Source: Peptostreptococcaceae bacterium
GTDB lineage: Bacteria > Bacillota > Clostridia > Peptostreptococcales > Peptostreptococcaceae
Assembly (NCBI GenBank): GCA_025210335.1
Contig: JAOARY010000067.1
Location: 124,001-188,000, forward strand
DNA: 64,000 bases
Reading direction: 5' to 3'
Position 1 is the first letter of the stretch. Each line of letters starts with the position of its first letter. The position numbers were made by a program, and so were the translations under genes. The notes under the pieces were generated by a model. It ran no database searches. It saw only the letters and a list, made by a program, of their open reading frames with translations, and was not told where the DNA came from. Shown in pieces: positions 1 to 64,000 of this stretch.

Positions 1-3000
1 AACTATATTATCCCAATCAATTTTATAAATACCATAAGATGATCTTTTTATTTCATCCAATATATTTTCATTGATTTCTAAATTACTTGGATCTAAATAA
101 TTTTTATTAATTCTATTGTCAACTTTATAAATTTTGTCATCTTTAAAATCTATAAATATCGCTTCATAAGCATTAATGATTATAGACAAACCTTTTAAAT
201 ATCTAAACATAAATTCATCTTTATTTATTTCATAATTTAATATCTTATTCATATCTTCTATAAAATTCACTATATCAATTGCTAAAGAAGTATCTTTTGT
301 ATTGTTCTTTATATAATTGTTTTCTTGGATTTCAAGTACATCTTCTTCCCATCTTACTATTCTATTTCGCCCTTCTTTTTTAGCTTTATAAAGTGCATTA
401 TCAGCATTTTTTAATATTTCGTGACCATCTGTTGCATCTATAGGATAAACAGACATCCCTATACTTACTGTTATACTCCTTTTATTTGGAGAATATAAAT
501 TATTATATATATGTTTTCTAATCCTATCTCCTATTGCTAAACCTTCTTTTAATGATGTATTTGGTAGCAATAAGAAAAATTCTTCTCCTCCATATCTACA
601 AAATAAATCACCATCTCTTATGCTTTCTTTTACCAATTTAGAAAATTGCTTCAATACATAATCTCCAAACTGATGTCCAAATTTATCATTTATATTCTTA
701 AAATGATCTAAATCCATAATAAATATACAAGACTCATTTTTATAGGTTTTTAAATTATTTAAAACATGTTCCTCTAAATATTTTCTATTATAAGCTCCTG
801 TTAATTTATCTAAAAAAGAGTAAGTTTTAAATTTATAGTTTTGTACTAATAAAGATATTAAATTATTTAATTTCTCTAATTTCTCAAATAAATCATCATT
901 AAAATTATTTAATATTTTATCTGTTTCTAAATATAAATATGCTTTTATATTTCTATTTTGTCTTTTTTCTTTTAGATTTTTATTTGAAAAATAAATAGGT
1001 AAGCATATAATTGCTTTTATATCAAAATTACTACTAAAACTTTCATACGTTCTTGAAGAATCTAAACAATTTATACTAAAAGTTCTTTTGGTGTAGCTAA
1101 CTTCACTTAAAATTCTTTGTATAGTATGGTTTAAATTATCTTCCATAAAGTCTTTACCACCACTAATAATATCAAATTTGCCATCTTCTTCTATTATTAA
1201 TAGTCCTTTTGTTGCATATGATAAAGATTCTATATAATTCAATATCAAATCAATATTTTTTTTAGTATCATCTTTAAAATTTCCTATAAGATCATATATA
1301 TCATTAATATTATTTGCCTTTTCAGTGTATAATTGTTTTATATTTTCTTTTAAAACCTTGTTATTTAATACCTCATTCATAAAACTTATATCTACAAAAT
1401 TCCTGTTGAATATATCAACCTTTGCAATTTCATCTTTTGTACAATTTATATCTCTTAATTCCTTATATCTATCTAAATATTTTAGTTTTTTAATTTTACA
1501 AATACTCTTTTTAATATTATTTATGTCAATAAAATTTTCCCGTTCATTATCTTCTACGTTTTCAAGCAAACTTTCTATTTTAATTGCACCTTCTAAATAA
1601 TAATTTATAGAATCGAAATAATTATTATTTTTAAAATAATAATCACCAAGCATTATATTTGCAAACCAATAAACTCTATTATTTTCTAATTTTTTACTGA
1701 TTTCTAATACCTGTTTTAGATGATATTCCTTTCTTTTATCTTCGTAATGTAAACAAAGCATGTACTCTTTTTTCAAAAGCACATAATCATTATCTTCTGA
1801 CCCTCTAGAGTATTCTAAAAACTTTTTCAAAAAATGATCTGATTTTAAACCAAGTATATGAGATGTGTAAAATAAATGATGATATAAATTTAATTTTTCT
1901 CTTTTATTTTTAATTTTTTTTATCAAATATTCTATCTCATTTAAAATCACCTTACTACTATCCTCTTTTAAATATAATTTTAAATAATACTGAATTATAT
2001 CATAATGGATTTTGACTCTATTATTGAATTTTATTTTGCTATAATTTAATTGACTTTCTTTAAATCCTTTTTTAAAATTTCCAAATAACAAATCTACAAT
2101 TGCACTTAATCTATAATATTCACCAATCCATCTACCTTGATTTGGATACTTTTCTAACTCTTTTTTTGCTTTATTATAGTATTTGTAACCCTGTTTATAC
2201 AAATTATTTTCAAAGAATATATTTGCTAATATCACATATGATACAAACAAATAAGTCTGCATACTATTACCATTAATCTCTCTTATAACATCTTGTATAT
2301 GCTGTGCCGATTTTTTATATTCTAAAGTATAAAAACTAATATAAGCTAAATATATTTTTGACTTTATTTTTGTATAGTTAATACCATGAATTATAGATAA
2401 ATTTAAAGCTCTATTTAAGAAATCTATGGATTTATCAAAATTTTGCTCATAATTCAAAGTTATTTCACTACATAATATCAAACTTTCACATACTCCAAAT
2501 AAATACTCAGCTTTATAATATAGTTTTAAACTCTCATTTAAATACTCCAATGATTTTTTATAATCTCCTATTTCTAACTCTATTTTTGATTTTATATAAA
2601 GAATTTTCCCTTTGTGTTTAAAATCCGCACTTTCAAATAAATAATTTAACCCTTCTTTTGTTGTTTCTAATTTTTTATAATCCTCTTTTCTTAAATAATA
2701 TCTAACAATATTATTATAATATTCTATTTTTCCATGGTTATAAGAAAATTCTTCTAATAATTTTTCTACTTTTTGCAAATAAATAAGTGCATAATTCAAA
2801 AAATTACTATTTATATAAAGAGCTATTATCCTATTTAATATATCTACTCTATCCTTATATAAATTTTTTTCAAACACTATCTCATAAGCTTCTTCATAAA
2901 AATAAATGGATTTAGCATTATTCCAAACTAAAAAATATAATTCCCCAAGTTCTTTTGCTATTTCAAACTTTCTTTCTCTTTCTTCTATCAAATAATATGC

Positions 3001-5040
3001 TTTTTCATAATATTTGATGGCTTCATCTCTTATTTTTAAATTTTTCATTTTTTTTGCCATTAATATTATATATTTTAATAATTCCTCTTTTTCATTTGAT
3101 TTTTCAAGTTGATATATTATCTCATCATCCTTTAATAAATCCTTATCTTCATATATGTTTTTTAACGATATTATTATTTTCTTATGAATATTTATTTTAT
3201 TTGAATCCGATATATTTTTATAAATATTATTTTTTATATTTTTTTTATAAAAATCATATGCATATCCCAAATCTTGAACTTTTTTATTTATAAAACCTTT
3301 AGATATTAAATTTTTTAAATGATCAAAATAATCAAAATCAAAATTGCTAAGCAATTCTTTTACTATATCTTCTTCTATAGGATTTTTAAATGATGATAGA
3401 TATTTTAAAATTTCATATTCATTTATATTTAAAGTTTTTAATTTTTCTTCATAATCTCCTTCAAAAAAATCATAAATTAGATTTTCTTCTTTAGCTTTAT
3501 TAGTATTCCAAATAAATTTATTTTCATCAAAATAAATCAAATTATTTTGAATTAATTTGTCAATCATAAATAATATCGATTTTGGATTACCATAAGTTTC
3601 TTTATATATCAATGTAGCAAATTCATCTAAATCCTGATGAGTATTAAATAAATTTCTTAAAAATTCTATAGTTGTATTTAATGTAAGTGTTCTTATATCT
3701 ATTGTTTGTGTATAAATATTTTTTAAAATTTTTCTTATATCATTTTTTATTTTTCTATCTATACTGCATATAAAAATATTTTTTATTTGATTATTTTTAT
3801 TGTAATTTAAATATTTTAACAGTTCTAATGAAAAATCATCTATATATTTTATATCATCTATCAAAAATATTCTAAAACTATCATTTAAATTATCTTGTAT
3901 GATTTCATTTAATCGTTCTAGTGATTTTAAATCATTTATATTCAATAGACCCTCTTTGTAATTTTTAATTAAATCTTTTTCATAATTTGTTAAATCTTTT
4001 GTTTTCAATATACAATCTAGAGTATTTTCAAAAATCTTTTTCCTATTAAACGATTTTATATTTCCATAAGTATCTACTATTAAATTATCATAACTATTAA
4101 AACCATGAAAATTTAATATCTTTTTTAATTCCAATAAAAATCTAGTTTTTCCAATACCATAATCACCTTTTACAAAAAATATTTTATTATCAATAGTGTC
4201 TTCCTTTGCATCTTTTATATTATCCAATACTATTTTTAATTCTCTTTCGTTATTTATATACTCTGTATTTTTATTTACTTTATTAAAAAAATCTTTTAAT
4301 TTAAAATCATTGCTTTCATCAAATAAGTCTTGGACTAAATTTATAAAATCTTTTGCATTTTTATATTTTTTATAAAAATTTATATCATTTAATATCTCTA
4401 TTAATTCATGTATCTTATTTTCTAATCTAATACTTAAGTCTAAACTCTTCCCTAATTCACTTAATATATTTTTTAAATTCAAAACATCTATATATTGTTT
4501 AGGATCGTTTAAAATACTTTTTAAGCCCTTTAAGTTATAATCATAATTATTTAAATAATTTTTAATATGCTTTGAAAATAAATCTTGTAAATATAATTCA
4601 TCTTCAACCATATAAAAATCTTCTAGTTTTAAGTCCATATAATTATAATTTGAAGTTTTTATATAAATCATGATTTTTATTATTTTAGTAAATATCTCAT
4701 AAAAATTATCATCATTTATCTCCATACCATCCAACGAAATTTTATTATCTTTTATTTCACATGTATATAAATATCTATCCTCCTCAACAATTTCACCATC
4801 TATTCTTGTGATTTTAGAAAGATCATAAAATTTTAGCATAAAATCATTATTAAAATATGTAGTTTTTAAAAGCTCCTCTCTATACATATCTTCAAAATTA
4901 CTTGAAATAGAATTTACATTTAATATTTTTAGCTCACAAATGAAATTATCATTGTATAAATCTAAAACCCTGTAAGTAGATATGAAAGGTTTTTCTTCTA
5001 TTAAGTTTAGTATTTTATATTTATCATTTATTATTTTCAA
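1..5040 (-). CDS. Giant signalling protein: kinase-like, AAA ATPase, TPR, GAF-like and GGDEF domains (3' end outside window)
   Basis: I translated 1680 codons without a stop from a TTG at 5040 (GAGGTGAAAGGGA just upstream); the frame stays open to base 1, so the C-terminus is missing. Residues 1 to about 220 resemble a Ser/Thr kinase fold but are degenerate: a beta3-like lysine (ELKIL, about K38) and MDLKLED near 135 replace the usual HRDLKxxN, and there is no glycine loop. A Walker A motif GDYGIGKT lies near 290 and a Walker B-like FLIDDI near 393, followed by a long helical TPR-like region (about 620-1150) and a GAF-like region (about 1220-1350). The GGDEF domain (about 1395-1555) has an intact GGEEF site near 1482 and an RDGD inhibitory-site motif before it, so it should make c-di-GMP and be product-inhibited. 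The last 120 residues may start another sensor domain. The ligand is unknown. Confidence 0.85.
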   Translation of the reverse strand, partial: MKIINDKYKILNLIEEKPFISTYRVLDLYNDNFICELKILNVNSISSNFEDMYREELLKTTYFNNDFMLKFYDLSKITRIDGEIVEEDRYLYTCEIKDNKISLDGMEINDDNFYEIFTKIIKIMIYIKTSNYNYMDLKLEDFYMVEDELYLQDLFSKHIKNYLNNYDYNLKGLKSILNDPKQYIDVLNLKNILSELGKSLDLSIRLENKIHELIEILNDINFYKKYKNAKDFINLVQDLFDESNDFKLKDFFNKVNKNTEYINNERELKIVLDNIKDAKEDTIDNKIFFVKGDYGIGKTRFLLELKKILNFHGFNSYDNLIVDTYGNIKSFNRKKIFENTLDCILKTKDLTNYEKDLIKNYKEGLLNINDLKSLERLNEIIQDNLNDSFRIFLIDDIKYIDDFSLELLKYLNYNKNNQIKNIFICSIDRKIKNDIRKILKNIYTQTIDIRTLTLNTTIEFLRNLFNTHQDLDEFATLIYKETYGNPKSILFMIDKLIQNNLIYFDENKFIWNTNKAKEENLIYDFFEGDYEEKLKTLNINEYEILKYLSSFKNPIEEDIVKELLSNFDFDYFDHLKNLISKGFINKKVQDLGYAYDFYKKNIKNNIYKNISDSNKINIHKKIIISLKNIYEDKDLLKDDEIIYQLEKSNEKEELLKYIILMAKKMKNLKIRDEAIKYYEKAYYLIEERERKFEIAKELGELYFLVWNNAKSIYFYEEAYEIVFEKNLYKDRVDILNRIIALYINSNFLNYALIYLQKVEKLLEEFSYNHGKIEYYNNIVRYYLRKEDYKKLETTKEGLNYLFESADFKHKGKILYIKSKIELEIGDYKKSLEYLNESLKLYYKAEYLFGVCESLILCSEITLNYEQNFDKSIDFLNRALNLSIIHGINYTKIKSKIYLAYISFYTLEYKKSAQHIQDVIREINGNSMQTYLFVSYVILANIFFENNLYKQGYKYYNKAKKELEKYPNQGRWIGEYYRLSAIVDLLFGNFKKGFKESQLNYSKIKFNNRVKIHYDIIQYYLKLYLKEDSSKVILNEIEYLIKKIKNKREKLNLYHHLFYTSHILGLKSDHFLKKFLEYSRGSEDNDYVLLKKEYMLCLHYEDKRKEYHLKQVLEISKKLENNRVYWFANIMLGDYYFKNNNYFDSINYYLEGAIKIESLLENVEDNERENFIDINNIKKSICKIKKLKYLDRYKELRDINCTKDEIAKVDIFNRNFVDISFMNEVLNNKVLKENIKQLYTEKANNINDIYDLIGNFKDDTKKNIDLILNYIESLSYATKGLLIIEEDGKFDIISGGKDFMEDNLNHTIQRILSEVSYTKRTFSINCLDSSRTYESFSSNFDIKAIICLPIYFSNKNLKEKRQNRNIKAYLYLETDKILNNFNDDLFEKLEKLNNLISLLVQNYKFKTYSFLDKLTGAYNRKYLEEHVLNNLKTYKNESCIFIMDLDHFKNINDKFGHQFGDYVLKQFSKLVKESIRDGDLFCRYGGEEFFLLLPNTSLKEGLAIGDRIRKHIYNNLYSPNKRSITVSIGMSVYPIDATDGHEILKNADNALYKAKKEGRNRIVRWEEDVLEIQENNYIKNNTKDTSLAIDIVNFIEDMNKILNYEINKDEFMFRYLKGLSIIINAYEAIFIDFKDDKIYKVDNRINKNYLDPSNLEINENILDEIKRSSYGIYKIDWDNIV

Positions 5041-5289
5041 TCCCTTTCACCTCGATATATTATTAATTATATATATTTATACCTATTGAGAAGTTTATAA
5101 AAACACTTATTTTAAAGCTTTCAATATTGATATAGGTCTTTATTAGTATTTATTTATTAATATATCATAAAAATGCATTTTTATATCTCTAATCTTAATT
5201 TATTTAAGATAATTTTAAGATTTTTTACTAAAAACTGTTTTTTGTTTCATTTTTTAAATTTTTTAATATTTTGCATAATTTTAAAACAA

Positions 5290-5392
5290 AAAAGAGGCTA
5301 TCACATCAAAAAATTTAGCTACAATATATCGTGTTGTAATTTAAGACAAACACGATATATTGTAGTTTTTCTTAGTGAAATAACCTCTTTTT
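5290..5392 (-). terminator. Two-tier long hairpin after folD, probable terminator
   Basis: The inner arms CTACAATATATCGTGTT (5319-5335) and AACACGATATATTGTAG (5349-5365) pair perfectly over 17 bp. The outer arms AAAAAGAGGCTATCAC and GTGAAATAACCTCTTTTT pair with small bulges and end in T-runs on both strands. It sits just downstream of the folD stop on the minus strand. The rest of the 5041-5405 gap is AT-rich and should contain the promoter of the leftward gene that starts at 5040; I see no gene there. The 78-codon ORF across this hairpin is not credible. Confidence 0.7.
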
Positions 5393-5405
5393 ATTATCTT
5401 TACTA

Positions 5406-6263
5406 TTAATTATTAATCGTATTGTAATAAGCTTTTAAAACATTTCTCGCTAATATACTTGTAGTAACTGCACCAACACCTCTAGGAACTGGTGTTATCT
5501 TAGATACACAATTTATAATATCATCAAAATCAACATCTCCACATAAATTATTATCTTCATCTAAATTAATCCCAACATCTATAACAACTGCATCTTTTTT
5601 AATAAATTCATTATCTATATATTTAGCTTTACCTAACGCTGCTATCAATATATCCGCACGTTTACATATTTCTTTAATATTTTTTGTTTTCGAATGACAC
5701 ACACATACAGTTGCATCTTCATTTAATAACATCATTGCAAGTGGCTTTCCTACTACTAAAGATCTTCCTACTATCGCAATGTTTTTACCACTAATAGAAA
5801 TATCATAACTTTTTAATATCTCTATTACAGCCTCTGGTGTACATGGCTTAAAACCACTATCATCATTTTCTATTATTTTTGCCATATTAAGAGGATTAAA
5901 ACAATCTATATCCTTTTTAGGATCTATTAAATTTTTTAATTCATATTCTTTTATATGGTTTGGTAATGGTCTAAAAATAAGTATTCCATGTATATTTTTA
6001 TTATCATTTATTTCTTTTATTTCTTTTTTTAAATCTTTTAATTCTATATTTTTATCTAATTTTTTTATTTTTGTATTTATTCCTAATTTATCATTTTTTT
6101 TAATTATACTTCTTTCATAAGCTAAATCATCTGGATTTTCACCAATTCTTAATATACATAAATTAAGTTTAATATTTGATTCTTTTAATTTTAATATTTC
6201 TTCTTTAGTTTTATTATCAATCTCAGCAACTGTTTTTTTCCCAAGTATTAATTTATCGTCCAT
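5406..6263 (-). CDS. folD: FolD: methylene-THF dehydrogenase, probably without cyclohydrolase activity
   Basis: 285 aa, the usual FolD length. FolD normally oxidises 5,10-methylene-THF to methenyl-THF with NAD(P) and hydrolyses this to 10-formyl-THF. The family fold is clear: GENP near 41, GILIFRPLP near 93, the KKDID segment near 116-120, GRSLVVGKP in the Rossmann nucleotide-binding loop and TPVPRGVGAVT near the end. Two catalytic residues of the cyclohydrolase step are replaced: aligned without gaps to E. coli FolD, Lys54 is Ile53 and Gln98 is Phe97, while Tyr50 (Tyr49) and Asp121 (Asp120) are kept. This agrees with the adjacent fchA, a dedicated cyclohydrolase, 21 bp upstream in the same direction. 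The ATG start has a GAGGTG site. The loss of activity is inferred from sequence. Confidence 0.93.
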   Translation of the reverse strand: MDDKLILGKKTVAEIDNKTKEEILKLKESNIKLNLCILRIGENPDDLAYERSIIKKNDKLGINTKIKKLDKNIELKDLKKEIKEINDNKNIHGILIFRPLPNHIKEYELKNLIDPKKDIDCFNPLNMAKIIENDDSGFKPCTPEAVIEILKSYDISISGKNIAIVGRSLVVGKPLAMMLLNEDATVCVCHSKTKNIKEICKRADILIAALGKAKYIDNEFIKKDAVVIDVGINLDEDNNLCGDVDFDDIINCVSKITPVPRGVGAVTTSILARNVLKAYYNTINN

Positions 6264-6284
6264 AAAGCACCTCTTATTTTATTT

Positions 6285-6914
6285 TTATTCAACTTCTTTT
6301 AAAACTTCTTTTGTTATTAGATCTACAGATTCCAAGCCTTTATTTAATAATATTTTTGCTTTTGAATTTATTTCTTCTTTTTCTGCTAAATCTTTTAAAT
6401 ATTTTGTATTTATTAATATATTTAAATAAGCATTATTAAGTACAGATTCAAAACAAAAAGCACTAACTCCTATATCACTAATTAACATCTTAGAAGATTT
6501 ATCAAGTATGTTTTTTAATATTTCTAATGCATCTATTGTAAGTTTTAGAGTATTTAATGGTACAGATATAGCCTGTTTTAAGTTCTTTTCTATTTCTTTT
6601 TTTCTATGATCTATATCATCTTTTGATTCTTTTTTTAATTTATAAGAATCCATAAGTTTTTGTAAATTAATCGCATCTTCATTTGAAAAATTAAAAAATA
6701 TATTATTTATATTCTCTAATTTTTTTATTATTTCTTGAAGTTCATCTTTATATTTTTCTAAATTCTTATTAGATTTGCTTATATTACAAACCATTAGCAT
6801 TAAACTTGTCGATAATCCTGAAATTATAGCAGTTAAACTACCACCTCCTGGTACCGAAGCTTTTGATGATAATTTTTCGCTAAATTCTAATATTGTATCA
6901 TTTTGATAATTCAT
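6285..6914 (-). CDS. fchA: FchA: methenyl-THF cyclohydrolase / FTCD cyclodeaminase-domain protein
   Basis: 209 aa, matching the stand-alone cyclodeaminase domain (FTCD C-terminal family) that serves as methenyltetrahydrofolate cyclohydrolase or formimino-THF cyclodeaminase in purine- and amino-acid-fermenting clostridia. The N-terminal signature PGGGSLTAI lies near 22-30, and a conserved acidic helix (NEDAINLQKLMDSYK) follows near 80-95. The rest is alpha-helical, as in the family. It is the first gene of a pair with folD and lies downstream of fhs, from which it is separated by a hairpin terminator. The ATG has GGAAGGAC upstream. With FolD apparently lacking cyclohydrolase residues, FchA probably carries that step. 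Confidence 0.9.
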   Translation of the reverse strand: MNYQNDTILEFSEKLSSKASVPGGGSLTAIISGLSTSLMLMVCNISKSNKNLEKYKDELQEIIKKLENINNIFFNFSNEDAINLQKLMDSYKLKKESKDDIDHRKKEIEKNLKQAISVPLNTLKLTIDALEILKNILDKSSKMLISDIGVSAFCFESVLNNAYLNILINTKYLKDLAEKEEINSKAKILLNKGLESVDLITKEVLKEVE

Positions 6915-6942
6915 TAATTACGTCCTTCCTATTATGTATTTA

Positions 6943-6976
6943 TAAAAAAAAGAAAAATACTAATTAGCATTTTTCT
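6943..6976 (-). terminator. Hairpin terminator between fhs and fchA
   Basis: On the minus strand AGAAAAATGC and GTATTTTTCT pair around a TAATTA loop and are followed by a run of T. It lies between the fhs stop and the fchA start, so fchA-folD may be read at a lower level than fhs or from its own promoter. Confidence 0.65.
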
Positions 6977-7046
6977 TTTCTTTTTTATATTTTATTTATT
7001 TTTTTATAAAATATCAAGTAAAAAATTCTTATAATAATTATTTTCC

Positions 7047-8717
7047 TTAGAATAAGCCTTTAATTACACCATTTTCATCAACATCTATTTTTTGCGCTGA
7101 AGGTTCTTTTGGTAAACCTGGCATTTTCATTATATTTCCAGTAAGTGCAACTATAAATCCAGAACCAGCACATATTTTTATATCTCTTACAGTAATTTTA
7201 AAATCAGTAGGTCTTCCTAATTTTTTAGCATCATCACTAAGAGAATATTGTGTTTTTGCCATGCATATAGGAAGATGTGAATATCCTAACTGATCTAGGT
7301 TTTTTATCTCTTTTAAAGCGTTTTTACTAAATTCTACACCTGTTCCACCATAGATTTTTTTTACGATTTTTTCTATTTTACCTTCAATACATTCATTATG
7401 ATCATAAACAAATTCTAAATTACTTTCTTTTTGAGTTAATTTTAATACCTTATTAGCTAAATCAATTCCACCTTTAGAACCTTCTGCCCAAACTTTAGAT
7501 ATAGAAACTTCTACATTTAATTTTTCACACTGTGCTTTAACAAAATCTATTTCCTCTTTTGTATCTGTTGGGAATTCATTTATGGCAACAACTGCATTTA
7601 ATTTAAATACTTTTGTTATATTTTCAATATGCTTAATTAAATTAGGTATTCCTCTTTCTAATGCATCTAAATCTTTATTTGATAAATCATTTTTGCTAAC
7701 ACCACCATTATATTTTAAAGCTCTTATAGTAGCTACAATTATAACTGCATCTGGTTTTAAATCTCCTACTTTACATTTTATATCAATGAATTTTTCAGCA
7801 CCCAAATCAGCACCAAATCCAGCTTCTGTTACAACATAATCTGACAAGCTCATAGCCATTTTAGTAGCGATTAAAGAATTACAACCATGTGCAATATTAG
7901 CAAAAGGACCACCATGAATAAATGCAGGTGTGTGTTCTAATGTTTGTACTAAATTTGGTTTTAGTGCATCTTTTAAAAGTGCAGTCATAGCTCCATCAGC
8001 TTTTAATTGTCTTGCTGTAACAGGCTTACCTTCATAACTATATGCAACTATTATATTTCCAAGTCTTTCTTTTAATTCAACTATATCTTTTGATAAACAA
8101 AATGCTGCCATAACCTCTGAAGCTACTGTTATATCAAAACCATCTTCTCTTGGAACACCATGAGCTTTACCACCCATTCCATTTACTATATTTCTAAGCT
8201 GTCTATCATTCATATCGACAACTCTTCTCCATAGAATTTTTCTAGTATCTATATTTAATTCATTCCCCTGATGTATATGATTATCAAGCATTGCAGCTAG
8301 CAAGTTATTTGCTACTCCAATAGCATGTAAATCTCCTGTAAAATGTAAATTTATATCTTCCATAGGAACAACTTGAGCATAACCGCCTCCAGCAGCTCCA
8401 CCTTTTACACCAAATACAGGTCCTAAAGAAGGTTCCCTTAATGCCACTATTGTGTTTTTTCCAAGTGATGATAGTGCATCGGCTACACCTATAGTCGTTG
8501 TAGTTTTACCTTCTCCAGCAGGTGTTGGATTTATAGCAGTTGTTAATATCAGTTTAGCTTTTGGTTTTATAGTTTTTAATATATTATAATCAACCTTTGC
8601 CTTATATTTTCCATATAACTCTATATTTTCTTCATCTAATCCAATTTTCTTTGCTATTTCTCTTATATCTTTCATTTTTGATTCTTGTGCTATTTCAATA
8701 TCTGTTTTTATACTCAT
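7047..8717 (-). CDS. fhs: Fhs: formate-tetrahydrofolate ligase
   Basis: 556 aa, the standard length. It interconverts formate, ATP and THF with 10-formyl-THF in the cytoplasm; in fermenters it can run toward ATP synthesis. The P-loop [13 protein letters not shown] lies near 66-78, and [23 protein letters not shown] is represented by its key GGxAGGG and HFTGD segments near 110-135. I chose ATG at 8717 over the TTG three bases upstream because AGGGGGAA sits about 7 bases before this ATG. It lies 53 bp downstream of fumB, and a terminator follows it. The gene is highly conserved and shows no damage. Confidence 0.97.
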
Positions 8718-8770
8718 CAAAATTCCCCCTAAATATAAATATTTTATAATAATCTTTGTAAATCAATTGA

Positions 8771-9325
8771 TTATTTTTTATACTTACTAACCTCAGTTTC
8801 ATATAAATTATTTCCATTAGAATCTATAACGACTATTGCTGGAAATTTTTCAATTTCAAGCCTTCTTATAGCTTCTGTTTTTAAATCCTCATATAAAACA
8901 ATTTCACAAGATTTTATACTCTTTGATATTAAAGCGGCAGCTCCACCAACAGCTGCTAGATAAACACATTTATATTTTTTTATATATTCTATAACTTCTA
9001 AAGATCTAGTTCCTTTTCCAACCATTCCTTTAAGACCTTTTTCTATTAATTGTGGTGTATATGGATCCATTCTATAACTAGTTGTTGGTCCTGCTGGTCC
9101 AATTGGATAACCTTCTTTAGCAGGGGCTGGACCTACATAATAAATAAATTCATTTTTTAAATTTATAGGCAATTCTTCATTATTTTCTATTAAATCTATT
9201 AATCTTTTATGTGCTTGGTCTCTTGCTGTATATATATGCCCAGTTAATAAAACAGTATCACCAGCTTTTAACTTCATTAATTCTTTTTCATCTTGGATAG
9301 GTATCTTTAATTCCATCGCTTTCAT
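8771..9325 (-). CDS. Fumarate hydratase class I, beta subunit (TtdB/FumA C-terminal type)
   Basis: 184 aa, the size of the separate beta subunit of iron-sulfur fumarase or L(+)-tartrate dehydratase in anaerobes. Motifs seen: DTVLLTGHIYTARDQAHKR near 24-42, PIGPAGPTTSYRMD near 95-108 and GKGTR near 123, as in the fumarase C-terminal family. It starts at ATG 9325 behind AAAGGGGTGG and lies 15 bp after the alpha subunit, so the two are co-translated. The pair hydrates fumarate to malate. Tartrate dehydratase is an alternative that sequence alone cannot exclude, but fumarase is more likely next to one-carbon and butyrate genes. Confidence 0.9.
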   Translation of the reverse strand: MKAMELKIPIQDEKELMKLKAGDTVLLTGHIYTARDQAHKRLIDLIENNEELPINLKNEFIYYVGPAPAKEGYPIGPAGPTTSYRMDPYTPQLIEKGLKGMVGKGTRSLEVIEYIKKYKCVYLAAVGGAAALISKSIKSCEIVLYEDLKTEAIRRLEIEKFPAIVVIDSNGNNLYETEVSKYKK

Positions 9326-9340
9326 AGTTCCACCCCTTTA

Positions 9341-10186
9341 TTATATAGTTACTTCTTTATGTCTTGAAGCATGACAACAAATATTAACTGCCACAGGTAG
9401 TCCTGCTATATGGGTTGGAAAATACTCAATATTGACAGCTAAAGCTGTATTTAATCCACCAAGACCAGCTGGTCCAATTCCCAAATTATTTATTTCTTCT
9501 AATAATTCATTTTCTAAGTCTTTATAATTCTCATTTTCGTTATTTTTTCCAATTTCTCTAAATAGCGATTTTTTAGCTAATAACATTGCTTTTTCCGCAG
9601 TACCACCAATACCTACTCCAACCACAATTGGTGGACATGGATTAGGTCCTGCATCTTTTACTGTTTTTATTATAAATTCCTTTACGCCCTTTATTGAATC
9701 AGCAGGTTTTAGCATCTTTAGCGAACTCATATTTTCACTACCAAATCCTTTTGCACTAACCTTTATATTTATTTTATTTCCTTTTACAATGTCAATATAT
9801 ATAACAGCTGGAGTGTTATCATTTGTATTTTTTCTATCAAAAAGTGGATCATTTACAACTGATTTTCTTAAATATCCTTTTTCATAGGCTTCTTTAACTC
9901 CATTATTTATCGCCTGATTTATATCTCCACCAATCAAGTTAATATCTTGACCTATCTCTACAAAAACAACACTCATACCAGTATCTTGACAAATAGCAAT
10001 TTTTTCTTCTTTTGCTATTTCATGATTTTTTAATATTTGGTCTAGTACAGATTTTCCTATAATTGAAACTTCATTTTCATAACAATTTTTTATTTTGTTT
10101 GAAATATCATCTGAAATATCAAAGTTTGCTTCTAAAAATAATCTTTTAACCTCATCTTTTATTATTGAGACATCTAAATTTCGCAA
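9341..10186 (-). CDS. Fumarate hydratase class I, alpha subunit (TtdA/FumA N-terminal type)
   Basis: 281 aa. Three cysteine positions expected for the 4Fe-4S cluster are visible in ICQDTGM (near 63), NPCPPIVVGVG (near 182) and NICCHASRH (near 270), with the family signature GSENMSSLKML near 150. It starts at TTG 10186 behind GAGGTG with 5-base spacing. It is followed at 15 bp by the beta subunit. The oxygen-sensitive cluster fits an obligate anaerobe. The 120-bp gap before it contains a TATACT box (near 10219 on the minus strand) but only a weak -35, so read-through from ptb is possible. Confidence 0.92.
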   Translation of the reverse strand: MRNLDVSIIKDEVKRLFLEANFDISDDISNKIKNCYENEVSIIGKSVLDQILKNHEIAKEEKIAICQDTGMSVVFVEIGQDINLIGGDINQAINNGVKEAYEKGYLRKSVVNDPLFDRKNTNDNTPAVIYIDIVKGNKINIKVSAKGFGSENMSSLKMLKPADSIKGVKEFIIKTVKDAGPNPCPPIVVGVGIGGTAEKAMLLAKKSLFREIGKNNENENYKDLENELLEEINNLGIGPAGLGGLNTALAVNIEYFPTHIAGLPVAVNICCHASRHKEVTI

Positions 10187-10306
10187 ATAATCACCTCATT
10201 TAAGACTTTTTAAAAAGTATATCACAAAACTTACATTTTTAAAACTTTTTTAATTTTAATACGAAACAAGGTGTACATTTTATTTTTTTATCTATTTAAC
10301 ATTCGT

Positions 10307-11206
10307 CTATTGTCCATTAGCCACAAGAGCACCTAATGCAATTGAATAAAGCTTTGTTTCATGAGTATCCGCTCTAGAAACTAATACAACAGGTTTTTTA
10401 GCTCCCATTATAACTCCTGCTGATTTTGCATTTGCCATATACGTTAATGTTTTTCCTATTCCATTACCCATTTCTATATTTGGCACTAGTAGTATATCTA
10501 CATCTCCTGAAACTTCACTTTTAAAATTCTTTATTTTACTTGCTTCGTTAGAAATAGCCAAGTCAAAAGCTAAAGGACCTTCGACTATTACATCTTTTTC
10601 ATCTTCAAAAAATTCTTGTAATTTTCTTGCATCAATCGTTGATGGCATTTTTTCATTAACTTTTTCTTTAGCAGAAAGACAAGCTACTTTAATTTTATCC
10701 AATCCAAATACACTTGCTGTTTCTATTGAATTTTTTAGAATTTTTTTCTTGCCTTCAAAATCAGGATTTATATTCATACCACCATCAGTTAACATTATTA
10801 ATTTATGATAATTAGGCACTTCATAAATCATAACATGACTAAGTAAACTATCTTTTCTAAGCCCATATTCTTTATTTAAAACCTCTTTTAATAATATTGC
10901 TGTATCCAAAAGCCCTTTCATAACAAAATCAGCTTCATCTGATGAAACTAATTTAACACTCACCATTGCAGATTCTTTTAGTGAAGTTGATGATATAACT
11001 CTAATATTTTCTAAATCAAATCCAATCTCTTTTGCATATTCTATTATTTTCTTTTCATCTCCAACTAAAATAGGTTCTATTACTCCAATTTCATATGCAT
11101 CTTTTACAGCTTTTAAAACCTCATAATCTTCTGCACTTGCAACTGCAAGTCTTGCTTTTTTTAAATTTTTCGACTTTTCTAAAATATCTTCTAATTTCTT
11201 TATCAT
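10307..11206 (-). CDS. ptb: Phosphate butyryltransferase (Ptb-like)
   Basis: 299 aa, the length of clostridial phosphate butyryltransferase, and the whole sequence follows the phosphate acetyl/butyryltransferase family. Features are the N-terminal ARLAVASAEDYEVLKAV segment, KGLLDTAILLKEVLN near 95, LTDGGMNINP near 140 and a C-terminal GAKKPVVLVSRADTHETK. It exchanges CoA for phosphate on butyryl-CoA to give butyryl phosphate, normally used with butyrate kinase for ATP; no kinase gene is in the window. ATG with AGGGGG upstream. A TTGATA-18-TAACAT promoter-like pair lies on the minus strand near 11258-11287. A related branched-chain or acetyl substrate is possible. Confidence 0.85.
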   Translation of the reverse strand: MIKKLEDILEKSKNLKKARLAVASAEDYEVLKAVKDAYEIGVIEPILVGDEKKIIEYAKEIGFDLENIRVISSTSLKESAMVSVKLVSSDEADFVMKGLLDTAILLKEVLNKEYGLRKDSLLSHVMIYEVPNYHKLIMLTDGGMNINPDFEGKKKILKNSIETASVFGLDKIKVACLSAKEKVNEKMPSTIDARKLQEFFEDEKDVIVEGPLAFDLAISNEASKIKNFKSEVSGDVDILLVPNIEMGNGIGKTLTYMANAKSAGVIMGAKKPVVLVSRADTHETKLYSIALGALVANGQ

Positions 11207-11349
11207 AATAACCCCCTAGTAGCGTTAAAATTTAAAAACCTTTTCCCTTTTATGTTACCATATATAAATAATAAGTATCAACGAAAATAAAGAAATCAAA
11301 AATTAAATATAATTAATTTATGGTAAAATTTAATAAAGAGGTGATATTT

Positions 11350-11637
11350 ATGATTATAGAAATCGATGATAAATTAAAAAAATATTTAAAAGATAAAAAT
11401 ATTTCAAATTTAACAATTGAATTAGCCGAACTCAAAACTTGCTGAATTCAACCTGATATCCCTTTAGTTAAAAGGGTTAAGCCTTCTAATTTAGAAAAAT
11501 ATAAATATTTAAAAATTGATGATTTAAATATTTATATTGATAAAGACATAAAAACTTTAAATAATAAAATTATTTTAAAACTAAAAAATTATTTTTTCTT
11601 TAAAGAAATCATAGCAAAAGGCGTAAAAGAATTTTAA
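11350..11637 (+). CDS. Small selenoprotein, CC/Se-motif (HesB-like) family, in-frame UGA as Sec32
   Basis: My translation from ATG 11350 (AGAGGTGATATTT upstream) gives 95 residues to TAA at 11635-11637, with one in-frame TGA at 11443-11445 directly after a cysteine (ELKTC-U-IQPDIP). A Cys-Sec or Cys-Cys pair followed by a proline-rich segment and a C-terminal IYIDK/FFFKE region is typical of small HesB-like CC/Se-motif (seleno)proteins known from clostridia. A compact stem-loop starts 15 nt after the UGA, as required of a bacterial SECIS. The reading frame is coherent on both sides of the TGA, unlike a decayed gene. The function of the family is unknown, probably redox. It is divergent from ptb. 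selA, selB, selD and tRNA-Sec are not in the window. A standard gene caller would miss or truncate it. Confidence 0.82.
11443..11476 (+). promoter_or_regulatory. Sec UGA codon and bacterial SECIS-like hairpin
   Basis: TGA at 11443-11445 is followed after 14 nt by CCCTTT (11460-11465), loop AGTTA and AAAGGG (11471-11476). The 6-bp stem, short loop with G among its first two bases, and spacing fit the described bacterial SECIS consensus that recruits SelB. Confidence 0.75.
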
Positions 11638-11647
11638 TAGTATAAAA

Positions 11648-11687
11648 AAATAAATGTCTTAAATTATATAATTCAAGACATTTATTT
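11648..11687. terminator. Bidirectional terminator between selenoprotein and RCC1 gene
   Basis: AAATAAATGTCTT and AAGACATTTATTT form a 13-bp stem with A- and T-runs on the two sides, serving the two convergent genes. Confidence 0.85.
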
Positions 11688-11690
11688 TAA

Positions 11691-13268
11691 CTATTTTGCA
11701 TATTTACAATTATATATATATTCTATACTTTGCGTTATACTATCCCAATAATATATAAAATCATCTGTTGTAAGTATATAAATACCAGAATCATTAATCA
11801 CTATATCTTTTGCAAATTTCGCCAATTCTATTTTTTCAGGTTCCCTAATTATAATCTCATTTTTACCAAATGTTCCCCAAACAAATACTTTTCCATTTTC
11901 ACTAATACCACAACTTATGCTTTGCTTAGCATATATTTTCTTTATAGGAGGAACACCTAAAATTTGTACAGGTTTTAAATGACTTCTTCCTTTAACTCCA
12001 AGTTGATAATCTTTATTATTTCCAAAACCAAATAACATTCCCTTTGAGTTTAAAACAATGCTATAATCCTTAGCACAAGCTATTTTAATAACATTTTCAA
12101 CAGCTATTAATATTGGTCTGAATTTATTTATTTTACTTCCATCACCAAGTTGTCCATATGTGTTACATCCAAAGCCAAATAAGTTTCCTTTTATATCCAC
12201 AGCTAAAGTATGTCCATCACCCAAAGAAACATCTATGATATTTTTTAAATCTTCAACTATAGTTGGTTTTTCTCTATTTGCATTAGTTCCATCACCAAGT
12301 TGTCCATATGTATTACACCCAAATGAATATAAATCTCCATTCATCGTTTTTATGCAATTGAAGTCTTTTCCTGCATATATATTTTTAACTCTATTTATAG
12401 TTTTTAATTTCTGTATATCGTAAACATCCACATTATTTCCATTTCCTAGTTGACCATGATTATTTTTCCCATAGATGTATACATCACCATTATAATTTAA
12501 ATATAATATATGCTTTTCTCCAAAACTTATGCTTTTTATGTTTTCTATTTTTTTAACTAATCTTAGATCATATTTTTCATTAGAATCAGGTAATAGCATA
12601 TGTATATTTCCATTATTTTTTAAAATATATAATTGCTCATCTTTTAGAAAAATTCTTTTATACGAAATATCTTCTATTACCTCTATTTTTTTACTTACAA
12701 ATTCAGACCAAATTCCATCTTTATCCTTTATTCTCAATTTTACTTCATATTCCCCAGGTTCTCTATAAAAATCTTTTTTATTTACCCACTCTTCATCTTT
12801 TATTATGCCTTCTTTTGAATATGATTTAATTGAACTTAATTTAACCTTTGTTGTTGTAAATATATTTCCTTTTGGATTTATTGAAATCTGAGCTTTTGGT
12901 TCTTTTAAGTTCATATATTCCTTATAATATAACACTACATTATCTTTATTTTTTAAAAATTTATCTTTAAAAAGTTCCTTTAAAAATACTTTTGTTTCAT
13001 TTGCTAAACTTTTTTTAACAATTAAACCTCTTTTATCACTTGTTAACTCATAATACTTCGGTTTATAATTTAAGTCTTTTATATAATCTTCTAAACTTAT
13101 TAAATCTAAAGGTAGTGAATTCTTTATTCTTTTATATAATTCTATTGCTTTACCGATTTCTTTATAATCTTGTACTATGAGTATATGATCTTTTTCTACT
13201 TTATCATTTCTTAAATATAAAAGACTTCCTAACATAAATATTGTAAATACAATAAGATAAACTTCCAT
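11691..13268 (-). CDS. Membrane-anchored RCC1-repeat protein with pseudopilin-like N-terminus
   Basis: 525 aa. Residues 3-20 form one hydrophobic helix without basic residues. They are followed by a segment (YKEIGKAIELYKRIKNSLP, near 34-52) that looks like the region after the helix in type II pseudopilins, although no prepilin peptidase site (G before F-T-L-I-E) is present. Residues about 110-195 resemble a PKD/Ig-like domain. From about 200 to the end there are five or six RCC1 repeats with units such as FGCNTYGQLGDGT. RCC1 propellers mediate binding; no enzyme site is visible. The protein is probably exported with one anchor and the propeller outside. ATG start with AAGGAATGATATC upstream. 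It is followed by a bidirectional terminator and lies 78 bp after cca. Its function is unknown. Confidence 0.75.
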   Translation of the reverse strand: MEVYLIVFTIFMLGSLLYLRNDKVEKDHILIVQDYKEIGKAIELYKRIKNSLPLDLISLEDYIKDLNYKPKYYELTSDKRGLIVKKSLANETKVFLKELFKDKFLKNKDNVVLYYKEYMNLKEPKAQISINPKGNIFTTTKVKLSSIKSYSKEGIIKDEEWVNKKDFYREPGEYEVKLRIKDKDGIWSEFVSKKIEVIEDISYKRIFLKDEQLYILKNNGNIHMLLPDSNEKYDLRLVKKIENIKSISFGEKHILYLNYNGDVYIYGKNNHGQLGNGNNVDVYDIQKLKTINRVKNIYAGKDFNCIKTMNGDLYSFGCNTYGQLGDGTNANREKPTIVEDLKNIIDVSLGDGHTLAVDIKGNLFGFGCNTYGQLGDGSKINKFRPILIAVENVIKIACAKDYSIVLNSKGMLFGFGNNKDYQLGVKGRSHLKPVQILGVPPIKKIYAKQSISCGISENGKVFVWGTFGKNEIIIREPEKIELAKFAKDIVINDSGIYILTTDDFIYYWDSITQSIEYIYNCKYAK

Positions 13269-13345
13269 GATATCATTCCTTCGCTGTTTGATTATTCATC
13301 TTAAATACAAATACTATAAAATATCCAAGATTTTATTTTAATATC

Positions 13346-14713
13346 TTAATTCCTTAATTTTATATATATTTCTACTGCCCTCTTTAGCAATACCTCCTTT
13401 TCATTTTTTAAATTATTATATAGAACTTCCTCTTGAAGATTTTTTAATACTTTACCAATCAAAACGCCTTCTAATATACCTTCTTCTTTAAGATTATTTC
13501 CATTTAAATTCAAATCTTTTATCTTAAATACATTTTTTTCATTTTTTATTTGAAGATAAATATTTTCAATTTCTTTTAATTCTTTAATTTGTAAACTTAT
13601 TATAGTGGGATTTTTTCCATAAGTATCACATTTTTTAACTTCCAATAATCTTTCAAATTGAAGTAAATCTCCATTTAATTTTGATATAGTTTTTTTAATA
13701 CTCTTTTTATTTGGATGTACTGTTATACTATGAAATTTTATAAGCTCTAATATATTTTTAAGTTCCAAACCGCTTATCAATGGAGAATTTGTTAATTTTA
13801 GTCTTTTGAAAATATCTTTTGTCATCTCAAAAGAAATATCTGCATGATTATAAAAATGACCCACTTTATTATCATCTAATGTGAAACTTTTCACTTTACC
13901 TATATCGTGAAAAAACATCGCAATCTTAATGATTAAATCATCTGTTTGCTTTATAGTTTCTAGAGTATGGTCAAATACATCATATATATGATATCCATTT
14001 CTTTGATCAAAATCTCTCATTGGTATTATCTCTGGAATAAATATTTTTATAATATCAAAATATTCATCTATTACTTTAGATACAAACTTGCCATTTAACA
14101 TTTTTAAAAACTCATTTGCAATTCTTTCTTTAGCTATATTATCTAATAAATAAGCATATTTTATCATAGCAACTTTAGTTTCTTCTTCTATTTCAAAACC
14201 AAAATCACTAGCAAATCTAATTCCTCTTAATATTCTAAGTGGATCTTCTAAGAATCGTTCATTTGGATCTAAAACTGATTTTATTACTTTTCCTTTTATA
14301 TCATCAATTCCATAAAAAGGATCAATCAACCCATCTTCTAAACTATAAAATATCGCATTTTGAGTGAAATCTCTTCTTTCTAAATCTTTTACAATATTAT
14401 CAGTAAATTCTATATCATCAGGTCTCCTAAAATCACTATATTCACCATCAATTCTAAAAGTAGTAATTTCAAAACCTTGATTATTTATAATAACCATTAT
14501 AGTTCCATGCTTTAAGCCTACATCTACTTGTTTATATTCTTTAAAAATTCGTTTTACCTCATTTGGTTTTGCAGATGTTGTAATATCCCAATCTTTTGGT
14601 TTCCTATCCATAAAAAAATCTCTTACACAACCGCCAACAATACCAGCTTGGTAATGATTCTTATTTAATTTTTCTAATATTAATATAACCTCATTAGGTA
14701 ATTTAATATTCAT
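13346..14713 (-). CDS. cca: CCA-adding tRNA nucleotidyltransferase with HD domain
   Basis: 455 aa. The polymerase-beta-type head has the class II motif GGCVRDFFMDRKPKDWD (near 28-44, catalytic aspartates in DWD) and the RRDFTQNAI segment near 113. Domain 2 follows with FLEDPLRILRGIRF. An HD phosphohydrolase motif, FFHDIGK, lies near 268 and the C-terminus is helical. The enzyme adds or repairs the 3' CCA of tRNA in the cytoplasm. AGGGAGTGATAAT precedes the ATG. It is divergent from the NhaC-family transporter and its promoter must lie in the 300-bp gap. Confidence 0.94.
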   Translation of the reverse strand: MNIKLPNEVILILEKLNKNHYQAGIVGGCVRDFFMDRKPKDWDITTSAKPNEVKRIFKEYKQVDVGLKHGTIMVIINNQGFEITTFRIDGEYSDFRRPDDIEFTDNIVKDLERRDFTQNAIFYSLEDGLIDPFYGIDDIKGKVIKSVLDPNERFLEDPLRILRGIRFASDFGFEIEEETKVAMIKYAYLLDNIAKERIANEFLKMLNGKFVSKVIDEYFDIIKIFIPEIIPMRDFDQRNGYHIYDVFDHTLETIKQTDDLIIKIAMFFHDIGKVKSFTLDDNKVGHFYNHADISFEMTKDIFKRLKLTNSPLISGLELKNILELIKFHSITVHPNKKSIKKTISKLNGDLLQFERLLEVKKCDTYGKNPTIISLQIKELKEIENIYLQIKNEKNVFKIKDLNLNGNNLKEEGILEGVLIGKVLKNLQEEVLYNNLKNEKEVLLKRAVEIYIKLRN

Positions 14714-14788
14714 ATTATCACTCCCTAATAAATAATATACTATTTTTCTTTAAATATATATAGTTTTTAATTATCATATTTATTAATT

Positions 14789-14810
14789 TGGATGCAAATA
14801 AATGTTTCCA
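14789..14810. promoter_or_regulatory. Candidate upstream activator dyad for the sigma-54 promoter
   Basis: TGGATGCA-N6-TGTTTCCA is an imperfect dyad (6 of 8 positions symmetric) about 150 bp before the sigma-54-type promoter, the usual distance for an enhancer-binding-protein site. No other support; it may be chance. Confidence 0.3.
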
Positions 14811-14881
14811 GATGGTAATAAATTTTTATATTTAAATTTTATTTTTGTTACTTAAAGTTACCGAAAAATTATTTTAAATTT

Positions 14882-14930
14882 AAAATTAGCCTCATAAATG
14901 AAAAAATTATTCATTTATAAAGCTAATTTT
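14882..14930 (+). other. Hairpin between cca and the transporter
   Basis: AAAATTAGC-ctc-ATAAATGAA pairs with TTCATTTAT-aaa-GCTAATTTT, giving two 9-bp stems separated by a symmetric internal loop. It ends about 28 bp before the -24 element. It may insulate the divergent transcription units or bind a regulator. A strong T-run is absent. Confidence 0.45.
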
Positions 14931-14958
14931 AGCTTTTATTATGTATATTTATTCGTTT

Positions 14959-14974
14959 TGGCATGGTATTCGCT
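14959..14974 (+). promoter_or_regulatory. Sigma-54 (-24/-12) promoter of the NhaC-family transporter
   Basis: TGGCATGGTATTCGCT matches TGGCACG-N4-TTGCT with GG and GC at the exact 10-nt spacing; the deviations are C to T in the first half and T to C in the second. It lies 48 bp before the ATG at 15022, leaving room for a short leader and the AAAGGAGATT site. No good -35/-10 sigma-A pair is apparent nearby. Confidence 0.7.
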
Positions 14975-15021
14975 TATATTTGTAATCAAATCATAAATAC
15001 AAACATAAAGGAGATTACACT

Positions 15022-16386
15022 ATGACAATTGAAAAAAAAGAAAAATCCAATTTTATTGCCCTGATACCATTTATAGTATTTATTTTAGTATATTTAGGTA
15101 GCGGTGTCTATTTACAATTACAAAATGTAGAAATGGCATTTTATCAATTTCCAGCTCCAGTAGCTGTTGTATGTGGAGTTATTAGTGCATTTATCGTTCA
15201 TAAAGGTACAATAGATGAAAAATTTGATACATTTATCAAAGGTTGTGGAAATTCAGATATAATGATAATGTGTATGATTTATCTTTTAGCCGGCGCCTTT
15301 GCAAACGTTTCCAAAGTTATGGGTGGAGTTGATTCTACTGTTAATTTAGGTCTTACTTTCATTCCTTTAAAATTTATAATGATAGGTATGTTTTTAATAT
15401 CATCATTCATTTCTTTAGCAACAGGAACTTCAGTTGGTGCAATAGCCGCAGTTGGACCAATAGCAGTTGCAGTATCACAAAAAGCTGGACTTAACTTACC
15501 TCTTACTTTAGCATGTGTAATAGGTGGAGCAATGTTTGGTGATAATTTATCTATAATATCAGATACAACAATTGCATCAACACGAACTCAAGGTTGTGCT
15601 ATGAAAGATAAGTTTAAAATAAACTCTTATTTATCTTTTATTCCAGCATTACTGACAATTGCATTATTATTTGTATATGGTAAACCTGCTCTTAGTTTAG
15701 AGGGTTCTAGCTATGATTATAATGTAATTAAAGTCTTACCTTATTTATTTGTTTTAATACTTGCTATTAAAGGATCTAATGTGTTTTTGGTGTTAACAGG
15801 AGGAACTTTATTATCAGGAGCAATTGGTCTTTTCTATAAAGATCTAACAGTCCTTACATTCGCACAAAGTGTTTTTACTGGATTTACTAATATGACTGAT
15901 ATTTTCTTACTGTCATTATTAACAGGCGGTCTAGCTCAAATGGTTACAAAAGCAGGAGGTTTAGATTACTTATTAAATAAAATACAAAAAATGATTAAAG
16001 GTAAAAAATCAGGTGAATTTGGTATTGCAACATTAGTATCATTAACAGATGTCGCAGTAGCAAATAATACTGTAGCAATAATTATAAATGGCCCTATTGC
16101 AAAAAAATTATGCTATAAATATAAAATTGATCCAAGAAGAAGTGCAGCACTTTTAAGCACATATTCATCTATATTTCAAGGATATATTCCTTATGGAGCT
16201 CAAATGCTTGTATTAACAAGTTTTACAAATGGACAAGTATCTCCATTTGAAATAATCCCTTTAATTTATTTCCTACATTTTATGCTTTTGAGCGTTATTC
16301 TATCAACATTTATACCATTTGCTGATAATTTATTAAAGAAAGAACCTTGGGATTTTGATAAAGGTGAATTAAAGAAAGTATCATAA
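15022..16386 (+). CDS. NhaC-superfamily membrane transporter
   Basis: 454 aa with about ten to twelve hydrophobic segments. It has the family motifs DSTVNLGL near 112, SLATGTSVGAIAAVGPIAVA near 130-150, GGAMFGDNLSIISDTTIAS near 168-186 and, in the second half, TDVAVANNTVAI and YIPYGAQML. It is a clear paralogue of the S-box-controlled transporter at 38394-39692. NhaC-family members exchange Na+ and H+ or carry amino and organic acids with sodium; the substrate cannot be read from the sequence. The sigma-54-type promoter points to induction by a specific enhancer-binding regulator, which for clostridia often means an amino-acid catabolic cue (inference). ATG with AAAGGAGATTACACT upstream. It is probably monocistronic. 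Confidence 0.85.
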   Translation: MTIEKKEKSNFIALIPFIVFILVYLGSGVYLQLQNVEMAFYQFPAPVAVVCGVISAFIVHKGTIDEKFDTFIKGCGNSDIMIMCMIYLLAGAFANVSKVMGGVDSTVNLGLTFIPLKFIMIGMFLISSFISLATGTSVGAIAAVGPIAVAVSQKAGLNLPLTLACVIGGAMFGDNLSIISDTTIASTRTQGCAMKDKFKINSYLSFIPALLTIALLFVYGKPALSLEGSSYDYNVIKVLPYLFVLILAIKGSNVFLVLTGGTLLSGAIGLFYKDLTVLTFAQSVFTGFTNMTDIFLLSLLTGGLAQMVTKAGGLDYLLNKIQKMIKGKKSGEFGIATLVSLTDVAVANNTVAIIINGPIAKKLCYKYKIDPRRSAALLSTYSSIFQGYIPYGAQMLVLTSFTNGQVSPFEIIPLIYFLHFMLLSVILSTFIPFADNLLKKEPWDFDKGELKKVS

Positions 16387-16396
16387 TAAACTATTA

Positions 16397-16430
16397 TTGA
16401 CTTTAATATATATCCTTATTATGTTATAAT
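16397..16430 (+). promoter_or_regulatory. Promoter of the rubredoxin gene
   Basis: TTGACT, a 17-bp spacer, then TATGTTATAAT, where TATGTT is at ideal spacing and TATAAT is 5 bp further. It ends about 45 bp before the start codon. Confidence 0.55.
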
Positions 16431-16474
16431 GGTTTCAAATTAAAACTTATTATAATATTTAAGGGTGTGATATT

Positions 16475-16642
16475 TTGGATTTTAAAAAATATAAATGCAC
16501 AGTATGCGGATATATTTATAGAGAAGAAAAAGGCGATTGGATGAAGGATATAAAAAAAGGTACTAAATTTGAAGATTTAGACGATAACTTCAAATGTCCA
16601 ACATGCAATCAAAGCAAACTAGCTTTTGAAGAAATAAAATAA
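16475..16642 (+). CDS. Rubredoxin
   Basis: A 55-residue protein that I translated from TTG 16475, with AAGGGTGTGA upstream. It has both metal-binding pairs of rubredoxin, CTVCGY (near 8-13) and CPTCNQSK (near 41-48), with the middle GTKFEDLDD segment typical of the family. It should bind one iron through four cysteines and carry single electrons in the cytoplasm. In anaerobes it passes electrons from NADH:rubredoxin oxidoreductase to oxygen- or peroxide-reducing proteins. A candidate reductase is encoded 29 kb away at 46041. The second motif has N in place of the usual G after the cysteine, a minor deviation. The gene has its own promoter and terminator. Confidence 0.93.
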
Positions 16643-16662
16643 GAAATGCAAATGCATTTCTT
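16641..16662. terminator. Bidirectional terminator after rubredoxin
   Basis: AAGAAATGCA-aa-TGCATTTCTT is a perfect 10-bp stem that overlaps the rubredoxin stop codon; it is T-rich on both sides and serves the convergent HTH gene too. Confidence 0.8.
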
Positions 16663-16671
16663 ATTTTTATA

Positions 16672-17256
16672 TTAATCTTTTTTTATTTTTTTTTCTCTTC
16701 TTATATCAGGAACAGCTAAAAAACTAAGATTATAAGGTCTTACATCGTCTCTATTTGGATCTTTTTTACCCTTACAAACTTCTTGTAGCTTATTTGCTAT
16801 TTCCCCTATTATTTCTTTAGCCTCTTCTTCAGTTAGAAAATATTCATTATGATGTCTTACATGTTTTGATTTTACTTCATTATTTTCCGCAGCTCTATAA
16901 AAATCATCACTAATTTTTTCAAATAATGATATTGAAAATTGATTTAAAGTTTGAGTAACCTTACTATCAGTACTTGAATTTAATATGCTTTTATCTAAGA
17001 CTATCATTTTAGCTTTAGGTAAATAGTATTTTTCTATAATTCCTGATTTAACCTTTTCTTCAACTAATTCTAATATTCCTGCACCCAATAAAGTTTTTAT
17101 ATGATAGTTTATCTTTGCATGAGGTTCTCCTAAAATTTCAGACAATTGCTTAGCTGAATAAGGCTCTTCTCCAAATGCTTCTAATATTTCCACTCTATAA
17201 GGGTGAGATATTGCTTTTATTTCTTCTAAATCTCTTAAAACTAGTATATCTTTCAT
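16672..17256 (-). CDS. ArsR/HTH_20-type transcriptional regulator
   Basis: About 194 aa from ATG 17256. I prefer this to the TTG at 17274 because GGAGAGTGG, which the longer frame would use as codons, is the ribosome binding site of this ATG. A winged helix-turn-helix occupies roughly 10-75, with AISHPYRVEILEAFGEE followed by SAKQLSEILGEPHAKINYHI, typical of ArsR-like repressors. The C-terminal 110 residues are helical and polar with no cysteine metal site, so it is not an obvious metal sensor. Its consensus promoter and long leader (about 150 nt) with an inverted repeat AAGTTAAAAA/TTTTTAACTT (17318-17353) suggest autoregulation. Target genes are unknown. Confidence 0.75.
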   Translation of the reverse strand: MKDILVLRDLEEIKAISHPYRVEILEAFGEEPYSAKQLSEILGEPHAKINYHIKTLLGAGILELVEEKVKSGIIEKYYLPKAKMIVLDKSILNSSTDSKVTQTLNQFSISLFEKISDDFYRAAENNEVKSKHVRHHNEYFLTEEEAKEIIGEIANKLQEVCKGKKDPNRDDVRPYNLSFLAVPDIRREKKIKKD

Positions 17257-17416
17257 TAGAATACCACTCTCCAAAAATTATTTAAAACATTTATTACAAG
17301 ATTTCATATATTGTATAAGTTAAAAAATATATAATTTTAAATTTTTAACTTTAAATAAATATAATCTAAATAAATAAATTTCAACGTAAAATTAAAAAAG
17401 AACATAATTTTTTAAT

Positions 17417-17445
17417 ATTATACTATTTTAAAATTCAATTGTCAA
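17417..17445 (-). promoter_or_regulatory. Consensus sigma-A promoter of the HTH regulator
   Basis: On the minus strand TTGACA, a 17-bp spacer and TATAAT are all at consensus. It lies directly after the stop of the upstream kinase gene and about 160 bp before the regulator start. Confidence 0.8.
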
Positions 17446-17448
17446 AAT

Positions 17449-19089
17449 TTAATGAACTATTCTACTACCTCCAATAAATTCTTTTAATATAGAAGTTGGC
17501 GGTATATCAGCCTCATCTTCTAATGGTACAAAATATTGCAAAAATTTTAACAGTCTGTTAGATTCAATATATTCTTCTTCATCTTTCTTTACATTTTCAA
17601 GCAACGGTTTTGCATATTTTTTTAATACCGAAAGTTCATATATCAAAGTTGAATTAAACATTATATCTGCCTCTTCTTGATATGGGAATATATATTTTTC
17701 TTCTCCTCTTCTAACAGATTTCCATTGTGCAATAGTTTCTTTTACAGTCTTATTTCTAAACGATTTATCTCTTACCATTCTTCTTATGAGTCTTAAATCT
17801 GTTGTTTGTATTCTATTATGTTCATCTAAATTTAATTGTGTCAGTGCACTTACATATATTTTGAATTTTTTATTATGAGGTATTGACTCTGTAAGCATCT
17901 CATTTAACCCATGTATCCCTTCAATTATGATTGGCTGTGTTTCACTTACTTTTAAGAAATTATTATTATATTCTCTTTTTCCATTTTTAAAATTGAATAC
18001 AGGAAGCTCTATTTCTTCTCCTTTTAATAATTTTTGCAAATGAGTATTAAAAAGCTCTAAATCAATTGAATAAATAGATTCAAAATCATACTTTCCAAAT
18101 TCATCAAGAGGTGTATCTTCTCTATTAACAAAATAATTATCTAAAGATATTGAAACAGGATCTAAACCATTTACTTTAAGTTGAGTTGCCAATCTATGAG
18201 AAAAGCTTGTTTTGCCAGAAGAAGATGGTCCTGCTATTAGTATCAGTCTTTTTTCATGTTCATGGTTATCAATCATATCTGCAATTTCAGATATCTTTTT
18301 TTCATGCAATGCTTCAACAGTCCTTATAAGATCTGAATACTTATTATTTTCTATAATTTTATTTAAATCACTAACATTTCTAACATTCATAATTTTAGCC
18401 CATTTTTCAGTTTCTCTAAACACATAAGATAATTTTGGCAAATATTTATAATCAGCTATTTTATTAAAATCATTTTTATTAGGTCCTATTATAACTACAC
18501 CATCATCACAAAGTTGTAAATCAAAAGTTTTTAAATATGATGTTGATGGAACCATATACCCATAAAAATAATCAATAAGACCATTAATTTCATACATAGT
18601 GACCTTATCTTCTTTTTTATATTTTAATATTTCTGCTTTTTTATAATTATTTAGTCTTTCAAATTCTTTTATAGCATCTTGTTTATCACAAGTTTTTTTT
18701 ATTATTTTAAAATCTTCTTTTACATAAAAATTCATTCTTTCTTTTATTTTATCTACATCTTCTTTTAATAAAGTTATCCCGTTTATCTCACAATAAAGTC
18801 CCTTACTAATAGCATGCTCTATATTTATTTGATTATTTGGATATAAATCCTTACAAGCTCTTATAAATAAAAACGATAAACTTCTCATATATATTTTTTT
18901 TCCATCATGACTTTTAAAATCTAATAATTTTATTATTCCATCTGCTTTTAATTCATAGGTAAGTTCTCTTAAATTATTATTAAAAATTGCAGCAACTATA
19001 TTATCTTGTTTTAAATATTCTTTATTAAAATTTTCAATCGTAATAGTATTATTTAAACTATATTCTTTACTATAAGCTTTTAAAATCAT
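17449..19089 (-). CDS. Uridine-kinase-family nucleoside kinase with N-terminal TGS/ThrRS-like region
   Basis: 546 aa from ATG 19089, chosen because GGGTGGTG precedes it; the GTG 15 bases upstream lies within this site. The first 200 residues resemble the N-terminal editing-type region of threonyl-tRNA synthetase (beginning with a TGS-like segment), as in a known clostridial and Thermotoga kinase family. The kinase domain starts near 280 with P-loop AGPSSSGKTSFSHRL and has a downstream DNYFVNREDTPLDEFG segment and IIEGIHGLN. It should phosphorylate a nucleoside such as uridine or cytidine using NTP; the substrate in this fused family is not certain. It is 15 bp downstream of the TIM-barrel gene, so they are probably co-transcribed. 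Confidence 0.82.
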   Translation of the reverse strand: MILKAYSKEYSLNNTITIENFNKEYLKQDNIVAAIFNNNLRELTYELKADGIIKLLDFKSHDGKKIYMRSLSFLFIRACKDLYPNNQINIEHAISKGLYCEINGITLLKEDVDKIKERMNFYVKEDFKIIKKTCDKQDAIKEFERLNNYKKAEILKYKKEDKVTMYEINGLIDYFYGYMVPSTSYLKTFDLQLCDDGVVIIGPNKNDFNKIADYKYLPKLSYVFRETEKWAKIMNVRNVSDLNKIIENNKYSDLIRTVEALHEKKISEIADMIDNHEHEKRLILIAGPSSSGKTSFSHRLATQLKVNGLDPVSISLDNYFVNREDTPLDEFGKYDFESIYSIDLELFNTHLQKLLKGEEIELPVFNFKNGKREYNNNFLKVSETQPIIIEGIHGLNEMLTESIPHNKKFKIYVSALTQLNLDEHNRIQTTDLRLIRRMVRDKSFRNKTVKETIAQWKSVRRGEEKYIFPYQEEADIMFNSTLIYELSVLKKYAKPLLENVKKDEEEYIESNRLLKFLQYFVPLEDEADIPPTSILKEFIGGSRIVH

Positions 19090-19104
19090 AAAAACACCAC
19101 CCAC

Positions 19105-19842
19105 TTATTTTTTTAAGGAAGAAAAAAATATCAAATCATCCTTTATATATTCATCTTTTACTTCTAATAAATAATAATCCTTATTTAATCCTATTAAATA
19201 TTTTAAATATTTTTCATCAAAAATATTTTTTTCTAATAAATTTATACCCAAATGTTGATCTATTTCTCCATTATTATTACTAAGATGAATAACTTTAGTA
19301 TTTTTTAAAATATCAATATCTTCAAAAAAATTTTCCTTTGTAATAAAGTCATGACCAATGTCATAACAAAATTTTATATTTTTACTTTTTAAATTATTTA
19401 TAATATAATTAAAATCATTTCTTTTATTTCCTAAAAGATAATCTTGATATATATTTTCAATTGTAATATATTCATCAACTATATACTTATCTATTTTTTT
19501 TAATTTTTGAACTATAATATCTAAGTTAAGCCTTCTATCTTCACATATTTTTTTACCTAAATGCATATTATAATAAATTATATTATAATTTCTACCCAAC
19601 TTAAGATTTAAATTTATTATTTTTTCAAAATAATTCTCATTATACATAAAATTCGCTATATCTAATGGTAGATGTATGTTGATTTCAAAACATCTTAATT
19701 TATTACTATGTTTTTTTATATATTTCCAATCTGTAAGTCTATCGACTCCAATTTCTATATAATCTATTTTAGTTTCTAATTTTTTTAATAAATTCAATTT
19801 AGTTTCTAATTCTCTTGCTAAAATCGAAATTCCTAATTTCAA
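19105..19842 (-). CDS. TIM-barrel sugar isomerase/AP-endonuclease-2-like protein
   Basis: 245 aa. The layout matches the xylose isomerase-like TIM barrel superfamily: an N-terminal KLGISILARE strand, YIEIGVDRL, INIHLPLDIA near 75, YITIENIY near 125, FCYDIGHDF near 157 and VIHLSNNNGEIDQHLG near 185-200. The His, Glu and Asp residues in these strands are the usual metal ligands, so a metal-dependent isomerase, epimerase or endonuclease-like activity is possible; the substrate is unknown. It starts at TTG 19842 behind AAAGGGGCTG. It lies after the lepB terminator and directly before the kinase gene. Confidence 0.65.
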   Translation of the reverse strand: MKLGISILARELETKLNLLKKLETKIDYIEIGVDRLTDWKYIKKHSNKLRCFEINIHLPLDIANFMYNENYFEKIINLNLKLGRNYNIIYYNMHLGKKICEDRRLNLDIIVQKLKKIDKYIVDEYITIENIYQDYLLGNKRNDFNYIINNLKSKNIKFCYDIGHDFITKENFFEDIDILKNTKVIHLSNNNGEIDQHLGINLLEKNIFDEKYLKYLIGLNKDYYLLEVKDEYIKDDLIFFSSLKK

Positions 19843-19879
19843 ATATAACAGCCCCTTTTTATCCTCTTTCCTATTTAAA

Positions 19880-19922
19880 AAGCTGTTTACAAAACAACTT
19901 AAAATTATTTTATAAACAGCTT
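19880..19922 (-). terminator. Terminator after lepB
   Basis: AAGCTGTTTA and TAAACAGCTT form a 10-bp stem just after the lepB stop, with T-rich sequence following on the minus strand. Confidence 0.65.
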
Positions 19923-19929
19923 ATATATT

Positions 19930-20466
19930 TTATTTTAAAAATCCAATTTTATTAAAAGGAAATAATCTCAAAAATGCTTTTCCAACAAGCTCTTCCTTAT
20001 CTACAAGTCCAACACTTGAACTTCTACTGTCTAAACTATTTGGTCTATTATCTCCCATTGCAAATAAATGATCTTTTGGTATTAAAACATCAACATCTCC
20101 TTGTGTATAGTCTCCATTTATATACTCTTCTTCTAACTTTAAATCATTTACATAAACTTCTCCATTTTCCACAACAACATGATCACCTGGAAGTCCTATA
20201 ACTCTTTTTATTAAATCTTTAGTCTTTCCATCTTCTCTTTTTAAATCAGATTTGAATATTACTATATCACCTTTCTTTGGCATTTCACTTTTATATGCAA
20301 CCTTATTTACAATAAGATAGTCATTAGGATTTAGTGTAGGATACATAGATTTTCCTTGTACTAAAGTCGGTCTTACAAATAATGTTATAAAAAATGCAAT
20401 AACCACTGATACTGCTATTGTTTTTACCCACTCCAAAATTTCCTTTTTTAAATTTGAATTATCCAT
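19930..20466 (-). CDS. lepB: Signal peptidase I
   Basis: 178 aa, the length of Gram-positive single-anchor enzymes. One membrane helix (about 14-30) is followed by box B GKSMYPTL with catalytic Ser40, box D with the general base Lys87 in DLIKRVIGLPGD, and box E GDNRPNSLDSR near 140. It removes signal peptides from secreted proteins on the outer face of the membrane. ATG start behind AAAGGAGATG. It is 16 bp downstream of the HEPN-like gene, forming a two-gene unit that ends in a terminator. Confidence 0.95.
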   Translation of the reverse strand: MDNSNLKKEILEWVKTIAVSVVIAFFITLFVRPTLVQGKSMYPTLNPNDYLIVNKVAYKSEMPKKGDIVIFKSDLKREDGKTKDLIKRVIGLPGDHVVVENGEVYVNDLKLEEEYINGDYTQGDVDVLIPKDHLFAMGDNRPNSLDSRSSSVGLVDKEELVGKAFLRLFPFNKIGFLK

Positions 20467-20482
20467 ATGTGCTTCATCTCCT

Positions 20483-21283
20483 TTAAATTTTAAATGTGTA
20501 TTTGTATAATAAATCTTTTATGGACTCATTTATATTATCGTACTTATTGTGCTTTATATCAATATCTAAATATCCACAAACCTTTACAAAATCGTTAATA
20601 ACTTCTTTAGGACTATCATAAACTTGTTCTATATCCTGCTTACTTACACCCTTAAAACCATGTCCAACAGGTGATTCATGCCTTAATCTCATCAAACTTT
20701 CCATTTTATCACTATTTAAAATAGCCAAAACATTTCTTATACTTTTTTTTCTGCCCATTCTCTTATTTATATATATAGTAAGGCCATAACTTAAATTATT
20801 TGTATATATTTTAAAATCTTTTTTAAGTGTTTTTAAAATATTTCTTTTGGAAACTTTACTACTAAGTAAAGAGACTTCTTTCTTACTCATTTCACTTCTT
20901 ATAAAAACATATTTTAATATTGCCTCTTTAAATCGATATGCTCTTCCTAAAAAATCTATATATTCATCTTTTTTAACTTTTATTTTTATATTTTCTATGA
21001 ATTCCTCCAATATAATTTCAGGATTTCCTTCAATCAAATCCAATAAATTATTTTTTATTTTTTTTATTTTTTTACTATTTTTCACCTTTGGTGACATTTT
21101 TTCTAGCATTTCTAATGAGGTTTCAAAATCAAAATTACTTGCATATTTACAGGAACTTACTAGATAATATAAATCCACATTATCAATTTTTAAGTCTTTT
21201 AAAAGTGACTGTGCACCATCATAGCTGTATCGTTCTATTAAATGTGTTATTAAAAATTCATTTTTTGGATCTATGCTTCCCAT
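20483..21283 (-). CDS. Stand-alone HEPN-like protein related to Csx1/Csm6 RNase domains (putative)
   Basis: 266 aa, almost all helical by composition. Near 195-210 the sequence LRHESPVGHGFKGVSKQDI contains R-x6-H (Arg of LRH, His of GHG). The setting resembles the LRN-S-xx-HGF motif of HEPN ribonuclease domains in CRISPR-linked Csx1/Csm6/TIGR02710-like proteins. The helix DYIDFLGRAYRFKEAILKY-like segment near 108-125 and the N-terminal DFETSLEMLEK repeat also resemble that helical fold. No CARF domain is visible and no cas gene or repeat array is nearby. It precedes lepB by 16 bp. The family call comes from motif memory and needs a profile search; an RNA-cleaving toxin or regulator is possible. 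ATG behind GAGGTGG. Confidence 0.5.
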   Translation of the reverse strand: MGSIDPKNEFLITHLIERYSYDGAQSLLKDLKIDNVDLYYLVSSCKYASNFDFETSLEMLEKMSPKVKNSKKIKKIKNNLLDLIEGNPEIILEEFIENIKIKVKKDEYIDFLGRAYRFKEAILKYVFIRSEMSKKEVSLLSSKVSKRNILKTLKKDFKIYTNNLSYGLTIYINKRMGRKKSIRNVLAILNSDKMESLMRLRHESPVGHGFKGVSKQDIEQVYDSPKEVINDFVKVCGYLDIDIKHNKYDNINESIKDLLYKYTFKI

Positions 21284-21382
21284 ATTACCACCTCTATTAT
21301 TATAATTTAGTCAAAACAAAATATCAATTTATTATATAAATACCCTCAAATGCATTAAAACTCACTATGTATTTGGTCTTAT

Positions 21383-21440
21383 ATTAGATAATTTAAAATA
21401 AAATATTATCTAACATAAATTTTATTTTAAATGTTATAAT
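21383..21440 (+). promoter_or_regulatory. Overlapping inverted repeats in the promoter of the MltG-like gene
   Basis: TTAGATAAT-N12-ATTATCTAA forms a perfect 9-bp stem at 21385-21414, and its loop sequence TTAAAATAAAAT is complementary to ATTTTATTTTAA at 21418-21430, so two structures exclude each other. A TATAAT box follows at 21435-21440 without a good -35. This suggests an operator at the promoter, or chance in AT-rich DNA. Confidence 0.35.
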
Positions 21441-21482
21441 AAAAATTAATAATGTTTAATAAAATAAAAAGGAGGTAATCGT

Positions 21483-22010
21483 ATTAAAATTATTAAAGAT
21501 TTTATATATGATATTAGTGATTTATTATTAGCATTTGTTGTACTTTTAGTTATGTGCTTTGTTTTAAGCATCCATTTTTATGGAATCTTTGGGTTTGAAA
21601 AAACTGCTTCATCATCAAAACAAAATGTAATTAGCAATTTGAACAATGATATTGAAAATGAGATTTCAAAAAAGAATGATGATTCAATATCTAAATTTAA
21701 TGATAATAATATAAATATTAATGATAACAACAACGATAGTAATAACAATAATGATAATATTATACAATCAAAGTCAATTGATGATAATTCAAATAATACA
21801 TCAAACTTAAATTTTACCTATAATTTGAAAAGTGGTTCTACTGCATCAAAAGTTGCTAATGAACTATATGATCAAAATATAATATCCTCAAAAGATGAGT
21901 TTTTAAAACTTCTTAAAAACCAAAATTTAGAAAATTCATTAAAAATAGGCACTTATGAAATAAAACAAGGTTCATCTATAACTAATATAATAAACATGCT
22001 TACAAAATAA
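21483..22010 (+). CDS. Membrane-anchored MltG/YceG-like LysM-subdomain protein, probable AUU start
   Basis: 175 aa if begun at ATT 21483. In-frame TAA lies five codons upstream, and the only ATG, GTG or TTG before the body is ATG 21552, which would cut the membrane helix in half and has no ribosome binding site. ATT 21483 has AAAGGAGGT six bases upstream and gives a complete N-terminus (IIKDFIYDISD then a helix at about 14-36). A long Asn/Asp/Ser-rich linker (about 50-110) leads to a C-terminal domain (about 112-175) with SGSTASKVANELYDQNII and LKIGTYEIKQGSSI, which matches the N-terminal LysM-like part of endolytic transglycosylase MltG. The catalytic transglycosylase domain is absent, so a wall-binding or regulatory role is likely. 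It ends in a terminator. Confidence 0.72.
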   Translation: MKIIKDFIYDISDLLLAFVVLLVMCFVLSIHFYGIFGFEKTASSSKQNVISNLNNDIENEISKKNDDSISKFNDNNININDNNNDSNNNNDNIIQSKSIDDNSNNTSNLNFTYNLKSGSTASKVANELYDQNIISSKDEFLKLLKNQNLENSLKIGTYEIKQGSSITNIINMLTK

Positions 22011-22048
22011 AAGGAATCTCAAAATGCATATTTGCATTGAGATTCCTT
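22011..22048 (+). terminator. Terminator after the MltG-like gene
   Basis: AAGGAATCTCAAAATGCA and TGCATTGAGATTCCTT pair with a small bulge and are followed by TTTTTATTATTT. It may also serve the convergent gene at 22077. Confidence 0.75.
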
Positions 22049-22076
22049 TTTATTATTTGATTAAATGATAATTATT

Positions 22077-22796
22077 TTAATTAAAATAATTATCATTTAA
22101 ATGTTCAAATAAAACTTTCATTTTCGATGAATTTTTTATCAACATTTCAGGATGCCACTGAACAGCAAGTATTTTATTTTCTTTATCTTCTACAGCTTCT
22201 ACTATTCCATCTTTTGATGTAGCAGCTATGTTAAAATTCTTTGCTATATCCTTTATTGCCATATGATGAAATGAGTTAACCAAAAATTTATCTCCTAATT
22301 TTTTTTGCATATAACTTCCATTTTCACAAAAAACATTATGTGTAGGTTCATAAGCTGGTTGTTCTTGTAAATGCTTTATATCAAAATCAGTATTTTCATT
22401 TATATCTTGATGTAATGATCCACCAAAATACACATTTAAAATTTGTAAACCTCTACAAATCCCTAAAATAGGTTTCTTTTCTTCAATTGCATATTCTATA
22501 AGTTTCAAATCATAAAAATCTCTATCTCTTAATGTTTTCCCTAAATTTTTCTTAGGCTCCTCATTAAATAAAAGTGGATTCACATCATGACCACCTTGTA
22601 ATATAATTGCATCCATCTTTTTTACTTGCTCTTTTATTATCTTTTCATCTGTAGATATTGGTAATATAAATGGCATCAGATCTAACTTACAAACAGCATC
22701 AACATAATCTTTGTTTGAATAACTATATTCATTACTTCCATTTAACCCCTCGCTATCAACATGCAAACTTCCAGATATTCCTATACATTTCAACAT
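22077..22796 (-). CDS. Class I glutamine amidotransferase-like gamma-glutamyl hydrolase (PuuD/peptidase C26 type)
   Basis: 239 aa, matching gamma-glutamyl-gamma-aminobutyrate hydrolase. The nucleophile elbow GICRGLQ lies near 117-123 (catalytic Cys) and the His-Glu pair in VQWHPEM near 215-218. An ILQGGHDVNPLLF segment near 70 is typical of the family. Such enzymes cleave gamma-glutamyl bonds in the cytoplasm, in polyamine breakdown or related pathways. No other putrescine-utilisation gene is nearby, so the substrate is uncertain. It is the last gene of the leftward signalling operon, 12 bp after the HD-GYP gene. ATG behind TAGGGGG. Confidence 0.85.
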   Translation of the reverse strand: MLKCIGISGSLHVDSEGLNGSNEYSYSNKDYVDAVCKLDLMPFILPISTDEKIIKEQVKKMDAIILQGGHDVNPLLFNEEPKKNLGKTLRDRDFYDLKLIEYAIEEKKPILGICRGLQILNVYFGGSLHQDINENTDFDIKHLQEQPAYEPTHNVFCENGSYMQKKLGDKFLVNSFHHMAIKDIAKNFNIAATSKDGIVEAVEDKENKILAVQWHPEMLIKNSSKMKVLFEHLNDNYFN

Positions 22797-22807
22797 ACTA
22801 AGACCCC

Positions 22808-23893
22808 CTATTTATTTTTATTAAACTTCTCTTTTATATTATAGAATTCTTCTTCACATTTCAAGAACGCTTCTACAACAATAGGGTCAAAATGCTTACC
22901 TTTTTCTTTTATTATCAAATTCTTAGATTTTTCATGTGTATAGGCCTCTTTATAAACCCTTTCACTAATAAGGGCATCATAGACATCTACAATAGCCATC
23001 ATCCTTCCTGATATAGGAATTTCCTCACCTTTTAATCCTCTTGGATAACCAGTTCCATCCCATTTTTCATGATGTGTATATGCAATTTCTTTTGCTAATT
23101 TTAAAAATGAATTCTTTCCAAGTTCCTTTTCAGCAGTTTCTATTGCTTTCATACCATAAATAGTGTGTTTTTTCATTATTTCAAATTCTTGCTTTGTTAA
23201 TCTTCCTTTTTTAAGCAATATATTATCCGGTACTCCTACTTTTCCAATATCATGAAGAGGTGCAGATTCAAATAGAAGATCTATAGTTTCATTAGTCAAA
23301 TAATCTGTAAAAATATTCATTTTTCTCAAAGTAAGTGCAAGTAATTTCATATAATATTGTGTTCTTTTTATATGCTCTCCTGTTTCAACATCTCTAGTTT
23401 CAGCAAGAGCTGACAAAGAATATATCATTGCAGCTCTTGTTTTTAATAATTCTTTAGTTCTTTCTTTTACTAAAATCTCCAAATTATCTTTTTGATTTTT
23501 AAGCATTATCTTTGCAAATTTGAGTTCTAAATGATTTTTAACTCTAGCTTTTAATTCAGTTATTTCAAATGGTTTGGTTATATAATCTACAGCTCCGAGT
23601 TCAAAAGCTTTGGTTTTGTCTTGTATATTTTTTATTGCTGATAAAAAAATTATAGGAATATCTTTAGTTCTTTCACTTTTTTTTAAGATTTTACAAACCT
23701 CATATCCATCCATAACTGGCATCATAACATCTAAAAGTATCAAATCTGGAAGTTCTTCACTCACAGCTTCTAATGCTTCTTCACCATTCATAGCTACAAA
23801 TATATCATACGTCATTCCAAGCGACTCTAATAATATATCTATATTAGATTTTGTATCATCCACTATTAAAATTTTAGAATTTTTTATATCCAT
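22808..23893 (-). CDS. Response regulator with HD-GYP c-di-GMP phosphodiesterase domain
   Basis: 361 aa. The receiver domain (about 5-120) has the phosphoacceptor in LILLDVMMP near 55 and the switch lysine in YITKPFE. A helical linker follows, then an HD-GYP domain (about 150-345) with HDIGKVGVPDNILLKKG near 214 and HHEKWDGTGYPRGL near 275. All listed metal and GYP residues are present, so it should hydrolyse c-di-GMP when phosphorylated. Its ATG lies 3 bp from the stop of the hybrid kinase, so it is almost certainly that kinase's output partner. It opposes the diguanylate cyclase at the left edge of the window. Confidence 0.92.
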   Translation of the reverse strand: MDIKNSKILIVDDTKSNIDILLESLGMTYDIFVAMNGEEALEAVSEELPDLILLDVMMPVMDGYEVCKILKKSERTKDIPIIFLSAIKNIQDKTKAFELGAVDYITKPFEITELKARVKNHLELKFAKIMLKNQKDNLEILVKERTKELLKTRAAMIYSLSALAETRDVETGEHIKRTQYYMKLLALTLRKMNIFTDYLTNETIDLLFESAPLHDIGKVGVPDNILLKKGRLTKQEFEIMKKHTIYGMKAIETAEKELGKNSFLKLAKEIAYTHHEKWDGTGYPRGLKGEEIPISGRMMAIVDVYDALISERVYKEAYTHEKSKNLIIKEKGKHFDPIVVEAFLKCEEEFYNIKEKFNKNK

Positions 23894-23895
23894 AA

Positions 23896-26800
23896 TTAAA
23901 CACCTTTTTTCTCTAAGTGATTTATTATTTTTTCTACTTCTTTTAGTGCACCTTTGAATTTATATTTTTCTGCATATAATTCTAAAGTTTCAAAATAGTA
24001 ACTAGTATCTTCATCCATTTCGAAGCTATTTAATTCTTTTATTATTTCTATTGTTTGCTTTGGTCTTCTTTTAGTTAAATATTCTCTTAGTTCATGTATT
24101 TTTATTAGAAGATCCTTATTACTTATTTTATTCTTTTTTAAATTATTAACTTTATTTTCTTTTGCATTTAATTTTATCTCTTCAATAAGATCTTTCATTT
24201 GTAAAGATAAAGTTTCAATTATTTGATTAAAATCCTCTTTAGAATTTCTTTTTAAAGTTTCTTCAACATCAGAAGCTGTTTTATATAATTCTTTTGCACC
24301 TATAGTACCTAAAACACCTTTTAAAGAATGAACATATCTAATGAAATCTTGATCAATTTCATCATCTATTTTATTTTTAACATATGAATCAAACTCTTGA
24401 TATTCTCTTGCAAAATCTTTTAATAGTTTAATATAAAAACCCTTATTTCCACCAAATCTTTTAAGAGAACTTTCATAATCTAAATTTTTAAAATCCATAC
24501 TATATCTACTTTTATTTTCAATTACCATATCACTTTTTATATTTATTTTAAGCCATTCTTTTAATTTCAAAAATACTTCTTCAACATCTATAGGCTTTGA
24601 AATATAATCGTTCATCCCAGCTTCTTTACATTTTTCTTCAACACCCTTCATAACATCAGCAGTCATTGCAATTATAGGTATTTCTTTTAAATCATTTTCT
24701 TTTCTTATTTCTCTTGTGGATTCATATCCATCCATAATAGGCATTTGTATATCCATTAAAACCACATCGTAATTTTTATTTACAAGAAGTTCTTCATATG
24801 CTTCTTTACCATTTTCTTTTACAAATACATTAGCTCCTGTATTTTCTAAAATTTCTTTTGCAACCTCTTGATTTATTTTGTTATCTTCAACTAACAATAT
24901 ATTTTTGCCTGTTAAAAACTTACTATTATCTCTTGATGCTAGGATTTCTATACTACTATCATCTTGCTCAAATAGTATTCTTTTCATAAAATTAAACAAA
25001 GTAGATTGATTTATTGGCTTTAATATAAATCCATCTAAATTAAGTTTTTCTGATTCTTTTATTATTGATTCTTTTCCAAATGATGTTATTATAGCAATCT
25101 TAGATTCTACATTTCTTTGTTTTAAAATCTTAGCAGTCTCTAGACCGTTCATTCCTTTTAGTTTCCAGTCCAATAAAATAAGATCATAATCATTTTTTTC
25201 AACTTCTATTAACCCCTCTTCACCTGACATAACAAGCATTACATCCATTCCAAAATCTTCTATATAAGACTTTAAAACCTCTAAAGTAGTAAAATTATCA
25301 TCAACTACTAAAACTTTAAGTTCTTCAAGACCTTTATTATTATATTTATATATACTTTCACTATTTTTTACATATTCTAATTCTAAAATTATCTCAAACT
25401 TTGAACCTTTTCCTAGATGTGTTTCTAATTTTATATTTCCACCCATAAGCTCTACCAGTTTTTTTGTTATACTAAGACCTAAACCAGTTCCTCCATATTT
25501 ACGTGTTGTAGATGTATCTGATTGAGTAAATGGATTAAATATCCTATTTGCTTGTTCTTTATTCATACCAATACCTGTATCACTAATTAAAATCCCAATC
25601 ATTATCTTGTCTTCATATTTTTCTTTAACATATACTTTTATAATTATTTCACCTTTTTTGGTAAACTTAACTGCATTATTAGCTATATTTAATATTACTT
25701 GACCTATTCTAAGAGGATCTCCAATTAAGTTCGTTGGTAAATATCTATCTTTATCTATAATAAGTTCAATATTTTTATCTTTTGCTTTTACACCAATTAT
25801 ATTTGATATATTTTCTAAAACATCTTCTATATTAAATTTTATCTTTTCAATTTCTAACTTTCCAACTTCTATTTTAGAAAAATCCAATATATCATTTATA
25901 ATTCCCAGCAAAGTATATGCGGATTGATTTATTTTCTTTAGATAATCTCTTTGTTTTTGATTTAAATTAGTATTAGAAAGCAAGTGTGTCATTCCTATTA
26001 CAGCATTCATAGGCGTTCTTATTTCATGAGACATATTTGCTAAGAATTCAGACTTTGTTCTACTTCCTATATCAGCACGTTCTTTTGCTTTTACTAACTC
26101 TTTTTCCATTTGCTTTCTTTCTTCTATTTCTTCTTTTAATCTCTTATTCCACAATATTATAATCATAAATACAAAACCAATAAATAATACCAGTAACACT
26201 ATATATTTACCAATTTTATCCCAATTAACAGTATCTTGTGGTAATGTGTTTAACCAATAATTTTTTATAGCTTCTTTCTCAGCTGTAGAAATATTTTCAA
26301 GTGATTTATTTAATATTTCTAATAAAATTTGATTATCTTTTCTAACTCCTATTGCTAATTCAAAATTATAATCTGTAAAACCTGAAACTTTTATATTATT
26401 AAGATCATTCTTTTTAATAGAATAATTTATAGCTAATATATTTCCTAAAAAAGCATCAGCTTGCTTTGTAGCAATCATCTTTAAAGCTTCATCAATATCT
26501 TTAACATAAATATAATTAAAATCTGGATAATCTCTTTTTAAATATTCATCAATGAAATAATCTTTTATAACTACTATTCTTAAGTTCTTAAGATCTTTCA
26601 TCTCTGCAATAATTGAAACATCATCCCTAGTAGCAATAACAACTGGTGTTTTTAAATATGGCTTTGTAAAATTTAAAAATTCAGATCTTCCAGGTGTTTT
26701 TACCACCGCAGGCAAAATATCAACTTCTCCTTTCTTAGCCATTTCTATAATTTCATTCCATTGTCTATCTTTTATTATCTCTAAATTTAACTTTAAATCT

Positions 26801-29127
26801 TCTTTTATCTTTCTTATATAATCCGCTCCCACTCCATCATAATTATTATTCAAATTTACAAACTCAAATGGGGGCCAATTCCTATCAATTCCTAATCTTA
26901 TTGTCTTTGTATTTAATAAATAATCTTTTTCTTCCTTAGTTAAAAACTCTTCTTCAATATTTTTTGTCTCTATATACTTAGATATTATATCCATTTTTTC
27001 ATCTTCACTCATAGCGTCTAATACCTTATCAAAAATATCCCTTAAAATAGCATAATCCTTTCTAAAACCAATTCTTATATCAAAATCTTCCAAATCTTCA
27101 TATTCATTCACTTTAAGATTTGGAATTGAATTTTTCCTTATATGATACAACACACTTTCTTCATTACCTATATAAACATCAGCTTTTCCAACAGATACTG
27201 CTAAAAGTGCTGATAGAATATTATCTACCTCTAAAATCTTTACTTTATCTAAGCTTCTTAAATAATCTTCCTTATAGTAATCATCTTCTATCGCTACAGT
27301 TAAACCCTCTAAGTCATCTTTAGTCCTTACATCACCAAGACCTTTTCCTGTTATGGCTAAGTTTCTTACAGTAATTAAAGACTTTGTAAATTCAAAATAA
27401 GCTTCTCTTTCCTTAGTTTTTTTCATAACAGGTGCTAAATCTAATTCTTTATTTACTATTGATTCATAAATATCAGGCCAGCTACCCTTTACAATTTTTA
27501 AATTTAAATTCAGTTTATTAACTGCATGATTTACAAAATCCATTCCAATACCTGTAAACTGATCATTTACATCTATAAACTCAAATGGTGGCATATCAAA
27601 GCCACTTCCTAATTTAATCATGTTATTATTTTTTAGCCATTCTTCTTCTTCTTGATTTAAATATATTTCATTCTCTTTGTTATAAATTCTATCTTTTTCA
27701 TCTAAAATCCACTCTGATTCTAATTCTCTAAATTCTTCAACACTAATTTTATTTATACCTTCATTTATTTTATCTAAAAGTTCATATCTACCTTTTAAAA
27801 CACCTGCTTTTAACTCATTTATAAGTGTAGGTTCTTTTAATTCTCTAAAATAAACTTTACCTTCTTTTTGGACAGTTTTAACTTTAACTGCTACACTTTC
27901 TTCTATAAATGCATCTATTAAATTATTAAAGCCAGAATCTAACATAGATTTTGTACTATCAAACGATAATACATCTAAATATGAATAATTTTTAGAAATA
28001 TAGTTTTCTTGATAAGAGCCTCTTACTGTTCCAATTTTTTTACCCATCAAGTCTTCTATAGTATCTACACCTGCTAAATTTGGATTATAAAAAATTTTTG
28101 TTTTAACTTCGTAAATTTTATTGGAAAAATCTAAGAATTGAACTTTATTTTCATCTTCTATCAAACCAGCTTGTATATCGACTCTCCTATCCTTTAACGC
28201 TTCTAATGAATTTTCAAAATCTGTTATATAAAATTCTACATCATAACCTGTTTTAAATGACCACAAATTCCAAAAATCAATTAAAAATCCTTTAGGATTT
28301 CCTTTTTCATCTATAAAAGACATTGGTGCATAATCTCTAGGACAAGAAATTATCAGATTATCATCATTTTTACTCTTATAAGTTAGCCATTTTCTTTCTA
28401 TTTGAATTTTTTCTTCTTCTGTTATAAGTGCCATTCCACTTTTAACAAGTTTAAGTAAATCACTATCCCCTTCTTTTACCGCAGCATAATATGGATTGCT
28501 ATATAATATGTCTTTATTGTTATATTTATAATCCGGAGCCAAATTATATTTATTTAAAAAATACATACCAGTTAAATCTTCCATTATAAATACTTTTATT
28601 TCTCCATTATTAATACCAACCATCAAATCATCATAATTTTCATATGCTTTAAGTGAAACTTCTTCCAAAATATTTTGTGCATAAGACTGTGCATAATCAC
28701 CTTTTATAACTCCCAATTTAAAAGCTTTTAAATCTTTTATCGATTCTATATTTAAGCTTTTATCATAAAAAATAAAAGTCCTTGATTCTTTTAGCCGATT
28801 TGCATAATCCAAATATGAATCTCTTTCTTTTGTATAAAAACATCCTGCATGTATATCTGCCTTTTTATTTTTGACATTTAATAATGATTCTTCCCATGAC
28901 CCTTCTATAAATTCAATATCTACATTTACTTTTTTAGCCCATAATTTCCAATAATCATTTAAAATACCATCTGGTTTACCAAAATCATTAGTAAAGTGAT
29001 ATGGATATAAGTCTTTAGCATATGAAATTTTTATTTTTTTATTATCAACATTTTCTGAATACGAGTAAAATGCTAATGATAAAAATGAAATAAAAAATAA
29101 AAATAAAAAATATTTTTTATTTTTCAT
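23896..29127 (-). CDS. BvgS-like hybrid histidine kinase with four extracytoplasmic solute-binding domains
   Basis: 1743 aa. An N-terminal signal-like helix is followed by four type-3 solute-binding (Venus flytrap) domains at about 30-245, 255-475, 500-735 and 745-970; each begins with a strand followed by a P(P/M)(F/S)FIDxxG-type segment. One membrane helix lies at about 976-994. The cytoplasmic part has HisKA (SHEIRTPMNAVIGM, His near 1033), an HATPase domain with DTGIGM and GGTGLGLSI, REC1 (LILLDWKLKG, Asp near 1321), REC2 (VVLMDIQMP, Asp near 1458) and an HPt domain (RYVHSLKG, His near 1600). All relay residues are present. Family SBP domains usually bind amino acids. BvgS-type kinases more often carry one to three such domains. 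It is cotranscribed with the CBS and HD-GYP genes. Confidence 0.92.
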   Translation of the reverse strand: MKNKKYFLFLFFISFLSLAFYSYSENVDNKKIKISYAKDLYPYHFTNDFGKPDGILNDYWKLWAKKVNVDIEFIEGSWEESLLNVKNKKADIHAGCFYTKERDSYLDYANRLKESRTFIFYDKSLNIESIKDLKAFKLGVIKGDYAQSYAQNILEEVSLKAYENYDDLMVGINNGEIKVFIMEDLTGMYFLNKYNLAPDYKYNNKDILYSNPYYAAVKEGDSDLLKLVKSGMALITEEEKIQIERKWLTYKSKNDDNLIISCPRDYAPMSFIDEKGNPKGFLIDFWNLWSFKTGYDVEFYITDFENSLEALKDRRVDIQAGLIEDENKVQFLDFSNKIYEVKTKIFYNPNLAGVDTIEDLMGKKIGTVRGSYQENYISKNYSYLDVLSFDSTKSMLDSGFNNLIDAFIEESVAVKVKTVQKEGKVYFRELKEPTLINELKAGVLKGRYELLDKINEGINKISVEEFRELESEWILDEKDRIYNKENEIYLNQEEEEWLKNNNMIKLGSGFDMPPFEFIDVNDQFTGIGMDFVNHAVNKLNLNLKIVKGSWPDIYESIVNKELDLAPVMKKTKEREAYFEFTKSLITVRNLAITGKGLGDVRTKDDLEGLTVAIEDDYYKEDYLRSLDKVKILEVDNILSALLAVSVGKADVYIGNEESVLYHIRKNSIPNLKVNEYEDLEDFDIRIGFRKDYAILRDIFDKVLDAMSEDEKMDIISKYIETKNIEEEFLTKEEKDYLLNTKTIRLGIDRNWPPFEFVNLNNNYDGVGADYIRKIKEDLKLNLEIIKDRQWNEIIEMAKKGEVDILPAVVKTPGRSEFLNFTKPYLKTPVVIATRDDVSIIAEMKDLKNLRIVVIKDYFIDEYLKRDYPDFNYIYVKDIDEALKMIATKQADAFLGNILAINYSIKKNDLNNIKVSGFTDYNFELAIGVRKDNQILLEILNKSLENISTAEKEAIKNYWLNTLPQDTVNWDKIGKYIVLLVLFIGFVFMIIILWNKRLKEEIEERKQMEKELVKAKERADIGSRTKSEFLANMSHEIRTPMNAVIGMTHLLSNTNLNQKQRDYLKKINQSAYTLLGIINDILDFSKIEVGKLEIEKIKFNIEDVLENISNIIGVKAKDKNIELIIDKDRYLPTNLIGDPLRIGQVILNIANNAVKFTKKGEIIIKVYVKEKYEDKIMIGILISDTGIGMNKEQANRIFNPFTQSDTSTTRKYGGTGLGLSITKKLVELMGGNIKLETHLGKGSKFEIILELEYVKNSESIYKYNNKGLEELKVLVVDDNFTTLEVLKSYIEDFGMDVMLVMSGEEGLIEVEKNDYDLILLDWKLKGMNGLETAKILKQRNVESKIAIITSFGKESIIKESEKLNLDGFILKPINQSTLFNFMKRILFEQDDSSIEILASRDNSKFLTGKNILLVEDNKINQEVAKEILENTGANVFVKENGKEAYEELLVNKNYDVVLMDIQMPIMDGYESTREIRKENDLKEIPIIAMTADVMKGVEEKCKEAGMNDYISKPIDVEEVFLKLKEWLKINIKSDMVIENKSRYSMDFKNLDYESSLKRFGGNKGFYIKLLKDFAREYQEFDSYVKNKIDDEIDQDFIRYVHSLKGVLGTIGAKELYKTASDVEETLKRNSKEDFNQIIETLSLQMKDLIEEIKLNAKENKVNNLKKNKISNKDLLIKIHELREYLTKRRPKQTIEIIKELNSFEMDEDTSYYFETLELYAEKYKFKGALKEVEKIINHLEKKGV

Positions 29128-29169
29128 ATAAACACCTCTTTTAAAAACATCTCTTTATTTAGATAATTT

Positions 29170-29643
29170 TTAGTCAAAATAATTATCTATTATTATTTCT
29201 ATAATTTCTTTTTTTGTGACAATACCAATAACCTCATTATCATCATTCACTATTGGTATGTGACTAACATTATTATTTATCATCAAATTACAAATATCAT
29301 GAACTGTTGAATTTATATCTCCCATAATCAAATTTTTACTCATCAAATTATTTGCATCAATAGCAACTTCTTTTCTTAATTTTTCTTTATAATCTTTTGT
29401 TTCTGATAAATTTGTAAATATAATGGATCCTAAAAGAGAATATGTATTTGGAAAATCCAAATCAGCCTCTTTAAATAAAATATCTGTGTCTGTTATTATT
29501 CCAATTGGATGATTATAATCATCTATAACCATTAATATTTTTAATTCACTTGATTTTATTTTTTTTAATATATAATCAATCTTAGCTTCTTTTTTTATAA
29601 AACTTATATCTCTTCTCATGATTTCTTTTGCTAATCTTTTCAT
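29170..29643 (-). CDS. Two-CBS-domain protein
   Basis: 157 aa consisting of a CBS pair. The first repeat (about 8-70) contains MVIDDYNHPIGIITDTDIL, the second (about 95-155) HIPIVNDDNEVIGIVTKKEI. CBS pairs bind adenosyl nucleotides such as AMP, ATP or SAM and act as energy or metabolite sensors. It stands 43 bp before the hybrid kinase and is the likely first gene of that operon, so it may tune the pathway to cell energy state (inference). ATG behind ATGGAGGTG. The ligand is unknown. Confidence 0.88.
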   Translation of the reverse strand: MKRLAKEIMRRDISFIKKEAKIDYILKKIKSSELKILMVIDDYNHPIGIITDTDILFKEADLDFPNTYSLLGSIIFTNLSETKDYKEKLRKEVAIDANNLMSKNLIMGDINSTVHDICNLMINNNVSHIPIVNDDNEVIGIVTKKEIIEIIIDNYFD

Positions 29644-29774
29644 TATAACACCTCCATAACGTCTTACTTAATTTTTACCCTCTTTAATATTTAAAAATCA
29701 TTTAAATACTATCTTAACCTAATTTAATAAAAATTTTGTTATTTTACAATTTCATTAAATCACAAGATATTAAA

Positions 29775-29803
29775 TCGACTTTTTATACTTTATATAGTAT
29801 GAT
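29775..29803 (+). promoter_or_regulatory. Promoter of the exported stalk-domain protein
   Basis: TCGACT, a 17-bp spacer and TATGAT lie about 92 bp before the ATG at 29896. The remaining 29644-29774 gap is AT-rich with no other feature seen. Confidence 0.5.
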
Positions 29804-29895
29804 AATAGAACAATCTTTTATCTATGACTTATTTTAAATAAATAAAAAATTATTAATCAAATTTTTTAACAATTAATATTTTAGGAGGTTTTTTG

Positions 29896-31302
29896 ATGAA
29901 AAAAATTACTAGCTTGGTATTAGTATGCTTAATACTATTATCTTTATCAATATCTTCATATGCACAAGAAACATTGCAAATTGATAATATTGAAATGAAA
30001 CAAGAAAATATAATTTCAACAGTAAATTATAAAATCAACGATAAATTAGTAGATTTAAATGAGACTTTATTAGATATAAATGGTCTTGTATATGTAACTC
30101 AAAACAGTTTATTAGAAACATTAAACTGTAATGTTTATTATTCTTATACAAAAAGAGCTGTTTTTGTTGAAAAAGACGATAAAAGATTTGTATTTCCGTT
30201 AAACTCTACAATGTTAGAAGTTTATGATTTAAAAACAGAAAAACTTATCTCACAAAGAGATTTGTATGTTGATTCTTTAATAAGTCATGATAATAAATAT
30301 TACCTTCCACTAAATTCATTATTAAATGAATTTGATTTTATATCTGGTTATGATTCTTTGAATAAAACTTTTATACTTCTGGATTTGACAGCTATAGATA
30401 AAATGTTTGAAGAAGATGAAGAATTATCAAATTATAAAAAACTATTAAATATAAATAATAATACAAAGAAATTTAATATGGATCTAGATTATTCAATTAA
30501 AGGTACTGTTGATACTAAAGATACTGGAAAATTTGATTTTGATATAGGTTTAGATGGAAATATTAAATTTGATTTACCTAAATTTGCTATGACATTTAAA
30601 ATATCTGATTTAAAAATAGATTCTACAGATGAAAATTTAAAAGATTCAGTTAATATATTAAAAGGATTTTCACAATCTTTTATAGTAGATGAGGATTATT
30701 CGTACTCAAAAAATAATTTAATGTTTAATAAATGGACAAAAACAGCTTTAACTAATGATTATCCTACAAAAAATGCTTTAGAAAATAATTTTGTACAGAT
30801 GAAAAAGCCATCTGAATTATTAAAATTTATGATGCTTAACCCAAATACAATGTATAATCTGAGTATGAATGAAAATATTTATGATGATTTATTAGTTGGT
30901 TATGACGTATTTAAGATGTTTGCTAACAATGATATGCTAATTTTAGATGAAGATAAAGATCAAATCAATGTAAGTTATAAGATTGATAAAAAAATAATCC
31001 TTGATATTTTTGATTCAGTTATAAAGAAATATTCCAAAGACCAAACAGAGGAAAACACTTTAAAATTAGATGAGTTCTATTCTTTCTTAGAAAAAGCTGA
31101 ATTTAAATTAAACACAAATTATACTTATGAAGATAATAAACTAAAAAATCAAAATATGAATGTATTTGTATCTTTTGATTCAAAAGAAGAAAATATATTC
31201 TTTAAAACAAACCTAGATTTAAAAGTTCTTCTAGACTATACAAATTATAAAATAGAAATTCCAGAAGTTGAAGAAGATAGTTTAGATACTTATGAATATT
31301 AA
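29896..31302 (+). CDS. Exported protein with copper-amine-oxidase-N-like (stalk) domain
   Basis: 468 aa from ATG 29896; the TTG directly before it is in frame, but AGGAGG is 7 bases from the ATG. A signal peptide of about 25 residues ends at SSYAQE. Residues about 45-165 look like the copper amine oxidase N-terminal-type stalk domain common in clostridial wall proteins (LDINGLVYVTQNSLLETL and YYLPLNSLLNEF followed by a FILLD strand). The remainder, about 170-468, is rich in Asp, Lys and Asn with beta-like patterns and no motif I recognise. It is probably secreted or wall-associated; its function is unknown. It is a single gene with its own promoter and terminator. Confidence 0.72.
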   Translation: MKKITSLVLVCLILLSLSISSYAQETLQIDNIEMKQENIISTVNYKINDKLVDLNETLLDINGLVYVTQNSLLETLNCNVYYSYTKRAVFVEKDDKRFVFPLNSTMLEVYDLKTEKLISQRDLYVDSLISHDNKYYLPLNSLLNEFDFISGYDSLNKTFILLDLTAIDKMFEEDEELSNYKKLLNINNNTKKFNMDLDYSIKGTVDTKDTGKFDFDIGLDGNIKFDLPKFAMTFKISDLKIDSTDENLKDSVNILKGFSQSFIVDEDYSYSKNNLMFNKWTKTALTNDYPTKNALENNFVQMKKPSELLKFMMLNPNTMYNLSMNENIYDDLLVGYDVFKMFANNDMLILDEDKDQINVSYKIDKKIILDIFDSVIKKYSKDQTEENTLKLDEFYSFLEKAEFKLNTNYTYEDNKLKNQNMNVFVSFDSKEENIFFKTNLDLKVLLDYTNYKIEIPEVEEDSLDTYEY

Positions 31303-31304
31303 AA

Positions 31305-31330
31305 AAAGAAACACCTTAAGGTGTTTCTTT
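31305..31330. terminator. Bidirectional terminator
   Basis: AAAGAAACACCTT and AAGGTGTTTCTTT pair perfectly and are bordered by A- and T-runs. It overlaps the 3' end of the small leftward membrane-protein gene. Confidence 0.85.
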
Positions 31331-31618
31331 TTTTTCGTAATAATCAACATCAATTATTTTAATATTTTCATTAAATTTTTCATTTTTAGAATCATTAAAT
31401 ATATTTTTAACTCTATTTTCATCATTTATTCTATTTACTTCTTCTGATTTCAATCTAAATTTTTGTCTTTTCAAAATATTATATATTACTATCCCACATA
31501 ATATCAAAAAACCTATCTTTGTTCCCAAAAAGAATTTAAACACCATACTCATTATAAGTATCAATAAAAAACCTATGCAAAATAAATAAAACATCAATCT
31601 ATTTTTTGTAATTTTCAT
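31316..31618 (-). CDS. Small two-helix membrane protein of unknown function
   Basis: About 100 aa from ATG 31618; the TTG ten codons upstream is less likely because GGAAGGGAA precedes this ATG. Two hydrophobic helices (about 7-28 and 35-50) are followed by a basic stretch (LKRQKFRLKSEE) and a charged C-terminal tail of about 45 residues. It should sit in the membrane with the tail in the cytoplasm by the positive-inside rule. No family recognised. It is convergent with the stalk-domain gene and shares its terminator. Confidence 0.55.
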   Translation of the reverse strand: MKITKNRLMFYLFCIGFLLILIMSMVFKFFLGTKIGFLILCGIVIYNILKRQKFRLKSEEVNRINDENRVKNIFNDSKNEKFNENIKIIDVDYYEKKETP

Positions 31619-31834
31619 AACATCAAATTCCCTTCCATTTTTATTCAAACTCTTTATAAACTATATATCTTTCTTTGAAATAATTATATTTAAAATCAAT
31701 ACAAATTACAATACAGATAATAAAATATTAATAAAATTTTAATCTTTTTAAATAATTAAAAATAAACTTATATTTTAAATTATTTTTATTTTTTCTGGGT
31801 ATTTATAAAAAAAAAGGACAAAGAGGTGAAAAAA

Positions 31835-33895
31835 ATGAACAAAAAATCTAGTATTAGATATAAACTTACATTTTCAATTGTTATTTTAATCCTTATTCCT
31901 TCCTTAATCTTAACATTTTATATGGGAAATACATTAAAATTACAACTTGAAAAAAACTTTACATCGTCTTCAAAAAAAGAAATTTCACAAGTTGATAATG
32001 CAATAAATATATATTTTAAAACAATTGAAGAAAATACAAATATGTTGGCATCAGATTTTAAAATAATAAAAGCTGATGAAACGATAACTTCATATGTCGA
32101 TAAAACTAATATCACTATGATGACACCATCAAAAAATGGTGGACTTGAACAAGAAATATTTGAGTATTATGATAATTTCGCTAAAACACACCCTAAAACA
32201 GCATATGTATATATGGCAACAAAATATGGTGGATATATTCAATGGCCAGAAGGTGCAAATAGCGATAATTACGACCCTAGAAAAAGACCATTTTATGAAG
32301 CACTTGTTGATAATAATTTTAAATTAGTTCGTACTTCTCCATATTATTATGCTCCAGATGATTCTGTTAATATAAGTACTGTAGCACCTATTTATGATGA
32401 AAACAATCAATTTATAGGAGTTCAGGGCTTAGATGTTGGTCTTAGTGAGTTAACTAATATTATAAAACAAATTAAAATAGGTAATACTGGATATTTAATG
32501 CTTTTAGATTCTGATGGAACAATACTTGCAAATCCTAATGATCCCGATACTAATTTTACAAATATAACAAAATTACAAGTAGATGGAGCTTTTGATGTCT
32601 TAAATCAAGATGAAGCAACTTATAAAATAAAAATGAATAATATAAATTATTATGCACAATTATATACTTCACCTATTTCTTCATGGAAATTCATAGCATT
32701 ACAAGAAGAAAGCGAATTAAAAAACATAGTTAATCGATTGATTTTAACTTTATTTGGTATAAGTTTATTAACAATTTTAGTTCTATCAATATCATCATTT
32801 TACTATTCTAATCAATTTACTAAACCAATATTAAAACTTATAGAAAATATCTCTTCAATAGCAAAAGGTGATTTTACAAATAAAGTAGATTCTAAACTTT
32901 TAAAATCTAATGATGAACTTGGAACCTTAGCAAAATCTATAGATAAGGTCAGAGATGACTTATCTACTATGGTTAACAATCTAAGAAATTCTTCAAATAC
33001 TTTATTTGATTCCTCAACCAAAATTCTTTCTATGTCAAGTGAGATAAAATCATCATCTGAAGAAATATCAAATTCTATATTCGAAGTTGCTAAAGGTACT
33101 GAAGATCAAGCTAAAGATGTTGAACTTGGCGCTACAAGTATAAAGGATTTATCAAATTCTATAAATATATTATCTGATAAAAATAATGAAATGGACCTTC
33201 TTGCAAATAGTGCTAATAGCATCAATAAAGAAGGTATAGATAAATTCAATTTATTATTTGGAAAATCAAAAGATGTTCAAAATTCAGTTGAAAATATAAG
33301 CAGTATAATAGAAGAAATGGATAAAATGTCAAATGAAATAAGTACTATAACGGATACAATAAGCCAAATTTCTGAACAAACTAATTTATTAGCTTTAAAT
33401 GCAGCAATCGAAGCAGCTAGAGCGGGGGAACATGGTCGAGGCTTCGCAGTTGTTGCTGAGGAAGTAAGAATGCTTGCAGAACAATCAACTTCATCCACAC
33501 AAAGTATAAAAGAAATCATAGAAAAAATCCAAAATTTATCAAACAATGCAGTAAACAGTATGGACGAAGCAAAAAAAGTTACCGTTGAACAAAATAATTT
33601 TATGAATGAAACTAAAGAAATTTTTAATGAAATAAATATGACAATAAACAAATTCATAAAAGAATTAACTGAAATAGATAATTATTATAGTACCATGCAT
33701 GAAAAAGAAGGTAATTTAGTAGAGATAATATCAAACTTATCAGCATTATCTGAAGAAAATTCTGCTGCTGCTGAAGAAGTTGCTGCTGCTTCTGAACAAC
33801 AATATTCTACAACAGAAGAAGTTAATACTTTATTATACAAACTTAATGATTTGGCTAAAGACTTAGATAAAATAGTAAATCAATTTAAAATATAA
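31835..33895 (+). CDS. Methyl-accepting chemotaxis protein with dCache sensor
   Basis: 686 aa from ATG 31835 (AAAGAGGTG upstream; the GTG in that site is not the start). It has a membrane helix at about 10-30, an extracellular dCache domain (about 35-290), a second helix (about 300-322), HAMP, and a cytoplasmic signalling region whose hairpin tip is [19 protein letters not shown]. The sensor has [10 protein letters not shown] and later PYYY and GLDVG, resembling the amino-acid-binding dCache motif but with Phe for the usual Trp. It is an independent unit closed by a terminator. Confidence 0.95.
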
Positions 33896-33900
33896 TAAAA

Positions 33901-33931
33901 AAAACTGTTTGAATTAAATTCAAACAGTTTT
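33901..33931. terminator. Terminator after the first chemoreceptor
   Basis: AAAACTGTTTGAA and TTCAAACAGTTTT form a perfect 13-bp stem with a T-run; it is likely shared with the convergent mnmA. Confidence 0.85.
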
Positions 33932-33941
33932 TTTTATTATA

Positions 33942-34997
33942 TTAATATACAATATCTATCTTTGCTCCACCAATAAGCTCATTCTCCAAATAAAAAATTC
34001 CCCATTGCCCTTTTGTGACCGCTCTTTCTTTTTTGAGAAATTGTACCTTTAAAGAATTTTTATTTATCTTTATTATTCTACATTCAAGATAATATCCCCA
34101 TTGGCATACCTTTACTTTTAGAATTTTATCATAATAATTTTCATTATTTAAAAAATTATAATTCTGACTATAAAAACCTTCAAAATAAATTTTATCATTT
34201 TCTGCAACTATAATATTATTAGTTTTTTCATCAATTTCCAATACATATAATTTTTTATCCAATTCTTTTAAAACTTTTTGTCCAATTGTGTAATTATAAA
34301 AGCCATTATGTTCACCCAATTTATTTCCATCTATATCTAAAAAATAACCTTTTTTATCTATTTCATATTTATCTATAAAAGCTTTATAATCTCCATCAAT
34401 AAAGCAAATACCTTGACTATCCTTTTTCTTAGATATATCCAAATCTAATTTAGAAGCAATTTTTCTTACTTCTGCTTTTGAATTAAAATTACAAAGAGGA
34501 AATTTAAGATGCTTCAATTTTTCTTGATTTAGTGAGCTTAACATATATGTTTGATCTTTTCTTATATCCTTTCCTATTTTGATTTTATATAGATTAGTTT
34601 CTTTATCAAAATATAAATTTACATAATGACCTAAAGCTAGATAATATGCTCCAAGTTCTTCTTTTATAAAATTAAGTAATTTATCATATTTAATATATTT
34701 GTTACATAAAACACATGGATTTGGTGTCTTTCTATTTAAATACTCATTAACAAATTCTTTTATGACTTTTTCTTTAAAATCCTCTTTTAAATCCAATATA
34801 TAATGTTTGATATTTAATAATTTCGCAATCTTTTTTGCATCTTCAATATAATTCTTATCCTTAATATCTTCAATATCATTTAATACCATTGTAACTCCAA
34901 CGACTTCAAATCCTTGTTTTTTTAATAAATGCGCACATACAAAACTATCTACGCCTCCACTTATACCTACAGCCACTTTATTTTTATCCAAATTCAT
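33942..34997 (-). CDS. mnmA: tRNA-specific 2-thiouridylase
   Basis: 351 aa. The PP-loop is SGGVDSFVCAHLL near 14-26. The first catalytic cysteine lies in TPNPCVLCNKYIKYD near 100, the second in QGICFIDGDY near 195, and KDQTYMLSSL near 143 matches the tRNA-binding loop. It thiolates U34 of tRNAs for Lys, Glu and Gln in the cytoplasm. The sequence departs from the typical form at some positions (ALGHYVN for ATGHYAR), so it may be one of two MnmA-like proteins in the genome. It is 11 bp downstream of topB and probably cotranscribed. Confidence 0.88.
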   Translation of the reverse strand: MNLDKNKVAVGISGGVDSFVCAHLLKKQGFEVVGVTMVLNDIEDIKDKNYIEDAKKIAKLLNIKHYILDLKEDFKEKVIKEFVNEYLNRKTPNPCVLCNKYIKYDKLLNFIKEELGAYYLALGHYVNLYFDKETNLYKIKIGKDIRKDQTYMLSSLNQEKLKHLKFPLCNFNSKAEVRKIASKLDLDISKKKDSQGICFIDGDYKAFIDKYEIDKKGYFLDIDGNKLGEHNGFYNYTIGQKVLKELDKKLYVLEIDEKTNNIIVAENDKIYFEGFYSQNYNFLNNENYYDKILKVKVCQWGYYLECRIIKINKNSLKVQFLKKERAVTKGQWGIFYLENELIGGAKIDIVY

Positions 34998-35008
34998 AAT
35001 TTACTCCA

Positions 35009-37174
35009 TTATTTTAAAAATTCTAATTTCCAACTATATCTCTGTTCATTCTCATCTTTTAAATATTTAAAATAAGCATTAAAAAGATTACCTTTTTTAC
35101 TTTTAACATTCACCATTTTTAATCTTTTATTTTTTAATAATTCTTCCACCATTTCTTTTGTCAATTTTATTCCAAAGCTAGCTAAAAATTTATCATTTTT
35201 CCACAACGTAAACTTACAGCCCTCTACATAATTACTACAACCATAACCCATTTTACCTTCTATTATATCACTATTACAATCGGGACATTTTCCTATAACT
35301 TCAATTTCATGTCCATCTTTATCTTCTTTACTTATCAATATTCTTTTTTCTTTTTTTATTTTTTCTACTGAATTTTTCGTAAAATTATATATAAAATCTA
35401 AAAATTCTTCTCTTTTAAATTTATTTTTTTCTATATCACTTAAGGTTTTTTCTAATTTTCCTGTATACTCTAAATCAAATAACTCTTTTATTGGAAAATT
35501 TTCTACTAATCTATTACCTTTTTCTGTACATGTTAAAGATTTTTTATTGGTTGTAATATATCCTGCTGTTTTTAATTTTTTTATTGTGTCAGCTCTAGTA
35601 GCGGGTGTACCTATACTAAAACCTTTTAATATATTATTCATTATTTCATCAGTATTTTCTTTTGAATCCCCCAAAACTTTTTTCCCACAAGTTTCCATAA
35701 GTCTAAGTAAAGTTTTTTCATTATGATATTTTGGCGGATTTGTCGATTTTTTGGTGATTTTAGTACTTAACAACTTTGAATCTTCATTTAATTTGATATT
35801 TGGTAACATAACTTCTTTCGTCTTAATATTCTCTATTTTTTTCCAACCTTTAACAAGTTCTATTTTTCCCTTAGTAATAAACTCTCCCTTTATATTTTCA
35901 TCTTTAAATTTTGTAATAATTCTAGTTTCTTCATGCTCTGCAATGGGCATAAATTGCATCAAAAATCTATTTTTAATACTTTCGTATATTATTTGTTCAT
36001 CCTTATTCAAATTTTTTGGGATAACATAAGTAGGAACTATAGCACTATGGCTTTCTACCTTACTATTATCAAAAATTCTTTTACTCTTTATAAATTTTAT
36101 TTGATCTTTGTATTTGAAATTTTTACAAAGAGCATTTAATACTCGCTTTGTCTTTTCCACTAAAGATTCTTCTAATACAAAACTTGATGTACGAGGATAT
36201 GTTATATATTTTTTTTCATATAAATCTTGTGCTACTTTTAAAACCTTATCCGATGTAAAATTTTTATATTTGCTTGTTACATATCCTTGTAAATTTGATA
36301 AATTGAATAAATATGAAGGATATTCCTTTTTGTTCTCTGTTTTTTTATCACTTATATATGCTACTGATTTTTTCATCAATTTAACATCTTCTTTTAATTT
36401 TTCATTATCCTTAAATTTATCTTCTTTATTCATATAATAAAAAGCTTCATAATTTCGTTTATCATCCACTTCAAAATCAGCTTTTAATTTATAATAAATA
36501 TCTGGTTTAAAATTTTTTATTTCCTGATCCCTATCATAAATAATCTTTAATGTTGGAAGTAAAACTCTACCTATATTTAATGGACCACCTTTTCCTATTT
36601 TGTATTTTAATGTTGCTACTGATGTTAAATTTATTCCAATAGTCCAATCTGCCCATTGTCTACTTATACCTGCATCTTTTAGTGATTTCATTTCTTCATT
36701 TGATTTTAAATTTTTAAGACCTTTTAAAACTTCCTTTTCTGTCCATTCATTTAAAAGTAATCTATATACCGGTTTTTTTACATCTAAATAATCAAGAATT
36801 ATATCACCAATAATTTGACCTTCTCTATCATAATCACATGCAGATATAACAGATTCTACACAATTACTAGCTATCAAGCTCTTAATCAGCTCAATTTGCT
36901 TTAATGCACCAGAATCTACAACATCTTTATTATTTTGTTCTGATTTAACTTTATATTTAAACTCTTTTGGTATAAACGGAAAATTTTTCATTTCCCAAAC
37001 AGCCATTTTCTCATCATAATCTTTTGAATCCAAAAGTTGTAGTAAATGTCCAAAAGCCCATGTTACAATATAAGAATCTCCTTCAAAATAACCATCTTTT
37101 CTGTTTTTTATATTAAGTGCGTCAGCTATATTTTTTGCAACAGAAGGTTTTTCTGCTATTATTACACTAGACAT
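35009..37174 (-). CDS. topB: DNA topoisomerase III
   Basis: 721 aa from ATG 37174 (GAGGTGG five bases upstream); a start four codons earlier would use this site as coding sequence. The Toprim domain begins SVIIAEKPSVAKNIADAL and has the acidic SACDYDREGQIIGDII near 115. The active-site tyrosine lies in YITYPRTSS near 330. A C-terminal zinc ribbon has CPDC and GCSNYVEGC near 640-660. It is a type IA enzyme that relaxes and decatenates DNA through single-strand passage. A hairpin lies in its leader at 37215-37231. It is followed by mnmA. Confidence 0.93.
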   Translation of the reverse strand: MSSVIIAEKPSVAKNIADALNIKNRKDGYFEGDSYIVTWAFGHLLQLLDSKDYDEKMAVWEMKNFPFIPKEFKYKVKSEQNNKDVVDSGALKQIELIKSLIASNCVESVISACDYDREGQIIGDIILDYLDVKKPVYRLLLNEWTEKEVLKGLKNLKSNEEMKSLKDAGISRQWADWTIGINLTSVATLKYKIGKGGPLNIGRVLLPTLKIIYDRDQEIKNFKPDIYYKLKADFEVDDKRNYEAFYYMNKEDKFKDNEKLKEDVKLMKKSVAYISDKKTENKKEYPSYLFNLSNLQGYVTSKYKNFTSDKVLKVAQDLYEKKYITYPRTSSFVLEESLVEKTKRVLNALCKNFKYKDQIKFIKSKRIFDNSKVESHSAIVPTYVIPKNLNKDEQIIYESIKNRFLMQFMPIAEHEETRIITKFKDENIKGEFITKGKIELVKGWKKIENIKTKEVMLPNIKLNEDSKLLSTKITKKSTNPPKYHNEKTLLRLMETCGKKVLGDSKENTDEIMNNILKGFSIGTPATRADTIKKLKTAGYITTNKKSLTCTEKGNRLVENFPIKELFDLEYTGKLEKTLSDIEKNKFKREEFLDFIYNFTKNSVEKIKKEKRILISKEDKDGHEIEVIGKCPDCNSDIIEGKMGYGCSNYVEGCKFTLWKNDKFLASFGIKLTKEMVEELLKNKRLKMVNVKSKKGNLFNAYFKYLKDENEQRYSWKLEFLK

Positions 37175-37214
37175 AATCCACCTCATTTATTTTATAGTTT
37201 ATTTCAATAAAAAT

Positions 37215-37231
37215 AGCAGCTAAACGCTGCT
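37215..37231 (-). other. Short hairpin in the topB leader
   Basis: On the minus strand AGCAGC-GTTTA-GCTGCT is followed by ATTTTTATT, about 40 bp before the topB ATG. It could be a weak attenuator; the stem is only 6 bp. Confidence 0.4.
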
Positions 37232-37307
37232 TATTTAAAAACTTTATTTATTAATTATATCATTTCAAGCCTAAAAAAACTAATATTATGATTAATTTTT
37301 AATAAAT

Positions 37308-37337
37308 TTGATAAAATAAAAAAAAATCTGTTATAAT
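37308..37337 (+). promoter_or_regulatory. Promoter of the small basic protein gene
   Basis: TTGATA, an 18-bp A-rich spacer and TATAAT, 35 bp before the ATG at 37372. Confidence 0.65.
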
Positions 37338-37371
37338 TAGTGATGAAATATTTTTTTAAAGGAGTTTTTTT

Positions 37372-37611
37372 ATGAATGAATATACAAAAGTTATAAGCCT
37401 TATGGGTCATTATTTTATAAAAGAATTTAAAAAACATAAAAAACATAAAAATAAAATAAGACAAATAAGAGAAGAAACTGTAGCTAAAGCTTTTAAAGAA
37501 GGTAATACCAAAATATATGTATATTTTGAAGAAAAAGATAAAACTATTGAATTAGATCAATTTAGCGATGAAAATTCAATCATAACTTATTTAGGTAAAA
37601 AATTTATCTAA
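37372..37611 (+). CDS. Small basic protein of unknown function
   Basis: 79 aa from ATG with AAAGGAG upstream. The first 50 residues are helical and rich in Lys and His (KKHKKHKNK near 20-30), and the last 30 look like two short strands (KIYVYFEEKDKTIEL). It has no signal peptide, cysteine or known motif. A good promoter and terminator make it a real gene. It could bind nucleic acid through the basic stretch (inference). Confidence 0.7.
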   Translation: MNEYTKVISLMGHYFIKEFKKHKKHKNKIRQIREETVAKAFKEGNTKIYVYFEEKDKTIELDQFSDENSIITYLGKKFI

Positions 37612-37626
37612 TTTGAAAATAAATAA

Positions 37627-37673
37627 AAATGTAGTATATTATTTTATAAATTTTAATTAATATACTACATTTT
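37627..37673. terminator. Bidirectional terminator
   Basis: AAATGTAGTATATT and AATATACTACATTT pair over 14 bp with A/T-runs on each side, between the small gene and the convergent Crp/Fnr gene. Confidence 0.8.
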
Positions 37674-37693
37674 ATTTATATTATTTTAAAATA

Positions 37694-38383
37694 TTAATCA
37701 TGATATGTTTCACTTGATAATTCTTTTATTTTATCTAAATTCTTTATTTTTATTTTATTTTTATTCTTTTCTATTATTTCCTCTTTAATCAATTGCTTTA
37801 TTATCCTTTGTATATGTCTATAACTAGAACCTAATGTTTCTGCAACATATTTTAGTTTGTCAATTTCAAACTCTAAATCCTCTCCATAATTAGAATTAAT
37901 CATCAAATATTCACAAAGTCTATTTTCAACAGGATATAATAAATTTATAGCAGCTGAATTCGAAGCATTTTTTAATTTTGAAGCTAATGCTTTTGATATA
38001 AATTTATAAAAATCAGTGTCATCTTTTGTCAAAATTTCTAAATCTGATGTTTTTATACCTAATAATATTGTTTTTTCAAGAGCTCTAGCCTCACATTGTG
38101 TGTTTTCACCACTTACAAATTCCATATCTCCTAAAAATTCAATTGGAGAATAAATTTTTATAAGAAGTGATTTTCCATTTTTTAAATTTATATAGATATT
38201 AGCTTTTCCTTCTAATAACATATAAAAATAATCAACTACTTGGTTTGTATTGTATATCACTTCTTTATTTTTGTACTCATGTATTTTTATATATTTTTCT
38301 AAATTTTCGTTTTTTATATATTCTTTGATCTTAGATTTTTTTATATAATAATCACGAAGACCTTTATCATTTATTATTTGCAT
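37694..38383 (-). CDS. Crp/Fnr-family transcriptional regulator
   Basis: 229 aa. A cyclic-nucleotide-binding-type beta barrel (about 35-125, VIYNTNQVVDYFYMLLEG and EFLGDMEFVSG) is joined by a long helix to a C-terminal winged helix with VAETLGSSYRHIQRIIKQL near 185-203. The barrel has no cluster-type cysteine group, so it is not a classical Fnr; the ligand is unknown. It lies 10 bp downstream of the MetT-type transporter and therefore under the same SAM riboswitch, which links it to methionine status by position. ATG behind AAGGAG. Confidence 0.85.
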   Translation of the reverse strand: MQIINDKGLRDYYIKKSKIKEYIKNENLEKYIKIHEYKNKEVIYNTNQVVDYFYMLLEGKANIYINLKNGKSLLIKIYSPIEFLGDMEFVSGENTQCEARALEKTILLGIKTSDLEILTKDDTDFYKFISKALASKLKNASNSAAINLLYPVENRLCEYLMINSNYGEDLEFEIDKLKYVAETLGSSYRHIQRIIKQLIKEEIIEKNKNKIKIKNLDKIKELSSETYHD

Positions 38384-38393
38384 AATTTACTCC

Positions 38394-39692
38394 TTATGAA
38401 GCAATTTTATTTATATCTTTATTCTTAAATTTAGGATAATCAAATATGATACTAAGTATAGCACAAATTCCCATCAAATAAGGATAATATAAAAATTTCA
38501 TTGATTCAATTGGAGATATATTTGCAATCGATGAAGCCATTAAAATTTGAGCTCCATAAGGAATTATACCTTGAAAAAAACAAGAAAAAGTATCTAATAT
38601 ACTAGCAACTTTTTTTGAATTTAAATTAAATTTATTTGAAATATCCTTAGCTAAAGGTCCTGACATAACAATGGCTATTGTATTATTAGCTGTACATATA
38701 TTAACAAGCCCTACCAAAATAGCAATACCAAATTCAGCTTGTTTTTTTGATTTTATTTTTGAACTTATAAAATCTAATATAAAATCAATCCCACCATTAT
38801 ATTTTATAATATTTACCATACCAGCTATCAAAATACTTATGATTATAATTTCAGACATCCCTAAAATTCCTTCATTCAAATAAGCTAGCATTGCTAATAT
38901 AGAATAATTACCAGTAATAAAACCTATTAATATCGATATTAATATACCACCAAACAATACAATTATAACATTTAATCCAATTATCGCTGTTATAAGTACA
39001 AATATATATGGTATCGTCTTTAATAAATTATAATCATAAGCTGATGTAGTATAAGAACCATTTAACCCTAATATTATATAAATACCACCAGCTACAATTG
39101 CAGCGGGAAGAATTATTTTTATATTTACAAAAAATTTATCTTTAAGATCACAACCTTGTGTTTTTGTAGCTGCAATTGTCGTATCTGAAATCATAGATAA
39201 ATTATCTCCAAACATAGCTCCACTTACAACACAGCCTATACATAATGCCATTCCCAAACTAGTCTTTTGTGATATATCGACAGCCATAGGTGCTAAAGCA
39301 GCTATTGTTCCCATAGATGAACCTATTGAAATAGATATAAAACAACTTATTATAAAAACACCCAGTAATAATAAATTTGATGGTAATATACTAAGACCCA
39401 AGTTAACAGTAGAATCAATAGCACCTATGCCTTTTGCAATCTTTGAAAATCCTCCTGCTAAAATAAATATCAAAATCATAAGAGCTACATCTTTATTTGC
39501 AATTCCTTCACAAAAAGTTTCTATTTTTTCTTCTAACTTTCTGTTTTTATTCATAAAGATAGCAATTAGTGCCGAAAATAAAAAAGCAACAGTTACTGGA
39601 ATACTGTAAAAATCATTTAAAAATATTGATACAAATAAATAAAAAATCAAAAATACTGCTAATGGTAATAATGCATAAACTCTATTTTTCAT
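38394..39692 (-). CDS. metT: MetT-type methionine transporter (NhaC superfamily) under SAM riboswitch
   Basis: 432 aa from ATG 39692, with GGAGG five bases upstream; an earlier TTG overlaps that site. The membrane topology and motifs DSTVNLGL, GGxMFGDNLSMISDTTIAAT-like segment near 150-170, NICTANNTIAI and GIIPYGAQIL match the transporter at 15022. The leader contains an S-box SAM riboswitch, and NhaC-family proteins under S-box control have been proposed as methionine transporters called MetT from comparative genomics. Import of methionine or a precursor is therefore likely, repressed when SAM is high. Transport itself is not proven by sequence. The Crp/Fnr gene follows at 10 bp. Confidence 0.8.
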   Translation of the reverse strand: MKNRVYALLPLAVFLIFYLFVSIFLNDFYSIPVTVAFLFSALIAIFMNKNRKLEEKIETFCEGIANKDVALMILIFILAGGFSKIAKGIGAIDSTVNLGLSILPSNLLLLGVFIISCFISISIGSSMGTIAALAPMAVDISQKTSLGMALCIGCVVSGAMFGDNLSMISDTTIAATKTQGCDLKDKFFVNIKIILPAAIVAGGIYIILGLNGSYTTSAYDYNLLKTIPYIFVLITAIIGLNVIIVLFGGILISILIGFITGNYSILAMLAYLNEGILGMSEIIIISILIAGMVNIIKYNGGIDFILDFISSKIKSKKQAEFGIAILVGLVNICTANNTIAIVMSGPLAKDISNKFNLNSKKVASILDTFSCFFQGIIPYGAQILMASSIANISPIESMKFLYYPYLMGICAILSIIFDYPKFKNKDINKIAS

Positions 39693-39743
39693 AATATCCT
39701 CCAAATAATAATAAATTTATTTAATGAATTTTTTTTCAGCTGA

Positions 39744-39778
39744 AATAAAAAAAACTCCTTGCAGATAAACAAGAAGTT
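39744..39778 (-). terminator. Expression-platform terminator of the SAM riboswitch
   Basis: On the minus strand AACTTCTTG and CAAGGAGTT flank TTTATCTG and are followed by eight T. It lies just after the aptamer and before the transporter, as expected for SAM-induced termination. Confidence 0.85.
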
Positions 39779-39790
39779 AAATTCTAAAAA

Positions 39791-39898
39791 ATTCATCTGC
39801 CAGACAAAGTCTGCTGGAATTAGCACCACAGATTTAAAATCTAGGTTGCCGAGCTTCATAGGGCCAGTCCCTCCACTACTCTTGATAAATAAAATATT
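39791..39898 (-). ncRNA. SAM-I (S-box) riboswitch aptamer
   Basis: Reading the minus strand, conserved S-box blocks appear in order: TATCAAGAG, GAGGGACTGGCCC, TGAAGCTCGGCAACC, GGTGCTAATTCCAGCA and GCAGATGAA. These match the P1/P2 kink-turn, the SAM-binding core and the J4/1 region of SAM-I. The terminator follows directly. Confidence 0.95.
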
Positions 39899-40067
39899 TA
39901 ATTTTTTAATCTTATAAAACATATCTTATTATAAAACCAAATTATTTTCAAGAACTTTTTTATATTATTTATTTTTTTTTTTATAAAATAATAATATAAA
40001 TAAAGATTTAAAGACTTATAAAATAGGTATTAATTTAAATAAAAATAAAAAAAGAAGGGGGATTTAT

Positions 40068-40646
40068 ATGCAATTTAAATTGAAAGCTTCTTTTGAAAAC
40101 ATTAAATCAGTCATTTTATTTTTTGATACTTCTATTTTTATCTATGAAAATGTCACTGATTCAAAGGATTTAGTCGGTTTTTTTAATATAGAGGCAATAA
40201 AAGAAATCAAAACAAAATCAAACATTTTATATAATAGTCTTTATTTTAACTATAATAATAATTACTTTAAAATTTCAAAATTAAACAAAGATGATTGCAA
40301 ACAATTTATATATCTTTTAAAAAATTATAATGGAAATTTAGATATAAAATATAAAAATATATATGCATATGTAAATGAAAATATAAAAACTTTATCAATC
40401 GATGATTTTTTATATGAAATAAATCACTGTGAAAATTCAAAGGAAATTTATATAGGTGATAAATCCACACATTTAATGCATAAAGAAGTCTGTGAAGAAC
40501 TTAATAATATAAATTTTATACCTAAAAATGCATTTTTAACATTGAATCAAGGTATTAAATTTAATTATCAGCCTTGTCCTAAATGTATAAAATCAAAAAA
40601 TATTGTAACAAAAAAAGATATTTTTAAAGAAAAAATAAAATTATAA
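40068..40646 (+). CDS. Protein with C-terminal Ada-type zinc-binding site
   Basis: 192 aa behind AGAAGGGGG. The first 125 residues have mixed strands and helices that I do not recognise. The C-terminal third carries YIGDKSTHLMHKEVCEEL near 130-147 and, after a short helix, FNYQPCPKCIK near 170-180. The H-x4-C and C-x2-C pattern with a preceding YIG strand resembles the small Ada-like metal-binding domain often found at the end of clostridial nucleases and wall proteins. It may bind DNA or sense damage. It has no signal peptide. The S-box promoter region is divergent to the left and the secreted nucleotidase follows at 152 bp. Confidence 0.6.
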   Translation: MQFKLKASFENIKSVILFFDTSIFIYENVTDSKDLVGFFNIEAIKEIKTKSNILYNSLYFNYNNNYFKISKLNKDDCKQFIYLLKNYNGNLDIKYKNIYAYVNENIKTLSIDDFLYEINHCENSKEIYIGDKSTHLMHKEVCEELNNINFIPKNAFLTLNQGIKFNYQPCPKCIKSKNIVTKKDIFKEKIKL

Positions 40647-40716
40647 TTATTTAAATATTTAAAAAACTATTTTTTTTCAATTTTAAAAAAAAATTTGAGT
40701 AAATTTATTTACTAAT

Positions 40717-40789
40717 CCTTTCTTTTACTATATATTATTAGTAGTTTAAGATTTCTATAAGTCTTAACTACTAATATATTTAAGAAAGG
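40717..40789 (+). promoter_or_regulatory. Leader hairpin that could sequester the nucleotidase RBS
   Basis: CCTTTCTT (40717-40724) is complementary to AAGAAAGG (40782-40789), which is the ribosome binding site of the next gene. Inside this, TATTAGTAGTTTAAGA pairs with TCTTAACTACTAATA with one bulge. If transcription starts before 40717 the whole forms a long hairpin. A clear promoter could not be placed, so this depends on the start site. Confidence 0.45.
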
Positions 40790-40798
40790 GTGTATTTT

Positions 40799-42538
40799 AT
40801 GTATTTAAGAAACAAAAAAATAGTTTCATCTTTAGTTTGTTTTATGATGGTTATTTCTCTTTTTATGCCATTTAATTCTTTTGCTACAGAAGAAAAACAA
40901 ACATTGACTGGAACTACAAAAGAAGTTGTTAAAGAGGTAAAAACGAAAGAAGATATTTTAAAAGAAGATATAGAAAAATATTTAGAAAAAGGGAATTTTA
41001 AATATAATGACAGCACTAAAGTGATGAATGCCATTAAAAAGGAAATCGATTTTATTAGTATTAATGATTTCCATGGTAATGTTAAAGAAGATGCTCGTGA
41101 AAAAGGAAAAAATATGGGTATGTCTAAAGTTATAAATGCTGTTAAAACATATAAACAAGAAAACCCAAATACCATTCCTGTATCTGCTGGTGATAGTTAT
41201 CAAGGTACAGCAATGTCTAACTTAACTTACGGAGCACCAGTTTCAAAAATGTATAACGAAATAGGTATAATAGCTTCAGCTATTGGTAACCATGAATTTG
41301 ACTGGGGTACTAAATGGATGGACGGATGGGCTAAAGATGGTAATTTTGAATTTTTAGCATCTAATATCGTTGATGCTAAAACTTTAAAACCTGTTAAATT
41401 TGCAAATCCATATAAAGTAATTGAACAAGATGGAATTAAAATAGGACTTATAGGACTTACTACTCCTCAAACTGCATTCCAAACATTACCTGAATATGTT
41501 AAAGATTATAAATTTACTGATGTTAAAGAAGCTGCTACAAAATGGGCTAAATATTTAAAATCAGGAGAAGCAAAAGAAGGTAAAATGGATTTAGTTATAG
41601 CTTTAACTCATATTGGATCTTACCAAAACTATGAAACAGGTGAAGTATCAGGAGAAGTTGTAGATAGAGGTTTATGTGAAATAGCTGAATTAGATGCAAT
41701 AATATCAGCTCACACTCATCAAAGTGTAGCAGGATTTGTTAATAAAAAACCAATTGTTCAAGGTTATAAATATGGACGTGCATTAGGTAAATTAACAATA
41801 TTATTTGATGAAAATAATGAAGTTTTAGGAATGATACCAAAAGTAGATACACTTTATAAAAGAAAATCAGAATTAATTGCAGATGCAAATGGAGATAAAA
41901 TTTACAAAGAATTCGACGAAAAATTAAAACCAATCTTAAGTGAAATTGTTGGTTCAACTAAAGAAGAATTATCTCATGAAAGACATTCAGATAAAGGAAC
42001 TACTCTTCTTGGTAATTTAGTTAGTGAAATAATAAGAGAAAAAGCTGATGTTCAAATAGGTCTTATGAATGAAGGTGGGCTTAGAACATCAATAGCTAAA
42101 GGAGATATAACTATAGGTAATCTTTATGAAGTTTTACCATTTGATAATACTTTAGTTAGCATGGATATAACAGGCGAACAACTTAAAAAAGTAATTGAAA
42201 ATGGAATTAACAATCCTCAAATAGGATGGGTTGAAGTTGCTGGTCTTAAAGTAAATTATGATTTATCAAAAGAATTTGGTAATCGTGTTATAGATATGTA
42301 TCTTTTAGATGGTTCTAAAATAGAAATGGATAAAACTTATAGCGTATGTACTAATGATTTTATGGCTTCTGGTGGAGATAAATATGACTTTAAAGATGCT
42401 ACAAATTTCAATGATACTAAAATGACTATAAGAGACGTAGTTAAAGATTATATTAAAGAAATGAAAATTATAGATTATAAATTTGAACAACCTCTAAATA
42501 ATGTTGCTAAAGAAACAGAAGTTAAGGAAGCAGCATAA
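40799..42538 (+). CDS. Secreted 5'-nucleotidase / UDP-sugar hydrolase family protein
   Basis: 579 aa from ATG 40799 (AAAGGGTG upstream; the GTG in the site is not the start). A signal peptide ends at NSFATEE near 28. The metallophosphatase domain (about 80-340) has the dimetal motif ISINDFHGNV near 83, AGDSYQGT near 130, GNHEFDWGT near 164 and HTHQSV near 305. The C-terminal 5'-nucleotidase domain (about 385-560) has GLMNEGGLRTSI and MASGGDKYDF, typical of substrate binding. It releases phosphate from nucleotides outside the cell, for nucleoside salvage. YibE/F follows at 8 bp. Confidence 0.92.
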   Translation: MYLRNKKIVSSLVCFMMVISLFMPFNSFATEEKQTLTGTTKEVVKEVKTKEDILKEDIEKYLEKGNFKYNDSTKVMNAIKKEIDFISINDFHGNVKEDAREKGKNMGMSKVINAVKTYKQENPNTIPVSAGDSYQGTAMSNLTYGAPVSKMYNEIGIIASAIGNHEFDWGTKWMDGWAKDGNFEFLASNIVDAKTLKPVKFANPYKVIEQDGIKIGLIGLTTPQTAFQTLPEYVKDYKFTDVKEAATKWAKYLKSGEAKEGKMDLVIALTHIGSYQNYETGEVSGEVVDRGLCEIAELDAIISAHTHQSVAGFVNKKPIVQGYKYGRALGKLTILFDENNEVLGMIPKVDTLYKRKSELIADANGDKIYKEFDEKLKPILSEIVGSTKEELSHERHSDKGTTLLGNLVSEIIREKADVQIGLMNEGGLRTSIAKGDITIGNLYEVLPFDNTLVSMDITGEQLKKVIENGINNPQIGWVEVAGLKVNYDLSKEFGNRVIDMYLLDGSKIEMDKTYSVCTNDFMASGGDKYDFKDATNFNDTKMTIRDVVKDYIKEMKIIDYKFEQPLNNVAKETEVKEAA

Positions 42539-42546
42539 AATTTAAT

Positions 42547-43701
42547 ATGTTTAATACTACAAAAAAGAAGGAAAATATAATTATATTTTTCTTCTTTCTT
42601 ATATTTATACTTCTTATAGCTTCTACTTCCTTATTTATAAAACCTAAATATAAAAAAAATAGTGATCTTGAAATGAAAGCTATTTATGCTGTAGTTGAAG
42701 AAATATCTTTTGATAATACAAAAGGAAGTTTTGATAGAACTAAGAATGAATATAAATATCAAGAATTTAAAATTCTTGTAAAAGAAGGCAAATATAAAGG
42801 AAAGTCTTATTGGATGAGAAATACAATAGAGACTGCGGATGTTTATAATATAATCTTAAAAGAAAAAGATAAAATTTTGGTAACAATCACAGAGGATGAA
42901 AATCATAATATAAATAATATTCATATTTATGATAGAAAAAGAGATCATAATATATACTTAATGTTAGCACTTTTTGTATTTATAATAATTATGATTGGTA
43001 AATTACAAGGATTTAAATCAATATTATCATTAGTAATAACAGGTGTTTTAATTGTTAAAGTTCTTTTACCTATGATACTTTCTGGGTATAGTCCAATTTT
43101 AACAACCATATTATTAAGTATTTTTATAGTTTCATTTACATTGATATTAATAAGTGGGCTTAATAAAAAATCAATAGCATCAATATTGGGTACATTAAGT
43201 GGTGTTTTTATATCAGGAATAATTTCTTTGATAGTAGGATATTCTTCAGAAATTACAGGACTTGCAAATGAAGATACTCAACAACTAGTTTACTTACTTA
43301 ATTACCCTGATATAAATTTTAAAGGCATTTTATTTGCAGGTATTATAATAGGTTCATTAGGTGCTGTTATGGATGTTAGCATTTCCATATCATCTTCATT
43401 ATATGAATTAAAAAGAGTAAAACCAAAAATAAAAAGAAATGAACTTATAAAAAGCGGTATTAATATTGGTAAAGATATAATGGGTTCAATGTCAAACACA
43501 TTAATTTTAGCTTATACTGGTGGAGCCTTAGAACTCATGTTACTATTTATGGCTTCTAATATGACCTTTAAAGAAATTATAAATTTAGATATTGTCTGTG
43601 TTGAAATTATAAGAGGTTTAGCAGGGAGTATTGGACTTGCAACAACTATTCCTCTTACAACTATTATATGTGCTTATTTTTATAAAAATGACATAAATTA
43701 A
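42547..43701 (+). CDS. YibE/F-family membrane protein
   Basis: 384 aa. An N-terminal membrane helix (about 10-32) precedes a 100-residue outside domain (VKEGKYKGKSYWMRNT) and about seven more helices from 135 to the end. The family motif TGLANEDTQQLVYL and the GSLGAVMDVSISISSSLYEL segment of YibE/F proteins are present. YibE/F is of unknown transport function. It lies 8 bp after the nucleotidase and probably belongs to the same transcript, though the ribosome binding site is weak (AAGGAAG inside the upstream stop region). A terminator follows. Confidence 0.87.
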   Translation: MFNTTKKKENIIIFFFFLIFILLIASTSLFIKPKYKKNSDLEMKAIYAVVEEISFDNTKGSFDRTKNEYKYQEFKILVKEGKYKGKSYWMRNTIETADVYNIILKEKDKILVTITEDENHNINNIHIYDRKRDHNIYLMLALFVFIIIMIGKLQGFKSILSLVITGVLIVKVLLPMILSGYSPILTTILLSIFIVSFTLILISGLNKKSIASILGTLSGVFISGIISLIVGYSSEITGLANEDTQQLVYLLNYPDINFKGILFAGIIIGSLGAVMDVSISISSSLYELKRVKPKIKRNELIKSGINIGKDIMGSMSNTLILAYTGGALELMLLFMASNMTFKEIINLDIVCVEIIRGLAGSIGLATTIPLTTIICAYFYKNDIN

Positions 43702-43709
43702 AATCTATT

Positions 43710-43751
43710 AAATAAGAGTAGTCTAAAATAATATTTAGATTACTCTTATTT
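43710..43751 (+). terminator. Terminator after the YibE/F gene
   Basis: AAATAAGAGTAGTCTAAA and ATTTAGATTACTCTTATTT pair almost perfectly and are followed by TTTATA. Confidence 0.8.
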
Positions 43752-43911
43752 TTATATAATTTATTTTTATTGTTTTTTAAATTTAAATATAATGAGTAAA
43801 AAACTGCTTTAGACAAAAAAAATTCTATAAAATAAAGTATTTAAGGGTATTTAAATTTATATAATAAATTATTTTTTGTCTAATATAATATATTTTGAAA
43901 GGAGAATTGCA

Positions 43912-45900
43912 ATGAAAAAAAATATTTTTAGTATAAAAGCAAAGCTCTTAGCTGTATTTGTAATAATATCTATTTTAACAACAACAACTTTAGGAATTTC
44001 ACAATACAATAAATCAAAATCCATTTTAAAAAATAACTTACAAGAACTAACCTATTCTTTACTTGATAAAACAGAAGAATCTATATTAAATTATCTTTTT
44101 ACTTTTGAACTTTTAACAGAAATATCTACGGAAAGTGAACATATAAAATTATCTAACTTTGATGAAACTGAAAAAAATGACTTATTAAAGCAATTTGAAA
44201 ATATAAGAGAAAAAGAACCTAATATTTTAGCAATTTATTTTGGAACTTCTGATTCAAAAATATTTATAAAACCTAATATTGAACTTCCAGATGGTTACAA
44301 TCCAGTTCAAAGAGGTTGGTATAAAGATGCAGTAGCTAAAAATTCACTAATCTGGACTGCACCGTATATAGATGCATTTACTGGGCTTATGGTTGTAACA
44401 ATAGCCAAACCTGTATATGATGATAATAATAAACTTCTTGGCGTATTTGGAATTGATTTAGCTTTAAAAACATTAAGTGATAATATAAATAAAATGAAAA
44501 TAGGAAAATCAGGTTATCCATTTTTAGTATCTTCTGAAGGTATAGTGATGACTCATGTAAATGATTCATTGGTTAACAAAGAAATTCCTATAGAAAATTT
44601 AGCAAAGGCTGTAAACGAAGAAAATAATGGATTTATAGAATATGTATATGATGATGTTAAAAAATATGCAATTTTCAAAACAATAGATAATTTAGGTTGG
44701 AAAATAGTTGTTACTATAGAAGAAAATGAAATTTCATCCGATTTATATTCAGTATTGAATAATATAATTTTAATATCTTTTATCTCTCTTATATTTGGTT
44801 TTGTAATCTTCTTCATATTTGCAAATACTATAACAAAGAATATAAAAATTATGTTGGATAAGATGAAAGATATTAAAGATGGTAAATTAAACACTAAATT
44901 CAATTTAAAAACAAGGGATGAATTGGGAATTTTATCTTCTTATTTCGAAGATACTTTAGTGGAACTATCCAAATTAGTTTTGAATATAAAAAATGTATCA
45001 AATAAACTTCTTGATTCTTCTCAAAACTTAGCATCTGTATCAGAAGAGACTAGTGCATCAGCAGAAGTTGTTGCTAAATCAATAGATGAAATATCAATAG
45101 GTGCTCAAGATCAAGCTAAAGATGCAGAAAATAGTGCAAAAACATCACAAGAATTAGCTTTTAAATTTAATACTTTAAAAGATAACACCTTGGTTATGCT
45201 TCAATCAGCTAAGGAAGCTTCTACAGTTAACTCTTCTAGCATAAATTCCATTGAAGATTTAACTAAAAAAACAAAACTAAATATAAATGCAAATGAAAAT
45301 ATCGAAAAAATAATCAATGAACTTAATGATAAAACTCAAAAAATTGGTGGAATATTAGACGCAATAAGTGCAATATCTGTTCAAACAAATTTATTAGCCT
45401 TAAATGCTTCTATTGAGGCCGCTAGAGCAGGTGAATATGGCAAAGGTTTTGCAGTTGTTGCCGAAGAGATAAGAAAATTAGCAGAAGAATCATCAAATGC
45501 AGCAGATGAAGTTAGAGATATCGTTATCAATATTCAAGAGGATAGTAAAAAAACAGTAGATAGCATGATTAGTATGAAAAATATTTCATTTGAGCAAAGT
45601 AATGCAGTTAAAGAAGTTAATTCTTCATTTGATATAATTTCAAAGTCAATAGATAAAATAACTTCACAAATAAATAATGTTAATAATAATGTACTACTTC
45701 TTATAGAAGATAAGGAGCATATTGTTGAATCAATAGAAAATATTTCAGCTATATCAGAAGAAACTGCTGCAGCTTCTGAGTCTGTTAATCACTCTATAAA
45801 TCAACAAACAATAGCTATTGATGGCGTTGCTAAATCTGCAAATAATCTTAATGATATAGCTTATGAACTAAATGAAGAAATTAAAAAATTTGAAATTTAA
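43912..45900 (+). CDS. Methyl-accepting chemotaxis protein with dCache sensor
   Basis: 662 aa from ATG 43912 behind AAAGGAGAATTGC; the upstream in-frame ATG at 43876 has no ribosome binding site. Helix at about 10-32, dCache domain (about 40-280), second helix (about 290-312), HAMP and a signalling domain with tip [20 protein letters not shown]. The sensor has [15 protein letters not shown] and GIDL, which fits the described dCache amino-acid-binding motif (Y, R, W, Y, then Y-x-D and D). A receptor for amino acids is therefore likely. It is a single gene with terminator. Confidence 0.95.
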
Positions 45901-45922
45901 TAAAATATGATATTGATACTTT

Positions 45923-45985
45923 AAACACTGCTTTTATAGTTCCTAGATTAAATAATTAAAATCACAAACTATAAAAGCAGTGTTT
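45923..45985 (+). terminator. Terminator after the second chemoreceptor
   Basis: AAACACTGCTTTTATAGTT and AACTATAAAAGCAGTGTTT form a perfect 19-bp stem with a loop of about 25 nt, followed by TTTTTA. Confidence 0.8.
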
Positions 45986-46040
45986 TTACATCTTAATTTT
46001 AAGGGTATATATTACATATTAAATTTTTAAGGAGGACTTT

Positions 46041-47237
46041 ATGCATACTAATTATTTAATTATAGGAAATGGAATTGCAGGACTTAGTGCTATAAAAGAA
46101 ATAAGAAAAAATAATAATAATTCTAAAATCACTCTTATATCAAAAGAATCTTATCCTACTTATTATCGTGTTAAATTATCTCACTTTATAAGCAAACAAT
46201 TTGATAATAACGAATTATTCATACATGATAAAAGCTGGTATGATGAAAATAATATTGATTTGATTTTAGATGATGAAGTTTTAAATATTGATTTTGATAA
46301 TAAAAATGCTTATTTAAAAAATAATCAGATTATAAATTATGATAAATTAATATTAGCAAATGGATCATCTCCTTTTATACCTAAAATAGATGGATATGAT
46401 AAAGAAAATATTTTTTCGCTTAGAACTTTAAAAGATCTCTTATTGATTCAAAATAAATTAAAAAATTCTAAAGAAGTTATTATAGTTGGTGGTGGAGTAT
46501 TAGGTTTAGAGGCAGCCTATGAAATTAGTAAAAATGAAAATATAAATGTTAAAGTTATAGAATTCTACCCATATTTACTTCCTCGACAATTAGATTTTGA
46601 AATGTCTAAAGAATTTGAAAAAATATTAAAAAAGCCTAATTTAGAATTTTGTTTAGATTCTAAATTAAAGAAGATAAATGGTGATAAAAAAATTAGTAGT
46701 ATAACTTTAGAAGATGGAAAAACTATAAAATCAGATTTTTTATTATTTTCAACTGGTGTTCGAGCTAATTTAAAACTATTTGAAAATTCAATATTAAATT
46801 ATGATAAAGGTATACAAGTAGATAAATATATGAAAACAAATATAAATGATGTCTATGCTTGTGGAGATGTTATTGAATTTGAGGGTAGGATGTTTGGAAC
46901 ATGGTCTGAAGCTCAAAATCAAGGTAAAACAGCTGGAAAAAATGCATCTGATGTCAAGACTATTTATGTACCATCTCCACCACAAAATATATTAAATGTT
47001 GGTAAAAATTCTTTATTCTCTGCTGGAAATGTAGAAAAATTTGATGACCATGTATTTTATAAGGAAAACGAAAAAATTTATAAATTATATTTAAATAACA
47101 AAAAAATAACAGGTGCAGTAGTTATAAATGATAATAGTAAAATGCTAAAACTAAAAACAGCAGTTCAAAAAAATACTAATATAGAAATATTTTTAGATGA
47201 AAATAAAAATTTAATAGATATACTTAGTTTAATTTAA
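46041..47237 (+). CDS. NAD(P)H:rubredoxin oxidoreductase-like FAD flavoprotein
   Basis: 398 aa, the size of clostridial NADH:rubredoxin reductase. The FAD fold begins YLIIGNGIAGLSA near 5-17. A second nucleotide fold has EVIIVGGGVLGLEAAYE near 142-158. NINDVYACGDV near 262-272 is the FAD-flavin motif of this family. Family members pass electrons from NADH to rubredoxin or act as nitrite-reductase-like diaphorases. The rubredoxin at 16475 is a natural partner, but they are not linked. It starts at ATG behind AAGGAGGAC and ends at a shared terminator. Confidence 0.82.
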   Translation: MHTNYLIIGNGIAGLSAIKEIRKNNNNSKITLISKESYPTYYRVKLSHFISKQFDNNELFIHDKSWYDENNIDLILDDEVLNIDFDNKNAYLKNNQIINYDKLILANGSSPFIPKIDGYDKENIFSLRTLKDLLLIQNKLKNSKEVIIVGGGVLGLEAAYEISKNENINVKVIEFYPYLLPRQLDFEMSKEFEKILKKPNLEFCLDSKLKKINGDKKISSITLEDGKTIKSDFLLFSTGVRANLKLFENSILNYDKGIQVDKYMKTNINDVYACGDVIEFEGRMFGTWSEAQNQGKTAGKNASDVKTIYVPSPPQNILNVGKNSLFSAGNVEKFDDHVFYKENEKIYKLYLNNKKITGAVVINDNSKMLKLKTAVQKNTNIEIFLDENKNLIDILSLI

Positions 47238-47251
47238 AAATAATAAAATAG

Positions 47252-47280
47252 AATTGAGTTGATTTAAATCAGCTCAATTT
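47252..47280. terminator. Bidirectional terminator
   Basis: AATTGAGTTGATTT and AAATCAGCTCAATT pair around the centre with one mismatch and A/T-runs on both sides. Confidence 0.75.
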
Positions 47281-48039
47281 TATTTTATCTGGAAAAGCTA
47301 CATTTCTAGATATATTCCACATCTTATCTATATACTGTGTAGTATAAGCTTGTTCTATATAATGATAATAATATGCACCTTTATTTGTAAGCACATATCC
47401 CCCATCTATTTTTTTTATTAATTTTAATATTTCACAAATTTTAAGTTCAAGATAAAACATATCGTCTAAATCACTACCTATTAGATACTTAAAATCTTTT
47501 TTAGATATATACATTGAATAACAGGCCCAAAATAAATAATTTATATTTTTTCTACCCAAAACATTTAATACCCCTGTATCAAAAGACTGTATGCCAAGGC
47601 TAATCATATTTATATTCAATTCTTTAATTTTTTTTACTAAATCCTCGTCTACATCATTTGGATGTAATTCTATTCCTATACCATTTTTAATATCAAAATA
47701 TAAATCTAAAGTATCCAATATTTCTTTTATATAATCTATAAGTAATGAAGGTGTTCCTCCACCAAAGTATAAAGATTCTATTTCTTTTTTTGTCTCTAAA
47801 CTTTCCCCAACTAATTTTATTTCTTTTATCAAAGCATCTTTATAATTTTTAGCTAGTTCTTTTTCATACAAAACTTTTTGATAAGGACAAAAACTACATA
47901 ATTTTTTACAAAAAGGAATGTGGATATATAATCCTAAATTTTTCAATTTTTCAAACTCTAATTTTTTAATTTCTCCTTTAAATAAAAACGGCTTAAAATT
48001 TCTACTAAGGACTGTTCTTAAAAATGAAGTCCATTTCAT
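47269..48039 (-). pseudogene. HemN/HemW-like radical SAM gene with in-frame internal deletion
   Basis: 256 aa, compared with about 440 for intact relatives. Residues 1-170 are normal: LYIHIPFCKKLCSFC (CxxxCxxC cluster near 45), FGGGTPS near 110 and ISLGIQSFDTGVLNVLGRK near 150-170. Then the frame jumps directly to NYLFWACYSMYISKKDF, which in full-length family members lies close to the C-terminus. About 180 residues of the barrel and the HemN-type tail domain are missing, with no frameshift. The junction is near 47545. Cofactor binding could remain, but the barrel would be open and most likely inactive. Assembly error is an alternative. ATG behind AAAGGAGGAG. Confidence 0.7.
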
Positions 48040-48210
48040 CTAAAACTCCTCCTTTTCATTTCTTTATTAATTTAAATTATTCATAAATCAAACTATATAT
48101 GATTTAAAGTTTAATATATCATTATAAATTTAAACTTAAAAAAAGATTAGAATTTTATTATAAAATTACAATTTTTTAACGCTAATCTATTTAGCTAAAA
48201 TCTAACAAAA

Positions 48211-48248
48211 AAAACTGTTTAAATATAATATTATATTTAAACAGTTTT
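48211..48248 (-). terminator. Terminator after the third chemoreceptor
   Basis: AAAACTGTTTAAATATAA and TTATATTTAAACAGTTTT form a long, nearly loopless stem with T-rich ends. A smaller dyad (AGATTAG/CTAATCT) lies at 48144-48187. Confidence 0.75.
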
Positions 48249-48258
48249 TATTATTGTC

Positions 48259-50319
48259 TTATATTTTAAATTTCTTAACCTCAGATTCTAATCTATCGAT
48301 GCTTTTTTTAGATTCAATAACTTTCTTTAAAACCATTGATGCTTTATCATTAGCAGTATTTACACTATAAGCTATATTAGAAGTTCCATCAGCACCTTCT
48401 TTAGATGCTTTTTGTACACCATCAATACCTTCTAATAACTCTTGTATTGATGCTAATAATTCCTGTGCATTGGCACTAAAATCATTTATTATAGTATCTA
48501 CAAAAATAGCATCTTCATTATATTTTTTCGAAACATCAAACATAACTTCATAATCTTTGGCTATATCATCTGATACAAATCTTAAAAGTTCATTTGATGA
48601 ATTTGATAAATCACTAACAGAAGATGTTACTTTAGTTGTTACATCTTGTATTTGTAGTACTGCATCTTTTGATTGTTCTGCTAATTTTCTTATTTCATCG
48701 GCAACAACTGAAAATCCACTACCCGCATTTCCAGCTCTAGCAGCTTCTATAGCTGCATTTAATGCAAGTAAATTTGTTTTTTCTGTTATCTCCATTATAG
48801 AATCCGTTAAGATATTAATTTGGTTTACAACAGAAGAATTTTCTATTGATTTTTCTAAATCGTTTTTTGTTTTATCCAAAATATCCTTAGTTTTATTTCT
48901 AGCATTATACACATCTTCTTTCATAGAACTAGCTCTATTGCTTATTTGCGTTGCTAATATGGCATTTTCTTGTGTTTTTTTAGCCATACCATTTACTATA
49001 TCTTCAATAGATCTTGAAGTTTCAAACATCTGTATACTAGCAGCAGCTGACTCTTCCATCCCCGCAGCTAACTCTTCTGTTGTTGAAGAAATTTCATAAA
49101 GATCATTATTTAAAATATCCATATTACTAACTATAGTTTTTGACTTTTGATCAATGCTAAAAGATTCTTTTTTTATACTCTTAACCAAAGAAATCAAAGA
49201 ATTTTTCATATTATTGATACCATTTGAAATAGTTCCTATTTCATCTTTTCTTAAAAGCAAAGTATTATCAAATTCATTAGAGAAATCTCCACTCGCTAAT
49301 ATTTGTAGATAATTTGCAGATTTTATAATTGGTGATATTAATGATTTTGCACTAAATATATTAATAATACTCGTTATAATAAGCATTATTATAGATATTA
49401 TAACTATATCTTTTTTAATATCATTTGCTCCAGATTGTAATTCTGTTTCAGACATGAATGAAGCTATTGTCCAATTTGTTCCTTCAATTCGTTTTGGATT
49501 AACTACGTATTTTTTTAAATCAAATTCTATTTCAAAAACCTTATGATTTAAAACGTTATCCAACCCAACAATATCTATATCCTCAATCATCTTAAAATTA
49601 TTATTAGAATCATGTCCATCTGCAACCACACAACCATTGTCATGCACAAGTATGAAAAATCCTTCTTTTCCAATCCTCATCTTTTGAAGCATCTGACTTA
49701 TCACACTTTGTTCAACATCAATTCCTATTGTTCCAATAATATTTCCAAATTCATCTTTGTATGACCTTACATTACTTATAACCATAGCTCCACTTGTAGC
49801 CTTATATGGAGCAGTTCTTAAAACTTTCCCATTACTATTAAAACCAAGATTGTACCAATCTCTTGTTGTAGGATCATATTTTGCACTAATAGTAGTTTCT
49901 GGCCAATTTAAAAATCCTTTATCTTTATTTGCTAAATATACATATAACGTTCCTGGATTTGAATTTGCATATCTATCAAATATGTTATAAATACCACTTT
50001 CTACTTGTGAATTTTTTGAAGGAGTCATAAATATTTCATCTTCATTATTCTCATAACTTTGAATATATTCTCCTATAGCTTTTTTTACTAAAGGCTCATT
50101 TGATAAAAAATCTATATCTCTATCAATTTTATTATAAAAATTATTTATACTATTTGTTGCTAGTTTTATTTGTTCATTAGAATTATTTATATAATCCAAG
50201 TGTGCTTGATTCTCCACTTTATAAGATATTACAGTCCCAATTGTAATAAAAACTATAAAAATAACTAAAATAGAAATGCTTAAGAATCTAGTCTGAATGC
50301 TCTTAAAACCTTTACCCAT
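48259..50319 (-). CDS. Methyl-accepting chemotaxis protein with dCache sensor
   Basis: 686 aa from ATG 50319 behind AAAGGTGTG. Helix at about 12-33, dCache domain (about 38-290), second helix (about 298-320), HAMP and a signalling domain with tip [19 protein letters not shown]. The sensor has [18 protein letters not shown] and GIDVE, again close to the amino-acid-binding dCache motif. It is a paralogue of the receptor at 31835, with which it shares MTPSKN near the start of the sensor. It lies 24 bp after the SGNH lipoprotein gene, which may be in the same transcript. Confidence 0.95.
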
Positions 50320-50343
50320 AAAAATCACACCTTTTATTATTTT

Positions 50344-51294
50344 TTATTTTAAAGTTTTATATTTTTCAAACATAGCATCTCCAAGTAATTTATGTACAGT
50401 TTTAGTAAAATGCCATTCATCCCAAAAATAGTATTCATCTTCATTATCTCTTTTAGGTAAAATTTTTGGATACGTACTTTGGCATTCTTTATCTAAAACA
50501 GTTATACCATATTCATCTGGTGTTTTTACTATTTTATCACTTACTTTAGTTGGATCAAAAATCATTATTTCTACATCAAATTTTTCTTTTAGAGGCATTA
50601 TTTCTTTTTCTAAATTTTGATTAAATGTTTTTGTAAAAGATTTAGCTTCATTTATTCTCTTTGTTGTAATTTCATATGGAACTAAAGATAAGTCTGTGCT
50701 TTTTACTACAAAAAACTTCTTTGCACCTAAATCTGCTAGTTTTTCTATAGATTTTTTTATATTTTTTGTAGCATTTATTGCTACTTCCGAAACTTCACCG
50801 TCTATATTATAATCCATATGGTAAAAATAATCGTTTCCTGATGCAAATATAAAATAAAGTGCATTTTCGTCTATTTCTTCATTTAGTAAATCGTTTTCAA
50901 ACTTCTTTATTTGTCCAAGTACTCCTGTTCCACCTAAAACATCCATCCAAGCCGAATAATTAGATATACCAGTAGTTCCTCCTCCTGTAGCATAATTTTT
51001 AAGTTCTACATTCAAATTAGATGCAAAAACTTCAACAGCTGTATTTCCATTTGAATATCTATTATTCCAATACAATTCATCCGAAGGTTTTATATAAGCA
51101 TTCTTTGGAGGATTATCCAAATTCATAATCTCAGTTGTAACTCTTTTAGCTTCTCCATTATCCGAATAACTATCACCAAAAGCTATTACCTTAGTAATCT
51201 TATCTTCACCTTCTTCTTCTGCTTTTGTACAACCACCAAAAATTAACGTAGTAATACCAATCAAAAGAATTAAACTCTTAAAAATTTTTTTCAT
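50344..51294 (-). CDS. SGNH/GDSL-type esterase lipoprotein
   Basis: 316 aa. A lipoprotein signal ends in LIFGGCTK (Cys22). Block I is AFGDSYSDNG near 40-49 (nucleophile Ser), the Asn-containing block FASGNDYF lies near 150, and block V, WDEWHFTKTVH, near 295 supplies Asp and His. This is the GDSL phospholipase/thermolabile-hemolysin-like layout. It would act outside the cell as an esterase or lipase anchored to the membrane; the substrate is unknown. ATG behind AGAGGGGATG. The upstream 300 bp are AT-rich with a possible TTGGAC-17 promoter close to the gene. Confidence 0.88.
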   Translation of the reverse strand: MKKIFKSLILLIGITTLIFGGCTKAEEEGEDKITKVIAFGDSYSDNGEAKRVTTEIMNLDNPPKNAYIKPSDELYWNNRYSNGNTAVEVFASNLNVELKNYATGGGTTGISNYSAWMDVLGGTGVLGQIKKFENDLLNEEIDENALYFIFASGNDYFYHMDYNIDGEVSEVAINATKNIKKSIEKLADLGAKKFFVVKSTDLSLVPYEITTKRINEAKSFTKTFNQNLEKEIMPLKEKFDVEIMIFDPTKVSDKIVKTPDEYGITVLDKECQSTYPKILPKRDNEDEYYFWDEWHFTKTVHKLLGDAMFEKYKTLK

Positions 51295-51540
51295 GATAAA
51301 TCATCCCCTCTAATAATTATTCAAAATTAAATTAAATTTTAATCAGAAAAATAAGTCCAAAATTTTAATAATTATTCTAATTTAACCTAATTTTATTTAA
51401 TTATATCACAATTCTATATATCTAAATATATAAATTTTAATTATATTATAATAATATTTTAATATGACTTATATAAATAATTTTTATAGTAATTTTTTTG
51501 CTGAATTATTAATTATAATGAAAGCAAATTTATACAAAAA

Positions 51541-51581
51541 AACCTGTAAAATAGAATATAAGAATATCTATTTTACAGGTT
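51541..51581. terminator. Bidirectional terminator; rest of the 51295-51605 gap is empty
   Basis: AACCTGTAAAATAGAATA and TATCTATTTTACAGGTT pair over about 17 bp, T-run on the plus side and A-run on the minus. It lies just upstream of the cyclase-family stop on the minus strand. No gene was seen in 51295-51540. Confidence 0.75.
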
Positions 51582-51605
51582 TTTTTACAATTTTAAAAAT
51601 TCATT

Positions 51606-52256
51606 TTATAAGTTTTTAATTCCAATAGCTCTAATTGGACTCCCATCTGCTTTTTTTAATTTTAAAGGCGAAATATTTAATGTAAACATCTCATTTTTTA
51701 ATGAATCTAAATTATTTAAATTTTCAATTATTAAGATCTCATTCTTCAAAAATATATTATGTAAATAATAATCTTTAGAACTTAATTTATCTATTGATAA
51801 TGTATCAATACCTATTCCTTTTAAATTAAACTTTAGTAGATAATTTGCAGCTTCTTTTGTTAGTGTAGGAAATTCTAAATAATATTTATCATTGTAAAAA
51901 TCTTTATAAAAACCAGTATTAATTATAAAAAAATCAGAGATTTTTAGTTTATCTTCATATACTGTCAAATCTTCAATATCTATATATTCTAATTTAAAAT
52001 TTTTAAAATCAGCTATAAAAGCACTGCCTATAAATTTATCTATTTCATAATCGTCTAAAAAATTTCCTTCTTCAATCATATGTGCAGGTGCATCAACATG
52101 GGTTCCTATATGAGAAAAAAAAGTTAATTTTCTTTCTCTAAAACCATGTTCTTTCATTGTATGAACTTCTTCTAACTTAGGCTTTTCACTATCCATATAA
52201 ACAGTCATATTTTCATCAATTTGATGAGATAAATCAATAATTTCATATTTAAACAT
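51606..52256 (-). CDS. Cyclase-family (kynurenine formamidase-like) hydrolase
   Basis: 216 aa. The metal-binding motif FFSHIGTHVDAPAHM near 45-60 is the HxGTHxDxPxH signature of the cyclase/kynurenine formamidase family. IDLSHQIDENMTVYM at the N-terminus and GIGIDTLSID near 150-160 also fit. Such proteins hydrolyse formyl-kynurenine or other cyclic or formylated substrates. No other kynurenine gene is near, so the substrate is unknown. ATG behind AAGGAGG. It is 78 bp downstream of the DUF1963 gene. Confidence 0.85.
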   Translation of the reverse strand: MFKYEIIDLSHQIDENMTVYMDSEKPKLEEVHTMKEHGFRERKLTFFSHIGTHVDAPAHMIEEGNFLDDYEIDKFIGSAFIADFKNFKLEYIDIEDLTVYEDKLKISDFFIINTGFYKDFYNDKYYLEFPTLTKEAANYLLKFNLKGIGIDTLSIDKLSSKDYYLHNIFLKNEILIIENLNNLDSLKNEMFTLNISPLKLKKADGSPIRAIGIKNL

Positions 52257-52334
52257 AAAATCCTCCTTTTTGATTTATTCACTCTTATAAAAAATACTTT
52301 TCATAATATATAATCAATAAATCCTATAATATAC

Positions 52335-53057
52335 TTAACCTGCAACTACCTTTAAATTATTAAAATTCAAATTTTTAAGATCATCTTTTTTAATAAAAAT
52401 CATTAATTTATCAAAATCATTCCAACACCATTCAAGATAATCATCTGAATCTATAGTTAATAAAGAAATCCATTTTTCATTTGGAGTTGGATCATAAGCT
52501 AAAGTTCTATGTGAAGGATATCCCAATAAATAGTCTTCACTTTTATGTATTTTTTCTCTTATATTGCTATAGGCAATTTCTTCATCATCATCAAAAGGCC
52601 AATTGCTGACTTGATATTTACTATATGGAATATCTACTGTAGATAAAAATTCAATGGCTACTTCTTTTTTATATCTAATTTTAGGTTTTCTAATAGTTTT
52701 TAAACCTATCAATTTTGGTACAAATATAGCTTTTATATATCCATCTTCCCAAAAATTCAAATAGTGTTCATGAAAAAAAATACTTAGCAATCCATTTTTG
52801 GGTAAATTTGATTCAGTTATATCTATTTCCGAAAAATTAATTTGACAAAGAAATCTATATAGTCTATTTTTATATTTGGGCCATTTTTCATCTATCGGTA
52901 AATCTGGAAACCCTCCAAACCGACTCTCCCCTACTTTAGTCGGTTTATCTATATTTTTTAAAATATCAATTGACGGACGTAAAAATTCCTTGAAAAATTT
53001 ATTGTGATGTGAAATACCTGATTGTTTTAAATCATCTAAAAAAATTTTATTATTCAT
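52335..53057 (-). CDS. DUF1963 (YwqG-like) protein
   Basis: 240 aa with the DUF1963 signature KVGESRFGGFPDLPIDEKWP near 41-60, then RFLCQINFSEI near 70-80, a WPFDDDEE loop near 150 and LLGYPSHRT near 175. The Trp/Phe-rich beta pattern and length are typical of the YwqG family. Its function is unknown; in other bacteria these proteins are often linked to toxin or immunity loci, but no toxin is visible here. ATG behind AAAGGAG. Confidence 0.85.
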   Translation of the reverse strand: MNNKIFLDDLKQSGISHHNKFFKEFLRPSIDILKNIDKPTKVGESRFGGFPDLPIDEKWPKYKNRLYRFLCQINFSEIDITESNLPKNGLLSIFFHEHYLNFWEDGYIKAIFVPKLIGLKTIRKPKIRYKKEVAIEFLSTVDIPYSKYQVSNWPFDDDEEIAYSNIREKIHKSEDYLLGYPSHRTLAYDPTPNEKWISLLTIDSDDYLEWCWNDFDKLMIFIKKDDLKNLNFNNLKVVAG

Positions 53058-53241
53058 CTAAAAAATCTCCTTTCCTAATTATTTTATATTTATTATATAA
53101 TTAAAATTACTTAAATTCTATATTTTTTAACAAATATTTAAATAAAAATCTAAATTTAGTATAATAATTTTAAAAATATCCATCAGATTAAATGATTTTA
53201 TATCTCTAAACACAAAATTAGCTGTAATACAAAAAAAATTA

Positions 53242-53287
53242 GCTGTAATATAATTTTTCTTAAATTTAAGAAAAATTATATTACAGC
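53242..53287 (-). terminator. Perfect 46-bp palindrome after rlmCD, probable terminator
   Basis: GCTGTAATATAATTTTTCTT and its exact complement meet at an AAATTT centre without a loop (23-bp arms). On the minus strand TAATTTTTTTTTG follows, suited for termination after the rRNA methyltransferase. An extra copy of AATTAGCTGTAATA lies at 53218-53230 next to it. The rest of 53058-53385 is AT-rich and holds no gene that I can support. Confidence 0.65.
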
Positions 53288-53385
53288 ATTTATTCTTATT
53301 GCAACAGCTATTTTAAAATAAATCTATTTTTATTTTTTCAAAATATTTTTAATAAATATTTTTTTAATCAACAAAATCTTAATGC

Positions 53386-54741
53386 TTAATTTTTAGCTAA
53401 ATGACATACAACTTCTACATGTGGATTGTTTGGAAACATATCTACAGCTTTTACTTTAGTTATCTTATAGTCATTTAATATAAATGATTTTAAATTAGGC
53501 ATTAAAGTTTTTGCATTACAAGAAACATATATTATTTCTTTTGCATCAAAAGATACTATATCTGATATTGCATTATTATGTATCCCCATTCTTGGCGGAT
53601 CCACTATTATAACATCTGGATTTGATTTAAGTTTTTTAACTTCTTCCTTTACATCTCCAGCAATGAATCTTACATTTGAAATACCATTTAATATAGCATT
53701 ATCAACAGCTGCATCAACAGCTTCTTCTACTATTTCTATTCCTATTACTTCTTTTGCATCCTTTGAAACAATTTGACTTATAGTACCCGTTCCACAATAT
53801 AAATCAAATATAGTCTTATCCTTTGATTCTCCCAAGTACTCTCTTACAACTTCATATAATTTTTCTGCTCCATAAGTGTTTGTTTGGAAGAATGAAAAAG
53901 GTGATATATTAAATTTAAGATCAAATAACTCTTCTCTTATAAAATCCTTACCATATATAAGTTTTGTTTCGTCAGGAGTAACAGCATCAGACATATTATC
54001 ATCTAACGAATGTAATATACTTACTATATTTCCTTCTAAATTAAGATTTAACAACATATCCTTAAATTCATCCATATTAAATTCCACTTGTGTACTAGTA
54101 ACTATATGAACCATTAATTCTCCAGTTTTAAATCCTTTTCTTATTATCAAATATCTCATATAACCTTGATGTAAAACTTTATTATAATGAGGTATATCTT
54201 TAGATTTAAAAAATTCTAAAGTACTTTTAAGAATATTATTATAATCAGTTTGAACAATCTTACACTTATCTACAGTTATAATATCAAAAGATCTTCCTTT
54301 TTTATGCATACCTAAAGTTGTAGGGCCATCTTTTTCTTCATTACCAAATGTATATTCCATCTTATTTCTATAATTATATTTTAATGGACTTGATATTAAC
54401 CCCTCATATTCAAAACCTTCTATTTCTTCTTCTTTAAATAAATTTAAAACCATTTCCTCTTTTAATTTTGCTTGTGTCTCATACGGTAATGATAAATAAC
54501 TACATCCTCCACATATTCCAAAGTGAGGACAAACTTCATTTGTTTCTAATGGTGATCTTTCTAGTACCTCTAAGATTTTACCTTCAATTTTTTTTCTTCT
54601 CACTTTTTTTATTAATATATTTGCCTTTTGTCCTTTTATACCACCTTTTAATTCAATCTTTTTTCCTTCGTGATATGCATAACTTCTTCCACCAATAGCC
54701 ATTTCATCTATATTAAGTTCTAATTTTTGCCTTTTTTTCAA
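53386..54741 (-). CDS. rlmCD: 23S rRNA (uracil-5-)-methyltransferase, RlmCD/RumA type
   Basis: 451 aa from TTG 54741, which has AAAGGAGG eight bases upstream; the longer frame would translate this site. A TRAM domain occupies about 1-60. The iron-sulfur motif CPHFGICGGCSYLSL lies near 72-86 (four cysteines counting the later one). The SAM-binding motif IFDLYCGTGTISQ lies near 305, DPPRMGI near 380 and the catalytic cysteine in IYVSCNAKTL near 405. It forms 5-methyluridine in 23S rRNA. It is the last gene of the leftward RNA-modification block. Confidence 0.9.
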   Translation of the reverse strand: MKKRQKLELNIDEMAIGGRSYAYHEGKKIELKGGIKGQKANILIKKVRRKKIEGKILEVLERSPLETNEVCPHFGICGGCSYLSLPYETQAKLKEEMVLNLFKEEEIEGFEYEGLISSPLKYNYRNKMEYTFGNEEKDGPTTLGMHKKGRSFDIITVDKCKIVQTDYNNILKSTLEFFKSKDIPHYNKVLHQGYMRYLIIRKGFKTGELMVHIVTSTQVEFNMDEFKDMLLNLNLEGNIVSILHSLDDNMSDAVTPDETKLIYGKDFIREELFDLKFNISPFSFFQTNTYGAEKLYEVVREYLGESKDKTIFDLYCGTGTISQIVSKDAKEVIGIEIVEEAVDAAVDNAILNGISNVRFIAGDVKEEVKKLKSNPDVIIVDPPRMGIHNNAISDIVSFDAKEIIYVSCNAKTLMPNLKSFILNDYKITKVKAVDMFPNNPHVEVVCHLAKN

Positions 54742-54780
54742 TCTAATTCCTCCTTTAAAATACAATTTTTTAAATAATTT

Positions 54781-55530
54781 TTATTTAATTTTTGAATAAG
54801 CTTCTTTTATTTCTCCAATGTATTTTTTATTTTTACTTTCTAAAAATTCTATCAACCAATTAAGATCATAATTAACAATTAAATCATCTGTTAAATTTGT
54901 ATTTTTTATTACTTCCTTTGCCAAAGAAAAATCTCCAATTTGAGTGTATATGTGAGAATCTGTGCCAACAACCATTTTTGTCTTATTCTCATTTGCTTTA
55001 TTAATTATTTTTTTGCATAATTCTTTACTACCAGGTCTACTCTTACCAAAAGAACTATTATTTATTTCTAATAGAATATTTTTTTCTTTTGCTTTTTTCA
55101 CTACTGCATCTATGTCTATTTCAAATTGTGGATTTCCAGGATGTCCTATTATATCTACATAAGGATTATCCATTGCTCTTAAAAGAGCTTTTGTATTTTC
55201 TATTTTATTTCCTGGTCTTAAACAAGGTGGATGTAAACTTGCTATAACTAAATCTAATTCTTTTAATGAACCTTCATCTATATCTAATCTACCTTTAAAA
55301 TCTATAATATTTGCTTCTACACCTCTAAGCACCATAACACCTTCTAATATTCTTGGTATTATTCTTTGATTATTTATATGATAAATATGTGGTCCCCCTG
55401 GCATATTAGGACCATGATCTGTTTGTGCAATTAACTTTAATCCTTTTTTTTTCGCCTCAATACATAACTCTTTTAATGTTGAAAAAGCATGTCCACTTGC
55501 AATTGTATGGCAATGTAAATCAAATAACAA
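54781..55530 (-). CDS. PHP-domain phosphoesterase (YcdX-like)
   Basis: 249 aa. Metal-binding positions appear in LHCHTIASGHAFST (7-20 region), QTDHGPNMPG near 36, GVEAN near 70, LASLHPP near 95, DIIGHPGNP near 135 and VVGTDSH near 190. This is the trinuclear PHP-hydrolase pattern of YcdX. It probably hydrolyses phosphate esters; the substrate is unknown. It starts at TTG 55530 with AGGTGATATAG upstream. It is placed 10 bp after the pseudouridine synthase, so is cotranscribed. Confidence 0.87.
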   Translation of the reverse strand: MLFDLHCHTIASGHAFSTLKELCIEAKKKGLKLIAQTDHGPNMPGGPHIYHINNQRIIPRILEGVMVLRGVEANIIDFKGRLDIDEGSLKELDLVIASLHPPCLRPGNKIENTKALLRAMDNPYVDIIGHPGNPQFEIDIDAVVKKAKEKNILLEINNSSFGKSRPGSKELCKKIINKANENKTKMVVGTDSHIYTQIGDFSLAKEVIKNTNLTDDLIVNYDLNWLIEFLESKNKKYIGEIKEAYSKIK

Positions 55531-55539
55531 CTATATCAC

Positions 55540-56247
55540 CTATCCTTTTAAACTCTCTAATTCATCTTTAGTTAGCTCTCTAAATTCACCTAAAGAAAGA
55601 TTTTCATCTAATTTTAAACTTCCCATTGATACTCTTTTTAAATATAACACAGTCATTTCTAGACTCTTAAACATTCTTTTAACTTGATGAAATTTACCTT
55701 CTCTTATTGTTAATTCTATTTTCGAATTCTCATCAGATTCTAAAATCTTTAAATCAGCACTCATACATTTGTACCCATCATCTAATATAATACCTTCTTT
55801 AAAATCTTTAATATGTTTCTCTTCTACTTTCGAATCTATAATTGCATAATAAGTTTTATCAACATGTTTCTTTGGTGCTAATAATTTATGCGATAATTTT
55901 CCATCATTAGTTATCAAAAGAAGACCTTCTGTGTCTATATCCAATCTTCCAACAGGTGCAGGGTCAAATATTTGTTCATCTATAGTAAGTAAATCAATTA
56001 CAGTTTCATGCATATTATCAAACGTCGCCGAAATTACATCTTTTGGTTTATTCATCATAATATAAATAAATTCTCTATAATTTACTTTTTCATTTCCAAT
56101 ATATATCTCATCGTTATTTTCATCTACATGAAGTTTAGGGCTTTTTATAATGTCACCATTAACTCTTACTTTTTTTCCCATTATCACTCTTTTTATTTCT
56201 GATCTTGTTCCATACCCCATATTAGATAGTAACTTATCTATTCTCAA
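55540..56247 (-). CDS. Pseudouridine synthase, RsuA/RluB family
   Basis: 235 aa. An S4 domain (1-60, MRIDKLLSNMGYGTRSE) precedes the catalytic domain with PVGRLDIDTEGLLLITNDG near 97-115 (Asp of GRLD is the nucleophile) and KFHQVKRMF near 185. It isomerises a uridine in 16S or 23S rRNA. The family allows RsuA or RluB/E/F; I cannot choose. TTG start behind AGGAGG. It lies between the PHP and RsmF-type genes, 10-12 bp on either side. Confidence 0.9.
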   Translation of the reverse strand: MRIDKLLSNMGYGTRSEIKRVIMGKKVRVNGDIIKSPKLHVDENNDEIYIGNEKVNYREFIYIMMNKPKDVISATFDNMHETVIDLLTIDEQIFDPAPVGRLDIDTEGLLLITNDGKLSHKLLAPKKHVDKTYYAIIDSKVEEKHIKDFKEGIILDDGYKCMSADLKILESDENSKIELTIREGKFHQVKRMFKSLEMTVLYLKRVSMGSLKLDENLSLGEFRELTKDELESLKG

Positions 56248-56258
56248 ATTATTTCCTC

Positions 56259-57590
56259 CTAATTATATCTCCAATTTTTATCATATTTATTTTTAAGTGT
56301 ATTGTTCGAAAGTTTTCCAAAACCCAAATTAAATCCTTCTACAGTTACTAAATTTAAACCTTTTTGACCTTCTACAAAAATTGTTTCACCTTTTAAATAC
56401 TTAATAACTTCTATTGAGTCTTTTTTTAAATCAATAACTCTTTTAAATATTTCTTTATTAAAGGCCATAGCAAAAGCTTGAGATGGTTCAAATCTATTTT
56501 TCTTTAGTTCGCCCAATAATAAACCACTTCTTACAACTTTTAAATTTTTAGTTTCTACTAAATGATTTGGTAACAAATATACCTTATCTTTTATTAATTT
56601 TATTCTATCATCTATTTTAATATTTAAATTCTCATTTTCAAAGTCTATAAGTGCTTGTGGTTTTTTATCAAATTTTAAAACTTCATTATATTCTTTATCT
56701 TTAATTTCTGTATTCTTTTGCAAAAGTGCTAAAAAATGACCTTCACCCTTAAGATTAAATGGTAATAATCTAGCTACCTCATCTATACCATAACCTTTTT
56801 TTATTCCATATTCTTTTTTTATATCTATAAGAATAAAATCTTGATTATTTTTTAGAAATTCTTTTATAACTTCTTCATTTTCTAAAGTATTAAATGTACA
56901 AGTAGAATAAACTAACTTACCTCTATTTTTAAGCATTTTAGAGGCATTTGTTAATATTTCAAATTGAAGTTTTTTATAGTCTTCCACAGGAGTTTTTAAC
57001 CAAGATTTTATCAATTTTTCATCTTTTCTAAACATCCCTTCACCAGAACAAGGAGCATCTACTAATACTCTATCAAAAAAATCAGGGAAATTATTCAAAA
57101 GCCTTTGTGGACTATCATTGACACCTATAAAATTTGTAATTCCATAAAGCTCCATATTCTTGATAAGTGGCTTTAATCTCGTACTATTTATATCATTAGT
57201 TACCAAAAACCCACTACCTTTTAATTTTGAAGCAATTTGAACACTTTTCCCTCCAGGTGCTGCACACAAATCCAAAACTTTATGATTTTTTTTCACATCT
57301 AAAACCTCTACAGGAAACATTGCAGAAGGTTCTTGTATGTAATATAATCCAGCATGATAAAGTGGACTTTTAGCTGGCTTTTCTTCTTCTTCATAATAAT
57401 AACCATCTTCACTCCACATAATTTTTTCAAGTTTAAAGGGTGAAATACCTAAAAAATCATCTTTTTTGATTTTTAAGGTATTCACCCTTAATCCATAGTA
57501 ACGATCATTTGTATATGTTTTTAAAAAATCTTCATAATCAGATTTAAAAAGTTTTTTCATATCTTCTAAAAATTCATTTGGTAAATTCAT
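56259..57590 (-). CDS. RsmF/NOL1-type 16S rRNA m5C methyltransferase
   Basis: 443 aa. The SAM fold has VLDLCAAPGGKS near 105, the DAPCSGEGMFRK motif IV near 170 and the second catalytic cysteine in YSTCTFNTLENEE near 225. The C-terminal 120 residues resemble the RsmF-N/PUA-like extension. It methylates cytosine C5 in 16S rRNA. The ribosome binding site is weak; GAGAGGTATT overlaps the upstream stop and suggests translational coupling with the gene before it. Confidence 0.9.
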   Translation of the reverse strand: MNLPNEFLEDMKKLFKSDYEDFLKTYTNDRYYGLRVNTLKIKKDDFLGISPFKLEKIMWSEDGYYYEEEEKPAKSPLYHAGLYYIQEPSAMFPVEVLDVKKNHKVLDLCAAPGGKSVQIASKLKGSGFLVTNDINSTRLKPLIKNMELYGITNFIGVNDSPQRLLNNFPDFFDRVLVDAPCSGEGMFRKDEKLIKSWLKTPVEDYKKLQFEILTNASKMLKNRGKLVYSTCTFNTLENEEVIKEFLKNNQDFILIDIKKEYGIKKGYGIDEVARLLPFNLKGEGHFLALLQKNTEIKDKEYNEVLKFDKKPQALIDFENENLNIKIDDRIKLIKDKVYLLPNHLVETKNLKVVRSGLLLGELKKNRFEPSQAFAMAFNKEIFKRVIDLKKDSIEVIKYLKGETIFVEGQKGLNLVTVEGFNLGFGKLSNNTLKNKYDKNWRYN

Positions 57591-57599
57591 AATATATTT

Positions 57600-58145
57600 T
57601 TAATACCTCTCATTTATATAATCATCTATTAACGATAATTGTACTTCCTCTTTAAAAACCTTATTTTCTTTAAGTTTCTTTAATACTTCTTCATGCATTG
57701 AATGAAATATTACTGATTCAAAATCATAAAATACAATTTCTAATAGTTTATTTTTAAGTCCTTTTGCTTTAGTTTTTATATAATAACCTTCAACATTCTT
57801 ATAATTTACAACTTCCATAAGAGAAAGTGTAGCTTCGTCTTTTTTTGCATAAAGTTCATTGATATCTTGTCTATACTTTGCTTGTTTTTCTAAATTACTT
57901 CTTTTTCTTATAAGATCATTTAATTTTAATTTAATATATTTTGCTCTAAGATTATAAAATTGATAATTATAAATAGCCTTAAGGGGTTCATCTATAACCT
58001 CATATGGCTTCATATTTAAATCTTTCAAATAAAAATAACTATCCTCAATATAATCCCTTTTATTTAAATCTCCTTGCAATAATTGTTGTATCATAATATC
58101 TCTTTGCTCTATAAATTTTTTAAAAAATTTTTCTTCCTTATTCAT
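57600..58145 (-). CDS. Charged helical protein of unknown function
   Basis: 181 aa from ATG 58145 (GAAGGAAAAA upstream; the TTG 12 bp earlier overlaps this). It is rich in Lys, Glu and Tyr with predicted helices throughout (LKLNDLIRKRSNLEKQAKYRQDI near 75-97 as a possible coiled coil). No signal peptide, membrane segment or known motif. It is the first gene of the RNA-modification block, 10 bp before the RsmF-type gene, so a role in translation is possible but not shown. Confidence 0.7.
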   Translation of the reverse strand: MNKEEKFFKKFIEQRDIMIQQLLQGDLNKRDYIEDSYFYLKDLNMKPYEVIDEPLKAIYNYQFYNLRAKYIKLKLNDLIRKRSNLEKQAKYRQDINELYAKKDEATLSLMEVVNYKNVEGYYIKTKAKGLKNKLLEIVFYDFESVIFHSMHEEVLKKLKENKVFKEEVQLSLIDDYINERY

Positions 58146-58347
58146 TTTTTCCTTCAACCTTTCTAACTAAAAAATCCAAAGAATTTTGTATATAATCTGA
58201 TTTTTAGCACTCATTTATATTATACTTTTTATATATATTTATTACAAATATTTTTTAAAATTTTTCTTTATAAATTTCAATCCAATTATTAATATCAAAT
58301 CTATATATTTTATATACTTAAAAAAATAAAATCTATACATTTATATA

Positions 58348-58392
58348 TATCAAAATAGTGATTTTAATCAAATTTCAAATCATTATTTTGAT
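58348..58392 (+). other. Hairpin in the 460-bp gap before the aldolase gene
   Basis: TATCAAAATAGTGATTT and AAATCATTATTTTGATA pair with one mismatch. It lies between the divergent gene at 58145 and fba at 58608, about 215 bp before fba. It may be a regulator site or a leader structure. The rest of the gap is AT-rich and holds no gene or known riboswitch that I can see. Confidence 0.4.
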
Positions 58393-58607
58393 AAAAATCA
58401 AAGTTTTTTATATTTTTTTGCAAAACAAAAGGTTTTCCTATAAGTTTTTTTCAATTTACTATGGCTTTTTTTTTAATTAGATTGTAAAATAAATACGAAG
58501 AATTTTATTTTATTATTTTATTTAAATTTTTAAAGGGTATATATTAATCGAGTTTTATTAAAAACATAATTAAACTAAAAAGTTTAATATCTTAAGGAGG
58601 ATTTAAT

Positions 58608-59540
58608 ATGCCATTAGTAACAACTACAGAATTATTCAAGAAAGCTTACGAGGGGAAATTTGCAATAGGAGCTTTTAATGTAAATAATATGGAAATCGTA
58701 CAAGGAATCATCGAAGCTGCTAAAGCAGAAAATTCAGGAGTTATATTACAAGCTTCTGCTGGTGCTAGAAAGTATGCTAGTGCTGAATTTTTAAAAGCTT
58801 TAGTTGAAGCAGCTGAAAAAGAATCTAGTCTTCCAATAGCTTTACATTTAGATCATGGTGATAGCTTCGAAATCTGTAAGCAATGTATTGATGATGGGTT
58901 TACATCAGTTATGATTGATGGTTCATCTCTTCCAATCGAAGAAAATATAGCTCTTACTAAAAAAGTTGTTGAATATGCACACTCAAAAGGAGTTGTTGTA
59001 GAAGCTGAACTAGGTAAATTAGCAGGTGTTGAAGATGACGTTAAAGTTGATGCTGCTGATGCAACTTACACAGATCCTGATGATGCAGTTAGATTTGTAA
59101 AAGAAACTAATGTAGACTCTCTTGCTATAGCAATCGGAACAAGTCATGGTGCATACAAATTTAGCGGAGATGCTAAATTAGATTTTGAAAGACTTGAAGT
59201 TATATCAAACAAATTACCAGGATTCCCACTTGTATTACATGGTGCTTCTTCAGTTCCTGCTGAATTAGTTGATTTATGTAATAAATATGGTGGAAATATA
59301 CCAGGAGCTAAAGGTGTACCTGAAGAAATGCTAAGTAAAGCTGCTGAATATGGTGTTTGTAAGATTAACGTAGATACTGATTTAAGACTTGCAATGACTG
59401 CTGCTATTAGAAAAGTATTTAATGAAAATCCAGCTGAATTCGATCCTAGAAAATACTTAGGACCAGGAAGACAAGCAATCAAAGAAATAGTTCAACATAA
59501 AATTAAGAACGTATTTAGATGCTCAAATTCAGCAAAATAA
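58608..59540 (+). CDS. fba: Class II fructose-1,6-bisphosphate aldolase
   Basis: 310 aa. The zinc and substrate residues appear in ALHLDHGDSFE near 83, EAELGKLAG near 132, IGTSHGAYKF near 178-187 and PLVLHGASSVP near 208. KINVDTDLRLA near 255 is the phosphate-binding loop. It cleaves fructose-1,6-bisphosphate to DHAP and glyceraldehyde-3-phosphate. A very strong AAGGAGG and GC-richer codon choice than its neighbours fit high expression. It is a single gene between the regulator-type hairpin and a strong terminator. Confidence 0.97.
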   Translation: MPLVTTTELFKKAYEGKFAIGAFNVNNMEIVQGIIEAAKAENSGVILQASAGARKYASAEFLKALVEAAEKESSLPIALHLDHGDSFEICKQCIDDGFTSVMIDGSSLPIEENIALTKKVVEYAHSKGVVVEAELGKLAGVEDDVKVDAADATYTDPDDAVRFVKETNVDSLAIAIGTSHGAYKFSGDAKLDFERLEVISNKLPGFPLVLHGASSVPAELVDLCNKYGGNIPGAKGVPEEMLSKAAEYGVCKINVDTDLRLAMTAAIRKVFNENPAEFDPRKYLGPGRQAIKEIVQHKIKNVFRCSNSAK

Positions 59541-59543
59541 TAT

Positions 59544-59570
59544 AAAAAAGAGGCTAAAAGCCTCTTTTTT
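59544..59570. terminator. Bidirectional terminator between fba and the nuclease
   Basis: AAAAAAGAGGCTA and AAGCCTCTTTTTT form a strong stem. It shares AAAAAAGAGGCT with the outer stem of the folD terminator. Confidence 0.9.
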
Positions 59571-59575
59571 TTATA

Positions 59576-62320
59576 TTATTTATTGCTTATTTTAATTAAT
59601 ACTGGATCATGATCACTTACTCTACCATCAGCTTTAACAAATGGAGAATTTATATTTACAATATCAAAAGAAACATTTTTATTTTCATATAATGCTTTTG
59701 TAATAACCGCATTATCTAAAACTTGCGAAATACCATTATGATTATAAGTAAATCTTTCTTCAAAAGGAAGTTCATCAACTAAATTAATCATTTCTTCTCC
59801 CTTTAATACTTCTAATGTTTTTGAAAACTCATAATCATTTAAATCTCCAAGTATAATAACATTTGATTTTGGTTTTTTAACCAATAATTCTTTTACAAAA
59901 TTATTTACAATTCTTGATTGCTCACATCTTTTTTCTAAGCTACCTTGAACTTGTGGTTGTTGTGTTCCAAATACAGGAGAATCTCCTCTTTTTGAACTAA
60001 AGTGACAGCCAACTACATAATAACTTTCTTCATTAAATACAAACTCTGCAAGAAGTGGTATTCTCGTATGCTCAAAAGCATCTTGATTTGTTCCTATTCT
60101 AGAAGGATTTGAAGATAAACTCCCATCTTCTTTTATATACACTTCCTGAGTAGGAAGTCCTTTTACATTTGCTTTTAATTTAACTCTATCATCTCTATAA
60201 ATATAACCAACTCTTATATTTCCACCAGGTTTTCCACCTTCTAAATCTTTTCTTGGTGCTATTTCCGTATAAGAATAACTTACATCTTCATTATTAAGCT
60301 CTAAAGAAATAGATTTTATTTCTTCTATTAAGCCTTGATAATTTTTATCTGCTTTTACTATATCACTCTTAGTATCACCATCATCATCTTGCATTTCAAC
60401 CAATGCTACAATATCAGGTGTTTTTAAATCCTTAACTATTGATTTTGCAATTTCTTTTGTTTTTTCTTCTGACTCTTCTAAGTAGAAATTCTCTATATTG
60501 TAACTTGCTATGTGTAAAGAATTTTCATCCCATTCTAAAGAAGTCTCTTTTCTCTTATTATCACCTTTTAAAAGATCTGGTAATTTGTTTTTATTTAATA
60601 TTTTATATTTACCATAAGAATAAGACATTATCCCATCTATACTTTCTGTAAATGAATCTCCAACTGTTGGTCTAAAACTTAAATCATAAAATCTTCTTGT
60701 TTTATAACTTGTTATTGGTCTTATATCATCATCTATAGTTAATACTTCAGGTGATTTTAATTCATCTGTAAACTTTATACCATTCATAAAAGTCATTTTT
60801 TGTGATGAATTTTCACCACCGTTATTCAATACATATACCTCTCCATATCTTTCATCAGCACCAACTATAAGAGGATTTTCAATTCTAACAAGCATACCTT
60901 CTAATGATTCATAAAAATCAAGGGCATCTTCATTTGGATTAAATTCAGTCATAGAATCATTATCAACTATCTCTGTAGGTATATTAAGTTTCGTTAAACT
61001 TAAAGCATTTGGTAATTTATTATTATTTGATAATATGCTAACTTTATTTGAGTTTATTTGAGTTTCTGTTAAAGTATAATCCCAATTATCATTATTTTTT
61101 TCTACAACTTGACCATCAACACTTACCATATCTCCTGGGAATACTTTTTCTTTTGATCTTACAAATATTCCTTCACATGTACTTAAATCATTATCTATAG
61201 AAGAATCTGGTTCTTGCATGAAAAACCCTTTATTTTTTATAAATCCAGTAACAATACCTTTTATACCTTTTACATCTTTACCATCATAATTTGAATAATG
61301 AGATAATCCTTGAATATCTCTTATCTTTAACGATGTTCCTATTTCATATTCAAAAGTGACAATTTTAGATGAATTCATTCCCTCTTTAATAGCTATTGCC
61401 TTTATTATTGTATTATCTTTATTTAGTATAATTTTTTCACTATAAAGATTACTATTTTTATTTGGTTCATTTAAATTATTAATATCATTTCCTATTTCAT
61501 AATAAATATTTGCATCATCTGTATTTGTATAAAGTTCAATTTCTGTTCCTTCTTCAACTAAAGATGGTATTAGTGAAGACTCTACTTTCGATACAGTCAT
61601 TTGGTCTATTACAAAATCATTTTCATCTCTTAATATTATCTTTTGACCATAATTAAATTTTGAAACTCCTATTATTTCTTCATAAAGCATATTTAATTCT
61701 AATTTAATTCCATTTGGTGGTCTTACTAAAGTTTCACCAAATTCATCTTCCACAGTATAGTTTCCATATTTATCAACTGTTTTAATTATTACATTTTCCA
61801 ATTTTACAAGCATACCTTCAACATCATTCGTATTATCCGTTGTAAAAATAAGCATAGGATCTATATATTCATTTTTCGATATAATTTTTACACTATCTTT
61901 ATTTAATGGGTGAATTTGAGAATTATCTTTATATATTTCAATAATACCTTCCACTTGTATTTTATCCCCTATTTCTAAATCAGTAATATCTTTAACTTTA
62001 TATTTAGATAAAGTTATTCCAGCACTACAGTCTTGTAAAAACACATCATAATCTCCAATTATTGCAGTAACTATTCCTTGAATAGTTGTTTCTTTTCCAC
62101 TTTCTTCTCTTACATCAATTATAAAATCAACATCTTCTTCATTTAAAATACCCTTGTCAACTTCAGTATTTTCTGTCAATTTTAAATCTTCACTATTTTT
62201 CACTTCTTTTTCTATTTCTATATCTTTATCAATATTGTTTGCACAACTTACATTAAAACTAAACATTATTATCATTAAAGATACAAAAATGCTAAGATTT
62301 TTCTTATTATTAAATTTCAT
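59576..62320 (-). CDS. Large extracellular nuclease (ExeM/NucH-like, EEP domain)
   Basis: 914 aa. The N-terminal signal ends near NVSCANN, a possible but atypical lipobox (Asn at -3), so it may be lipid-anchored or fully secreted. OB-fold-like segments appear near 75-150 and about 335-430. A chitobiase/beta-hexosaminidase C-terminal-type domain (IYYEIG and TIIKAIAIKEGMNSSK) lies near 245-325. The endonuclease/exonuclease/phosphatase domain (about 605-914) has SYNIENF, LVEMQD, GCHFSSKRGD, ILGDLND and SDHDPV, all catalytic blocks. It should degrade extracellular DNA for nutrients. ATG behind AAAGGAGG. A promoter with a CodY-like site precedes it. Confidence 0.9.
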   Translation of the reverse strand: MKFNNKKNLSIFVSLMIIMFSFNVSCANNIDKDIEIEKEVKNSEDLKLTENTEVDKGILNEEDVDFIIDVREESGKETTIQGIVTAIIGDYDVFLQDCSAGITLSKYKVKDITDLEIGDKIQVEGIIEIYKDNSQIHPLNKDSVKIISKNEYIDPMLIFTTDNTNDVEGMLVKLENVIIKTVDKYGNYTVEDEFGETLVRPPNGIKLELNMLYEEIIGVSKFNYGQKIILRDENDFVIDQMTVSKVESSLIPSLVEEGTEIELYTNTDDANIYYEIGNDINNLNEPNKNSNLYSEKIILNKDNTIIKAIAIKEGMNSSKIVTFEYEIGTSLKIRDIQGLSHYSNYDGKDVKGIKGIVTGFIKNKGFFMQEPDSSIDNDLSTCEGIFVRSKEKVFPGDMVSVDGQVVEKNNDNWDYTLTETQINSNKVSILSNNNKLPNALSLTKLNIPTEIVDNDSMTEFNPNEDALDFYESLEGMLVRIENPLIVGADERYGEVYVLNNGGENSSQKMTFMNGIKFTDELKSPEVLTIDDDIRPITSYKTRRFYDLSFRPTVGDSFTESIDGIMSYSYGKYKILNKNKLPDLLKGDNKRKETSLEWDENSLHIASYNIENFYLEESEEKTKEIAKSIVKDLKTPDIVALVEMQDDDGDTKSDIVKADKNYQGLIEEIKSISLELNNEDVSYSYTEIAPRKDLEGGKPGGNIRVGYIYRDDRVKLKANVKGLPTQEVYIKEDGSLSSNPSRIGTNQDAFEHTRIPLLAEFVFNEESYYVVGCHFSSKRGDSPVFGTQQPQVQGSLEKRCEQSRIVNNFVKELLVKKPKSNVIILGDLNDYEFSKTLEVLKGEEMINLVDELPFEERFTYNHNGISQVLDNAVITKALYENKNVSFDIVNINSPFVKADGRVSDHDPVLIKISNK

Positions 62321-62373
62321 TTTATTCCTCCTTTAATTTGTCTTTATTTTTTGTTTTTTACAAGTGGGATTTT

Positions 62374-62403
62374 ATTGTACTATTTTCTGAAAACATTTTC
62401 AAT
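62374..62403 (-). promoter_or_regulatory. Promoter of the nuclease gene with internal CodY-like site
   Basis: On the minus strand TTGAAA, 17 bp and TACAAT; the spacer contains TGTTTTCAGAAAATA, 12 of 15 matches to AATTTTCWGAAAATT with a perfect TTTTCAGAAAAT core. It lies about 60 bp before the ATG. Repression by CodY in rich medium is a natural inference. Confidence 0.55.
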
Positions 62404-62708
62404 GATTTTTTTTAAATTTCAAAATAAAAAAATTTTTATAATTTTCTTTATTTTGATTTATAGATAATAGAAACTTTCTTAATTGTATACATTAAATAAT
62501 AAACATTATCATTTATTTGTTTTTTCATTCTTTTAAATACCTAAAATAACAAGAATAGAACTTAATTAAATATCCAAATAAAATGATTTTATTCTTTAAT
62601 AATCACGATTGATAGTTAAATATTAATCGTTAATAAATTAATAATATCATATTTTCTGTTTTTCGAAATTTTTTAAAATTTATGAAAATTTAAAATTATT
62701 TTAATATT

Positions 62709-62770
62709 TTACAATTATTGCATTCTTTAATATAATAGTTAGAGTAAATGCATGTAATATTCTAAAAATT
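62709..62770 (+). promoter_or_regulatory. Promoter and CodY-like box before brnQ
   Basis: TTACAA, 16 bp, TATAAT (62731-62736), then AATATTCTAAAAATT at 62756-62770, matching 13 of 15 positions of the CodY box just after the expected transcript start. In 62404-62708 I saw only AT-rich DNA. Confidence 0.6.
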
Positions 62771-62836
62771 TCTTAAATTACATATTTGCTATGTTATAAA
62801 ATGCATTTTACAAAAATTTCTTAAAAGGAGTATATT

Positions 62837-64000
62837 ATGACAAAAAAGAAAAATACAGATTTTATAGTTATAGGTTTAGCACTTTTTGCAATGTTCTTTG
62901 GAGCTGGGAATCTTATTTTTCCACCTTCTATAGGTATTAACTCTGGTGGAAAATTTTCATTTGCAATGTTAGGTTTCTTTATTACTGGTATAGGTATTCC
63001 ACTACTTGGAGTTTTATCATTATCAAAAGCTGGTGGTACAGTTTATAAATTTGCTAATAAAGGTGGGAATATCTTTGGTAAATTATTTGGAATAATTGTA
63101 GTTTTATCAATTGGACCACTATTAGCAATTCCAAGAACAGCTGCTACAACTTATGAAATGGGTATTGTACCTGTATTTGGAACAATTAGTCCTCTTTTAG
63201 TTTCTGTTATTTATTTTGGAATAACATTAGCATTAGTTATAAAACCATCTGCAATAGTAGATAATATAGGTAAAATATTAACACCTGTTATATTAATAAT
63301 TTTAGCACTTATAATTTTTAAAGGTATATCAACACCAATTGGACCTTTAAATCCTAATGTAGATATTAGCAATGCCTTTTCTGAAGGATTCTTAGGTGGA
63401 TATCAAACTATGGATGCACTTGGTGCAATAGTACTTGGTGTTATAGCTATAAATGCAGTTAAAGATAAAGGTTATACTGATGAGGGAATTCAAAGAAAAA
63501 TGATTTTAAAATCATCATTAATTGCAGCATCAGGTCTTGCTATAGTTTATGGAGGTTTATTATATCTAGGAGCAACATTATCACAAACTTTACCATTAGA
63601 CACACCAAAAACAGAGCTTATGATTTATATTGCTCATACTTTACTTGGTAATGTGGGAACTTATTGTTTAAGTATATGTGTATCATTTGCATGTCTTACT
63701 ACATCAGTTGGACTTACTGCAACTGTAGGTGATTATTTTTACAATTTATCTAACAAAAAAATAAAATATGAATATATAGTAATTGCTACAGCTTTATTTA
63801 GTACAATAATGTCTGTTGGTGGAGTAGAAAAGATTGTAAAAATTTCTGTACCACTATTAGTTCTTATTTATCCTTTATCAATAGTTCTAATTTTATTAAA
63901 TTTAGTTTCAGATAAAATTAATGGTAAATTACCTTACCAAGGCGCTCTTATTGGTGCATTTATAGTTAGTTTAAACGATTGTTTTGGTGCCATGGGTGTT
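62837..64000 (+). CDS. brnQ: Branched-chain amino acid carrier BrnQ (3' end outside window)
   Basis: 388 codons visible, still open at 64000; family members are about 430-450 aa. The start has AAAAGGAG and ATG. The N-terminal signature DFIVIGLALFAMFFGAGNL near 8-26 and IGPLLAIPRTAATTYE near 95-110 are typical of the LIVCS transporter family, with about ten hydrophobic helices. It imports Leu, Ile and Val with sodium. The CodY-like box at its promoter fits the known pattern for such genes. Confidence 0.93.
   Translation, partial: MTKKKNTDFIVIGLALFAMFFGAGNLIFPPSIGINSGGKFSFAMLGFFITGIGIPLLGVLSLSKAGGTVYKFANKGGNIFGKLFGIIVVLSIGPLLAIPRTAATTYEMGIVPVFGTISPLLVSVIYFGITLALVIKPSAIVDNIGKILTPVILIILALIIFKGISTPIGPLNPNVDISNAFSEGFLGGYQTMDALGAIVLGVIAINAVKDKGYTDEGIQRKMILKSSLIAASGLAIVYGGLLYLGATLSQTLPLDTPKTELMIYIAHTLLGNVGTYCLSICVSFACLTTSVGLTATVGDYFYNLSNKKIKYEYIVIATALFSTIMSVGGVEKIVKISVPLLVLIYPLSIVLILLNLVSDKINGKLPYQGALIGAFIVSLNDCFGAMGV

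Follow-up and report, generated by a model that had tools for sequence, protein, structure and literature searches.

The window, a 64,000-nucleotide stretch of a Peptostreptococcaceae bacterium genome (GCA_025210335.1, contig JAOARY010000067.1, positions 124,001–188,000), holds at 11350–11637 (+ strand) a frame that ends in TAA and is uninterrupted apart from one TGA, codon 32 (11443–11445, +), directly after the TGC codon of Cys31. With U placed at the TGA, the product is a 95-residue protein, MIIEIDDKLKKYLKDKNISNLTIELAELKTCUIQPDIPLVKRVKPSNLEKYKYLKIDDLNIYIDKDIKTLNNKIILKLKNYFFFKEIIAKGVKEF, in which the motif reads CUIQ; one cysteine and one selenocysteine (Sec) are present in the whole sequence. 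A Shine-Dalgarno sequence, GAGGTG (11338–11343, +), lies 6 nt 5′ of the ATG, and a SECIS-type hairpin, CCCUUU-AGUUA-AAAGGG (11460–11476, +), follows the TGA. The original prediction had named both the 95-codon frame with its single in-frame TGA after Cys31 and the good ribosome binding site, and both were confirmed at these positions.

The gene stands alone, with a divergent phosphate butyryltransferase-like gene (10307–11206, −) on one side and a convergent gene of 525 residues (11691–13268, −) on the other; the latter gave 0 matches in NCBIfam and, judged by eye, contains RCC1-like repeats. A strong hairpin with A/U-rich flanks (11647–11688, assigned to neither strand; fold energy −13.9 kcal/mol, z −5.64) is located between the two convergent genes and is probably a transcription terminator common to both; it is absent from the list of a terminator scan that demands G-C pairs. 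Among non-overlapped frames in the window, only one other reads through a TGA (2955–3293), and it was rejected as a gene because it is antisense to a 1680-codon open frame and of low complexity.

Membership in the CC/Se family and the residue at codon 32

The product matches the NCBIfam model NF041239 ('CC/Se motif family (seleno)protein') with 48.6 bits over residues 1–91, exceeding the model's curated threshold of 40 bits; the match spans the TGA and covers positions 1–90 of the 91 in the profile, i.e. it is full-length. The protein also shares with the family a length of about 95 residues and a Sec or Cys at the motif position (C31-U32), which contains the family's one invariant column. This kind of gene is already known: the CC/Se family was first predicted in Moorella, is represented in NCBIfam, and is catalogued in a 2026 review of prokaryotic selenoproteins (PMC13188914), where the family entry gives the motif as CxxU, as against Cys-Sec (CU) in the window protein. 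Since the annotation model NF041239 exists, a Sec-aware pipeline that uses it should find the gene; for standard callers, which split or miss such genes at the TGA, the locus is a well-supported case.

That the frame encodes a coherent protein on both sides of the TGA, as had been proposed, was borne out with a leave-one-out profile of 23 homologues from which the window gene was omitted. When this profile was searched against 879 stop-to-stop segments of the window, the post-TGA segment (46.5 bits, E about 1.7e-13 to 4e-13) and the pre-TGA segment (about 18–19 bits, E 1.5e-4) were the best two of the 879, the third best having an E of 0.32. TGA also serves as a regular stop codon here, and a rival reading was considered in which translation ends at codon 32, leaving a leader peptide of 31 codons, and the conserved frame beyond it is a gene of its own. 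This reading is extremely improbable, as the two parts fit a single uninterrupted family model in the right sequence, the Cys-form homologues read through as one continuous protein, and 0 start-to-stop frames of at least 60 codons start past the TGA (+ strand, 11446–11637).

The homologues sought in the original prediction, with Cys-Cys or Cys-Sec aligned at the TGA, were found among the closest named relatives, which align without gaps at codon 32. The homologue of Thermotalea metallivorans (L050) has Cys-Sec (TGTTGA) at the same codon, and those of Geosporobacter subterraneus, Geosporobacter ferrireducens and Anaerosolibacter carboniphilus (L051–L053) have Cys-Cys (TGCTGT). Position 32 is the sole invariant column in an alignment of 24 members, and the motif variants among relatives include UC, CU, CxxU and a lone U.

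These Cys-Cys homologues are a single base away from the window gene at codon 32, and the gene is a single copy in the one sampled genome of its genus, as might be expected of a recent pseudogene in which the second Cys codon (TGC/TGT) of a Cys-Cys form mutated to TGA, truncating the protein at 31 residues. The TGA at the same codon of the Thermotalea Sec form and the intact remainder of the frame argue against decay, as do the covarying hairpin and the capacity of the host to decode Sec, both described below; we consider a pseudogene very unlikely. The gene is almost certainly a functional bacterial member of the CC/Se motif family that decodes Sec.

Across the order, CC/Se members are present in 98 of the 394 genomes sampled, but in only three of the 71 from the taxonomic family of the window genome, all three copies having an in-frame TGA. 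SelB scored above its cut-off in 65 of the 67 genomes listed with TGA forms, as against 244 of 394 overall (rows compared by hand), and the two TGA-form genomes lacking it are 79% (G114) and 63% (G122) complete. In a further genome (G184), SelB is not above the cut-off and none of the three listed CC/Se members has a TGA, as expected for Cys forms. A search of a phage collection returned no match. The genes surrounding the relatives, named by eye, include a peptidase, D-Ala-D-Ala carboxypeptidase-like genes, a tRNA-deaminase-like gene and others; comparison across the relatives revealed no conservation of these neighbourhoods, and gene context therefore gives no functional clue.

The SECIS-type hairpin and selenocysteine decoding in the host

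Published criteria for bacterial SECIS elements require a loop of 3–9 nt, a stem of 4–16 bp, a G among the first two loop bases, and a distance of 16–37 nt from the UGA (PMC13188914). The window hairpin has a 6 bp stem and a 5 nt loop, which starts 20 nt past the UGA and has G as its second base, so that the suitable spacing and loop G of the original prediction stand. Its fold energy over 58 nt is −7.4 kcal/mol (ensemble −8.97), just short of the limit of −7.5 kcal/mol or lower in the published bacterial SECIS model, and −6.1 kcal/mol over 28 nt; taken over a wide span of sequence, the fold energy is not unusual (z −0.23).

The hairpin exceeds chance expectation: about 0.5–1% of TGAs in the window are followed by a SECIS-type hairpin of equal stability under the same grammar (~1% at −5 kcal/mol or lower), and when the 25 codons past the TGA were recoded synonymously, 0.75% of the variants were as stable as the observed −5.3. 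The window gene and eight homologues of the Sec form keep all six stem pairs: 54 of 54 base-pair cells are standard pairs, and at each position of the stem two or more kinds of pair occur, both arms having changed, i.e. compensatory change. As the eight homologues were chosen for having such hairpins, with loops 20–23 nt past the UGA, this covariation is support and not an independent test. For the UC-motif subgroup (GGATGATGCC; L022–L024, L031 and L034–L037), no hairpin was found under a strict bacterial SECIS grammar, and this subgroup may use a different SECIS shape. An Rfam scan of the window returned no SECIS family match; the sole match was a SAM riboswitch at 39790–39891 (−; 86.7 bits).

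The search for Sec machinery proposed with the original prediction located all four components in the genome: selD, selA (618 bits), selB (360 bits) and tRNA-Sec are clustered within about 8 kb of one contig (C37), with selD just upstream of selA and selB. The selD gene (L048:4575–5612) is itself a selenoprotein gene, reading ASGUAAK through its TGA, and has a SECIS-type hairpin 20 nt past that TGA. Two grdA copies (L068 and L069, on contigs C39 and C71), each with one in-frame TGA, adjoin grdB-like genes; going by these gene matches, glycine reductase is encoded twice in the genome. Because selD contains Sec and the two grdA genes contain TGA, we conclude that the organism uses Sec.

Homology, the machinery and the conservation of the hairpin point to the same route of decoding for the window gene, in which SelB carrying Sec-tRNA(Sec) would bind the hairpin just past the UGA and the ribosome would insert Sec at codon 32, yielding the 95-residue protein.

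Predicted fold and possible role of the Cys-Sec pair

The window protein itself is without any match in Pfam, and a profile search of the sequences of solved structures found nothing. An AlphaFold2 model of the protein (pLDDT 83, five sequences) was compared with known structures using Foldseek, for which the best matches, and the sole credible ones, were all of IscA/SufA/HesB type (probability 1.00, E 5e-3). The nearest structural neighbours of the predicted model are 1x0g, 1r94 and 2d2a; the VIA comparison with IscA (1x0g) gave a Z of 8.2 and an rmsd of 3.0 for 88 of the 95 residues. A Z near 8 is weak alone, but the IscA-like fold is backed by agreement at the sequence level: PF01521, the family of the IscA/SufA A-type Fe-S carriers, gives weak matches in 12 of 24 CC/Se members, and HHalign against eight HesB-like proteins gave a probability of 95.8 (E 7e-9, 84 columns), placing Cys31 on the cysteine of their GCSG motif with Sec32 beside it. 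From the model and the profile–profile comparison, the CC/Se protein is predicted to be a small domain of IscA/HesB-like fold, a link that we did not find stated in the literature in a search that was not exhaustive.

IscA/SufA carriers have three conserved cysteines including a C-terminal CxC, whereas the window protein has no C-terminal Cys. The HesB-like selenoproteins (TIGR01911 / NF038090) share the predicted fold and, in the profile alignment, have a conserved Cys/Sec in the same loop, but they possess a UxGP motif and a C-terminal Cys, both of which the window protein lacks. It gives no match to the TIGR01911 or NF038090 models, and membership of the family TIGR01911 is excluded by this and by its motif, CUIQ rather than UxGP. 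The original prediction of a small HesB-like CC/Se protein thus stands for the CC/Se family (NF041239) and for the predicted fold, and fails for the HesB-like selenoprotein family itself.

In the predicted structure, the vicinal Cys31-Sec32 pair would sit on the loop that bears the first Cys ligand of IscA and, since the C-terminal Cys of the Fe-S carriers is absent, it would be the only thiol/selenol reactive centre of the protein. It may act in thiol redox chemistry, forming a selenenylsulfide and returning to its reduced state, or it may chelate a soft metal, a metalloid or sulfane sulfur, or bind persulfide. Fold and motif lead us to favour, by a little, a redox/sulfane-sulfur role. That the gene encodes Sec but the pair serves as a metal or Fe-S ligand, in a Sec-ligated protein resembling the A-type carriers and not as a redox switch, is conceivable though somewhat doubtful: the IscA/HesB-like fold would suit it, as would a motif that aligns where IscA-type proteins have their first Cys ligand, but the protein lacks IscA's C-terminal CxC ligands and some CC/Se members have Sec alone.

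A broader proposal, which we put forward as speculation and think rather unlikely, is that the CC/Se family is a stripped-down IscA/HesB offshoot in which the three-Cys cluster site has given way to a single vicinal Cys-Sec, Sec-Cys or Cys-Cys pair, forming a new class of selenium-based carrier of soft metals or sulfane sulfur in anaerobic Clostridia. For this widespread selenoprotein family, the predicted tie to the IscA/HesB fold suggests what to assay. The genome also encodes a separate HesB-like protein (L054:1498–1815, contig C78), which scores under the cut-offs of TIGR01911 and NF038090 and is a Cys form with no TGA.
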